Below, one piece after another: positions 1 to 64,000 of a stretch of DNA of 64,000 nucleotides. Within the stretch, counting starts at the first letter, position 1; each line of letters opens with the position of its first letter. The translations under genes were made by a program, and so were the position numbers. The notes beneath the pieces were generated by a model. It saw nothing but the letters and a program-made list of their open reading frames with translations. It was not told the origin of the DNA and did not search any database. The stretch comes from Gossypium raimondii (lineage: Eukaryota > Streptophyta > Magnoliopsida > Malvales > Malvaceae): assembly GCF_025698545.1 (NCBI RefSeq), contig NC_068575.1:51159980-51223979 (forward strand). Reading direction: 5' to 3'.

Positions 1-910
1 TTCATTTCTAGAGTCTATATCGTAATATGATCATAAGTTTTATCTTTAAACCGACACTCAATTTGCTCCATAATATTTGTCTCGGTACCGAGACCGGCTC
101 ATATCTTAACGTCTTCACACAACGCCTAAACGTCCTCCCTGGACTCAACGGCAACAAGAAGACAGACTAACAGATATATGTTTTGAAACAAATAACTGTG
201 AAATAAACAGAAATGTAAATCAAGAATAGAAACTTACCATAAATATTACGATATTAAAAACTAAAAATATTATGCGACATTTTCAGCTCGAAACAAGCAA
301 AGGTGATACGTGCATCATGAACATGCAACATATATGCATGTAATAGTTTTCCTTTGGTTTGGTAGCAAAAGAAAAACATGAGCTTAGATAAGGTCCTGAG
401 TTTTTGAAAAGTTTAATGCATTCAGTTTTCTAGGTTTACCCTTAATAGCAGGGTCAACCCAAAAACTAAAATCCCTTTTGTTGGGCTTTATTTTCATTAT
501 AGCCCATTTGTTTATCTTCCCAATCCCCCTAACAAAGAAAACTCCCCAGATGAAAATGCCATTAAATCGTTCAAATTCTAATCTCAATTCCTGATTAGGA
601 TATATCCTTTTTCTTCAACAGTTTGTCGGGTGCTACCTTAGCCTTAGCAGGTAATCTTTGCAGTTTCCACGCTCTTTCTTTTTTAAGCTATTCTCTTCAG
701 ATCCGAATTTATTCACTTTCGATTTCCCTTTTTCTCACTTTCTTGGTTTCCCATTCTCCACTTTTTGTTTTCATTATTTCTTGAACTAATTCCCTTCATT
801 TCTTGAATTAGTGCAGATTTTAAAATTACCCAAACAGGTAAAACACTTTGTTTTTCACACTTGTTCGAAGAAGATTTATAGGGCTTTGGTTATCCCATAA
901 TTGAAGAAAC
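1..910. other. Intergenic / upstream flank of the BET11 gene
   Basis: No convincing coding region. Pyrimidine-rich stretches at about 665-800 look like the transcribed leader of the downstream SNARE gene. The short minus-strand open frame at 384-587 has no recognisable protein feature. Confidence 0.5.
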
Positions 911-2387
911 ATGAATCCTAGACGGTCAGTTTAATCTCTATTTGTGCGAATTTTCGTTACCCCAATGGTTTGGTCGCTTAAATTGCTTGATTAGATCTGT
1001 TTGTAAATAATTGGCATCTATAAGCTATTTGAAAAGTTTACCTAATTAGTTGCCCCATTCCATATATGTTTTATTGGTTTATCCATGATTCACATGTGAT
1101 CCAAAGAAGGTGTTGCGATTATAGTGATGTTCTTACATCAAAATTTTCAATCTTTTTTTTTTAATGTGAACTTGCAATCTAATTATAAATCTGAAGTGAT
1201 TGGATCATAAGTTGCTCTTTGGTTATCTATCTTGATTGTGCCTTCAGTTTGTGGAATAGTTATCCTTATGGAAATATTGTGGCAGTCTACTGAGATCTGC
1301 TTTCATGCAGGGACATGCGTAACAACAGAGTTGCCCTCTTTGATGGCATCGAGGAGGGCGGCATAAGGGCCACTTCTTCTTACTCGCATGAAATTGATGA
1401 GCATGATAATGAAAGAGCAATGGAAGGATTGCAGGATAGAGTCAATCTGCTGAAGAGGGTAAGTATGGTCTTCGGTGCTAATTGAACCCTTCTATCTCAT
1501 GCCATCATTAATCGCATTGTTCGTCCGGTTTATCGAGCTATATAATAAATAAGAGCTTCTTAATGAGCTTTTTTTAACTATTGAGAACCTGGATAAATGG
1601 GATTTTAGAATCTTGTCATTATATGTAATAGAAGGATCCTTTTACATTCTTGAATTCCTTGTCCTTCCCTTTTTCGCCGATTTAAATCTTGAAGCTCATT
1701 CTTTTAAAGAGTATTGAAGGTGGTATGCTCGACTTAAGTAATATATATGACAGTCTCTTGCACAAATCTATGTTTTATATTGCTATAGGCATTTCTATTA
1801 TTCAGGATTTTTGGCTCTAGCATGTTTCAGGGTAGATTTTCAGCTTGAATCCTGATTCACTGACATGTTCTATGATATCATAATATAATATGTCCTGAAT
1901 GTAACGCATATTCTGACACAATCTCACTTCTATAGCTTTCAGGCGACATACATGAGGAGGTGGATAGCCACAATCGCATGCTTGATCGGATGGTATGTAT
2001 GCAGCAGAATAAAACTATCTTCCTCTGAATTTAATTGGTTTTTGATGCTGCTGATGTTAACATATGGCACATGGTTCGTAACTAGGGAAATGATATGGAT
2101 TCATCAAGAGGAATACTCTCAGGAACCATGGACAAGTTTAAGATGGTATAAGAACTAGCAAACTCTTCTCTTTGTGACTTTGAATGGCATCTTTTGCTTG
2201 CAGTTTTTGTTTCTTCCTGTTAAGCGTGTGGATGTGTTTCTCTGTTTTGCTAAATCGATTGTTGATGTCATAACAATGAATTCGGTCTGCCTTTCAGGTA
2301 TTCGAGACCAAATCAAGCAGGAGAATGTTTACACTTGTGGCATCTTTTGTGGTTATTTTCCTTGTTATATACTATCTTACTAGGTAA
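911..2387 (+). CDS. BET11: BET11-type Qc-SNARE (Bet1-like SNARE 1-1), five exons
   Basis: Exons, by GT/AG junctions and continuous frame: 911-924, 1311-1458, 1936-1992, 2086-2145 and 2298-2387, giving 122 residues, the same length I recall for Arabidopsis BET11. The protein starts MNPRR, has the plant-conserved LFDGIEEGGIRA block (14-25), a heptad-type SNARE helix at about 35-93 and a C-terminal membrane anchor (about 104-120) ending YYLTR. This tail-anchored layout is that of Bet1/Bs14 SNAREs, which act in ER-Golgi vesicle fusion. At the position I align with the ionic zero layer there is His66 (EEVDSHNRML) rather than Gln; I recall the same in Arabidopsis BET11. Intron 1 follows only 14 coding bases. 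The match to BET11 over the whole length makes this call firm; expression is not visible here. Confidence 0.93.
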
Positions 2388-5300
2388 CTAGTCTGTAATG
2401 TATGTGATGTGATACAACTGCAAGCTTTATATGAGAATTTGGAAGACCCTTATTCTAGTACATCGTGTTACTGTGAACAATGCGCTTCCTACTTGTATGA
2501 TATCGTGGCATGTTTGTATAAATATGTTTTGATGTATCAAACAAACAGGCCTTTCTTAGCATGAACTGGTTAGCAGTGACATAAACAATATGCTCATTCA
2601 TCTATTCCTGTCAATGGCTGTCTTCCAATATTCTACTTATAACTGAGCCACTGTCATTTGTTTCAATTTTTTAAATTTGAATTTTTGAGTTCCGAGAAGC
2701 ATTTTAATGATTCTTCATCCTAAAGGTTAAAGCAATTAGGTTGTATGGTGGATTTTGACCCAGAATCACATCAATGCAAAAAACGAGACCTGCAATTACG
2801 GGAGGTCAAGTCATTAACTTCGAAGTTGATTAATCCTTTTTCACTTTCAATGAGATGGTAGAGATTGGCAGGATTCATCTAGTTTCCAATTTCAAAGCTT
2901 TGCCGTCCCAATAATTCCGCCTAAATTTGCCAGTTTCCACACCTACTACAGTCGTCACCCACACTGATTCTAATTCTATCTGTTGTCGATACTTGAAAAG
3001 GATAAGCCTTTGAATGGTATGACATCCACGATAAGTTTTTTTGACTTTTGGTAATAAAAAAAAAAAAAGGAATCGAGCGCATGCCTGTAACGTGGCAAAA
3101 AAGGAACCCACCTGACACCCTTGGGTCTCATATATATACTATATAATTAATAACATTAAGCAATATCAATTATAGCTCCTCCTAGTTAACTAGCACCTGG
3201 CTTGTTTATGTTTTACTTCACTTAGCCAGAGTTTTAGTCCAGTCATGTCTAATTCAATAAGATAAATAAAACAAAACCTGGGTTTTAAGTAAGATTTGAT
3301 GGGAGTCTGCCCACAAACTAACTTTGATGAAGTGCCGGCCCCGGCCAGGCTGAAATTTTCGAGCTCAGCTTTGACAATTTTGTTCACTTAGTCGTAACAG
3401 CACTTTTGTAATTGCTACTTAAGATACAATTCTTCCCTCTGCTGAAACCATCTTACTTTCTTCATTTCTAAACATCCACAATAAATATTTGCTTTGTTTG
3501 GTTGCTAATTACGTGTTGTGGTAGAACATACTTTTAACCTTTAGGTTCCTCCAAGGGGTTTTTCTCCCATTGTTTTCTATTTTCAGGTTCAATATTTTAG
3601 CCTCACGCAAGCTGCTGATTTTATTGCAACAGTGCTTTAATTTGAGCCAAAGACTTTTTCATTTGTCAAAGGAATTCAGGATTCCAATCTTAAACTCAAA
3701 CTCTATAGATAGTCTATTCATTTGAAAGTTACTTAACAACAAATTAATAGAGATGAAGTTTGGATTATTGTTAAAATTGAATAATTGTGACAATGTGATA
3801 TATCAAACTCTTTTAACAGACCAAGAATTATAGAAGATATTTTGCACTACAATGTTAATTTGACATTTTGATTAAAAATGCGTAACTGTCAATCAGCTAT
3901 AACTTTTGAAATTATGTAAATTGATTACTGTTAAACTAGCAAGAAAATGAATAGGTGCTGCTTTAAGGGTAAGAATGCATGGTATTTTTTGTCTTTGTAT
4001 CAGCTAAAATTAGCATATACTTATCAACTTATTCATAAACAACTACAGCCTCTAATTGTTGGGGGGGGGGGGGGTTGAGATCTCCATTGATTCACCCATT
4101 GAAAGACCAAATCAGCTTAAAGTTTTTAGCAACTTTACATAAACAGTAGAGGCACTGATGATATAAAGTTGGCACTAAATACGGAAATGACTTGCAGCTG
4201 TCAGCTTACGGTGCTGTCACAGTGGAAATATAATACAAACAGACGCATGATCCAGTGAAATCAAAGAGACATTCTTGATGTATAGCCTACTGAATCTCCT
4301 GAATTCCATAAGGTGACAAGAAATGATGATTTATTTGTTGGATACTGCCAGTTCAGATATGACAGAAAGCAGAGTCTAAAAGAATTCGTCTAGGAACATT
4401 TGTAGTGAAAACCCACTTAGTTCACGACAGGATGGGAGTAATACTCTTTGCTTTTATATTCATCTGCTTTTCTTTTTCACTCGATTTGATTGACTACCCC
4501 ACTCTTATTTGATCATTAATGCTACTGATTTTACCACAACTCTACCTGTTTTTTCCCTCGATCTGTGTAAAATCTAATTTCAATCTCCATCGATATGTAT
4601 ATATTTCTTATTTATCTTAACATCATGAAAATTTTCTCTCTGTAGTATGTATATATGTATATATATACTCTAGCACTATCGTAAATCGTAATATGCCTCC
4701 AAAATGATATTTTGGTTAATTGAATAAGATAAGCGGACAACTCATGGATGTGTGTTTGAAGGTGGAGGAGATTGCTGGATCTTGCTGCTGATGACCATTC
4801 AACCCTACATGTGGTGTTACTTTTTCAAATTGTTGATTTGCTTTGGCTCTCCGGAGGGCACATATGGCTTGACACGTCAAGGTTACATCAAATTCAATAT
4901 TATTTTTTGTCTCTCAGTTCTGCTAATAATCTCGGAAGCGCTTTAAAGTAGCTCAACAGGCAGAAGGCAAACTTTTCACTTTACTCATGACTAATGGCGT
5001 ATAAGTTATTTATGCGGAACCCGTAAGGCTCATGACAGAACTGAGTGACGTCAATACAAATTTCGGACTTGCTGGTGTACCTTTCGACCTATGAAATCAT
5101 AGGGCTCTCAATAGAGTTTAGGCACATCAACACAAACACAAAAAATAATTTTACTTACATATATATACCACATCTAAAGATCTATCAGAGTATCTAACTG
5201 AATGTTGTTGGATCAAATTACAATAACAGTCTAGAAAGAGAAAAACGATGGGTTTCGAAAAGTAGATTCACGTTAAAGAAGGAAAGGTTCCCTAGTACTT

Positions 5301-6541
5301 AATCATGAAATGTGGCTATGAAAATATGGCCTTATAAGCGGAAACTAGATCGTATCTTCCATATTTGAACCTTTTCGCCATGAAAATATATGCTACTGCT
5401 GATGATGAAAGTTGGAGCAAAGACAAAGGATCAGTGATTACGCACTACCTAACATAAGTAACTTCCATGGATGACATGAGAAATGGAAATCCATTGCTGT
5501 AAACAAGTATCAATAACTTAACACCATCTGATCATGATCTTTATAAAAACATCCATGCTAAAAGGTCTATATAACTTTTTTGTATGTTTGTTTTTTGCAT
5601 TTATGTATGCATGTAGGAATAGATGTACATCAAGACAAGGAACCACTGTTTACTTTTGGTTTGGATGCATAACAACGAAGGCAAATAGTAGAGTATATTT
5701 TAAAAGATTTTGAAAGGAAAGGCATATGTTTCCATGATGGGGTCCTGCAACTCAACTGCCTACATGGGTTTATTGCACCAGAAAACAAGCTTAATACATC
5801 CAAAATAAAAAACCTAATTCATGAACAACAGATTTAATCTAACGTAATAGGATTAATAATAGAAAAACCCTACCGGGAGAATTCTGATTATTACTTGTTT
5901 TCAATTTCATATTATTAGTATTTGTCTAAATCATGAGGCTTTTCACATCAACAATGATTCCTGGGGCAACTATAGGAAAGGAAATTAGGGTTTCCAGTAT
6001 ACTCTAAAAACCTTGCAAACAAAAAGGGCTGAAAATATATATGCAAGTTAATAGCCAATCTCCTAGCTCCATATCTATGTCTACTAATAATTTCTCAAAT
6101 TATTAATGGAACCATAAGAAGATATATAATTCAAGTTTCCGACTCCATTAAAACATGAAATTACAGAAAATTTCCAGATGAGTACTCAAATGGGAGAAAA
6201 CAAGATAATGCAGAAGGACACATATATAAATAATAAAGAAGAACATCTTACAGAATCCATATTTTTTCTTCTTTCTCCTCATTATTCTTCTTACTTGGTG
6301 TCTTCTCGGTCGTAATCGCCATAAAAATAGGCCAAAATTCATACATTTATCGATGTGGAAGAAACAACTTGATCATGTAGTAGTTGTAGTATTGTACCGT
6401 CGACATCAGCAAACATATATATCCTTCCTAGCTTGTAGTACTTCATAAAGAGTATCCACAACTATTGTACTGTACATATATAGAGAGGAGGTTTCTTAAT
6501 TTATTAGTATTAGCTATTATGAAACATTATATAAAAATATA
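2388..6541. other. Intergenic, no gene seen
   Basis: About 4.1 kb of AT-rich sequence with scattered short open frames, none with composition or motifs of a real protein. It holds a run of 14 G at 4061-4074 and TA-rich tracts near 3130-3150 and 4600-4670. The part nearest 6541 is the 3' flank of the zinc-finger gene on the minus strand. Confidence 0.5.
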
Positions 6542-7105
6542 CTACGGATCATGACCTAATCGAAGCTCCAAATCCAATTCATCATCTTGACTACTTCCAT
6601 GATCAATCTTCTTGTTTTCATCAACATGGGATGGACCGATTCGCAAGTTTAGATTCCTAGGCCAATCCTCCTCTCTAAACGGATTTAGATACCGTGAAGA
6701 ATTGTTCACAAATAATTCGTCCCCGTGGGGTGGGTGGGGGGGTCTGAAATCCCAACCTGATGAAGCTGGGAAAAAAGCTTGATAACTTACGTAATGCGGC
6801 TGATAGCTTTGGATTATTGGCAGGTATGAAGAAGACGATCTAAGGCTTGCATAATTCTCATCATCCACTTTGCCCGAAACTATAGGAACTGAGTTAGGCC
6901 TACTGCTCTTGGCTCTATCTTTTCTGTGAATATTCATATGCCCTCCCAAGGCTTGTGCTGTCGTGAACCCTCTCTTGCAAAATACGCACTCGTAGGACCG
7001 GCCACTGCCCACATCATCGTTGCTTTGCTCCGACCGATCGGATTCTTCGCTCGAGCTCTTGGAATCTTCATGCTGATGGTTGGTTTCCATGGAAAGTAGT
7101 GTCAA
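6542..7105 (-). CDS. Single C2H2 zinc-finger (QALGGH) repressor, TAC1-like
   Basis: An intronless gene of 187 residues. One plant-type finger spans about 38-62: C40-x2-C43 and H56-x3-H60, with QALGGH at 51-56 and the flank [10 protein letters not shown], which in my recall is closest to TELOMERASE ACTIVATOR1 (TAC1) among SUPERMAN-type proteins. The C-terminus carries an EAR repression motif, LDLELRL (177-183), that recruits TOPLESS-type co-repressors in this family. The N-terminal 35 residues are rich in Ser, Asp and Glu. Met6 is an alternative start. A TATA-like TTATAATA lies about 65-70 bp upstream on the minus strand. RBE and LATE-type proteins share the layout, so orthology to TAC1 is an inference; the family and repressor type are firm. 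Confidence 0.9.
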
Positions 7106-9466
7106 TTAGGAATTAAGAAATTAATTTGATAGAGGGATTAAATGTGCAGTGAAACACAAAGATGGGGGTATTATAAGGAAGAAAAGGTGAGAAGAAAGAG
7201 ATAGACAAGAGACAAATAAAGGACATAGGCATTGGGTGTCAAGATTTACTGAGAAAAAGTCTCTTAGATGCTAGCTTTGAGTGCTTTTCTGTTAGCCGGC
7301 TGTGCTGGTTAGATCCGTCTTTACAACACATTCCTTAAATATTTTTTTATCTGCCTATTTAATTTCTCTCTTGTTGCTTTCATCCCCATAATCTTTGATT
7401 TCTTACATATTAACATTGAGGCCTAACTCTATAGTTAATACAATTTGCCAATTACTAATATTTGTGTGTCAAATACGTTATCCTATAAAACTTTCAAAAT
7501 TAACTTTGGATCCCTATTTCTTTACTCAAGTCATTATAACCTTTTCTAAGTTAAATTTATAGATGGAAGGTAAAGCATTTTGTTTTTATAATTAACACCA
7601 AAGAATGTTCCATCTAGAATTAATACTGCTATATTTAGACGTATTCATTAGTCCATGCTTATGAATTTTTTCATAAAAAAAAGAGAGTGAAATAGCCTTA
7701 ATCAAATTAATCATAACTGGTGCATATATAAAATAGGTATAATGAAGCCTTGCTTATGACACTGGTGACGAAAGATGTAGGAACCTTCCTGCAGAAATAT
7801 TTTATGAAGGGAAACAATGTATTTTTGTACTTTGCATTTGTCCTCGAGTACAAGCTTTTTTCCATGGGAAACACTTATATCTTTTAACCACTTCGATTTA
7901 CGTTAATTTCAACCGATAAGCATATAAATATATTTGTATTGGAAAAGTTAACTTGATCACAGTTTTGCTTTGATCACCTTAAAATACTTTAGTAATAAAG
8001 TAAACCCAGAAAGTAAAGGGTAGAGAAAAATCTGGGGTTGATGATTGAAGAATCTTAGAATTATCTCAAGTTTTGAATTAATGATATGCATAAGTTGGTA
8101 GCTGCGTTATCAAAATATGTCTGGCATGCATATACATTCTTTGGTTTTATCTCTATGGCATGGAGCAGCTAATGTCCACCAAATTGAAGTTGAGTCATTT
8201 TCCTATTTCTCTCCTGCTAAACATATATATCTGTTTATATATATAGTTGCAGGCCAACATTTTAATATTAAAGAGTAGGTTAGATATGTTAAAAGGGCAG
8301 GTTTGCTTGGTTATACAGACATGGGAAAATGGCAGCAGTACAAAATTTCCACCAATTTTATTTATTTATTTATGTATTTTTAATGATTACAAATTCCTTT
8401 TTGAATTAATCATCTATATATCCAGGGAGAAATTTTTTTTTAACTATATACATTTAATACAATCTTATTAGCTAACTATTAGAAATACTGTAATCAAATC
8501 GTTGAGGTGAGAAAATACAAGCAAAATATTGTGCCCAGAAAAGTGGTTGAGGGAATGGTAAGATAGATGTAATTTGATTGAGCCTGTGGTGAGAGGGAGA
8601 AAGAGATGATACCAAATACTATTAGAAGGATGGGAAGAAGAACAAGGACGACAATAACGTGACTGCGATCGACCTCTATGATTCTGAATGTACCAAATAA
8701 TTTTTTATTAAATTTAATTTTACATCAAAAGTGAACTAGAGACTAACTAAAATAAAAAATAATTAATTTTTTTTTTACAAAATAACAAAGGTTCTTATTA
8801 AGATTTTTTATATTTTATATATATAAAATGTAATTTAAACCCATAATAATATATATTTTTTAAATTTGGCATATGATAAGACTTAAGGGTGTTTGATAAA
8901 ATAAATATTAAATAAGTTTTAAAGTCTCAATTTTATTATTTCAAGTTAATTTCCTCACAACTTAAAAAAAAAAAGAGAGAGTTTTGATCAAAATTCATTG
9001 GACATGTGTAAGCATCCCACAATTCGATTGGATTAAACAAAACTATTAAATCCGTAAAAAGATTTTAGCAAAAGATAAACATCCGTTTAAAATATAATTA
9101 AAATTGGGCTTCAAAATTTAAACCACAAGCCCAATTCACTATAATTCAATTCTATTAATCTAATGTTATATCATCATTAACAGGTAAATATTTAAAATAT
9201 AAAATTGTTTCTTTTTATCTTTTAATAATAAAAATATATTTTTTTAAATATTAAATAAAATAATATATATGTTTAATAAAAATTTTGAACCTCAATGTTT
9301 GACCTATTGGCTATGGGCATTTACTCCACAACTCACTTTGTCAGTTCAAGGCGTAGTGTGTATGTGATAGTGATTTAAGGCAAAGTAAGAAAAATTCAAC
9401 ATTAAAAACCATCTTAAATCAAAGTATTTTGATAATTTATAGAATGCAAGTTTAAAAAACGTGGTT
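7106..9466. other. Intergenic, AT-rich; upstream region of the zinc-finger gene
   Basis: The first few hundred bases are the promoter side of the minus-strand zinc-finger gene. The rest is AT-rich with A/T homopolymers (for example 8700-9300) and no supportable gene. The open frame at 8247-8471 (+) lacks any domain or signal. Confidence 0.45.
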
Positions 9467-9673
9467 AATTGAAGTTGCCTTGAGGTTGAAATAGCCAGAG
9501 AGAAAACACTTCCTACAGGAGGCGTTTTTCACTAGCATGTGGCAGGAAAACGCGTACTGCAAGAAGCATTTTCACTGCCATGCTAGATGAAAATGTCTCC
9601 TGCAAGGAGTGAAAACGCTACCTACAGGGAGTGTTTTCTCTTTGGCCATTTCAACCTCTAAGCCAACTTGATT
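9467..9673. repeat. Short foldback (inverted-repeat) element
   Basis: The left edge (ATTGAAGTTGCCTTGAGGTT, then GAAATAGCC and GAGAGAAAACACT) is matched with few mismatches by the reverse complement of the right edge, which ends at CTCTAAGCCAACTTGATT. The arms are at least 44 bp. The interior repeats GC-richer blocks such as GGAGGCGTTTTC and GGAAAACGCG on both strands, so most of the 207 bp can fold back. No target-site duplication is evident, so the MITE class is not assigned. Confidence 0.6.
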
Positions 9674-9787
9674 GCTTTTGCCTCTGAACCCGTGCAACTC
9701 GAGAATCTTAGGATAAAAAAAATTCTCTTTTTATCCCGCCCCATCCCCTATATAAATGCATGTTCCAATTCCCCTAATTCAGTATCC

Positions 9788-10708
9788 TAAATTGTTTTTC
9801 TTTTTTCTTGCGTGTTGAAATTTTTAGGTTTAAAGATTTATTTCTCTCACTTTGAGGGAGACAGTCATAGTTTTAAGTTGTGTTTGGGTTCATGGTGATG
9901 TCATGGAGCTCAATAACCTACAAATTTCACTTGTCCTGTGAGTATGGCAGCATCACCTGAGAAACCGAGATCGCTTTACAACTCGAGGTCCAAGTTGACA
10001 GTGATTATATCGTCTCGGGTTGAAGCGTAACTAGGGTTTCAAGGTTGCAAAGGTTATGTTGTATAATTGGAGCCCCAGTTGACAGTTGTTATGTGGGCAC
10101 AACAACCAATTTCTCCTCATCAAAGAAGCATGCTTTATGAAACCCACACAGAAGTGCGAGGAAGAAAAACGCAGGGGCCTTCCAGTATAATCAAGTAATT
10201 TGTGTTGTCCATGTCCACCATAGGCAATGACCTTGTTAGTAAAACCTATTACACCCCAATTATGTCACAGGTTATAATAATGGGGTCATCGTCTTTGGTG
10301 GACATGGATAAAACAAAATACTTGATTAGACTAAAAGACCACTGTGTTTTTCTTCTTCGTACATTTGTTTGGATTTTATAAAGCATCAGAAAAAATTGAT
10401 TGTCGTGCCCGCATAACCACTGTCAATTGGGGCCCTATTTATGCTCCATCCTTTGACAACATAACTTTTGTAAACTTGAAGCCCTAGTTGCACTTCAACC
10501 CCAGACCGTATAATCACTGCCAACTTGAACCTTAAGTTGCAACGTGATTCGGCTTCTCGGGTGATGGTTCCATACTCACGACACCACCGTAAATTCAAAC
10601 GTTCTTTAAAACTATAACTATGTCTATCTCAAACAGGGACAAGAATAAATTTACAAACTTTTAATTTCGAGCAGCAAGAAAAAAAGAAGAAGAAAAAAAA
10701 AACAATTA
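9788..10708. repeat. Large foldback repeat with arms of about 400 bp
   Basis: Sequence from about 9788 to 10190 reappears, diverged, as the reverse complement of about 10290 to 10708. Examples: TTTTCTTGCGTGTTGAAATT against the reverse complement ending TTTCTTGCTGCTCGAAATT; GGAGCCCCAGTTGACAGT against GGGCCCCAATTGACAGT; and TGTCCATGTCCACCA near the centre facing TGGTGGACATGGA. The loop is around 10225-10270. No intact gene lies inside. It could be a non-autonomous DNA element or an inverted duplication; a transcript across it would form a long hairpin. Confidence 0.75.
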
Positions 10709-11704
10709 CAATATAGCACTATTTTATGTCATATTACGTGCAAAAATAATTATATTTATCTAATATGAAAATAAAGTGATGTATTTATTTCTCTAAATAT
10801 GTATGGTTGAATTACAATAAAATTTCGTGTATACATTTAAACCGCGATTAAAGTTTCATGTGTATAGTTGCACTAAATCAAAATTCATGTATTAAATTAC
10901 ACATTAAATCAAAATTTATGTACAACTTTGTATAGATAATATAATTGAAAGATAAGTTTACAGGATTAACTTTTTTTAATAAATTTTATTTTTATCCAAG
11001 TCTATTTTTTAATAATAAAATTTTTATTTAAACCTATAAGCCGAAGTTTAGTGTGTTGATCTTCATCGATTGAGGCTCTCTTTCTCCTATTAATTCTTTG
11101 ACTTCTTTGTGATGTATTGAGCATTTACTAAACACAAGATGAATTGTGAATAAAACAGGCTATTTGGTGAACATGACACATAAATATCGATGCTCCTGCT
11201 TTAATATCTAATTCCAATTTTCAATTTCAAGGACAAGAAAATGATTAAATTTAAATAGTCATCAATTGACAATTGAAGCTGTTTAAAGTATATTAAAACC
11301 ATTTAGGCTTCTAATTTAACTTAATCAAATTCCAACTGTTGTAATTTGTTTTTTAATGGTGTTATAAGTTATTTATTTGGCACAACACAAAATAATTTTT
11401 TCAACTGTTTGATGTGTTGTTTTCTGCGTTTTGTTCATTAAAATATAAAATAAGCATTCAACATTAGAAATGAAAAGGGTAAAGAAAATGTTTTTTTAAC
11501 AAATAATCGATTATATATTTTCAGTAAATGTCAATTAAAGTTGGTTCTCAACCAAAAAAAAAAAGATTATTTGGATTGGCTGTCCCAAGAAAGAATAATG
11601 AAAAGAATTTACAAGTATATGATGAAAAAAATACAGAAAGTAGAAAATTTTGATCAGATTAGTATGTATATTTTTGAGTTTTGGATTGCTGAAGTTGTTA
11701 GCTA
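10709..11704. other. Intergenic, AT-rich
   Basis: Low-complexity AT-rich sequence with no coding signal. The last 60-100 bases before 11705 are presumably the 3' untranslated region of the minus-strand peptide gene. Confidence 0.45.
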
Positions 11705-12022
11705 TTAAGAGCTCATGTCTTCATCATGAGACCTCTTGGCAGTGGAAGCCACCCCAAACTCAGCCACAACGCCGGGAAATACAGCAGGAGAGTGCATAAC
11801 ATTACCGGCTACGTTAATGACACCCAGCTTGCAGACGCCACCTCCTCTTCCAGGGATGTTGGTGCATGGATTGGGACCCGATGGTGTCACCGGTCCTCGA
11901 GGGAGTGATTGAACCACAAGCTCCCCATCCAGTGGCCTCATTGCTCCAACTTGAATCCAAGCTACTAATAACGACAAAACCAATAGAGTTCTGAATAGGT
12001 TTTTCCTATTGGAGAATGCCAT
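11705..12022 (-). CDS. Secreted signalling-peptide precursor of the CTNIP/SCREW type
   Basis: An intronless 105-residue precursor. Residues 1-27 form a signal peptide (basic start, LLVLSLLVAWIQ core, likely cleavage after VGA). The block at about 44-66 reads PVTPSGPNPCTNIPG, then RGGGVCKL, with Cys53 and Cys64. It contains the literal C-T-N-I-P motif for which the CTNIP peptides (also called SCREWs) are named; in Arabidopsis these two-cysteine phytocytokines are sensed by the receptor kinase HSL3/NUT and affect immunity and water loss. After the core a 39-residue tail runs to EDMSS, so the active peptide may be released by processing. A TATA-like CTATAAATCC lies about 120 bp upstream on the minus strand (near 12144-12151). 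Family assignment rests on the motif and precursor layout; bioactivity is inferred. Confidence 0.82.
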   Translation of the reverse strand: MAFSNRKNLFRTLLVLSLLVAWIQVGAMRPLDGELVVQSLPRGPVTPSGPNPCTNIPGRGGGVCKLGVINVAGNVMHSPAVFPGVVAEFGVASTAKRSHDEDMSS

Positions 12023-13348
12023 CCCCTTTTTTGTTTTGGGAAAAAAATATTTTACTTGTGTATATTTTCAGTGTTTTCTAGCTCGAGTATTGAGGAGAGA
12101 GTTGATATGCTGAATTGGCTGAGAATTGTCAAGGGGGTTATGGATTTATAGCAATATATTGAGCCGTGTTCCCCCATGTTTATTCTATGGGTGCGGTTTG
12201 ACTGCAACCTTCAAGGACTTTTTAATAAAATTTCTGAATTTGACTAAGCCATGGTTTGATGACTGAAACGAGTTGGAACTGATCAACAACACGGCACCTT
12301 CACACAGTCGTAAAAGTGGGAAATGTTTGACAATAGTACTTGTTTATTTTGTTTTCAAAAGAATGTAGTCATGGTTTGATCATCTATATCCACCCCCACA
12401 AATTATATAATGTGAAAAAAAACAAAACAAACTATATTGGAAAGTAGAGAGAATGAAAGAGAGAACATAATTTTGTTTTTATTGCTAATTGAAATGAAAT
12501 CATCTGTGCTAATAAATTCGAAAAGAACCTTTTCCTACTCTTGTATGCCTTCAGGTGCAGAGTTTTTGGTAAAAAAAAAGAAAAAAAACAAAAAAGGCTT
12601 CAAATCAACCCGCAACAGTCTTGGCAAATCTTATTCCAAACTTCAAAATCAAACAACGGCATGAATTTAGAACAAGGCATGAATTTAGAACAAGGCAACG
12701 ACCGCATCATTTGACAAAACTTTAAAGATTGATTTGAATATTTCAAGTCATTTCCGGAATAAATAACCATATGCTGTTTGAACAATGAAGGGTTTTGACT
12801 TCAGAGGCCAGAAAACATGTCTGCATTCACAAGATAGTCACACCTTAAATTTATGGAGCAAGTGGCTGCCTGAGATGGCTGTGCCTACTTTCTTGATGAA
12901 TTATCATAATCAAGCGTAGGCTTCATCTATTTTTGTTGGCTATTTAACATTTAACTGTTCATATATAGAAAAGTTTAATCCTAGCTCAATATGAGAAGAG
13001 GAACTAGAAAAATTATGCAAGGAATACAAATGAAGTGTAATGGTATACAGATTGCAACTTGCAAACCAACACAAGGAAATATAAGATTCTATGCCACAAC
13101 CCCTGATAGAATTTCTAATTGGAAGTCTTTAAGATGTAGTACAAGCTAAGAGTGTTCCCTTGTCATGCATCTAATCCATGCACTCTGGGGGATACATATC
13201 TTTTAAAAGAACTAAGGTACATATGATTCATTGAAACAAAAGGCACTAGCCACTAATCTGTTAGTCACTGCAGAATCCCATTTTTCTACAAGTTGATGCA
13301 CAGCATTCGCTTAGATGCACATTATCAACACAACTGTTACCTGATTGG
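12023..13348. other. Promoter of the peptide gene and 3' flank of the bHLH gene
   Basis: No gene seen. 12023 to about 12250 is the promoter/leader side of the CTNIP-type gene. A perfect 18-bp direct repeat (ATGAATTTAGAACAAGGC) occurs twice in tandem at 12661-12696. From about 13000 the sequence is probably 3' untranslated region of the bHLH gene. Confidence 0.5.
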
Positions 13349-14863
13349 TCATTTAGATAAAGCATCCAACAGTTTTTCCTTCAATTGTTCGGCAGCACCA
13401 CCTGGGGCTCCAATGGTGAAGGTGTGAACAATCTTGTCATTATCTGTTGTTGATACGTCAGATTCACGTGCTGCAATTTGATTTTCCTTCAAAGCTTTTA
13501 AGACTTTAGAGACTGGGTGAGCATCCAAAGGGTAACGCATTGTCACAACTACATCTTCGTGCCTTTGCTGGAAATCTATGTCAGGCATTGACAACTGCTT
13601 TTGCCCATTGTTTACCATCTCCTTCTCAGTTTCTAAGACCCTAATCTTCATCTGGAGGTCGGTGATATAGGTAATGGCATCACCAAGCAGAGAAGCCTTG
13701 TCCATCTTAGAGATATTAGGGACAACAGCCCTTAATGCATAGAATCGCTGGTTAAGCTTTTCCCGCCTCTGTCGCTCTGCTTCAACATGATTCAATGGTT
13801 CTTCTCTCCCATTGGCTGGCTTCCTTCCCCTCTTCCTTGGTTTCCGCTCATCAGGTAAAGAAGGTGAGTCATCTTTAGGATGCTCCACGCCAGAAATTCT
13901 TGCTTGTGTATTCAGACCTCCAACAAGCAACTGTGGAAACAACTTTGCTTCACTATCACCTTGACATCCATTAGAAGAGTTACCATAAACTTGATTGGAA
14001 CCTAGAGCTTGAACGTCGTAAGATTCCAACATGAAGCCTGATTCATCTTCCATTTTCGGAGAGAAGTTAATACTAATTGACTGAGACTTCGAACCACCCA
14101 AACTTAGTTCACGTCCAAATATCTTTGGTACAGTTTTTGCCTGTACAGAACTCGATCCACCAAACATAGCACTCACCATCTCCACAGCATTCTGATCTTC
14201 AGGAATCAAATTGATGGATCCAAGCTCAACCACACCAGACTTCACAGGTACAAAAACCACTGTTTGCAATCCAGCAGATCTAGCTAGAAATGATCTTGAT
14301 TGATAATGATCTGAACAACAATTCGAATCTGAGGACCAAATTGGTTTGCTTGACTTATAGGATTCTGCAGGACCATATGATGCATCACAATGAAATTTAA
14401 AGAACATCGAAGTGAGATAAAACATTTCCATATCCGACACGCCATCCAACTTAGCAGGATAGTTATCCTCCTCTGACCCACCAAAGCATGCACGAAGCTT
14501 CTGGAGTACCTGCTTTCTCACCTCATTTATCTTCTCAACCCCTTCCAATTTGGCATCCGCTGAGCAACTTGCATCACCAACTCCACCAAGCTTAAGATCC
14601 CGGCAATGCCCATCACCCCAAATCAAGATCGATCCACCAGATTTCAAGCTTGACACTTGCCAGTAAATTGCATAGTTCCAATTTGACCTCTCTACGACCT
14701 CGCAAAGCTTTTGTTGCAGACCCAAATAACTAGGTGGTGGAGAGATGAAATCTGACAACATGTTCTTAGAAGCCAACAATATCAAGTAGTCGCAGGCTTC
14801 AGTGCCCAAAACAGATTCCACCTTAGCCTTATCTTCCTCATTTGCCCAAAACATTTCACCCAT
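13349..14863 (-). CDS. BHLH3: MYC-type bHLH transcription factor, bHLH3/JAM3-like
   Basis: An uninterrupted reading frame of 504 residues. The bHLH-MYC_N region spans about 46-225, with WNYAIYW (62-68) and WGDGHCR (82-88). A basic nuclear signal KPRKRGRKP (341-349) precedes the bHLH, whose basic region has the E-box-contacting H359, E363 and R367 and continues through helix-loop-helix to about 413. An ACT-like C-terminal region follows (about 433-504). In recall, the N-terminus ([14 protein letters not shown]), SLGG and SINFSPK blocks match Arabidopsis bHLH3/JAM3, one of the JAM proteins that compete with MYC2 at G-boxes and dampen jasmonate responses, and that bind JAZ proteins. A donor-like GTAAGG on the minus strand at 15251-15246 suggests an intron in the 5' leader. 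Subfamily is firm; the exact paralogue less so. Confidence 0.93.
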
Positions 14864-15429
14864 TTCTTTATTACAGTTCAGAATTAGGTAAGGAAAGCCC
14901 CAATTATAACAGAGTAGCCAGTAGCTATGACATAAACCCTATAAATTCCTAAACCATAATCAACAGTGCCCATTCAACTCAAGCACTTAAAATATCCCAA
15001 AAAAACCACATCTAGCTGAATTAAAATCCTTAACCTGCAATTCGACAAATTTCTTAACTACTTAGCAGATTTTCATCAACATTCAATTTCCAAAACTAAC
15101 AGCTTCTGAAAAAAAATCATTCCAATAACTAAATCTCAAAAAAAGAACCTATCAAATAACCAAATCAGAAAGCAAATGCAAAAGTCAAAGGCTTTAAAGG
15201 TAAGCATAAATATGCGAAACCCAATAAATAAAAGAGAAAAAAAATCCTTACTTGAGATGGAAAACTAGTGGCTTTGAACTTGAGCAAGATTCCCCTGCCT
15301 CACCTGACAACAATAAGGCTTTCAGATCTCTCAAAATGTTAGGGTTTCTTCTTCTTCTTCTTCTTTTTGTTTTTTTTGCAAATTCTATTTATTTAATTTA
15401 AAAATTCGGTTCTTATCTCTTAAATTTAT

Positions 15430-15525
15430 CGGCATTTATTGATGCCACGTCAGGGGTCCCAGCATATAAATTGCTTTCCATCTGATTTTTTAAAATAAAA
15501 TTTTAAAAAATCACTGTCACGTGAA
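15430..15525 (-). promoter_or_regulatory. bHLH3-like promoter: G-box and ACGT element
   Basis: A palindromic G-box CACGTG sits at 15518-15523 and a TGACGTGG (ABRE/hexamer-like ACGT core, minus strand) at 15445-15452. A TATA-like TTTATATG is near 15463-15470 on the minus strand. G-boxes bind MYC2 and the JAM bHLHs, so feedback by jasmonate bHLHs is possible; this is inference from motif and position only. Confidence 0.45.
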
Positions 15526-15569
15526 ATTAGCGAGAAAAACGCCTGCTTTTTTATATGCTTAAACGTCAA

Positions 15570-15930
15570 TGGAAGAAGGAAAGCGAGTGATTTGTTCAAT
15601 TGTTTGGGCCATTCTTTGCCCTCTTATTTCATGGGCTGAAACGCCGGCAATTTTTCTTTCAGGTTGAGCAAACCATCATTGGTTGGAAGAACAGATAAAG
15701 AGGTCCTTCTTAAGACACTGACTCAGGCTTTACCTTTCTTCTATGTCAGTGTCTTTTTTCTCCCTTCTTAAGTACTTGGGATGATATTGCATAAATTCAT
15801 CAACTCTTTTTTATGGGATTCATCCAGCATGCACCTTTACATTGGGCATATTGGAAAACGGTATCAAATTAAATGGTGTATAATTGATTTTTTCGGTAGA
15901 GTGAAAAAATGGTATAAAGATGATAAAAGA
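15570..15930. other. Intergenic, nothing recognised
   Basis: Region beyond the bHLH promoter; no coding or repeat structure that I can support. Confidence 0.3.
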
Positions 15931-15939
15931 AAGGTTGAG

Positions 15940-16270
15940 TGCTACCAATAAAAAAAATTGAATTAAGACGTATGTTGTGATACATTAATTTAAAGCAATG
16001 ACTGTGAAAAGCTTATGGCTTAAGTATAGTATTCAAAATTTGAGGGGTCAAAATGTAAACATGAGTAAGTTAAAGATCAAGAATGAAAATAACTCAATTT
16101 TTTTATGACATGGAATTGTCATGCAAGGACTAAATTGAATACGTGTAGAAATAAGAGGGACTAAAATTGAAATTTACCAAAGCGAGTAGTGACTCAAGGA
16201 TGAGATTTTGAAGAAACATGAAGGGTAAAATAGTCAATACCTAAATTAGATAATTATATGGTATAATAAT
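15940..16270. repeat. Dispersed repeat, copy 1 (LTR-like fragment)
   Basis: Shares a diverged but colinear segment with 17920-18260, including GGACTAAATTGAATA, GAGGGACTAAA, GTGACTCAAGGATGAGATTTT and AAGGGTAAAATAGT-type blocks. Strings such as GGGACTAAATTG are typical of gypsy LTR interiors in plants and also occur in the LTR at 48475-49499. No ends can be defined. Confidence 0.5.
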
Positions 16271-17919
16271 TAAGGATGAAAAGTGTTGAAATTTGGTTGG
16301 TTGAATATTTTATTATTTTATAAGATATTTTAACATTTAATTAATTAATATAAGATATTTTAAGGAAAAATGTAGAAATTTCTTCATCCATCCATTGCTT
16401 CTCTTCATTTTTAACAATTTAGTCCTGAAACTCCACTTTTGAATTAATACAAAAAAAATATAAAATAAATCTATAATACAATAAAAACAGAAGAAAAGAA
16501 AAACAGTGTACTTTTCCTTCTTCTTACCCACCTTCAAAAGGTACATAAAAAAGAGACAAGTGTAGTAACATGGATAGGCATGTCTATAATACAGCCAATA
16601 TGTCTATATTTATTTTGTTTAGGTAGAAAAGAAGAAAATAATACCATATATATAATTATAAATACAGAAAATTTATATGTTGGGTAGATTCATTGGTGGT
16701 GAGTGGAATAAGAAGTAAGAAAAAGAGTGATTGCATGAAGATGAAATTCCATACAAGCTTACGTTCAGATGTCAAAGAAAGTGGAAATAGAAACACTTGG
16801 ATAGATTTGAAACAGAATAACAATAGTATTAATTCCTTTTTGACTAGCTGTGTTTCAACTTTGGAAGTGCGTTTCTCATTATATATATGTTTATCTCAAT
16901 AGAAACATTCTTCTTCTTCTTCCCCCCTTTCCACTATTGAAGTTTTAACATTCTCATTTCTCATGGGGTAAAGCTGCTTTGGTTGTGGAACCCGATTCTT
17001 CTATTGCTATTCAACCCTGGAGGCTGTGGCAAAGTTTCCAGGAAATATATCTCTTATTTGTGCGTCGCACCTTTTGTTTGTTGTTTGCTGCTCTCTTACT
17101 CTACTGACTTGTTTCCTTGGCTTGAACCATCTCCTCCTCCAAATTTTATGTCTGTTTCATTTGCTATTTTGCTTCACTTTTTCCTTTCAACATGATGTTC
17201 TGAATACATATCGACTTCAATTTTGAAACACTTTAAACCTATGCTATACAGCTTTATCCATTCAGCTTGTGAATCAACGGTTAAAAATGAAATAATTATA
17301 TTTTATTATAAAATTAAATAAATTTATAATAAAATGAGAGACATCACTATGAAAGAACAATTCTTTTGTAAGTCTATTTATTGGATTTCAATCACTACAA
17401 GTTACAAATATTTAAATAAGAAAATTAAGCTACGGCTATAATTTTCTTAATTTTTTACGAATATAAAATAAATTTTAGAATTATGAGACTTGAAATGCCA
17501 TACATTTATGAAAATATTTACAATATTAGATGCATTGTTCATACGTAAGTCTCATATTAATACAATATATCATCATTAAATTAAATAAAAAATGGAAGAT
17601 CTGTAAATAGACACTCACAATTTTATTTAAATATAATTAAACATTAAAGGTAAGTGCTACAAATAAATATTAACATCTCTCATATTTACGATCTTGGGTT
17701 TAAGAGTTTAGAGTTTAAGATCTCGGATAGGGTATAAGGTTTAAGGTATTAAATTTAGGGTGTTAGCATTTATTTATAATTAATTATATTTAAATAAAAT
17801 TATTAATATTTATTTACAAGACACCATAGAGTGTTATGTTATTATTTATAAATTATGCAAAAAGACTTACACGGTTAGAGAAAAACAAAATAATAAGTAT
17901 GCTGCAAAATATTAATTTG
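16271..17919. other. Intergenic, nothing firm
   Basis: Short open frames at 16693-16902 and 16983-17226 have no recognisable domain. AT-rich sequence fills 17280-17900. No gene is supported. Confidence 0.4.
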
Positions 17920-18260
17920 AGGCAAGAACTAAATCGTAAAGATATGAAAAGTTTTGTAGTCCAAGTGTAAATATTTAAAATTTAAGGGATTAAAATATAA
18001 ATAAGAAAAAATGAAGGGCCAATAATGCAAATATATTAAGGGTGGAAGAGTCTAGAAAATAAGGAAAATGGATGAATAAGGACTAGATTGAATAAATGGA
18101 GAATTATGAGGGACTAAATTATAATTTTATCAAATTAAGTGATGATTCAAGAATGAAATTTTAAAGATTATAAAGGCAAAATGGTGAATTAGCATGAGAT
18201 ATTTTAAAATAAATAATTAGATAAATGTTATAATATTTTGTTGTCTTCAATTGAGTAACA
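17920..18260. repeat. Dispersed repeat, copy 2 (LTR-like fragment)
   Basis: Diverged direct copy of 15940-16270, sharing GGACTAGATTGAATAAATGG, GAGGGACTAAATT, TGATTCAAGAATGAAATTTT and AAGGCAAAATGGT. The two copies are about 2 kb apart in the same orientation. Confidence 0.5.
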
Positions 18261-19162
18261 TGTTTTAATGAACAATTCATAAATTCAATGAATAGTAAAA
18301 TGGTCTTGAATAATCAAATAATATAATAAATCGATTTAAAATATTTGTAATTACTTAAATATTCTCCCTTATCTTTGAAGGTTTTTGTTGATGTGTTAGT
18401 CAGGGATAGCAAGGGGAGGAGCCGGTTTTCTTCTCGCTCTCATTTTGCTCCATTTTTATGCTTCCAGTCCCAAGCTGATTTTATTTAAAATTGTGATACT
18501 CATAATTAATGCCCAAAAAGTAAATTTATTAAAATAATATAAAAAATTTACAGAAACAATATAAGATGTGAATTAATTCTAAAAATAAGTTGTTTTTATC
18601 GTGTTTTCGGTGTCGCTAATATATCACCTAAAACCCTCTCATTTTATAATGAGTCAATTAAAGTAAAAAAATATTTTTAAGTGGTAGCGTTAACGTATTA
18701 GCAGAAATACAAATCTTCCTTCAGATCTACTGTCTCTCTTGCTGGTTGTTGCTTCAGCCTCCTTCAGGCCACCGTCCTCTTCAGCTTCTCACCTCCCTCA
18801 GCTCGCCGGCACTGGTTACAAAATTCGTAAAGTGAGCATGCAAGTTTATTTTTTAGTTTGAAGTTTCTCTTACTTTTTCTTTCATTTTGCTATTTCTAGA
18901 CGTGGGGAATCAAATTAATTAATGCATTATTTATTTGTTTGTTTTCTTTTTTGACCGAGTGAGTTGTATTTGCTATTGTGTTTGACTGTTTTATTTTTTT
19001 TTTAAAATTTATGCTTGTTTTATATTTTCAAAGCTGATACTAATAATTTACTAATAATTTACTGCCCAACCCATTTAACATTTTCGTGCCGCCACCTCAA
19101 AGTTAATTTTTTTAAAACAATAACTTTTTGTAATTAAAAATCTACCGCGTCCCACATTGAGA
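18261..19162. other. Intergenic; possible orphan leader
   Basis: A C/T-rich stretch at 18715-18840 resembles a plant 5' leader followed by a GTAAAGTGAG-like donor, but no downstream coding exon can be recognised before the transposon that begins at 19163. Confidence 0.25.
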
Positions 19163-20531
19163 GCCAGTTCTTCATTACTTAAAAAAAATACTTCTAACTC
19201 CAAAAGCACTTTTGAAGGAAAAGCTGTGAAGAACAAGTTGCTTTTGGCTAAAATTTTTAGCTTTTCAGAAGTGATTTAGCTGAAAAGGAGAAGCTAAAAA
19301 TTTTAGCTTTTCCTCTCCAAAAACACTTTTAGTGCTTAATTACTTTTTCATCCCTCCAATAACATGGTATTTTTATTTTTTTCTTGGTGCTTAATTACAA
19401 TTATGTTAAAATCAATAATTAAAAATAAAAAAATATTTTTTAAAATACCAATTACAAATATTTAATGGTTATATTTAAATATTTAAAAGGGTAAACTACC
19501 AAAATAGTCACTTTTATTTGCCTTAGGTTACATTTTAGTCACTTTTGTTTGAAATGTTACGTTTTAGTCACTTACGTTATCGTGTTGTAACATTTTATTC
19601 ACTGAGTCATTAATTGCCGACAATGGTGTAACGATAAGCTGATGTGGCACGTTAAATCATCATTTCAAACAAAAATTTTAGGTTAAATTCTACAATTGGT
19701 CCCTATGTTTTTTCATTTTCTACAATTTAAAAATTTTCTTTTATGTTCTTCTAACTTTTTTTTTCCATTCTCATATGCTTCTCCCTCTATTTTCCTCCCT
19801 TCTTCATTTCTTTTAACATAGTTTTTCTATGTTTTCCATTTGTAACTAGTCCACAAGCTCGCCTCACTCGAAAAAAATTAAATTGTTCAAAAAAATAAAA
19901 CATAGAAAAACTACGTTGAAAGAAATGGAGAATGGTGGAAAACAAAGGGAGAAGTATAAGAGAATGGAAAAGAAAGAAAGTTAAAAAAACATAAAAGAAA
20001 AAAAATTAAATTGCTCCAAATGAAAAAATATGGGGACCGATTGTATAAATTAACCTAGAATTTTTGTTTGAAATGATGATTTAACGTGCCACATCAGTTT
20101 ACTATTACACCGTTAACAGAAACTAACGGCTCAGTGACAAAACTGTTACAACGTGATAACATAAGTGACTAAAATGTAACATGAGCCAAACAAAAGTGAC
20201 TATTTTGGTAGTTTACCCTATTTAAAATATAGTTTATATATTCTAATTAAATTTTATAAATAATTAATATTTATTGCTTAAAAATATTTAAAATTTATAT
20301 TTCATATATTAAAATATTAACAACAAGTTATAATAATTTTTTTATATTCTTACTAAAATATAATAATATTAACTAATTTAAGTATTATTTAAATGCATAT
20401 TTGTTACTTGATAATAACATGTCTAAAATGGACATTTTATTTCTCAAAAGCACTTTTTGACAGCAATGCTAAACACTTAAATTTTAAACTAAACTTTTCA
20501 AAAGCACTTTTCAAAAGCAATGAAGAACTAG
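19163..20531. mobile_element. Non-autonomous hAT-like element carrying a nested MITE
   Basis: The outer ends are inverted: CCAGTTCTTCATTACTT at the left against CTAGTTCTTCATTGCTTTTG on the reverse strand at the right. Both sides also contain AAAAGCACTTTT-type sequence. They are flanked by CATTGAGA (19155-19162) and CATTGAGT (20532-20539), a 7-of-8 match fitting a hAT-type 8-bp target duplication. The exact first base is uncertain by one. The interior holds the Mutator-like MITE at 19489-20218. Confidence 0.65.
19489..20218. mobile_element. Mutator-like MITE with perfect 9-bp target duplication
   Basis: The left end GGGTAAACTACCAAAATAGT mirrors the right end ACTATTTTGGTAGTTTACCC. Homology of the arms continues almost to the centre (ATCATCATTTCAAACAAAAA left, TTTTTGTTTGAAATGATGAT right), so nearly all 730 bp can fold back. 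The 9 bases TATTTAAAA are duplicated exactly at 19480-19488 and 20219-20227, diagnostic of Mutator-type insertion. No transposase is encoded. Related copies lie at 41293-41619 and 60735-61026. Confidence 0.9.
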
Positions 20532-20539
20532 CATTGAGT

Positions 20540-21291
20540 CTGATTTTTCTTTAAAAAAAGCCACATTACAAAATTACATCAAATGTAAAATTTAATATCT
20601 CCATCACTTAGTGTAATTTAAATAGATATTAAAACTAGATTGAATTGAGAACCAATTGAAGTATCGAGTTGAAGAGAGATATCTGATCGGTTGATTTGTG
20701 AACTATAAATGACTTGTTGGATCAAGCTAAAAAACCAGTTTGAATCGAGAATTAAATCGATTTTTAAAAAATATTTTTAATAATTTATTTTAATCAAACC
20801 GTATAAACTAATCAGATCGACCGAATAGATAAAGTGGTGGCTTGATCGTTCAACCATAATTAGTTTGGTTCTAAAAAACCTCGATAATTCAAGAATCTAT
20901 AGAAATATTAGAAGGGTATCAAATACAAACTTTTTAAAACTTTTATTGTTTAGCAAAATAGTTGAGAGAAATATAAAAGAAATTAAGAAAGGGAACTAAA
21001 ACAGATATATGTTATAGATTTGTTATGAAAGATACAAGCATCAAAGTATTAAGACAAACCTAGAAGAGTTGGTCAGGGACGATTGCACAACCTCCTTGAG
21101 CCCCATCTTTGGGTTCGACCTAGACATCTCCAAAATGTAATTTCGAGTTTTAACTAATGGAAGTCTACTTCAATGCATCTTTATTCAATTTTAAAATGCA
21201 TGAAAGGAAATAAGAAATATATATGTATATATATATGGATTATTTCCAACCCGAAGTTCAACAGAAACCATGACTCGTGGGCAGAGTTCAT
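20540..21291. other. Intergenic, nothing recognised
   Basis: AT-rich sequence without coding signal; the portion just before 21292 is likely the 3' untranslated region of the small-peptide gene. Confidence 0.4.
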
Positions 21292-21474
21292 TTAATGTGA
21301 GGGTGGACAGTAAGGAGGGATGTATCCTTCATTATCACAACCAGGGATGGGTGGTCGGGAGTGATCATCAGGAACCACGCTACCTGCAGCTTGACAAGCA
21401 ATAATTAGGAGCAAGGCAATAGCAAACAATTTGACTGCACTACGGATTATTGTGTTTGTGAACAGGTACGCCAT
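21292..21474 (-). CDS. Small secreted two-cysteine peptide, family not recognised
   Basis: An intronless frame of 60 residues. Residues 10-30 form a strong hydrophobic signal sequence (AVKLFAIALLLIIACQAAG) with a plausible cleavage site after QAAG. The remaining 30 residues are Pro-rich with two cysteines: DDHSRPPIPGCDNEGYIPPY, then CPPSH. The start context GCAATGGCG is good for a plant. A pure A run of about 18 lies directly before it on the coding strand. The layout (short, signal peptide, polar Pro/Cys-rich tail) suits a secreted peptide hormone precursor or apoplastic peptide, but I cannot name the family. Expression is needed to call it a gene with certainty. Confidence 0.6.
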   Translation of the reverse strand: MAYLFTNTIIRSAVKLFAIALLLIIACQAAGSVVPDDHSRPPIPGCDNEGYIPPYCPPSH

Positions 21475-23429
21475 TGCTTTTTTTTTTTTTTTTTAAGGAA
21501 GGAGAGGAAGGAATTTAAGCAAGGATTAGATACTGTAAATGTATATATTAACCTTTTCTTTTTCTTTCTAGTGTCGAGTGCGTGTAGAAAACTAGAGGAA
21601 GGGGGGGGGGGGTTAAATAGAAAAACTGGTCCTATATATGAACAAATTAACCAAGTTTTTGATGAGGAAGCTACCAACTTGGGTGAGTTGAGAATTTAAT
21701 AAGAAGGGTAATTAGGAGGAAAAACCTAACAAGTGGTGCATGCAGACCTGCCTACCTATGCTCGACAGATATCGATTCTATATTCAATTCTTATAAATAG
21801 ATAGAGACTTTGAAAAAGTAAAGAGTAATGTCATTGCTTTCAATTTAGGTTTTCAAATTTCATTTATTCCCTTTGACATTTGAAGCAAAGGGCATCATAG
21901 TATACTAATGCCATTACGACCCAATTAGTTGGTCAATGATCAGTAGCAGTTTTTCTGAGAATATATTATGAGTCTGGTTTGGGTTGGAGGCCAGCAAAGG
22001 TGCTAAATGGGGGATTTTGTAACAAATATCCCTTCCGGGGTCAAGGATTTATTGTATTTTCATAGAATATTACATAATTTCCGCATTATTGTATTTGTAA
22101 CGTGCATGCAGAGAAGGTTAAACTTCCAAAGTCCCAACATTCGAACCATGTTGAAGTTTCAAATTTGGTTGTAGTAGACATGAATCTATGATTTGAGTTA
22201 ATATCTCTGATTTGAAGTTAAATGCTTTGATTTCTAACAATTCAACGTTTATACTCACCTATAATAGTAATCAATTTTTTTTAATATATAAGTTTTAAAA
22301 ATTATTTAATAAATTAATTATTAGGAAGTGGAGTGAAATTCGAGCTGACCCCACTTTACAATCAATTAAATGTTTTATTTATAATTAACAAGGTTTTTAT
22401 TAAGTTGGATAATACAGTAAAAAGATTATGGAATATAATAAGGATTGTTATTCCAAAGTAATATTTTCTGTTTTGTGTGTTTTATCAGCTTCGCTTTCAG
22501 ACTAATTTTGTATCTTTTTCTCCTTACTTGCTTCTGATTAAATTAAGCACCCAATCCAATTTATTGCCTTCTTAAATCCAAACTTATAATGATAGAAATT
22601 TATGTTTTATGATCTATGTTTATTATTAATAAAAATGTATTCATATCATCATTTTTCCTTCAAATCACCATTTTTTTCTAGAAAAGCAGAATTACCATAT
22701 TCTCCACCATTTGAAAATATGAAGGATTGCTAATACAACTTTGAATTTATTCCACAAAATCCAATTCTTAGCAATGGATTACCAATTACCGAACCCGAAC
22801 TTCTCAAAACTGAGAATTTATTTTCCTTTTTGTAAATTTTGATAGATTGTTTGCAAGAGATGAAAAAAAATGATAATACGGAGGTTTAGTCAAATTATTT
22901 ATATCATGATAAAAACCATAATTGATATGATAAAAAAAAGTAAAAAAGAAAAAAAAACGTTTAAATAGTAAGTCTGTCACCATCAAACAAAAAGGCCACC
23001 CATGAGCTCTCATTTCCGAAATAACTGTTCGGACAAGCACATACCATCTGTTATCCAAATCTTTGAGCTTCATTGGAAACATGAAGTTATTTTTGGTCAT
23101 CAAACATCATGTGGGCTTAACCGTTTTGTCCGATCAAGTTAGAATGAAGGACAAGATCTGTCCTGTCACAGACATTCTCGTCCCATTGAGGACATCCCCC
23201 TCACACTCCGTAATGATGGTTACATGACAAGTCCAATACGTTAACATCATCTTGCATGGGACCCTTGTCTATAACTACTTCTAGGAACAACGAGGAGGGG
23301 ATCAACTCTTCAAGAATACCAAACTTATACTCTATCAACATACCTTCAACTCCCAACCTTAGCATTTTCAACACCTTCACTCTCCATAACATTTGCCTCT
23401 TCGCCTCGATTGGGTGAACCAACCTCCTT
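21475..23429. other. Intergenic / upstream of peptide gene
   Basis: Holds a G run at 21601-21612 and AT-rich sequence. The minus-strand open frames at 22804-23103 and 23201-23422 show no domain I can identify; the latter borders the retrotransposon remnant and may belong to it. Confidence 0.4.
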
Positions 23430-23850
23430 GTGAACTACGCCACACTTAGATATAGGGGGAACCCCCCATTCAACCTTATGTTGGGCACTGAAGCTGCGAA
23501 ACCAATCGAGATTGGCCTTAACACACATCGAGTTGTTCGCCATGCGGACCAAACCATCGAAGTAAGGGAACAAGAATCTATTCGGATGGTGGTACGAGCT
23601 CAACAAGTGACATAGTACTACAATTCAAGGGTTCACAGTAGACAATACCAAGTAGGGGACTTGGTGATGCGGAATGTGTAAGCTAGCTAGCCAGTCGGTC
23701 AAAGGGAAAAGTTGCTAGCCACTTGGGAAGGACCCTATTAGGTGATAGTAGTATTAGGATGCGAAACATACAAACTTGAATGGCTAGACGGAACCCACAT
23801 ACCACTTACATGGAATGTTTGCAACCTTCGTAAATTCTAAGCATAAAAGT
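23430..23850 (+). pseudogene. Ty3/gypsy integrase C-terminal remnant
   Basis: The frame reads PPFNLMLGTEAAKPIEIGL, the familiar 'PF-L-GTEA-P-EIG' block near the end of gypsy integrases. After stops, it continues in segments resembling YYN-R-V...VGDLV-R, then ATWEGPY-VI-VLG-E-YKL, and TWN--NLRK. In-frame stops (23610, about 23680, about 23740) show it is dead. It marks the tail of a polyprotein; the rest of the element is not recognisable upstream. Confidence 0.8.
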
Positions 23851-24092
23851 TGTAAGCCTCGTATTTTAAAAGTTATTATTTTATTTTATCTATTCCTATA
23901 CTTTCCTTATGATAGTGCAAATACAATGGATATTGGTATAGTTACATATATTGTGTTAACTTTCTTTAAAGAATATATTATGTCTTTCAGTAACTTAATC
24001 CCTTCCATTGTCTACAAATGTCATACTTCCCATGTAATTCTATAAAAGTCAAGGGTAATGCGATAGATAAATATTTTTTTTTTTTGCTTTTC

Positions 24093-24585
24093 GTAAGCTT
24101 CCCCCATGCATTTGGAGCAGGGCCATTATTACTACTTTTCATAAGCCTCCCCCATGCGTTTAAGAGCAAGGCCATTATTACTACTTTTTGTAAGCCTCCC
24201 TCAATGCATCTGGGACTAGGGCCATTATTACTACTTTTCGTAAGCCTCTCCATGCATCTGGGAGCAAGGCCATTATTATTACTTTTAGTAAATTCTTCCC
24301 ATGCGTCTAGGAGTAGAGTTATAATTTTTACTTTCTATAAGCCTCCCCTATGCGTTTGGAAGTAGGGTTATAATTTTTTTTAATTTTTGTAAGCCTCCCC
24401 CTACGCGTCTGGGAGTAGGGCCATTATTACTACTTTCCATAAGCCTCCTTCATGAATCTGAGAGCAGGGCCATTATTTCTACTTTTCGTAAGTTCTCTCC
24501 ATATGTCTAGGAGCAATGTTATAATTTTTACTTTCCGTAAGCCTCCCTCATGCATCTAAGAGCAAGGTCATAATACTTATCTTTT
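24093..24585. repeat. Minisatellite, about 10 units of about 49 bp
   Basis: The block GTAAGCCTCCC-ATGC-TCTGGGAGCAGGG, followed by CCATTATTACTACTTTTC, recurs with starts at 24093, 24141, 24190, 24240, 24288, 24337, 24389, 24439, 24488 and 24537: spacings of 48-52 bp. Units differ by substitutions and small indels. Later units alternate CCATTATTACTAC with TTATAATTTTTAC. It follows directly on the gypsy integrase remnant and may be an expanded 3' part of that element. Confidence 0.88.
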
Positions 24586-26415
24586 TTTTTTTTTACTCCA
24601 AAATACGTTTATGTTAAACAAACAAACCACCTGTATGCAAGACTTATGAGCAATATTGTTGCAAAGGATAAAATCCCAACAATTAATACTTAGTATAAAT
24701 TGCAATAAATATTTAGAAGGAGCAACCTTATAGCTATTCATATTGCAAAGAAATCAAGAGCGAAAATATTGGCAATTGATGAAGAAATGATTTATATTAC
24801 TACCATGCATACCACTCGTAATAGAGACAACCATGAAGCAATAAAACCAAAGCACTGAGAGAAAAATGGAAACTTTCATTACTATGAAAAACATATTACA
24901 AAAACAAAATTAATTCTCAACATTACAACCCCTAAACACCTTCAATAGGCTCCTTACTAGGTGGATCCTAGCCACCAAGTGCGGTATTGATTTCCTCTCC
25001 TGCTGCATCATAATTCCCTCTATTGCTTGGTATCGTTGAAAAGTGAAAGGAAAAAAATAAAACAATTGAAAAATGTTTACTTTGAACTAACATACACTTC
25101 TCTCCCATTTTCTCTTTTCTCATCATTCCAATTTGAAAGAATTGATTTTTATGCTGTGAAAATAGAATGTCGATAATGACAATGTATCACAAAGAAAAGA
25201 AAGAAAAATAGAACACAGAATTTTACGTAGAAACCCTTTCGGAAAAAAACCCACGGGCAGAGGAGAAGAAAATTTACTATATCGAATTCAAATGATACAA
25301 GATGTGAGACAACTACGTCTATTTATAGGTTAATTTGTAAAACCATATTCTAAACAAAGTCAAATAGAAATAATGCAGTAAGGTTAAAACACCTTATTCT
25401 AATCAACATCAAATGGAGGTAGTATACTTATATTTTATTTTTGATGTAGATCCCCCGATCTTGCCAGTTATATTTTATTTTAACAAGAATTTGGGTCACA
25501 TATCTTTAACATATGCAATAGGATGAAAAATGATCACCCTCCTATTTTCTTTCCTCTCACTTTTCTTCCCAACCAAACACACTCCAAATTTATTTTCTTT
25601 CACTTTTCCATTCTTTTCTTCCATCCCTCCACTTTTCCACCTAACCAAACACACCCTTAATGATTCGCTAGCTTACTCATTGGTTGAGGCTTTTATGTTA
25701 TTTGGATTGGAGTTTATGTTTGTTGATTTTATATTTAAACCCGCATAATTTAAATATTAACACCCTTCATAAAATTCTTAATTGTTAGGTTTGCTTCCTA
25801 TGGTATTCCAAAGCACCAATTAAAATAAAGAGATAAACTAGGAAGAGCAACAATTAATGTTTTAATTTATATAAATAACATTATCTCCTCCATATAATTA
25901 AGTACAAAATAAAATAGTATAGAGAAACTTTTTGTAAAAAAAAAGTAGAATAGTCTAAAAAAAATTGCTTGTCCGATACATTTAAATCAAAACACCACGT
26001 TTCTAATGTGATCTATACCTCTTAATTTGATGCAATATCTCCTCTAAGGTATGATGGAAGTGACAACAACAATAGCAATAGCAGCAGAACAACAACAATA
26101 ATAGTAAAGAATTAGCAAATCGAACCTTCTGAAAGACAACAGCTAGCCCAAAACAGTTATTATAGCCTATGTAAAATATTAGGACGACAGACGTAATCTA
26201 TATAGGTATATAGATATAGATATAGATATAGATATAGATATAGATGATTATCAATTAAATTTATGAATTTATATTTAATTTGGCATATAAATTTGTATAC
26301 ACAATTAATCGTGTTATGTTATCTAATAAAAAATATAATTATTCATATAATTTTAAAAACTCTTGTATGATTTATTGAGGATTTATATATAAAATATTGA
26401 ATACAAATACTAAAT
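24586..26415. other. Retrotransposon-like debris and intergenic sequence
   Basis: About 25190-25340 (ACACAGAATTTTACGTAGAA, then ACCCTTTCGG and ACGGGCAGAGGAGAAGAAAA) resembles copia LTR sequence common in dicots; this is from recall and low confidence. The end AACCAAACACACCCTTAA at about 25643-25660 resembles a MITE terminus but no partner was found. A hexanucleotide array (ATAGAT)6 occupies 26210-26245. No gene. Confidence 0.4.
26210..26245. repeat. Microsatellite (ATAGAT)6
   Basis: Six perfect ATAGAT units, preceded by related TATA-rich sequence. Confidence 0.9.
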
Positions 26416-29097
26416 ATGTAACGCCATAGAATTTTTATTTTTGTTCTTGCGAAGGTGTGACATAACAGTGTATCTGCTTCAGCGGTGAAGTGTTCTGGGT
26501 GTGTGAGAAGCAAATTTTTGTATTTTTATGAATAAGCCCTATCTTTGGTCATTAGGTTTTTAAGTAAAAGTTGGTAAATAATTAATAGAATGAGTCTGTT
26601 GGTTTGGTGGATAAGTAGAGTGTTGGTGTGAAGGAGATCTTGTGTTCAATTCTTTGTGATGGCGTGGAGACAATATTTTTGCTCCAATTTTGGCTAAGAG
26701 TTGTGTTGGGGCAAAATTTTGAGTAGTTGTGTTTTAATGGGTTAATAGGGAGTGATTTTAGGAGATAATGGGGGAGAGGTTATCAGAAAATAATCTGATT
26801 ATCTTTTTTGTTGTAGAAAAAAAGTAGAGTTTCGGTTTTCTCTCTAATTACCTAAATTTTTCTGACATTTTCTTCTTCGTTTTCCCTCATCTGCCGATTC
26901 TTTCCCCTAGTTGCTGCCGAAATTTCCATTATTTTTTCCCCTTCCATTTCTTTCTTTATTTTCTAATTGATTTGGTTGTTCATCTTTGGTTGCGTGTGTT
27001 CGGTAAGTAACACTTTTGTCTATTGTTAATCATTCTTGATTAATCTCTGAAAGAGGGATTCCTTTTTGGTGTTTAGGAGTTAATCAAGGGGCTGGTGGTT
27101 TTGAATCGACGCTATAATTGTGCGAAGTCGTGGTTACTCAAGTGAGATAAGTGTTTTGTTACGTTTTTAGTCGAGTTCCTTCTAAAATTGGTTGATTAAA
27201 AATGAATTAAGTGATTAATCTAGAGATTTGTTGGTCGGTTTTTAAGCTCTGGAGGCTTAGGAGTGCTTACGCATTAGAAACGATACCAGGTGTGTACCCG
27301 AAACGCAGAAAATGGGATTTGGCGAAAAGCCAAAATTACTTGCTGTCGAGAAATAAGATAAATAAGAGAAAATGATGTGAAAAATTGTAGAGAAAGGAAA
27401 TAAGGGTGTTATAAACTTGGAAATCAACATTCTGCACTAAAATAGTTTTGGACAATAGCAGTAGCCTAAATTTGAAAAATCATCAAAAATAGTGGAAATT
27501 GAGTTAGAGGTTAAATAAAATACGAAATTAAATTTTATTGAGTCTAGTTTCTCATGGAAGAAACAGTGTAAGTAATGAAATTGTGAGTTATGAGGTATAA
27601 TGAATTTTGTGAGGCAAGGTCAGAATGGGTTCGGGTTCCCCTGTTCTGACTTTGGAAAAATCATCGAAAATTGTAAAAAAATAATTAGGAGCTTAAATTT
27701 ATATGTTTAAATCCTTAACGAGTTTATTTTTAAGAGAAACAAACAAAAATATCATCCAAATCTCGTACTAAGAGATAAATAATTTTTAGTAAGGAAATGT
27801 TGAAGCTGTCAAACAACAGAATTAGGATAGATTTGAAGATTTTACTGTACTTATTTGATAAACTATAACATCTAAAACTTTTATGGTAGAAAGGTATTTG
27901 AGCCTAGTTTCGAAAACATCAAGCGGATCTTAATTTGGAATTCTGTAGCTCAAGATATAAATAATTTAGTGACAATGACTCAAGTAGACAGCTTTGAATG
28001 AACATATAAGTAAGTAGTGAAAACATATATGAATATTTAGCTAGCATGGATTACATTAAAAATGGATCGCACGATCAATGCCAATTTGGGCCGAGTGGGC
28101 CACATGGGCACACACGAGCGTGTGGGCCCATTTTTACCGGAATATTTCTAAGGTTTCACAGGTTGCCCAAGTTGATTGTGAACCTACTGTAAGGTTGGTA
28201 AGCGCTACTTAAACCCCTAAATGTGTGAAATTGACTGAATGATATCTGTACTGAGCATGTTAATATCTGAACCGAATATATGCACTACAATTGCATAATA
28301 GCATATCATCCATAGTATGTTGCAATGCATGAGGTTGGGGATTGTTATTTGGAGGAAGTGTACTGAAAGGCTTTAAGCCTAATTTATTAGCAGCTCAGCT
28401 GGAAACTACTATTTTGTGCCGCATTCAGTACTACTTGGAGTGTAGGGATGGGTAGGTTGATTATATCCCCACATGGAGTGTAGGGTTGGACGGAGGTGGT
28501 GTATAGAGGTTGGATGGGTAGGATTTTGCTACTGCATAACTGTTAATGCTATTGATATTGTGATGGGCTAAGGCCATATTGCATTTTTGACACTGTACTG
28601 AGTTGAGCTAAGGCCCAAACTGTCACTGATACTGAAATGGACTTAGGCCCAAGATTGTTCAACTGTGTATTGTGAATACTGATTATTTGTTTGTTTCTAC
28701 TGGATTACACACTGAGTTTACGTAAACTCACCCATTTTGTTTAATGTGCACAGGTAATCTCCAGACTTAGACAATCGGTGCGACAGAGGACTCAGAGGTG
28801 ACCATAGAAATTTTTGGACTTCATAGACTTCAATTTATGTTTTATGATTTAATTATTATTGATTATTTGGGTTGTAATTTAAGGATTCTCTGGGACTTTG
28901 GTTTTAAATTTTGTGTTTTTATTTATTTATTTTACTTTATGGATTTATACCTGCTGGTCGTAAGAAATTCAGTTTTTAAAAAGTTAAAATAGTTTCTAAA
29001 GGCTTGATCACTTAGACTGTTTTATTAAAGCTTCCGCAACGAGGGGTGTTTTAAGACAAATGTTTTAAATGAATAAGGACGACTTTTTAAGTTCTTT
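26415..29097 (+). mobile_element. Gypsy-type LTR, 3' end missing
   Basis: Begins TGTAACGCC like other gypsy LTRs of this window. It contains the near-palindrome CACACGAGCGTGTGGGCCCA (about 28112) and a 3' portion with CACAGGTAATCTCCAG, GCTTCCGCAACGAGGGGTG and AATAAGGACGACTTT, which in recall are typical of long gypsy (Tekay/Gorge-like) LTRs in cotton relatives. The expected GGTGTTACA end is absent: the sequence runs straight into a copia LTR remnant near 29098. No open frame of note. Probably a solo or truncated LTR. Confidence 0.6.
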
Positions 29098-29239
29098 AAA
29101 CGAAATACAAAATTCATTCAATACACATTCTAGTTTTATTCAACATATTGTAGATATTAACATGGTATCAGTCGCCTAGGTTCTAGAGATCTAATATTCG
29201 TCTGCTTCCATGAATACCACTGCTTCTGCTAGTTTTGCC

Positions 29240-30070
29240 CCTATCGAGCATTGTTGTCCGACATTTACTGGTGCTCAGATCGTTTAGTCCTTTCCTCGCC
29301 ATGACATTGTTTAGTTGGATAATGAAAATTTTGTTCAATGGCAGCAACATATTTGCTTGATTATTGCAGGTTATGAATTGACTAGTTTTTTTATGGGAAC
29401 GTTACCTGCTCCGCCGCGTTTTGTGCAGTCTCCGGAGGGATCTCTAGTTCCAAATCTGGATGCCTCGGCGTTCGTCCAACAGGATAGGTTACTTGCCTCC
29501 TGGTTACTTTCCACTATTAGTCATTCACTGTTGTCTTCTTTTACAGATGCTAGGACGTCATGTGATGTTTGGAATACTGCCACTCGTCTCTTCGCCGCGG
29601 TCACAGGTGCAAAGTTATCTCGCATTCGTCATAATTTACACTCGCTTAAGAAAGGTAATTTGTCAATAAAAGAGTATGTAGCAAAGATTCAGAATATCAG
29701 CACATTAATCGAGGCTTCTAGATCTCAGAGGTAGAGAAAGTGAAGATCGTCCTTGTGAGCCTGCCTTAAGAGTTTGACGCCGTGCTTACCTTAGTGTTGT
29801 TCTCGTTGGAAACCCTACCGTTAAAATGCCTCATTGATGTACTGTTGGAATATGAAAGTCGTCAGATGCGTACGGTTCAAGAAGTGTCGTTTCATGCTAA
29901 TCTTTTGGAGTCTGTTCCGTCGCTGCCGGTGGTGGACTCTGTCTGTGGTGGGCATTCCTCGTCTAGTGGTAGCGAGAAAGGGTTTCAATCCCAAATCCAA
30001 TGTCAGATTTGTGATCGATTTGGACATTTAGCCCAATGATGTTATTATCGTTATAACCGCGAGTACGATG
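29240..30070 (+). pseudogene. copia GAG remnant with zinc knuckle
   Basis: The frame from 29315 has the copia GAG pattern (W-Q-I---L--Y-L--F, LASWLLSTIS, VWNTATRLFA, SIKEYV-KI). It breaks at 29734. The zinc knuckle CQICDRFGHLAQ at about 30000-30040 has a stop where the final residues should follow. Upstream codons before 29315 are also interrupted by stops. Confidence 0.85.
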
Positions 30071-30833
30071 GTCAACCGTCGGTTGCTTGGGCTTCCAATC
30101 GATCGATTATGCTGGACAGGGTTCGGATGCTGGTTTCTTGTTTCTGTCGCCAGCCTCTGGTCAATTTGGTGGTCCTATGTCGATGGCGTCGTAGGGATTT
30201 TTTTCTAGTGGTAACTGTTGGGGTGGTCATTTGCCGTCTACTGTGCATCCCATGCCTATGTCGTACACTAAGGTTTTTAACCGTTTTGCTGCATTTGATG
30301 ATGGAGTAGGTCTGTCGTTTGGGCACCATGCTGGGTCAAGCCAGCCATTTGGGCCTGGACATAAGACTCAATTTGCGCTTGGGTTGGGTTCGCAGTTTGG
30401 GCCTGTTGTTAGGTTCATCAGGCCGAATAATTTTGGCCAACATACTGGGCTGCCCGTGCGTGCTAAGTCATCTGGCCAGACCAAAATTTTAAGGGTGAAT
30501 ATCCTTCACTTGGGCTGACTTCTAATATTCTTTCAAATGGGTCGACATCAAATTGTGTGGAGTTTGCAAGTTCTCTTGGTTATGGCCGCGAGCTTAGGAT
30601 TTCAGGCGGAGATGTCTATAATGCATCTGGGTCGTCTGTTCTTTGGCAGACCAAACCAATGGCTTGTGTTTATACTGGGTCAGATCTGTGCATTGGGCTA
30701 TGTCGACTACCCAATTTATATGCATCTGATATATCTAACTTTACTGGGTCTAATATTAATGCCACTCATTTTGGGTCCAATTTTGATGGTAATGATTCAT
30801 ATATTCCTATGCCTGTAGGAACTGTGTCCTGGT

Positions 30834-31832
30834 TAGAGGTGTGCATGGGCTGGGCTAGGCTCAACTAAAAATTTAGGCTCGTTTGCTAGGCCCAAGCTCG
30901 ACCCAAAAAATTGCCCTAGCCTGATCCAGATAAAAATGCTAAAACCCATACCCGATTCGGCCCGGCCATATTAATTTTTATATTATTTTTTATGTGATTT
31001 TAAAATATATAATACATCAAAAACACTAAAAACATCAAAATAAATATTAAAAAAAATAGAATTTTTTTGTCCTTTAGTGAATTCGGGCCGGGCCTGGGCA
31101 AAAAATGCCTTACCCGAGGCCCGACCTATTTTTTATACGGGCCTTATTTTTTTATTCAAGCCCATTTTTCGAGTCTATATTTTTGCCCAAACCCTCCTAC
31201 ATAGGGGTGTTCATTCGGTTAACTGACCTGAAATAACATTAACCGAATTAACCGACCTTTCAAAATTTTTAACCGTTAACCAAACTGAATTTTTTTCAAA
31301 AAAAAGTAACCGAACAGAAATTAACCGAAAAAAATTTTTGGTTAAAAATTAACCGAATTAACCGAATTACCCGAATTAACTGAATTAACCAGATTACCCG
31401 AATTACCCGAATTAACCGAATTAACCGAATTGAATCACTATATAATTAAATTATTTTTAGACTTTTAGACTTTAGTTTTAGTTTTAGTTTTAGAATTTTA
31501 TTTTTATTTATTAAATTATTTGTAATTTTTATGATTGGGTTAGGTTGGGTAATTGGGTTGGGTTGAATATTTGGGTTTGGATTGGGTTTAGGTGAATAGT
31601 GGGCCTATTTATATATTATAATTTTATTTATTAATTTTTTTGGTTAAACCGAAAAAATTCGGTTAACCGACCGGTTTCGAACCGAATTAACCGTTAACCA
31701 AAAAATTAAAAAATAATTAACCGACCCCGACCGAAAAAATTTGGCTAACCGACCGAATTTTGCACACCCCTACTCCTACATTTTACCAGGCCTTCAGGTT
31801 GGGCCGGGTGGCCTGACCCATGAGCAGGTCTA
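30834..31832. mobile_element. Non-autonomous hAT-type element inserted in the copia element
   Basis: Ends TAGAGGTGTGCATGGG and, reversed, TAGACCTGCTCATGGG. It is flanked by GTCCTGGT (30826-30833) and GTCTTGGT (31833-31840), a 7-of-8 match to an 8-bp target duplication. The copia reading continues across: the codons for a tryptophan and YPDSGATHH resume at the right flank. GC-rich GGCCCGGCC-type repeats fill the arms. It was itself invaded by the element at 31202-31772. Confidence 0.85.
31202..31772. mobile_element. hAT-type MITE nested in the previous element
   Basis: Ends TAGGGGTGTTCATTCGG and, reversed, TAGGGGTGTGCAAAATTCGG, with a perfect 8-bp target duplication CTCCTACA at 31194-31201 and 31773-31780. 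The interior carries a short-period array of ATTAACCGA/ATTACCCGA units at 31346-31432. No transposase. This is the youngest of three nested insertions here. Confidence 0.93.
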
Positions 31833-31840
31833 GTCTTGGT

Positions 31841-32205
31841 ATCCGGATTCAGGGGCTACGCACCATGTCTGTCGCGATGCCTCTACTTTGAATGACTCTA
31901 CACCTTACTTAGGTACATCCTTTCTCTTAATGGGTGACGGGACTCCCACCAGGATCTCATTTGTTGGATATTATGTTTTACCTACACAGATTAAATTGCT
32001 TCGTTTGTCTAATGTTTTGTGTTTACAGACTATATGGAAAAATCTCCTATCTATGTCTCAGTTTGCCACTGACAATAACGTGTTTTTTTAATTTCATCTG
32101 ACTTATTGTGTTATTAAGGACATCAAGACTCAGGAAATTTTACTGAGAGGCCACATTCGTGATAGGCTCTATCATTTTTCTCCGCCGAATGCTTTTGATC
32201 AGTTT
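31841..32205 (+). pseudogene. copia protease and pre-integrase remnant
   Basis: Just right of the nested elements the frame gives YPDSGATHHVCRD, the aspartic-protease active site (DSGA) of copia polyproteins, then GDGTPTRISFVG and LSNVLCLQTIWKNLLSMSQF. An in-frame stop falls at about 32090. Confidence 0.85.
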
Positions 32206-32208
32206 GTT

Positions 32209-33527
32209 GTGGCTCCTTCTATTGCCAACAATGGACTCCAGACTCGTCTTACCAGCTATAATATTTTTACTTTCGGGCACAAACTTCTTGGTCATCCCTC
32301 TGCTTCTATAGTTAAATCTGTTTTAGATAAATGTAATATTGCTTTCGATAAATTTTACCTTGATAATGTTTATACTGCATGTCAGAAAGGGAAGTATCAT
32401 AAATTGCTTTTTCCAAACTCTACTACTGAATATAATGATCCTTTTGTTTGGGTTGTCTCCAATTTATGGGGACCTGCGTCTGTTGCTTGTGGAAGTAATT
32501 GGTATAATGTCTCGTTTATTAACATGTGCACTCGCTTTACTTGGATTTATCTTATTCGCCAAAAATTTCAGGTGGTGGATTGCTTTGTTTAGTTTTAGCA
32601 GTTAGTCAAAACTTAGTTTGGGAGAAATGTCAAACAATTTCAGAGTGATTGGGGTGGAGAGTTTCGAGCTTTCACGTCCGTTTTGGCTACTCAAGGGATA
32701 GTTCATAGGTTGTCCTGTTCACATACAACCGAACAAAATGGGTGGCTGAACGCAAACACCGGCATATTGTTGACGTGGGTCTCACACTTTTGGCCCAAGC
32801 AAATCTTCCTATGGATTATTAGGGCTACGTATTTTGTTGTGCTGTTTATCTCATTAATCATCTTCCTACTTCAGTTTTGAAGGGTTAGTCTCCGTACAAG
32901 GTTTTTCATAGACAAGACCCCACATATGATCATCTACGAGTATTTGGGTGTTGTTGTTTTTCATATTTGTGTCTTTTTCTGCGTCATAAGTTGGATTTTC
33001 CTTTTCAGCCCTGTATGTTCTTGGGGTATAGTTCCCAACATAAAGGTTATATATGTCTCACACCGGATGGTAAGATAGTCATTTTTCGTCACGTTGTGTT
33101 TGATGAACAACGGTTTCTGTCTACTACGTCTGCTAAGGGTTCTGAGCCTCAGTTTAGACAGTATATCTCAACATATGTTCCTATTGTTCAACCTCTCTCT
33201 TGTCGGCCCACGAAGTCCTTGTTCGCTCAACCCCCTGAGTCATTATCTCCTGCTCCTGTTTTTTGTCCCTCGCCCTCTGTCTTAGGAGTTCTCCAGGCTG
33301 CTTTGGGCTCTGACTGTGAGCCACGTCGTCTCTCTTCCTTACCCACTGGAGACAGTGTTCCCGGTCCAACTACAATTATGTCAAATATTTCATCGTCTCC
33401 TTTGTCTATGACGAATACTCATCCAATGGTTACTCGGTCTAAGGCCGGTATTTTTAAGCCCAATGCTATGTCTGTTGAAGCTGTAGAACCCCACACGATT
33501 GAGGAAGCCTTTTCTACCGCAGAATGA
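32209..33527 (+). pseudogene. copia integrase remnant
   Basis: Contains HKLLGHPS (GAG-pre-integrase/HHCC region, about 32278), a core with WGPASVACGSNWYNVSFINM, then SDWGGEFRAFTSVLATQGIV and HTTEQNG around the second and third acidic positions, and a C-terminal segment with CMFLGYSSQHKGYICL at about 33015. Stops and frameshifts between segments (32592, about 32880) show decay. Confidence 0.85.
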
Positions 33528-34236
33528 CGTGCAACAGCACAAGCTGAGTATGATGCCCTCGTTAATAATTCCACCTGGGAACTTGTTCTGTTACCAAATA
33601 GTCACAAGGTGATCAGATGTAAGTGGTTTTTTAAAGTAAAGAAAAATCCTGATGGAACTGTCGCCCGTCGTAAGGCTTGGTTAGTAGCAAAAGGATGTTC
33701 TTAAGTACTTGGATGTGATTTCAAGGAAACATTTAGTCTGGTAGTAAAACATGCTACTATTCGAACCATATTGTCTGTTGTTGTTTTCAAAGGTTGGTAG
33801 CTCTGTCAGGTAGATGTGAATAATGCGTTTTGAAATGGCGATCTTGCTGATGAAGTGTTCATGCAACAACCTCCAGTGTATGTTCAATATGGTCCGACTG
33901 GCGAATCTTTAGTATGTCGTCTGAAGAAAGCTTTGTATGGGCTACGTCAGGCTCCGCGTGCCTGGTTTGATAAGTTGAAGTGTTTTCTCGTTTCTGTTGG
34001 TTTTTTCCTATCAAAGTCTAATGCATCTCTGTTTGTTCGAGTTACGCCTGACTCCACTGTTTATGTTCTTGTTTATGTGGATGATATTATCGTTAGTGGA
34101 AGTATGCCTAACTGCATAAGTAATTTTGTTCAGCAGTTGAATGAGGAGTTCTCCCTTAAAGATATGGGTGATCTTCATTATTTTCTAGGGATTGTGGTTA
34201 CTCATTCATCCACCGGGTGTCTTCATCTTTGCTAAC
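33528..34236 (+). pseudogene. copia reverse transcriptase remnant
   Basis: The segment has KVIRCKWFFKVKKNPDGTV-like sequence, then CRLKKALYGLRQAPRAWFDK and the catalytic YVDDI at about 34075, followed by FSLKDMGDLHYFLGI. Stops at about 33703, 33798 and 34233 and a damaged NAF-NG region mean no functional enzyme. Confidence 0.88.
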
Positions 34237-34628
34237 GAAAATACATCCGGGTGTTTTCATTATTGGACAGAAGTTCTATGACTAATGCTAAGAGTGTTCA
34301 TACTCTAATGATAAGCTCGTCTACCCTGTCCAAGGATGGCAGGGATCGTCTTCGTGACCTTATTGAATACATGAGTCTTGCAGGTGCTCTATAGTATACG
34401 GTCCTAACTCGACTTGATATTGCCTATGCAGTAAATCGTATATATCAGTTCATACATACATCTACTACTGTACTTTTGGTTGCATTAAAATGAATCTTGC
34501 AGTATTTATGTGGTACTCTTTATTATGGGATTGTCTTTCGTCCATCTGACAAGCTTTCTTTAGTTGGTTATGTCGATGCTAGCTGAGGGCTGAATTTTGA
34601 TGATCGTCGATCTACAACAGGCTACTTC

Positions 34629-34987
34629 GTGTATTTTGGTCACACACCTGTCTCTTGGTGTTCAAAAAAACAACAAGTTGTTTCGTGGTCTACGGCTGAG
34701 GCCGAATATCGGAGTCTCGCTGCACCTACCAGCGATGTTACTTGGTTGGTCTCGCTGCTAAAGGAGTTACAACTTCACTCTAACGATCCACTTACTATTT
34801 GGTGTGATAACTCTAGTGCCATCGCAGTTGCTGCTAATCCCGTCTTACATTCTAAGTTCAAACATGTAGAGCTTGACCTGTTCTTTGTCCGCGAGAAAGT
34901 AGCTGATGGTTCTATTGTCGCTGGTGAGGTACCTGTTTATGATTAGATTGCTGACATTCTTACCAAACCTCTGTCTATTTCATTCTT
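34629..34987 (+). pseudogene. copia RNase H remnant
   Basis: Reads PVSWCSKKQQVVSWSTAEAE with YRSLAA following, then WCDNSSAI and KHVELDLFFVRE, standard copia RNase H blocks. A stop replaces a codon before IADILTKPLS at 34946. Confidence 0.88.
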
Positions 34988-35039
34988 TGCTCGATTTCGT
35001 GGTCTTCTTCGGGTTTTGCCTGTCGAGAAAATAAGTGAA

Positions 35040-35241
35040 TGTTAGAGTATAAATAAAGACTCTATTAGTCTATTAGTTGTTAGTTGTATTCTGTTATTCA
35101 AAGAAGTTTTGCTGTTAAATTGTTAGCAGCAGTTACTCATACACTTTATAAACACTATTGCTATATTGATTAAAAAGACGATAATACAAAATTCTTTCAA
35201 TACACATTCTAGTTTTATTCAACTTACTGTAGATATTAACA
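35040..35241 (+). mobile_element. 3' LTR of the copia element
   Basis: 202 bp, TGTTAGAGTATAAATAAAGA to TAGATATTAACA. Its last 65 bp match 29098-29162 with few differences. A purine-rich GAGAAAATAAGTGAA immediately precedes it as polypurine tract. Confidence 0.85.
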
Positions 35242-36317
35242 ATATATATAAAACTTACCTATAAATCTTCTTAATTGCCTTGGACTTATTCGAAACATCA
35301 TGCCATGGTTATAGTTTCTTTTGTTATGACTTATAAAACCTGTTCAACATCAGCCCAAACCAAACATGAGATTTCCATCCCCCTAAATGTGAATAAAATA
35401 CAACCACAAGTTGACTTCATATTCACTCTATTGGAGTTTTCTATACTTCATATAATCTTATTAATTTTCTTTTATACAAGTTTGATAATTTTTTAAATAA
35501 TTTCTTGATGACTTTTTGATATTTACAGTTTTAGTAACTGTTATACATCAGTAGCCACTAGCCTGAGCTGTAGAAAGGATTTGGGTTTTCGACCCGCGAC
35601 CCGGATAGATCCTACTCGGAGACTAAGTGTAAGGGGAATATCGCGAGGATAGCGAGGCGGGTTCGCAGATATAGCTTGCAAGGAGAGTTTGGGTACATGG
35701 CTCACACAAGGGAGTCAACGAGCACAGCTCGCAGGTCGAGCTCGCAAGAATGCAGGGAAGGCCACAACCCCAGTTCGCACGCACCCAAATAGTGTGCAGA
35801 AAGGACCATGTGCCCCATAGGCCACTCAAACACATGTCCAACAGGTACGAAGCCCACTCAGGATATCAATCCCAGGAACAAAAAGGACTGTATGCTCCAT
35901 AGACACGTGTCCAGCAAGCTTGGAGTTCGTAGAGAATATCAGTATTGGGGACAGATAATGTCAGTACCGAAGCCAATAGAATCAAGACAAAATAGTGGGG
36001 CTCTGCTATGAGCTGTAATAGTACTTCCAACCGCATGTATAAATACTCCAACATTCCTATCAATTAGACATGAGAAATTTTTATTTTTATTTTATATAAT
36101 TTCGATTACTTTTTCTACCAACATCGGTAACTTTTGAAGGTAAATTTATAAACATAAAACAAGAATTCATCACAACATTGTTCTCTTCATCAACGTGCTC
36201 ATTCTCAGATGATTTCAATTAGCTCACTAACATGTCAAAAGCTATAGCTATTACATTATTGATAATGGCGATCGGTTATTATTAACTCCATCAGAATTCA
36301 TAAGGATAGAGTAGGTG
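35242..36317. other. Intergenic / unclassified repeat
   Basis: 35530-36060 is unusually GC-rich for the window and has no frame with a domain. It may be an LTR fragment (TATAAATACTCC near its right end resembles an LTR promoter). The last part, from about 36215, is 3' flank of the first PI-1 gene and is similar to the 3' flank of the PI-1 copy at 42.3 kb. Confidence 0.4.
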
Positions 36318-36533
36318 TTAGCCAATTGTAGGAGCACGAACCACCAGCCCGTTTCCATCAACCCAAACCTGGACCCTATTGCTCCTGAAGTCCATTGTGG
36401 CTGGACTTCCATCCAGCAACACCACCGCCTTCACATTACGATTCTCTCTCTCTATCGTCTCCTTCGCACTCTCTCCATTTGTGCCCACCAACTCCGGCCA
36501 CGACTTCTTCTCAGTCATATTGTTGCATTTCAA
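36318..36533 (-). CDS. PI-1 serine protease inhibitor, copy A (splice frame altered)
   Basis: Main exon of a potato-inhibitor-I protein: SWPELVGTNGESAKETIERE, binding loop SPATMDF, then NRVQVWVD and a C-terminal PTIG. The scissile-bond P1 residue is Met (Met-Asp), and the usual Cys after DFR is Ser. The usual tiny first exon is present (ATGTCGGGGAATCCTG, 36611-36596, then GTAAGT), but no AG acceptor joins it in frame: CTGAG followed by AAGAAGTCG is out of register with the 16-nt exon. Translation could instead start at 36533 (MKCNN) or 36518 (MTEKKSW, 66 residues), which keeps a whole inhibitor domain. Such proteins are cytosolic or vacuolar wound-induced inhibitors. It could be functional with a shifted start or a recent pseudogene. 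Confidence 0.75.
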   Translation of the reverse strand: MKCNNMTEKKSWPELVGTNGESAKETIERENRNVKAVVLLDGSPATMDFRSNRVQVWVDGNGLVVRAPTIG

Positions 36534-36611
36534 TTAAGCCATTAATTATTGCTCCACCAGAAAAAAAAAACATCAACCCATAAACTTAAACTTACCAGGA
36601 TTCCCCGACAT

Positions 36612-39085
36612 ATTGCTTTCTCTTTCTCTCTTCCGAGTTGATCGATTTGATTGTCGACTTGTGTTTATATTGGAGTGGATGGACCTAGCTGCCCACCGAC
36701 ATTTTTGAATGCTCATAAAAAATTTGGCACCCTCTCCTTTTTAGTGCTGCTATTATGCGTACTGGTCGGGCAGGCTTTATTTGGGATATGGCATCTTCTT
36801 ATCCTTCTGCATGTTCTCAAAAAGTAATTGAATTGAGTATTTCCATTCATATCAAAGTTGATGAAAGTAAGAATCTAGTTGTAGTTGTAATATATATTAG
36901 ATTTATATCTCCGCTAATGCCTAGTTGTATGAACCGCTTCCTTATAATCCATTCACAAAGTAGTGAATATTCTTATTTATAACAATTTTTTTTTTATTCT
37001 GAAGGGAATGCATTTGTTCATTTGTTGTGTAATTTTAAACACACGTACGTGCACATACCATACAAAAAATTAATCCTAATTTAGAGGTTTAGTCCTAAAC
37101 AAAATAATTAACAGACTAAGGAATTTCAATCAAGTAAAATAATTAATTTAATTTTGCAATCCTGTAATTCACCACAAGAAAGTTGTAAAGAAAATTTTGA
37201 TAGCACCTATAAGAAACAAAAAGAAACTATATGTTGAGAACTACTTAGTTGGAAATGATTAGATATTCAAATTTAAATTTTGTTGAATGCCTTGTAATAA
37301 AAAATCATTTTAAAAAAATCACTTTTGACTATTTGTTTTACTTGTTTAAGAAATCATACAATAAAAAGTGCTAAATAAATAATAATTGCATAATTTATGA
37401 TAGAGCTTGTAGTATTTTTAACGTCACAATTCATGCTTTAAAATTTATTGTAATAACTTTGAAACAATAATTTTTCTAAGAATAAACAAAATATTTCAAA
37501 GGAGAGAAAGGTCAGAAATAAAAAAGTGTTTATAGATTGATCTTATAATCGTAGACTTACAATAAAAAACATGTAAAGACATATAAATAGAATGACTTTG
37601 ATTGCATTGATGAATAAAATATTATATGATAATGTAATTTTAGTACAAAATTGATATGTTTGATGTTTACCATTTGAAATTTATTATAATATAAAATGAT
37701 GAAAAATATTATTTTGTTACGTGCGCTCAATGTTTTGCCATTTTGGCATTTTATATAGCATTTGTTGGGATTTGTTGATGTGCGTGAGTTTGTTGATTCA
37801 ATATTAGTTTAATTATACGTTGAATTGTAATTGGATTATTAATGGAAAATATAGATGCAATCAAAAGTTTAGTCATGCAGTCTATAAATTTCTTATATTT
37901 GTGGAAATTTATCTAAACAGTTGATTCATTTATTAAGTTGCAACCTCTCTCATTAATATAAATAAATATCTTTTGAGGCTTTCCTTTCAAAACTTAAATG
38001 TAAATCCAATTTATACTTAATAATAAATTCCCAGTATTGTGCTCTCTAATTCGTGTATGTTACTTAAAGAGTTAACATGGTTTGTTAAATTATAATCACT
38101 TAATTCCATTAAAATAGCCACTAAAGTAGTGTTGATTTAGAAATTTTTCTTTCTAGAAGGAAGCCTGTATGTTATCTATAACAATAAATTTTACAAAATT
38201 TAGTACATTGTTATTCGCTTAAATAACATATAACATATAATATAAAAGAGAAAATATTAATAATAATAAAAGAATTTTTTTTTCATTGTATTTTTTTAGT
38301 CTTTTTTATATTCTTTATTCTTTTCTCAACTCTCTACATTTATATTCAAAATTTACAATCATATTGACAACAGTGTATTGAACAAATATAATTCGATCAT
38401 AGATAAATAGATCCAGTTATCCTTAGCAGGAGTCGTCGGTTCCTAGTTTTCAACAACACGATCTTCCCCATTATTCTCAAACCCTCAATTACTTAGAGAG
38501 TGAACTCTAACATCTCAACTAATCACATAATGAAAACTTTAACCTTCTAGTAAGGAAAGTTAATTCTCTCTACACCTAAAAAAGCCAAAATTTCAAACTT
38601 GGGTTCTCATGAAAAATAAATCTCACTAAATCTCGACAGAGCAACTACGCTCAAAGATGTGTATCTATGACTTAACCCACAACCCCTACATATAAGAAAA
38701 ATCCACATGAATTCTACTTAAACGAAGAGACAAAATAATAATATTTTAATAAAAAAGACTAACTCTCACTAGGAGTTTACATGGGCGGTGCACACTAAGT
38801 TCCCAAACTCAATGTGCTATCCATCTCTAATGTAATGGGTTTATTGGGTCTTTTTTCATGTATTGATATAATTATATATGTTATCTAGTCTTTAAATCAA
38901 CTCATATAATTTATCCTACTCAATAACAAATTTTCTACTCTCAAAAATATTATTTATTTTAAATAAATTTAATTAAATTTTCCATTTAAATTATTTTTTC
39001 AATCCAAGTCTAATTTCGTTAACATCATGACAACTAGAATTTGAGTAAATAAATTTAATTGTCTTTTACCATAAAACTTTGATGA
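36612..39085. other. Intergenic between PI-1 copies A and B
   Basis: 36612-36960 is the promoter side of copy A: a TATA-like ATATAAAC (minus strand) near 36663-36670, and clear similarity to the promoter of copy C (42570-42960), for example ATTATGCGTAC and TTTTTGAATG. The rest is AT-rich with no gene. Confidence 0.5.
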
Positions 39086-39335
39086 CTACTATTAACAATA
39101 GGATCAACTCCTCTATAAGAAGTCTTCAAAGTGTCGTTCTTTGAATAGCCAACTTAAACTGTCAACAATTGAAGGTATTATTCATGTATTGGAGTTTTAT
39201 CCTCACTCTACTACTATTAACAATAGAATCAACTCTTCTGTAAGAAGTCTTTAAAGTGTTGTTTTTTGAATAGCCAACTTAAACGGTCAACAATTGAAGG
39301 TATTATTCATGTATTAAAGTTTTATCCTCACTCTC
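39086..39335. repeat. Tandem duplication, two units of 125 bp
   Basis: 39086-39210 and 39211-39335 are near-identical direct copies, both beginning CTACTATTAACAATAG and containing TAGCCAACTTAAAC and GTCAACAATTGAAGGTATTA. About ten substitutions separate them. No coding content. Confidence 0.9.
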
Positions 39336-40223
39336 TACGAAAAACTGTATACAATTTATGGAAAGGGCACCTTAATTGATGGAGATTTATACCTATAAAA
39401 TTAAGGATAAGTATTAATATTGAATAGCAAATAATTATGAAAGTACCTAAAACATCGTAGCTCTAACCACTAATTTTAATTTTACAGACACCTTATGAGC
39501 AAACCTACTACTACTTGAGCTATGCATTAACATATTTACTTTCTATGATTGTGGCATTCACGATCTGACAACTCAAATGCAGCTTCAAATGGTGTTTAGT
39601 GATGATTCGTTCTCATATTGGTGTGACATTGCCTTGTTAAGGGCGCAGGTGTTTATGACATGTGTTGACATTTTATGATTTTGATGCTTTAGAGTGGCGG
39701 TGATATTTTGGCTTTGTTTGTGTTTGAAGGTGGTGAGCTTATGTTTTTTTAGGGATTTTTACTTTAGTGATTTTGATATTATATCAAAAGAAGAAGAAGA
39801 AACAATTAAAATTATTTTAAAAAAATCAAGATACACTTGTAACCCTTATTAAGTGGTTTTATTATTTTAATTGAGAAAATAAAGCTCTTTCCATTGAACG
39901 GAAAAACAAAATAAGTGTACTAAATATAATAAAATACAAAAATTATACATCAAATACTATTTTATTATTAAAACAAATGAAGACTTGAAAAGCAACTTAA
40001 TTTATTCTCAATAATATCAGGTTTTTGAAAAAAGAAAAAAAGTGACGAAAGCTTACGGAAGCATATCCAAGGTCAGAGCTTTCCAATATTTCGAAGGTCA
40101 AAAACTGCAAACAAACCCATTTCATCGCTCTCCAAAATTCAACCTTTAAATTTCTATAAATTACTTCCCTCCGGATTTGCTTTTGCAAAACAGAGAAAAC
40201 CAAGAGGATATCCATCAAAGAAA
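39336..40223. other. Promoter side of PI-1 copy B
   Basis: No gene. From about 39960 the sequence is similar to the upstream region of copy D (43930-44190), including CGAAAGCT, ATCCAAGGTCA and a TATAAAT box at 40155-40161, 69 bp before the start codon. Confidence 0.5.
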
Positions 40224-40512
40224 ATGACCGACTGCAGTGGTAAGCTTCTTTTTTCTCCCTTAACCATGTTTTATTCATTCTCAGAATTAACAAAGCGTGT
40301 CGTCGACTACAGATCCAGGAAAGAGTTCGTGGCCGGAGCTGGTGGGAACAAACGGCGAGGTGGCGGCACACATCATCGAAAAAGAAAACCCAAAGGTTAG
40401 TGTCCGAATCGTGAAAGAAGGAATGATGGTGACCATGGATTTTCGTTGTGATCGGGTGCGGGTTTGGGTGGACAACTATGGAATTGTGAAGACCACGCCT
40501 CACATTGGCTAA
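40224..40512 (+). CDS. PI-1 serine protease inhibitor, copy B
   Basis: Two exons, 40224-40239 and 40313-40512, give 71 residues: the start MTDCSDPGKSSWPELVG is the family signature. No signal peptide, no disulphide pair. The reactive loop reads EGMMVTMDFRC, so P1-P1' is Met47-Asp48, favouring chymotrypsin-, elastase- or subtilisin-like targets rather than trypsin. The core DRVRVWVDNYGIV and C-terminal PHIG are intact. PI-1 proteins block serine proteases of insects and microbes and are commonly wound/jasmonate-induced. The gene is a close duplicate of copy D (four or so amino-acid changes plus the start region). A 73-bp intron splits codon 6, as in the other copies. Confidence 0.93.
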
Positions 40513-41283
40513 CAGTAAACCATGTGCGAAGATCACAGAAGGCACCAATAAGCTAAGCTATTAGACTTGCAATAAATAAAATTAGTTTGTACAATCCTAA
40601 GATGCCATAGGTTTGTCATTTGCTTTTTTCTTAAAATAGTTTTAGAACTTTATAATGTTTGACAAAATTGTATAATTAAAATTAAACATATGTTTCGTTT
40701 TTTAATAGGAGATATGTTTATTTTAAATAAACCCTAAACATTTAAGTCTTAATCAATAAAATGAATTCCTTTAAAGAAAATAATAAATATAAAATGAATG
40801 GCTTTTATTGGTTTATCTTAAACGTTAACCCATGATAACTTTAGCTTTCAATGTTTATAATTTTTTATTAATTTGATATTTATTTTTATTAAATTGAATC
40901 ATTAATCTTTTGAAAAGAGTCAAATCGTTTTTTAACAAATAACGACGTTGGCGTAACAACAAACATTGCAGTTCACGAGTACTTCATATTAACATAACAC
41001 TATTTATCTTATATATTATGCTTATTTAAACAATTAAAATAAAGATTTCATAAAAATTCTAAAATTGCATGAAGTACATGTGTATTGATATGTTAGTTGT
41101 TATATTTAAAAATTTAACGTTTTAGTTAGAATTTTTGTTACAAAAAGCGATTCAACTCCTTTTTAAAATTTTGTTCAAATCTGACTCTTTTAAAAAGGTT
41201 TGAGAGCCAAATTTAGTTTTTCTAAAACAAAATGAGGGTCAAATTGACAAAAGGTATAAATGTTAAAAAATGTCAATTCGGAA
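40513..41283. other. Intergenic between PI-1 copies B and C, part 1
   Basis: 3' flank of copy B followed by AT-rich sequence. No gene. Confidence 0.45.
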
Positions 41284-41292
41284 TATAGGTTT

Positions 41293-41619
41293 AGGTAAAC
41301 TACATTAATAGTCACCCAGTTATGTTTCTTTTTCTTTTTTGTCACTCAATTATGAAAAGTTACAAAATGGTGAACTAACTATTATTATATTTTTATTTTG
41401 GTCACCAATTATGAAGAGTTACAAAATAGTCACTCAACTATTCAATTCTGTCTTTTTTTATCACCCAATTATTTGGGATTTTTGAGTGTTTCCATTTTTA
41501 CATTAGTCAGTGACAAAAAGATAAAATTGAATAATTGAGTGGTCATTTTGTAAGTTTTTATAGTTGATTGACAAAAAAAGAAAAAATCATAGTTGAGTGA
41601 CCTCTATTGTAGTTTACCC
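41293..41619. mobile_element. Mutator-like MITE, second copy
   Basis: The left end AGGTAAACTACATTAATAGT and right end GTAGTTTACCC mirror each other, with GTCACTCAATTATGA-type repeats in both orientations inside. Flanks TATAGGTTT (41284-41292) and TATAAATTT (41620-41628) match at 7 of 9 positions, consistent with an eroded 9-bp target duplication. Same terminal sequence as 19489-20218. Confidence 0.75.
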
Positions 41620-41628
41620 TATAAATTT

Positions 41629-42276
41629 TTACTTTTAAAATCTTTTTTTCGTTGGGCAAAGGCAGTAACGCAGGAGAACTACTCAAGCGAATCAAATAGA
41701 ATAAAGTAATTGAGTTATTTAAATTAATAAGAGTTGTTTTGTTAGTTAAACTAGAATTTTAAATTTTATTATGGTTGAAAAGAAATTCAAATAGAGTTTC
41801 GATAATTTTTTAAGAGAGTTTATTTAAAAATTATAAAAGAGATACAAGTTTGAATGAAAGTACAAAACTTGAGAGTTCCATCATAATCATAATATCACAA
41901 ATTTTTAGCTATTCATCAAGATGATTTAAAAGAAGTTGAAATTTTTGAGAAAAGTATTGGTTAGAGGACGATTGTAAAATAAAAATCAGTCTGATCAGAT
42001 GACTTGATTATAAATGTGGACAAGAGTTAGATTAAATTACAATCAATTATTTTCATTTTGTTATTTAATAAACTCTAGTTATAGGTAGAATTATTTGTAT
42101 GAATTTGTACCAACTTGTCTTGAGTTTTATTAGAAACAAGCAGATTTGAGATGAACATATAATTACTATGTCATGATGGATGGCATGTTATATCATATCC
42201 TTAATACATTGCAATAGCTATTACATTATTCATTATCACTCCATCATAATTTTATTAACCAGAATAATAAAGCTTG
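41629..42276. other. Intergenic; 3' flank of PI-1 copy C
   Basis: No gene. The segment just before 42277 (ATAGCTATTACATTATT) is shared with the 3' flank of copy A near 36245, so the duplication includes 3' sequence. Confidence 0.5.
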
Positions 42277-42569
42277 TTAGCCAATTGTAGGGGGACGAAC
42301 AACGTGGCCGTTGCTATCAACCCAAACCCAGACCCTATCACACCTGAAGTCCCTAGTGACTGGCGTTCCATCCAGCAACACTATGGCGTCCACATTTGAA
42401 TTCTCCCTCTCTATCGTTGTCTTGGCACTCTCTCCATCTTTGCCCACCAACTCTGGCCACGAGTTCTTCCCTATTGCATTTCAAACAACTCGTTAATCAA
42501 ACTGGAATATCCCACCCAAAAAGAAAATAAACCCCTAAAGTAATTAGCCTTACCAGGACACCCAGACAT
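42277..42569 (-). CDS. PI-1 serine protease inhibitor, copy C (trypsin-type P1)
   Basis: Two exons on the minus strand, 42569-42554 and 42470-42277, give 69 residues beginning MSGCPGKNSWPELVG and ending PTIG. The loop reads DGTPVTRDFRC: P1-P1' is Arg45-Asp46, so this copy should favour trypsin-like proteases, unlike the three Met-type copies. One core arginine pair is altered (DRVWVWVD instead of DRVRVWVD). The first exon is 16 nt and splits a Gly codon. A TATA-like TATTTAAA lies at 42652-42645. No signal peptide. Copy A is its closest relative by promoter, 3' flank and the ESAK-TIEREN segment. Confidence 0.92.
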
Positions 42570-44193
42570 ATTGCTTTCTCTTTCTCCTTCTCTCTTGGAT
42601 TGCTGTGTGAGTTTCGAATTGCATCGGGCAGGATGTGTTTGATCTTTAAATACATGTCCCAAAGTATGAACACATTAATGTAAATGGTCTCTAGTCCCTG
42701 CCGACCTTTTTGAATGTTCATAATAAGTTTGGCGCCGCCCCTTTTTCAATGCCGATATTATGCGTACGTGGTGGTTGGCTTAGCAAGGCTTGATTTGTGA
42801 TCTGCTAAGTTCTTATCCTTTTTGCAGGCACTCAAAAAGAGTTGAATTTTCCCATTTATATCAAATTTGATCAAAGTAAAAAGCCTGTTCTAGTTTTAGT
42901 ATATCTTTTTTTAAAGTTTATCTCCACGTTAATTGCCTAGCATGAACTGCTTCCCTTTGATCTAATCCTATCTGTTTGCCAGTTGGAGATGGAAAATTTT
43001 CATTTAATAACAAAGTTAAAAAAAAAAAAAGCGTAAAGTATTTTTATTTTAGACATTAAAATATTTTTAGTAAAATCCTTTAATTAAAAGTATATACAAT
43101 CGATATGAACATAATTGTTTTACGTAAAATAAAGCTTAATATTAGTTTGTTATTTGATAAAAAGTAAATTTGTTTATTACTACTAGAGCATACATTACAT
43201 ATATTTTGTTTTAAATCAGTTCAAGTCAGTTTAATTGTTTAAGAGTTCAAACTGTTCAGTTACAAGTTGTTATTACTGTATTAATCACGTGTTGTAATGT
43301 AAGTCAGAGATTTAATTATTGAAGCTCTCTCACTTCTAATTTGTAGTCAAGTTAGTTGGTTTTCACATAATTAAGAAAGTTAGTTTCTCTCGGTGAAATT
43401 AGAAAGATTGTTGAGAGAGTCGAAATTAAATTGTAATTTTACAATAGCAAAAATATAATTTTATCATTTTAATAGCTTATATTTTTATAATTTTTATCTT
43501 TATAATTTGTAAATAATTAAATCAAAATTTTATATTTTGAAGGAAGGCTAAAATGTTTACCTCTACTATTTTAAAATTTTTAAAGGGTTTATTTTCTTTG
43601 CAGGGCCAGGGCTCTACCAACCCCCTAGTTTTGCCCCCTGTTCTTCTTCTTCCTCTTCCTTCAATAATTTTTTATACCATTCATGGTAACTTTATAATAA
43701 ATAAATAACTCATTATCTTTTGATAAATTGTGATTTTATTCATCCAAAAGTACATAATTGTTTTGGTACCAAAAATATAAATAACATTTTTAGTTCCAAA
43801 TAAAGACTTGAAGGCAAAGTAATTGTGAGAAGCAATCCAAAAAAATGTAAGATGTTTAATTGTTTATGTTGATAGCAGCTTCGTATTGAAAATTCAATAA
43901 ATTTGTACCATCATTTTTACAAAAATGATACTAAACAAATTATTAATATTTGTAATTCTATCCGGATTGAAGGCCCCCTGTGATAACAGAAGAAAAAAGT
44001 ATACGAAAGCTATCCAAGGTCAAAGCTTTCAAAAGTCAAAACTTCAAACAAAAGGAAAACACATTTCATTCAAAATAATCTCCTCTCTAAAATTCAACGT
44101 TTAATTCTGTATTAACTCATTACCCCATCTATAAATTCTTGGCTATCATATCACAGAACAAAGAAAAGTAAGCGGCTATCTATATCAAAGAAA
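42570..44193. other. Divergent promoter region between PI-1 copies C and D
   Basis: The left part mirrors the copy A promoter, the right part (from about 43930) the copy B promoter; a TATAAAT box lies at 44130-44136, 64 bp before the copy D start. The middle is AT-rich with a short pyrimidine-rich stretch at 43600-43670. No gene. Confidence 0.5.
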
Positions 44194-44529
44194 ATGACAG
44201 ATTGCATCGGTAAGCTTCCCCCCCCCCCCCCAATTGAAGCCAAAAGTAACAAATCATGGCTTAAGTCTTTAATAAAACCTATTTTCTTTCTCAGAATTAA
44301 CAATGTTTGTAAATCTTTGCCGACTACAGATTCAGGAAAGAGCTCGTGGGCAGAGCTGGTGGGAATAAACGGCGAGGTGGCGGCACACATCATCGCAAAA
44401 GAAAATCCAAAGGTTAGCGTCCAAATCGTAAAAGAAGGAATGATGGTGACCATGGATTTTCGTTGTGATCGAGTACGTGTTTGGGTGGACAACTATGGAA
44501 TTGTGAAGACCACGCCTCACATTGGCTAA
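44194..44529 (+). CDS. PI-1 serine protease inhibitor, copy D
   Basis: Exons 44194-44209 and 44330-44529 give 71 residues beginning MTDCIDSGKSSWAELVG. P1-P1' is Met47-Asp48 in EGMMVTMDFRC, and the C-terminus PHIG is intact. The conserved SWPELVG is SWAELVG here, and the helix carries AHIIAKEN. It is a recent duplicate of copy B. The 120-bp intron has a length divisible by three and no in-frame stop, so an unspliced transcript would encode a 111-residue protein with a Pro-rich insert; the intron holds a run of 14 C (44218-44231) right after the donor. The spliced form matches the family and is preferred. Confidence 0.92.
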   Translation: MTDCIGKLPPPPPIEAKSNKSWLKSLIKPIFFLRINNVCKSLPTTDSGKSSWAELVGINGEVAAHIIAKENPKVSVQIVKEGMMVTMDFRCDRVRVWVDNYGIVKTTPHIG

Positions 44530-45222
44530 CAACTAATCGTTTATGCTGTGTGCATGGATCAATGAATCGCAAAAGGCTTGAATAAGCTAAGCTATTAGCA
44601 TAAAATACTTATGTTTGATTCATTAATTTGTAAAATTTAATAAAGTGATGATATGTGTCATGTTAATGAAGTGTTTATTTTTTTTTAAGAATAAACTAAG
44701 TTTTAATCATCTTTGTATCACAAAATAAAGTGATTAATTTAATAAATCTATAAGATATTCATTGCTTGTCTCAATCTATTACTAATGCATAAAATAAATT
44801 GAAATTGAGCTTAATTTATTTTGTTTTATGCATTTCTCCTCTTTGAAATATATCTCAACACTAGTAAGTATTTATCATTATTTTAGATTACGACTTCTTA
44901 CATAAAAAATTTAAATACTTTGATGAGACATATATCTATTATATATATCTCTACACCTTGAACAGAGTCTTTGGATCCTTATCCCTCATGATCAAGCCTA
45001 ATTAAGAACCACTTTTCGTAGCCAACTTCTCGGTGCAACTCCTTGAGAAACCTCTTTAAGAGAACTCCTCGAACCCCAAGAGGCATAAGGATCAACCTAA
45101 CAACCATTTATGACACCAATTTCCATATCTCATCCGAAATGATTGACAACATGTCCAATTGCCACCCTAATCACCCTACTTAGGTTTACCATGGCAAATC
45201 GATTGACTTATCCACCCATGGT
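44530..45222. other. Intergenic / unclassified
   Basis: 3' flank of copy D, then from about 44950 a GC-richer stretch without open frame or known motif, probably old repeat. Confidence 0.4.
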
Positions 45223-47079
45223 TGTAACACCCCCATACCAAACCCGATTGCCGGGTCATAGCAGAAGGTGTTACATTCGTTGTTGGAGCAACTGATGTTA
45301 AATTCAATTCATTTCATCATTTTAATCGCACTACTAATACCAAATAGCGTTTACAACATAATTTAAAAACCTATCTTAATTCAATTCGAACTTCCGGTGG
45401 CACTCATAACAGTTTATAATTGCATCAGGACTAAATTAAAAAGTTTTCAAAATCTCGAGCCATTGCCGCAACATTCGGGGTTCCTCGTTATGATGTCACT
45501 CACTGACTTGAGCTCCTCGTGATGTGGTACATTTGACGTCGCGATGTGCACCCTGTTTCATCCATTTTTCCATACTTCAAGTTTTACCACCTAAGTCTCG
45601 TTTAATTAATATATTCCAAATCAACTCAACTAATGTATCATTCATATCATTCACATGTATCTATTTTCATATTTCAACATGTAACAGCTCACCCGACGTA
45701 GACCGTATCGATATGTTGTTTAGCATATTTGAATGAGCCAGGGTAGAAAGAGGGTGAGATTGTTGAACTATCCGTTATAAGTTTGGGTGGCATATTGCAT
45801 GGATCCGAAGTACACCCATTTGCGGAACACCTTGCTGGAATTTGCCATTTAGCAAATTCTAGGGTTTAGCGGACTCTTTTGTGTGGCAATACGCGAACCC
45901 CAAGTACTTGGGGTGAACTCATTAGTTCGCGGATCGATAGACTTGCTTTTCATGTTTTAGCGTGAAAACTATGGCAGTGAGTATCGTTAGAGTTTAGTTG
46001 AAACCTAGTTGAAATTGAACTAGAGTATTGTAGATAATAGCTTGATGTATTTAGGTAGTTGAATGACTTGTTTAGTTGGATTATTTTAGTGTACAAGCAA
46101 CAATTGAGTCAATCTTATCAAATGGAATAGAATTTCAGGCTTATTGAACAAGAGGATGTACTAAGTGAAAAAGTGAAACTTAAGGGTCAGTAGGTAAAGG
46201 CTAAGCCACTTGGATTGGCAAAGGAAGGAATCCGCCAAGGAATTATCTAGGGCAGGCAATCTCCTAGGAAATCGAGAGGATAAGAATTTGAAACCCACAG
46301 GAGTAAATGTTATATATCCAATGACCGACGTAAGGTTTCCCATCTAAGATTGCAAAAAAAAGGGGAAAAACTTGGATAAGGTGTATGCTACAAATTAAGA
46401 AGAGTCAACTAGCGGTGGACTTCAAGAAAAAAGGGAAGATAAAGACCACATTGATACAATCTGCTAATGGCCAAAGATGACTAAGGGTGAGTTTGGATGG
46501 GCGGTGCGTTTACCTGCGGTTAGTGTAAAAACAGCGGTAACGGTGAGATTAGATACTTTAGTGATACTGTAGCGTGAGACAAAAAGTAAGCTAAACGCAT
46601 AGCACCGCACCCAATCGCCCATCCAAACCCACCCTAAGAAGTGGAAAAATATCTTTTATTGTTTCATTCTTTAAGTTTAAATTTTGTTATGGCTGTCACT
46701 CAGAAACACGCTAAGTTCTAACGAACTTTCCAGTGGTCTACTTATTTGTAGGATAAAGTTTCCCCTGGGAATTTAATTGAGGGTTGAGCTAGTCTTCGCC
46801 AATTTGAAGGAGAATGAGGTGGTCGTTGTAACATACGTATAGAGGGACACTCCTAGAGGTTACGCCTCAAGGGTTGGGTCAAGTCATAAACTTTCAAGTT
46901 TGATAGTCAACTTCTAAATGGATTGTAAAGTAGCGATTTTAAAAGTTGTACATGCTAGTATAGGATATTGTGTATTGTTAATTAGTCGAGAATAGAATTT
47001 AAATGTGTTAGCCAGTTATTTAGGATCTGTATCATCCTAGACCCAGACTCAGAGAGCGGGTCAAGTAAGAGGTGTTACA
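45223..47079. mobile_element. Mosaic of gypsy LTR fragments
   Basis: The left edge TGTAACACCCCCATACCAAA reads, on the reverse strand, like the GGTATGGGGGTGTTACA end of gypsy LTRs. The right edge (GCGGGTCAAGTAAGAGGTGT, then TACA) is the same kind of end in forward orientation. The 5-bp flanks differ (ATGGT, TCTTG), so this is at least two LTR fragments in opposite orientation rather than one solo LTR. A Harbinger-type MITE sits inside at 46485-46634. No coding sequence. Confidence 0.6.
46485..46634. mobile_element. PIF/Harbinger (Tourist-like) MITE, 150 bp
   Basis: The left end GGGTGAGTTTGGATGGGCGG is mirrored by the right end CGCCCATCCAAACCCACCC. Both sides carry TAA (46482-46484, 46635-46637), the 3-bp target duplication of this superfamily. 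The interior contains inverted ACAGCGGTAACGGTGAGA-like sequence and encodes nothing. Confidence 0.85.
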
Positions 47080-50000
47080 TCTTGTTTTCAAATAACACGG
47101 CCTAACAACAAAAGGATATGGTCTTGAGAACTCTAAAAATTCAATCTACATCCTCCTAGGTAAGTACTTGGGTTTTCCTATCCATAATGGAAAAATCTGT
47201 CTTGTTGATTACAAGTTCATTATTAAGAAAGTGAAGTAGAAACTTAGTATGTGGAAGAGTAACTTTCCATCCCGAGTAGGTTGACTCACTCTTCTTCATT
47301 CAACCTAGCTACTATTCCAAATTACTTCATGCAATGTTGATCACTTACAACTAGTATTTGTAATGACCTGGATAAAATTAGACGTAACTTTCTTTAGAGG
47401 TATTCAGATTCTCTAAAACATATTCATCTCATCAATTGGGAAACAATTACACAGCTTAAAAAAGAAAGAGAGAGAGGTTTAGGCATATGATCGACCTGGG
47501 TGAAAAATCAAGCTTATCTCATGAAGTTGGGTTGGCATCTAGGGAAGGAAGGTTCTAAGCCTTAGGCTCGTATCCTTCATGAAAAATATATATGCGGTAG
47601 AGAAAATACAGTTGCTAGAAGGAATTCATCGGTGACATGGTCAACCATTAAGAAGATATGCTTTTTTTCTCTAACAATGTACAAAATGGCTAATTCGTAA
47701 TGGGAAGAAAACTAGATTCTGGTATGATAATTGGCTTGGTGAGGGCCAATTACATAGTATAGTAGAAAGACCCCTCGATGAAGAAATGTTGACTTTCAAT
47801 GAGGCTCAAAGGGTATTGGATGCATCTCATAACAATCAACTTTCTTTCATCCTCCCAAGAACTATTATGGATAAGTTTACAAGCATTCCCACCTTAGTTG
47901 TTGAAGATTTGGATGATATTGCAAGCTGGGGTCAATCAAATGATGGTCAATTTACATTGGATGCGATTTGTAAACTGCATCTGGATCTATCAAATGCTAA
48001 TAATGATTTGGGCCAAGGAAATTGGCATTGGTTGTGGAAACGTAAATTAACTCTAAAACTTAATTTCTTCCTCTAGGAATGTAATCCCATTATTTTCCCT
48101 ACCTTAAACTTCCTGAACAGAAAAAGTATGTAGATTGAGGATTGCTGTGTGCTCTGCAAAAATCATGAAGAAACAGTAGAGCACATGTTTTAGCATTGTA
48201 CAATGAACACAAAGGTTGGGGGGAACTTAACTTAAATGGCTTTGACCAGTCTAAATTGAAGGGTATGGTTAAAGGAGAACGTTGAATCAAAAGCATTTCA
48301 TAACAAGCATCGTATCCCAATGTATTTGATCTTCAATTTCTACCTCTAGAAGATATGGTTGCTGTGAAATGCTAAGATTTTTTACCCTAAGTTTAACCTT
48401 CAGGATGCGGGGAGAAAGGTAATTAGTAGGGTGGTTGAGTTTTTTGCTATAACTGGTAAGATGAATATCTGACCTGTAATGACCAAATTTTAAGTGGTCT
48501 CAGGAAATGTAGTTTCAGAGCTTCATTTCTATAAATCGAGTCTATAAAGGCAAAGTGGATATATTTACGGAGTTATTATGAAAATATATTAAAGATTGGT
48601 TAAGTAATTTAATTGGGAAAATAGTTAATTCAAGCTCAAGAATTAAAGTGTAAAAGTCTAATTGCCATTGAGTTTTAATTTAGAAAAAGCTTGAGGACTT
48701 AGATAGCAATTATCCAAAGGGTCAAAGAAGTTATTTAACAAATTTTAAATAAGAGTTAGTGGAGAATGATGATGAATTACACTTAGTTTAAGTTTATAAT
48801 TAAAAATAACTCAATCAATTAAGTTTAATTAAATACTAATCTAAGTATAAATGTTAAGTTAGTGGAAGGAAAGATGAAGTATTCATCTTCTCCAACCATC
48901 CATTCTAAAGGAAAGCAAAGAAAGAAAACCTTAAGCTCATTCAAGCATTCGACCACCAATTTAAAAAAGTAATTAATCTATTTTCTTCAAATTTTTATAG
49001 ATTTATGGTCATGGGAGTTTGATTTAGTTAGCCCATGTATCAATTTGCTCAGTTGTTTAGTTTTTAGCAAGTTACCATTAGAGAGGAATTGATGAATTAG
49101 GCTTGAATTTGAAGAAACTGATAGTTAGTAAACTTAGATTATGATAAGGACTAAATTAGAAAGTAAATTGAAATTGTTAGATAAATTTGTAACATCAGGG
49201 GCTAAATTGAAAATTGTCATGAGACTATGCTATAGATAGAAAGTACAAGGTCTCTAATGAAATAATGTGAAATCAAATTTTGATTGATATTAAATATTGA
49301 AAAATACAAGTATCTCAAATATAGGGACTAATATGAATAAAATGAAAAATATGGTTGACTATGTATTTGATTGTGTATTGGAATTAATAGTTGGTATAAA
49401 TGGTTGAATTGATTGGAATTGTGATCGTAGTTGCTCCGGTAATGAATGTGGCATATCGTAACTCGAACCCGACGATCGGGTCAAGTATGGGGTGTTACAT
49501 GATCCCTTCCCAACATAATCCTCATCTCTTGGGTCCTTCTAGCTTAAGGGGTTTTTAAATTAAACACTAATGGATCATTTATTGGTAACCAAGGAAAATG
49601 AGGGGCTAGCACTTCAATCAGAAATGATAAAGGCAAATGGATTGGAGGATGCTTCAGGCATATTTTGCTTGTCACCAGTGTCAAAGCTTTACCTTAGGCA
49701 ATTAACGATGGGTTAGCCTTAGCTTTACAACACAATATTGCTAATCTTGAATTTGAAAGTGATGCCACTACTGATGTTAGTTTTATCTGTAATAGCGAAA
49801 CTAACAATCTTGTTTCGTCTACACTTGTGAATGGTTGCAGGTCACTAATGTCTAAGTTCATTTCGACTTCACTCAAGCACATTTATAAGGACGGTAACCA
49901 ATGTGCAAACCAGTTAGCTCAACTAGAGAACATCTTTCAACAAGATAACCAAAGCACCGTTTGTAATAGAAATATTTGTGCTTTTGTGGGGAATCCTTGA

Positions 50001-50096
50001 CTTGTATTGAAGCAATCTTAAAATTTGATGCCTATAGATTCACTATGTAACGAGTCTTAATTTGATTAATATTATCCTTCTATTTTGACCAAAAAA
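47080..50096 (+). mobile_element. LINE remnant, interrupted by a solo LTR
   Basis: Plus-strand fragments show the C-terminal part of a plant LINE ORF2: LLGKYLGFPI at 47150-47180, then the zinc-binding RT-associated segment (GQFTLDAIC, WHWLWKRKLTLK; 47786-48076), and after the LTR an RNase H-like domain (FKLNTNGSFIGN, KWIGG, AINDGLALAL, LEFESDATT; 49540-49990). Many stops. It ends near an A-rich tract at 50090-50096. The 5' part is missing or lies under the LTR fragments upstream. Confidence 0.82.
48475..49499 (+). mobile_element. Solo LTR (gypsy type) inside the LINE
   Basis: Starts TGTAATGACCAAATTTTAAG and ends ATCGGGTCAAGTATGGGGTG followed by TTACA, 1,025 bp. Flanks TGACC (48470-48474) and TGATC (49500-49504) match at 4 of 5, as an aged 5-bp target duplication. 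The LINE reading resumes on the right, so this insertion is younger than the LINE. Confidence 0.85.
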
Positions 50097-51739
50097 AGTG
50101 TGAAAAAGCGAAACTCACACTACATGAAAGAAAGCCACTTCTCTTATCCATTGATAGTCAAAACAAAGCCTTAAAGGCTTTATAAATTAATTGATCACAG
50201 TTCTCAAAAACAGTTCCAAATATTGGGTTCATGTTGAAAACTCGAATGCGAAATTGTTGAAGTTGGAATAAATGAGATACATTGAAATTTTCTCTAGCCT
50301 ATATAAGCTAACCATTCAAGAAAACCCTACTATTTTTATACACTAAATCTTTTACAGTACGTTTGGTTCACTAAAATGAAATAGGACTGTAATGGAATAA
50401 TCATTCTGTGGGAATGAAATAAAGCCGTAATTGAATGAGTATTATAATAGTATTTATGCGTTTGGTTGAGAGGAATAGATATGTAATAGCAAAAAAAATG
50501 CTCGAATAACGAATATGCCCTTTTAAATTTTAATGTATTTTTCAAATCAATTTAATATTAAAGAATAATATTTAAATATAAAATATTAAAATATTTTTTA
50601 TATTAAAATATTTAAAACATTTTATATTTATATTTATATTTTTTGAAATTTTGAAATAATATTTTATATTAAATTATATATTAAAAGATTTTTTTTTATT
50701 TTCTCTATCTTCTTCTTCTTGGTTAGTCTCTTCTTTCTTCCAAATTCATCTTCATCTTCCTCTCCAAATTTTAACGAACAATGGCTAACCATAAGAGCTC
50801 CTACTATCCATTCATATGCGTGCAATTAACAGGTTAATAATATTTTGCATGAGCAGGACAGTAACTTTTATGATGCATGACCAGTGATTCAATTCTTTAA
50901 TCTTAAGGAATCATGACATATTTGTACTGAACCAAAAAATACCTTAGTGGAAGTAAACTGATTATATTCATGCATTAGAATTCATATTGGTTGAATTTAA
51001 CAATTTGCTGATACAAGAGCAGCAACTGCCGGCGAACTCCGGCAAGTAAAACCTAGTCTCAATTAAAGCCCATATAGGCACTTATTAATCGCAATTTCTA
51101 GTACTTATATTCACGGATTGCGTAAGGCTTTCATTAAACATAGGTTTGTCAATGTTATTAGCACAAATAAAGGAGACTATTGACATTTTTAACCTCAGGT
51201 AGCACATTAAATATGCTTCTGATTTAAAAACTCAAAGAAGAGCCGCAGCACTTAAAAGGAAATGGTCCTAACTAGTAAATACTAGAGCTGATTAATTTGT
51301 AAATGACCACGTATAAAACTGATTACAGGAGACAAAATTCCATAAAGCTTTGTGAACAATACAATTTCACAGCCAATAAGCAATTTTTGAGCAAGCAATG
51401 AACATACGCAGAAACAAAAGATGTAGAAGGAATATAATCAGAAGTATATATAATAGAACTATTATACTCCAATCCATGTATTTGGAATATCCAAGTCTAA
51501 CACTTACTCCATGGGCTCAGCTCTTAACGCGGCCCTTGAAGGGCATGCTTAAAATATTCAGAAGTATATATAACGAGGATGTCGGGTTGGATGGTGAGAA
51601 TTTGGGGTTAATTTTTTATTTCACACGCTCAATCTTCCATTGAGTAAAGGGACAATCAACCAAACAATTGGACTGTTATCCACTTACATTCTCCCAACCA
51701 AACATGCTCTAAATAGCAAATTTTTAAAATATTAAATTT
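50097..51739. other. Intergenic, possible MITE-like ends
   Basis: ACAGTACGTTTGGTTCAC at about 50354 and, reversed, AGAGCATGTTTGGTTGGGAG at about 51693-51712 resemble Harbinger/hAT-type termini, but arms are short and no target duplication is convincing. Nothing coding is supported between them. Confidence 0.35.
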
Positions 51740-51901
51740 GGCAGGGACCGCGCGTACGCAGGCCCCCTCTCTCACAAATTATGACGTGCACTCTCCCACT
51801 TGGGGAGATGTTAAGCTGGCGCCCTCACCAAGTGCAATGTGAGTCGCCAACCTAGGCCATGGGCCTCATTGATCGCCCATACGCCCCGTCCAGGTAAGTG
51901 A
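51740..51901 (-). ncRNA. U1: U1 spliceosomal snRNA gene
   Basis: Read on the minus strand the 162 bases follow plant U1 throughout. The 5'-splice-site-pairing segment ACTTACCTG (from 51899) is intact. Stem-loop I has ATGGGCGATCA and GGCCCATGGCCTAGGTT, stem-loop II carries the U1A-binding loop ATTGCAC, stem-loop III has TCTCCCCAAGTGGGAGA, the Sm site is ATAATTTGTG, and the final stem-loop has GGGGGCCTGCG and CGCGCGGTCCC. U1 pairs with 5' splice sites to start spliceosome assembly. Differences from the plant U1 I recall: the first two bases are TC instead of AT, the U1-70K loop reads GATCAATGAGG rather than a GATCA-GAAGG form, and the Sm-flanking GTGGTAG is GTGAGAG. It may be a functional variant or a recently relaxed copy; the promoter is intact. 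Confidence 0.9.
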
Positions 51902-51923
51902 GTTTAGCGTTGGTGCTCACATT

Positions 51924-51975
51924 CCTTTTATAAGTTCTCCTAGCACTAACCTCCTTATGCAGCACGATGTGGGAC
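51924..51975 (-). promoter_or_regulatory. Plant snRNA promoter: USE and TATA of the U1 gene
   Basis: Minus strand. GTCCCACATCG at 51975-51965 matches the plant upstream sequence element RTCCCACATCG exactly. TATAAAAGG begins at 51932, with 32 bp between the two, the spacing of RNA polymerase II type plant snRNA genes (polymerase III U6/U3 genes have about one helical turn less). TATA to RNA start is 31 bp. Confidence 0.92.
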
Positions 51976-53466
51976 AAATAACTCCAAAACATAAATAATA
52001 AACCCAACATGTCGGTGAGGGAAGATGGAATTTTTTTCTGTAAATGTGTTTCTGAGACTCGGCAACTGCTAGTTAAGATTTCCAACTTGTGGGTGGGTTT
52101 CTTCCCTAATGAAGGGCTTCAGGCGGCCCTTTGTTTTAAGATAAAATGCTTTTCTTCTTTACTTGGCTTTTACTGGTTTCTAGTTTCGCTTTAAAGCTTC
52201 ATTGGTCTTGTTGTGAAATTGAGCATCATTTTTGGGTTAAATCAAAAAATGGTTTCCTTTTTGCATCTTTTTGCAGAAGCTCGGAGGTGTGCAGTGCTGA
52301 GCACTGATTAGCTGAGAATTAACAGTCAAAGATGTGATTACCGTCAGCTTCTGGACGGTGAAGGTACCACTGCAGGTCTATTCTATTCAGATTAATGGGG
52401 TAGAAACGCCACCCTGGGGATAATGTTAGTTTGAATTCGCAACCTGATGATGATGATGCATACAGACCATCTGTTCCAACCATGATCGACATCCACAAAG
52501 ACTAATACTTCTCTTCCAATTGTATTTGCATATCAATTGATTATCCATTAGTTGCAACAGGTGTGAAGTAATTAGAAGTCTTATCTGACAGTGCTTTCGT
52601 GGGTTTCATTGCAGAGTTAAAAGTTACATAGCTTGTTCAGTCATCTGTGATCACCTAACATAATGTTCAAGTTCATTTCGTATATTTGTAAATTTAGTTC
52701 ATAATAGGCACATGGATGCATACTTACTCATAAATATGGTCTTTGCACAAGCTAATAAAGAAGCATTAACAGCAGAAAATTAGCTGCATGAGTTTTATGC
52801 CTACTTGTCTCACTCTCCACCTAGCACTTATTTTGGAGATTGAGTTCATCTTCATGAAACTTTCTTTTCCTAGTGCTTTTTAATCTTTTAACATTGTCTG
52901 GCAAGCAGTGTGTTGAATTTGCAGTTAATGCTACATTTCTTGCATTCTCTATGACCTATATTATTAGTGTCCGCTGTCAATTTAGTACAAGATGGCAATA
53001 GAGATGAGTTTGGTTCGGTTTAGTTGAGTTTTTCGAATGATACGGTTTCACTTCTTAATTTTTTATATTTAGGACTTTCGAATTTATTTTAGGACTTAAA
53101 TAAGAAAATTAATAATACTTGTATTTCATAAGCCAGTTTTGATTAGTGTTATGCTTGTAATTTACTGATTTGAATCCATGGGTTTGAAAATTTGACATCC
53201 ATCATTTCCAATCTTTTGAAACCTATCGAACCAAATTTATGAAAAATGAAATTTCATTCCATTCAACCATTCTCTACTCAAACGTCAACTTGAAATATGC
53301 TTAAAAGACTCGCAACGTCAACTTCGCCAGAAAAAACGAGTCAATCCTTCTTACTTTCCCTTTAAATAAACTTCAACTATCCCGAGTTTCACTCATTTCT
53401 ATTGCTTCTCTCAATTCCCCCTTACTCTTCTTCTTTGACTCGTTGTTTACTATTTGATTCAGCTGA
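51976..53466. other. Intergenic between U1 and the pfkB gene
   Basis: No firm gene. 52260-52560 holds non-repetitive sequence with TGATGATGATGATGCA but no snoRNA boxes I could place confidently. Pyrimidine-rich sequence at 53395-53460 looks like the leader of the kinase gene. Confidence 0.4.
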
Positions 53467-55741
53467 ATGCATCACCAATCCATAGCCTTTAAACCCCTCC
53501 AATTCCCTTTCCCGCCCCGCCTTCACCCTCCTAACGCTATCCCTTCTCGCCGCCTGTTTCCCCTCCATCTAAACACCACCGCTTATTCTCCCTGCTCTGC
53601 CTCTAGCTCCCGGAGTTTCCATATCCCTCTTCCCACTCACCCTCCTCGCTCCCTCCCCTCCTCCAACTCCACCAAAAACGCCGCCCTCAAAACCGTCGAT
53701 GTCGCCACTCTCGGCAATCTCTGTGTTGATATTGTTCTCAATGTTCCCAAATTACCCCCGTCTTCTAAAGGCGCTCGCAAAGCCATCATGGAACAGTTAT
53801 CCTCTTCTCCTCCCGACAAGGTAAAAGAAAAATACTCTTTTCAAACGGGGGTTTACAAATTCATGGGTTTTATGGAAAAATCACTAACTTTTGTCTATGT
53901 TTTCTTTTTGGGTTATAGCAATACTGGGAAGCTGGTGGAAACTGTAATGTAGCTATAGCAGCTGCAAGGCTGGGACTCAATTGTATTACAATAGGTTATG
54001 TTGGTAATGAAATTTATGGGAAGTTTCTTCTAGATGTGCTTCGTGATGAAGGAATTCGCATTGTAGGAATGAATGAAGAAGCTGATGTTGTTAACAGTCC
54101 AAGTGCTTCTCATCAAACTCTCTTATGCTGGGTGCTTGTTGATCCTTTACAAAAGCATGGTTTTTGCAGGTAAAAAATCAAAACATGTCTTTTCTCTGTT
54201 CGTCAACAAAGGGTCGCCAATTTTGTTAGAGAAAATGGTTGCTAAACGTTTTATCTGTTCCTGTTTATTGTTTCATTAGTCCAGCTGATTTTTTTGAGGA
54301 GCCTGCTTTTAGCTGGATGAGTACACTTTCTGAAGAAGTAAAGAGGGGGATTAAGCGATCGAGAATCCTGTTTTGTAATGGTTATGATTTTGATGAGCTT
54401 TGCCCTGGTTTGATATTGTCAGCTGTTGACTATGCAATTGAAGCTGGTACATCAGTGTTTTTCGATCCAGGGCCGCGTGGGAAGAGTCTTTTACGCGGAA
54501 CTGTGGAAGAACAAAAGGCACTTAGGCATTTCTTGAGGATGAGTGATGTCCTCCTTCTAACATCTGATGAGGTTTGTGGCACTTCTTTTCACTGAATCAA
54601 TGGGCATTTTTAATCTGATGATCTTTGTGGATGAGTAATGTGTAGTGTATTGCCAACATTGTCTGCCTGAAAACGAAGTTTTTTGGATTATTGAGCGTTG
54701 GTGAGGAGTACTCCTTACCCTTCATAGATAATAAATATGCCTGCTACTATGGAGTTTGGAACTTTGAATTCCTGTAGGAACCATTTGGCCTTCTATAGTA
54801 TTTGATGTGAACTGTATCTTTCTATCTCCTAGCTTTATTGGCTGTTTACCTAATTAGTTGCATTTGCATTAATGAATTTTCAGGCCGAATCATTGACTGG
54901 CATAGCGAACCCGATACTAGCAGGACAGGAGTTGCTGAGGACAGGGGTCCGCACTAAATGGGTGGTTGTGAAGATGGGCCCTAGGGGTTCAATTCTGATA
55001 ACCACGTCAAATATTACATGTGCATCTGCATTTAAGGTAAGTTATAGGTCGCAATTCCTTGAATATCTTTTCAATTTGCTTTAAGCTAAGGTGGTTTTTT
55101 TCTGTTTCTTGAAAATGTACTTTTGTAACTCTTTGATACTGTAAGATATGATTTACAAAAATTTTAGGGACATACAAAACATATATATGTTTCTCTTAAC
55201 AATTTAGACCAGCTACGCTTAAAACATCTAGTTGTCCCCGAATATGACATCTATTGTCTGAAAGTTTTCCATTACTATACATTAAGTTATATCTGACATT
55301 TCTTTTGAAATTAATCATCCTAATGTCTCTCGATTATTTCAAATATTTCATCAGGTGAAAGTCATGGACACCGTCGGCTGTGGAGATAGTTTTGTTGCAG
55401 CTATTGCATTCGGTTTTATACACAATATTCCCTTGGTTACAACATTGGCATTTGCAAATGCTGTGGGGGCTGCTACTGCCATGGGTTGTGGTGCCGGTAG
55501 GAATGTAGCAGCACTGAAGCAAGTAGTAGAACTCATGGAAGCACCCAACCTCAATGAGGATGATGAATTTTGGAATGAGCTATTGGGTGAACATTTGGAC
55601 TCCCAAGAGGTTACTTTTCTGTCGAAAATGATTTTAAATGGAAGCAATGGCAGGATGAATCGTGTTACATTTCAAAAGGCAGTTTCTGAATTGCTGCCTA
55701 AGCTTAAATCAAGTCAACTAGAGGGCACACTGTCATGTTGA
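53467..55741 (+). CDS. pfkB-family sugar/nucleoside kinase, plastid-targeted, five exons
   Basis: Exons 53467-53820, 53919-54169, 54280-54571, 54884-55036 and 55355-55741 join in frame to 478 residues. Residues 1 to about 70 are rich in Ser, Pro and Arg with almost no acidic residues, like a chloroplast transit peptide. The kinase fold follows: TLGNLCVDIVLNVPKLPP (about 81-98), the substrate-side GGNCNVAIAAARLG (124-137), a core with FFDPGPRG, and the ATP/anion-hole motif DTVGCGDSF (355-363) with catalytic Asp361. The motif is GCGD instead of the usual GAGD. About 100 residues extend beyond it. The family phosphorylates sugars, nucleosides or related alcohols; which substrate cannot be told. 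I recall Arabidopsis At1g06730 as a possible counterpart, unverified. It converges on the FLK-like gene with 586 bp between stop codons. Confidence 0.9.
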
Positions 55742-56327
55742 TGGATTGGAACGGGTATTAGATAGTCAACAATGGTTTAAAGTATACGTATGGTAAACTC
55801 AAGAACGAGTACGATTGGGATCAGATTGAAATGGTTACTAGAAGATCTTCAAGTGAGTTCATTAACACATTTTTGGCGACAGTCAGTAATACCTTGATAC
55901 ATAGCTATGTAAAAATAGATGTTCCCTTGTGGTTATATTGTATGTTATCAGCATTGGTTTTGATTTTCTAATTTTTATGCAATACCGAAAAGATTGCTTC
56001 GAAAACAGCCAACGGTTACCAGTTTGTCTCGTGTTCATTTTTGTGATTGTAGTGCAACTTTTACCAAATCTATGGAAGAAAAGGATTTTGCAGTATTAAA
56101 TCTGAATATTCCGGTCGATATGATGTATCACTAATAGTTTTTCTTAACTATAAATCTAAAATATATATATATTAGAATTGAGATGTAGTAACAATCCTAG
56201 ACAAAATTCACAATTTTATCCTAAAATTCAATAAACCAATAAAGGAAGGAACAATTGAGCCAAACGTAATCAAGTGCTGATTGGGACTACAAAACTTCCG
56301 ATCCTAAAGTAATCTGGTACTACCTCA
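55742..56327. other. Convergent 3' ends of the kinase and KH genes
   Basis: 586 bp between the two stop codons with no open frame; it must hold both 3' untranslated regions, so transcripts from the two strands may overlap. Confidence 0.6.
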
Positions 56328-59300
56328 TCAACCATAACCAGTGCCATAAATTGAACCATAGTCTATGACAGGCGCATGGCTGACATGACCATTGGCATCA
56401 GAAGACGCATAAAGAGGAGCATGTACCGGGTAAGGACTGTACTCCTCGCTGATTGATCCGCCTGGCAGACTCTGCATCGCACTTGCAGCTTCAGCAATAA
56501 AGTTCTGTATCATTCAAGAAAAGAGTGATGCATAAGATGCACGATAGAATATTGGTTATTACAACTGAATGTTTAAAGGGCTTAAATAGGGAAAAGAGGA
56601 AAACAATTCATGGGATCAAAACTGAATGTTCTGATACAGATCAAAACTGAATGTTCTGATAGGTTGTAGTTGAATAAAAGATATTTCGAAGTCCACTGTT
56701 AATATGCTAGGGAAAGTTGATAAGTTAGCATAAACTTGGGAAGAAATTCAACATAACAGTAGAGCTTTTCAAACCAGATTACCTGTATCAACTGCTCAGC
56801 CGCTTGTACTTCAGAGGCAGATCCAGAAATTTCAACAGTCATATCCCCAGGCACATCTCTTGTCTCTTGTATAGCTATAGCAGCTCCACTGGCACGGCGC
56901 ATATAGCTTATATTTGCACCAGATGTCCCAATTACAGCATTTGCATATGATAAAGGAATTTGCATGCGTTGTATGATCTATCCAGTATGCATAATAAGCA
57001 CTAGTTAGTAATTCATTCTTGAACTTGGATCATTAGACTACTACCTGAAGCAAATAAGTAAAAGGAAATACAGGCAATATAAATAACAACCATTAATGTG
57101 GAGAGAAAAGCAGCAAAGATCAAGGATTCACAAATCAGTAGCAACTATTAAACAACATTGAAAACAAAGAGGTTAAGGGTCAATGATTACAGGTTTGGAT
57201 TAATGCTAACATGTGAATTACCGCCTAATGTTACTCAGCAGTTCATCCAAAAGTAGTGAAGCAGCATTAACAAGTTAATCAGCTAATATTTAACAGATTG
57301 TTACATCCACAGCAGAGAGGAACGGGTGCAAACTTCTATCCCAGCCATTTTCAAGGGGCATCAAAGGACACTAGTTGTGTTTAAGCATTTGTACCTTAAT
57401 ATCCTTCCAAATATTGCATTCAAAACAATATTGTTTTATTTTCTATTACCTGTTTTAGCCCAACAACTGGTGCAAGTTTACCGCAGCTAAAAGAAAACAA
57501 AATGAAAGATGATTAGACATGAAGACTACACCTTTGTCACCACTGACTGTTTGGCCTGCACATTTGATGCAAGACCTCCCATAGAACCATGCGTCCCATA
57601 TAGTGGTGGGCCCTGATAGGAATTCTTGTCATGCAAAGGTAGCTCATGAGGTTCATAACAATCGTCAAACTGAGATTCAGGATAAGTATATTTTGGCTTA
57701 GAACCAAGAAGGGATTCACTATCAGCAATCGGAAAACCATGCAGATGGTGCTGGGATTGAGGCACGACCATATTCTGATTGGCACTCACATTCTGCATCT
57801 GACAAGAAGCAGAACTTTAATCAATAATACACACTGTTTATAGTGTACGATTTAATTTCTATGAATCATACACCTATATATAATAAGTTGAATAACAACT
57901 ACTCTGAGTAGATTGTTCAACTGGTGCAGGCACAAAGAACTCACATGTAATGATATATCTCCGAGCAAAATGAAAAGCAAAATGGACAAACTGAGTTCAA
58001 CCACAGCCAAATTTAGGAAAGCTCACACAAGCACCAATATCTGCAAGGCTGACTTGCCCAAGCTGGCTTACCATCATAGTTTTCTGAGAGATTTGTAATG
58101 ACTAATTTGGGCAATGCTAAAGGCCATACCAACTATTTGGGTCAAAGGATTGCTAACCCTTCATGAGAATAAACTACAGGCCCTAGTTCCGGTAACATGG
58201 TATAATGCTAAACAAAAAGCCCTTGACAATGAGCTTTTACAGACAAAGGGTAATATTTGACATTAGAACCTTCAAACCAAATAGGTGCCAGGAACCAGTC
58301 AACTAAACCGGGATAAAAAAGGCTTACTTGCATTTCAAATACCCCAATAATGCTGCGGTGAACCAAGAACTTCCTGAGATGGCCTGCAATAAGTTCAATT
58401 GCAGCGTGTACACATGTGGGCCCACCCTCTATCTCAACAACACTATCATCTTTCAAAGAAAAAACTGGCAGGTGTTCTGTTGAAACAACAGCATAAGAGT
58501 AGCAATGTGGAAGCAGGTATATTAATAAAACAAAATACAGTCACTGAGCAGGACATCTCAGTATCTAACAGCCAAGCAATCAACATAGTTTTCATAACTA
58601 CCTCCTCCAAGAACTCGAATATTGCAATTAGAAGCATCTTGAATATACTTTATAGTGGATCCTTGTCTGCCAATCAAGCTTCCTGCCTGAGTATCTGCCA
58701 CTAGAAGACGTGTGATAACTCTGCCATTTGCACCTGCTGTAGTATGATCATAATCACCATCTAGACCAAGAATACGCCTATGAATCCTCAATAAGCCATC
58801 CATTGATGGAGGAATAGGAGCATCTGGTTCTTCTTTGGCAGAAACCATGACCTTATGCGAACAAAAAGATTTGATCATTAAGTAACCAATTTCACACTCA
58901 TCCACTAAGTAGGGATAATCCCTGGATTTTAAGTTAGAAAACATAGAGGACTATATATTAGCAATCTTGATTAGCCTTCAAAGGAAGGCAAACAAAATTC
59001 ATTTAATAACATTGAGAGCTTTAAAATCAAAATAAGGCATCTTCAAATAAAAATATATGGGAATGGGAACAACTGCACAAATTCTTTTTTTTTATTTTAA
59101 TGCTACTAGTTATTGGAATTTGATTCGATAAAGCAAGCAACTGATACGCATAATTATCTGAGCTTATACAGGTGGATAAAAACAGGTACAACCCTATCAT
59201 TCAACTTAGTAGAGAAGAATCAAGTAAGAACAGTATGTCTTAACAATGGAAAGAAAGAAACCATCTAAGAAAAAAAAATGAAAAAGAATGATCCCAAAAT

Positions 59301-60658
59301 TATAGATTGCATCAAATAATAAATCTCAAACCCACTAAATGTAGAATGTAATCAATAATGAAAGCCACATGCAAAAAACACAATCCAAAGCATTATAACA
59401 AGCATTTCATCATATATATATATATAAGTTTCAAAATATCTTAGACATGTAAAATATAACTGAGCCCATCAACAAGGTAGCTGATTCAGGTTTCCATGTG
59501 AATCCTCGTGCACAATTTACCTATATCTATAGAACTTCGCTCACAAGGTGATAAGGATTCATACATTTATAACAACAGGCTTTAATTAACATGTTTGTAG
59601 ATGTTAGTTTGTACGATTTAAAATAATAAATCGAATAGCTTGGACAATTTTAGGGTTTTTGTTTTTTGTTTTTCCTGGAAAGAGATCAATTGTTCAAGTT
59701 CTGAAGTTACCAGATAAAGTGCAAATCTTCTTGGGAACAAGGCATTTTTTATTGTTAAAACAAAAGAACTTTTCAGCACTTGTAAGGTTCAACCGGCAAT
59801 CTTGAGTGTTTAACTTCTAGTTTGAAACCACTTTGGTCATTGGTTTGACGCCTAAGATTTGCGAAGGACCTGCAAACATTCATTTCGGTTATACTAACAT
59901 GCTTTTATATTGCATGTTTTCTTTTTTGTTTTAAGTTGACATTAATTGGACATTGTTCTTAAAACTTTTCCTTATCCACATTATTTAAGGTTCAAACACT
60001 TGTTTTAAGAACTTGTGTTTAGTTTGTCTCTCTCTGTCTTGTCCAATCTAACACTGTTGAAACCACTGATGATAAGTCCTTTCCCAAACATTAGAACTTA
60101 AAACATTAACTGAGATTACTTAGTATTGCAGTTCAAATATGATACTATTAGTATTCGAATTCAAATAGCTTAAAAAGATTTAACAGTTATGAGCCACTGG
60201 ATAAACATTGACCTCATTGCATTGCATCCCTAATACTGAAAACAAGAGGAAAAAAGAGACTTTAGAAACAACACACAGTAAAACAAGTGAAACAAACAAA
60301 CAAAAGCCATATCATAACGTAGCATTAAACATTGTGGATGGAAATTTGAAGAAGTGAAAGAATTTTGATGAGGACTTACAGCTCTTTCAGAGGTAGTAGG
60401 AGGTCCATCAAGAATTTTAATCCGGGCCCTTGATTCGTCGGAGATTTTCCTGATGAACTCTCCTTTTGGGCCGATGATAGTACCCACCTTCTGGGCGGGA
60501 ACCAACATTCTAAAAACGTTCTCACCAGGCCATCCAGGCCACTTCTTTTCTCCATCTACTCCCGCACCCTGCATTTCTGTCTCTTCGGGTTGAAGAGGAA
60601 CCGCCAAATCTTCCGGCGTTTCAATTGCATTACGATCTTCATAACTTTCTCCTGCCAT
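56328..60658 (-). CDS. Triple-KH RNA-binding protein, FLK-like
   Basis: Six exons on the minus strand: 60658-60380, 58851-58602, 58476-58328, 57798-57532, 56977-56783 and 56504-56328, in frame for 438 residues. Three KH domains carry their RNA-gripping GxxG loops: GPKG (63-66), GRQG (154-157) and GTSG (332-335). [20 protein letters not shown] (40-59) and [20 protein letters not shown] (320-339) match the FLK (FLOWERING LOCUS KH DOMAIN) group; PEPPER and HEN4 are more distant relatives. FLK binds RNA in the nucleus and lowers FLC expression, promoting flowering in Arabidopsis. The region between KH2 and KH3 is Pro/Gln/Tyr-rich and shorter than in FLK, and the protein is shorter overall. Intron 1 is the longest (1.5 kb). 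A MITE lies 77 bp upstream of the start codon. FLK itself or the At1g14170-type paralogue cannot be separated here. Confidence 0.92.
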
Positions 60659-60734
60659 TTCTCACTTTCTTTTTCTTTTTCTTTTATGGGTTAAACTGAC
60701 AAGTAAGCAAAACATAATTAATTAATATAAAGAT

Positions 60735-61026
60735 TGTAAAGTACAAAAATAGTCAATTTTATTTAGTTCAAGTTACATTTTAGTAAAAAAATTAAATTGT
60801 TTAAAACCAAAAAAATATGATAATTGATTATAGAATTTAACTTAAAATTTTCGTTTGAAATGATGATTTAACGTGTCACGTCAAGATACTGCTTACACTG
60901 TTAATAATAATTAACGATTCGATGACTAAAATATTATAAAACGATAATATAGATGACTAAAACATAACATTTCAAAAATAAATAACTAAAAGGTAACCTA
61001 AAAAATAACTATTTTAAAAATTTACC
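60735..61026. mobile_element. Mutator-like MITE, third copy, at the FLK-like promoter
   Basis: The left end (GTAAAGTACAAAAATAGTCA) and right end (TGACTAAA...TTTACC) and the internal TTTGAAATGATGATTTAACG, also found at 20070-20090, place it with 19489-20218. Flanks TATAAAGAT (60726-60734) and TATAAAAAT (61027-61035) match at 8 of 9. It is 292 bp, more decayed than the 19.5-kb copy. Confidence 0.75.
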
Positions 61027-61035
61027 TATAAAAAT

Positions 61036-61660
61036 CCAAGCAAAACAAAAAGGAAACTTAATAAATGTAATTAATATCGAAAGAAATACATTAGATTTAA
61101 ACGCGAGAGAGACCGTCGGGCTGCTTTTTTGAGGTCATGTAAGCCCAACAGCCCCAAATTAAGATGGCCGATTTTTTATTTAAAAAGAAAAACTGATCCC
61201 ATACAATTTCTGATAAACTTATCCCAATTTTTTATTTAATTTCATTTCACTTTGCTGCTTAAACTATATAATATATAAATAATTTAAATTTTCAAAATTT
61301 TATTATAAAATTATAAAATATATAAATATAAATTTTAAAAGTTAAAATAATATATAAAAGTTAAAAATATTATAAAAACATTTAAATTTAAAAAATTAAA
61401 AAATATATATAAATTGAGGTTCGAGAATAGTAAAAAGATCATGTTGGTCAAAAGTTAAGAACAGCCTTTACTGTTTATCTCAAAACATAAGTATGAATTT
61501 GGCAAAGGGTTTATTGTTATAAATAATACAACTACTTGAGCTTTTTATAAAAAATAAATTTTTGCTAAGCAACAATAGTTTTCTAAACCAAATTTTTTCA
61601 ACGAATCAGAGGTTCCTATAAGATATATTTTAATTGATACATACAATTAACTATTGATTA
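61036..61660. other. Intergenic, AT-rich
   Basis: Sequence upstream of the FLK-like gene beyond the MITE; A/T-rich, no gene. Confidence 0.45.
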
Positions 61661-63989
61661 TGTCGAAACCGCTTTTTGAAAACAAAAATTTAGTTGTCGA
61701 CTTTAAAAAACGAAACTAGAGTCGCCACCGATCCTTTATTAAGGTGTAATCGGCCCACCTTAAAAACAATTTTGGTCTGCGAAATTTGATAAACAGGCTC
61801 GGGAGTCAGTTACGCACGAGGAAGGATTAGCACCCTCGTAACGCCCAATATTGGTACCAAATTGATTTTTTTTAATGCCTTGGTGTCGAAAATTTGAAAA
61901 GATTTTAAAATGAACTTTTATTTCATGAGCAATTAAAATAATAAGACATTCCTATTTCAAAGAAATAAAACACCACACCCAAGTGAGTTAGGGCACAATG
62001 TTTTAAATCTTCAAAATATCCGAACATTGCCTTTTGCTTTTGAAAATTCTTATCTCGAGAATATAAATGTCATGACCAGTAAGTTAGGACCCAACATTTT
62101 AAATTCCCGAGAATAAGTTTTTATTTAAAATTTTTGAATTTATTGCAAAGTGGATACTTAGCGTTCTAAATTCATCGAAAAATAACCGCGATCCAGTAAG
62201 TTAGGACACGACCTTTCTCGAGAACCATGAATGCCAAATATTCAGAAAATAAGAACGATTTCAATGTTTTGATGAAACCCAATGTATATTTTCCTTAAAA
62301 AGTATTGTGAAATGCTAATGTACACATAAAACCAAAACTTTAACTTTAAATTATATGTATATATGTATTTTCAAAATATAAGTATGATACATAAATAAAT
62401 TTTGAAAACATGTATATGCATATATTTAAACAAGTACATATAAGTATACAAAAATAAGAAATGAATGAAATATATAAAACAAAACAACAAAAAAAACTTA
62501 TTATAATTTCTAAGAAAATATGTATGTATATATATGAAAATATATATATATATGTATATATTTACAAGGAAAAACAAAAATATATATATAATATATAAAT
62601 AAACTACGAAAATGTATACATGTATATGAAAATGTGTATGAATTATAAAATGGAAGAATGTATACATATTATAAAATGTAAATGTGTATATATATATATT
62701 TGTATATATAAACTATATATAAAAACTAAGAAGATAATATAATAATAAAATATATAAAATATGTGTACGTGAATCAATAAAATAAAAATATAAAATTATA
62801 TATATATATTTACAAAGTAAAAAAAGAAATGTGTAAGTATGTATAAAATATGAGTATGTGAAAAAAGAAAGTTTAAAAATGTGTGAATGGAATAATAATA
62901 ATAATAATAATGTTAACAATAATAACAATAAATAAAATAAAATAAGGGTATAGCATAATTATGATAAGAAATTAAAATGGATTGAATTGAATTAAAAACG
63001 AAAGAAATGGGCGACTTTAGAATAAATTTAAAAAGAAAGGACCCAATTGAATGCGCGCGTGACATCGGAGGACCAAAAGGGGAATTATCCCGTCCTTCCA
63101 AAACGCAAAGACAACGGGGACAATCAAAGCAAGTAAAATATGCGGCCTAATTTCTGAAATAAGAAAAAGGATTTAATTGAAAGGCGTTGCAAAAAAGGAA
63201 GGATCAATTGCGCAATTTTCCCACGGACGTCGAGGCTTGCGGATCCTCCCTTCGGTCGGGTCACCGCTGGTCGGTCGAGCTGGGAAAAGCGCGCCGCGTT
63301 TAATTTTGTTATAAAATCAACATTTTTTTTATAAAAAAAACATTTCCTGCCATGTTTAAAAAAAAAACTCATGAACCCTAGCCTCCTCTGCTAGGGTTCC
63401 CACGTTCAGCCCCCCACCGCCGTCGTTCGCGTATTTCGACTCTCCAATTGCGACGGTGACGACGACGATCCGGCGACTTTGGCGAAAGGTGCGTTTCCCC
63501 TTTTCTTTCTTTGAATTTTTTAAAAGCGAGAATAAAAAATAAAATAAAAAAACAAGAGAAAAAGGGAAAAAAAATGAGAATGATGAACACCTTCTCTTTC
63601 TGATTTTTGGTTCTCTCCTTGTTTACATATTGAAGTTGGCCTTTTATAGCCGAAAATAGAAAACAAAAATAAATCTAAAAAACGAAATCTCTTATGCTAT
63701 CCCTATTTCGTTGCGGTTGGTTTTTGTTTGCTGTTGCAGGTGCGATGCGCAAGGCATGGCGCTCGTGGAGGAGCGGCGCACGTGGAGGCGCAAATTGCGC
63801 GGAGGGAGGCTTCTGGCCCCGAGTCGTGCAGCGGTTGGGGTTGCTTGGCTACGGCGCTAGGAGTTGTGCTGAAGGTTCTAGGGTTTTTTAGTGTTAGGCT
63901 GGTTTGGTTATTGTTTGGGTAATTGGGCTTGAGTTTTAATTTTGTTGGGCCTGTATTGGTTTAGGCCCGGGCAATAACTGGGCTCTACA
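61661..63989 (+). mobile_element. Large LTR of a gypsy-type element leaving the window
   Basis: TGTCGAAACCGCTTTTTGAA to ATAACTGGGCTCTACA, about 2.33 kb, with TG...CA ends. It includes GTCGCCACCGATC and CGGGAGTCAGTTACGCACGA plus TTAGCACCCTCGTAACGCCC, sequence that in recall is common to a gypsy LTR family of cotton relatives. 62340-62930 is a TA-rich (TATATA/GTATATA) tract with a trinucleotide (AAT)n stretch near 62893. The following GCTGCCCCTCT would begin the internal region. The open frames inside are not protein-like. It could also be a solo LTR; the right flank is cut off by the window. Confidence 0.65.
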
Positions 63990-64000
63990 GCTGCCCCTCT

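Follow-up and report, generated by a model that had tools for sequence, protein, structure and literature searches.

The window, that is, the whole 64-kb stretch of DNA analysed here, holds a U1 snRNA gene on its minus strand (Table 1). The Rfam model RF00003 matches this gene over its full length (positions 1-166 of 166; cmscan, 117.3 bits against a gathering score of 69.5, E 6.2e-29), and it is the only Rfam match above a gathering score in the window. None of 200 shuffled sequences gave a predicted fold as stable as that of the gene (z -3.57), whose minimum-energy structure shows all four stem-loops and helix H. A first-pass annotation, made from the letters, had placed a U1 gene on this strand and had described the bases that pair with the 5' splice site, the U1A loop (ATTGCAC) and the Sm core (ATTTGTG) as kept; each of these statements holds, nucleotides 3-11 being likewise intact. 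Among the 70 positions written in upper case in the Rfam consensus, the gene differs at 10 (1, 2, 34, 35, 92, 94, 105, 117, 135 and 152), and L005, a single unrelated U1 taken as a yardstick, differs at five. Standard pairing is found at 39 of the 45 ungapped Rfam pairs, whereas the count averaged 23.0 and never exceeded 33 when the same number of changes was placed at random 20,000 times. The yardstick was obtained from pattern scans of IMG/VR and prokaryote genomes, which gave 18 loci outside the genome; all 18 were scanned with Rfam, and L005 (1121-1283, 151.7 bits) was the only U1 among them. Its contig is filed as a Flavobacteriaceae MAG and is presumably a misbinned eukaryotic contig.

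Table 1. Elements of the U1 gene in the window and of its promoter and 3' region
Feature	Position	Strand	Basis or remark
USE GTCCCACATCG, exact RTCCCACATCG	51965-51975	-	sequence match
TATA box TATAAAAGG	51924-51932	-	begins 32 bp past the USE; first T 31 nt before RNA position 1
U1 snRNA, 161 nt (window copy, L047)	51741-51901	-	RF00003 match, fold and kept pairs; four stem-loops and helix H
RNA positions 1-2, UC for AU	51900-51901	-	AU in 19/19 best copies
Nucleotides 3-11 ACUUACCUG, 5'-splice-site pairing, intact	51891-51899	-	sequence
Loop of stem-loop I GAUCAAUGAG (U1-70K site)	51865-51874	-	positions 33-34 variable in the genome; A35>G at 51867
U1A loop AUUGCAC, intact	51832-51838	-	sequence
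Sm core AUUUGUG, intact	51773-51779	-	sequence
First two bases past the Sm core, AG for G[C/U]	51771-51772	-	alignment
Place of the 3' box, CA(N8)ATTTTAA, without AGT core	51724-51740	-	one mismatch from CA(N)3-10AGTNNAA

A search of the genome (751-Mb assembly, 281 contigs) with RF00003 gave 28 matches, 25 of which lie over the cut-off. All 28 loci were fetched with 600 bp on each side and aligned, and the 25 were realigned for the counts; L052-L054, which fall below the cut-off, are left out of the alignment statistics, and the tree also omits L050 and L051. The 19 best copies (L027-L045, 126.5 bits or more), a group drawn after the scores had been seen, all start with ATACTTACCTGG and have a mean pairwise identity of 0.869. 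The comparison of covariance scores with those of true U1 genes, which the first-pass annotation had proposed as a check, gave an intermediate answer: with its 117.3 bits the window copy ranks 21st of 28, whereas the 19 best copies span 126.5-146.8 bits. Four of these 19 lie on the small contig C184, whose U1 copies are near-identical (up to 98.8%) to those of a cluster on C10 (7.3-7.4 Mb) and may duplicate them. In other words, C184 may be an unplaced duplicate of the C10 cluster that inflates the copy count.

The promoter is of the kind expected for a Pol II snRNA gene. The first-pass annotation had reported an intact USE and TATA box at spacings of 32 bp and 31, and both elements and distances were recovered. 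The USE, in the form RTCCCACATCG taken from that annotation, has its sole exact match on either strand of the window at this gene; the element is printed as RTCCACATCG, with one C fewer, in PMC545797. Genome-wide, the exact form precedes three of the 28 U1 loci (L030, L046 and the window copy), the other 25 having at least one mismatch. All 25 copies over the cut-off have a gap of 32-34 between the best USE-like match and the TATA-like element, and the gap of 32 in the window copy places its USE and TATA box at Pol II spacing; according to PMC9841428, this distance sets the choice of polymerase in land plants. The intact promoter had also entered into the readings of the first-pass annotation; as evidence of function it says little here, because the damaged copies L050, L051 and L054 are also preceded by a TATA-like box at -32 and by a USE with 1-3 mismatches. 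L054 (C10:7.338 Mb) consists of a promoter and only about the first 69 nt of U1, followed by unrelated sequence, which indicates that promoters persist for longer than the genes do.

All 19 best copies have the start of the TATA-like element at -32; the window copy has it at -31, and its RNA position 1 is a U. Two purines lie near the start, an A at 51899 and an A at 51903, respectively 33 and 29 nt past the first T of the TATA box. Pol II generally starts at a pyrimidine-purine step, a rule that was used here beside the spacing. Since the TATA box stands at -31 rather than -32 and position 1 is no longer an A, transcription would most likely start at A3 (51899).

At the other end of the gene, no exact 3' box of the form CA(N)3-10AGTNNAA occurs downstream, a point absent from the first-pass annotation, and the one-mismatch level of the candidate in Table 1 is reached at 6% of places in the window. 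The 3' box is stated to be necessary for the processing of plant snRNAs in PMC5079582. The strict consensus is missed by 11 of the 19 best copies, whereas AGT begins 8-12 nt past the RNA end in 18 of them (L043 is the exception), so that the AGT core is the fairer test. This core is missing from the window copy, from L046 and from the damaged L050, L051 and L054. The adjoining segment 51574-51711, just 3' of the gene, has imperfect inverted ends; a MITE that had cut off the 3' box was considered for this segment and dropped, as a genome search found no second copy.

Within the RNA, the window copy departs from all 19 best copies by AU>UC at positions 1-2, by A35>G and by G>A after the Sm core. 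The terminal AU, a sequence feature and not a condition of Rfam membership, is thus absent. Directly after the Sm core the window copy has an A, where each of the other 24 copies over the cut-off has a G. Both the altered first two bases and the altered Sm flank had been noticed in the first-pass annotation and are confirmed by the alignment. Each of the lesion copies L048-L051 is hit in nucleotides 3-11 or in the Sm core, and the window copy is unhit in both; a changed U1A loop is carried by L029, one of the 19 best copies.

Through the private changes at positions 1, 2 and 133, a weak contact of three pairs is predicted to become a Watson-Crick helix of four, in which the 5' end (51898-51901) pairs with the Sm site and its flank (51772-51775). 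The predicted probability of this contact is 0.75-0.86 in the window copy, 0.61 in L046 and at most 0.42 in the 19 best copies. The helix is possibly due to chance.

The loop of stem-loop I, where U1-70K binds, had been singled out as changed, a description that is accurate for one base and otherwise fits ordinary variation in this genome. Among the 19 best copies the ten-base loop takes 14 sequences (12 in the 15 copies that remain without the four on C184), and position 34, shown as highly conserved in Rfam, varies among these 19 well-kept copies (G in 9, C in 6, A in 2, U in 2). A29, U30, C31, A35 and A36 are invariant in them, and the A35>G of the window copy occurs in none of the 19. The change at position 34 is therefore ordinary for the genome, and that at position 35 is not. 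In the human structure, loop 3 of U1-70K encloses C33 and G34 and forms salt bridges with the phosphates of both; C31 and A32 are stacked against the sheet of the RRM, and A29 is paired to A36 (PMC4383343). Among the loop bases named for that structure, G28, A29, U30, C31, A32, A36 and G37 are kept in the window copy, position 34 is U for G and position 35 is G for A.

The protein partner was sought in the same genome, exon by exon and with the best candidates scored. The N-terminal domain of U1-70K gave one match and the RRM gave 41, of which three are exons of a single locus at 72-90% identity; the remaining 38, at 26-40% identity, are presumably other RRM proteins. Among the best candidates scored, both searches found this one U1-70K locus. 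As 115 U1-70K sequences are reported over 67 plant species (PMC8211703), a second, missed gene would not be unusual. The RRM of the plant protein aligns without gaps to that of human U1-70K over 102 residues, and all the residues named in the structure paper are retained (Phe106, Tyr112, Lys138, Phe148, Arg172, Leu175, Asp177, Arg190, Arg191, Leu196 and Arg200, counted on the RRM alignment). Among the matches listed in a literature search, seen as titles and abstract openings, none concerned variant U1 loops in plants, and papers matching U1 sequence strings were unrelated by title.

The first-pass annotation had offered two readings, a variant U1 with altered protein binding or a copy just starting to decay, and the age of the copy bears on the latter. 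Its mean identity to the 19 best copies is 0.754 (best 0.783), which amounts to about 25% divergence. The closest partner in a tree of 23 copies and L005 is L046 (C13:32.332 Mb), joined to it with support 82/91, although the two are only 0.770 identical and have long end branches (0.24 for L046, 0.21 for the window copy). Six columns are common to this pair and absent from the 19 best copies, and four of the six make up the compensated pairs 94-116 and 95-115, both at the base of stem-loop III. Within the 600 bp compared on each side, flank homology ends about 33 bp upstream (with L030) and about 27 bp downstream (with L045), so a recent segmental duplication was rejected, no copy sharing the flanks beyond these points. 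Judged by its divergence, the window copy is old, not fresh.

The fold has been kept in spite of this divergence. Family pairs are standard at 49 of 51 positions although 25 paired bases have changed, and eight double compensations are found where 1.27 would be expected, a number reached in none of 2000 shuffles. Three of the compensated pairs are adjacent in stem-loop II (columns 60-62 with 75-77), their 5' bases being unchanged in L046. An old copy whose fold is kept with eight double compensations does not fit the beginning of decay. Against this, the lesion copies L048-L051 still keep 43-44 of 50-51 pairs, the 19 best copies keep 44-51, and the lesion copies, too, retain more pairs than random placement would give (all p 0.001 or less, against the consensus), so that part of the signal is due to inherited constraint. 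L044, itself among the 19 best, retains no more than 44 of 50. Kept pairs alone, therefore, do not separate the groups. Among changed pairs, 15 of 17 are kept in the window copy versus 45 of 74 in the four lesion copies (Fisher p 0.045), or 14 of 16 versus 35 of 64 when counted against the nearest of the 19 (p 0.021). On the latter count the window copy has seven double compensations and each lesion copy 0-3. Among all pairs, 2 of 51 are broken versus 29 of 203 (p 0.054). The significance of these contrasts is modest, and the groups compared were defined once the scores were known. The columns that are invariant in the 19 make the window copy look as decayed as the lesion copies, with 10 of 88 changed versus 8-12.

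On balance, the window copy appears to be an old, divergent U1 paralogue whose fold was under selection for much of its separate history and which is now probably weakened. It is a genuine U1 copy and probably a weak or failing one, not a new kind of RNA, and decay, if there is any, would have come late in a long, partly constrained history. The overall interpretation of the first-pass annotation is thus retained for the U1 gene, the USE and TATA box and the variant 5' end and Sm flank, and is modified in that the 70K loop is mostly ordinary and the copy not one at the start of its decay. A plain pseudogene, drifting since its duplication, its promoter and stems surviving by chance or dating from before the decay, would fit the rank of 21 among 28, the changed invariant columns and the retention, in damaged copies as well, of promoters and of an above-random number of pairs. 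It is nevertheless a rather unlikely explanation, as only 2 of 17 changed pairs are broken in the window copy versus 29 of 74 in the lesion copies, the seven double compensations against the nearest relative exceed those of any lesion copy, and nucleotides 3-11 and the Sm core are both intact where each lesion copy is hit in one. A chance resemblance or an assembly artefact can be practically dismissed, given the full-length match at E 6.2e-29 with a promoter in place, on a contig of 63 Mb.

It is unlikely, too, that L046 and the window copy form an expressed lineage of functional variant U1 making a distinct snRNP with altered 70K and Sm contacts, as human vU1 genes do. Fold, USE, TATA box, 5'-splice-site bases, U1A loop and Sm core have been kept over a long branch, both members are among the three loci with an exact USE, and human vU1 genes with substitutions in the U1-70K domain have effects when knocked out (PMC13172311). 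However, both members lack the AGT core, L046 has U5>A in the 5'-splice-site region and TTTAAA in place of the TATA box, and the low identity of the pair (0.770) and its support of 82/91 also count against this reading. A more elaborate version, in which the two copies are remains of an anciently separate U1 lineage with a distinct snRNP and in which the window copy uses its 5' end-Sm helix, is quite improbable. If it were true, Sm proteins would have to open an otherwise closed RNA; on human U2, Sm ring formation dropped when the whole Sm site was paired (PMC10584915). A transcription start at A3 would make this closed-helix reading fail.

Under the favoured reading of a weakened old paralogue, Pol II would still transcribe the gene, and an RNA starting at A3 would remain able to pair with normal 5' splice sites through its 5' end. 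The missing AGT core would make 3'-end cleavage inefficient, A35>G would weaken U1-70K binding and the altered Sm flank may weaken Sm assembly. Little mature snRNP would then form, and the copy, if it works at all, would do so as a low-abundance ordinary U1. Some of these losses are perhaps tolerated, as L046 also lacks the AGT core and more than half of the best copies miss the strict 3' box. In humans, U1-70K makes up for the suboptimal Sm motif of U1, and 3' processing suffers when the 70K site is lost (PMC10801842); partial 70K binding was retained by a milder mutant of human loop I (PMC4822034). Because of this compensation and this mutant, snRNP assembly of the window copy is expected to be weakened, not abolished.

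These features can be set beside known systems. In Arabidopsis, 14 U1 copies are described, 10 of them judged likely active, and the active ones average 87% identity (PMC545797). The present genome is similar in its USE and TATA elements, its U1 fold and its divergent paralogues, with 25 copies over the cut-off and 86.9% average identity among the 19 best. The window copy is more diverged, averaging 75.4% to these 19, and is without the terminal AU, A35, the G that follows the Sm core and the AGT core. It resembles human vU1 as a U1 paralogue changed in the U1-70K domain; human vU1.3 and vU1.4 change the 5'-splice-site bases (PMC13172311), whereas the window copy keeps them. Like the unstable human U1v15, it would be expected to do poorly under snRNA quality control. 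The failure of U1v15 comes from its Sm motif, while here the Sm core is intact and the 3' flank, 70K loop and 3' box differ (PMC10801842). Arabidopsis also has U1-U4 clusters (PMC545797). A linked U4 gene was rejected, the Rfam scan finding none within the window; a genome search for U4 gave nine matches, of which two, on C9, follow a U1 copy downstream at about 0.8 kb.

By itself the window copy matters little, many divergent U1 copies being already known in plants. The by-product is worth more: positions 33-34 vary freely in otherwise intact U1s of a genome in which one U1-70K locus was found. This makes it testable whether plant U1-70K reads the loop by its backbone and by A35 and A36, and not by bases 33-34, and the U1 variants of the genome form a natural series with which the use of individual copies could be measured.

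Elsewhere in the window, retrotransposon-like reading frames occur in several frames at 29315-34946, and the one scanned, at 33834-34235, matches RVT_2, the Copia-type reverse transcriptase. A weak mir-8517 match on the plus strand (41419-41554; 29.8 bits against a gathering score of 70, E 0.032) is probably due to chance. A potato inhibitor I gene (PF00280) lies at 44116-44529, and a reading frame about 4 kb away (40029-40400), which has the peptide KKMTDC.GKL in common with it, is perhaps a second or decayed copy.
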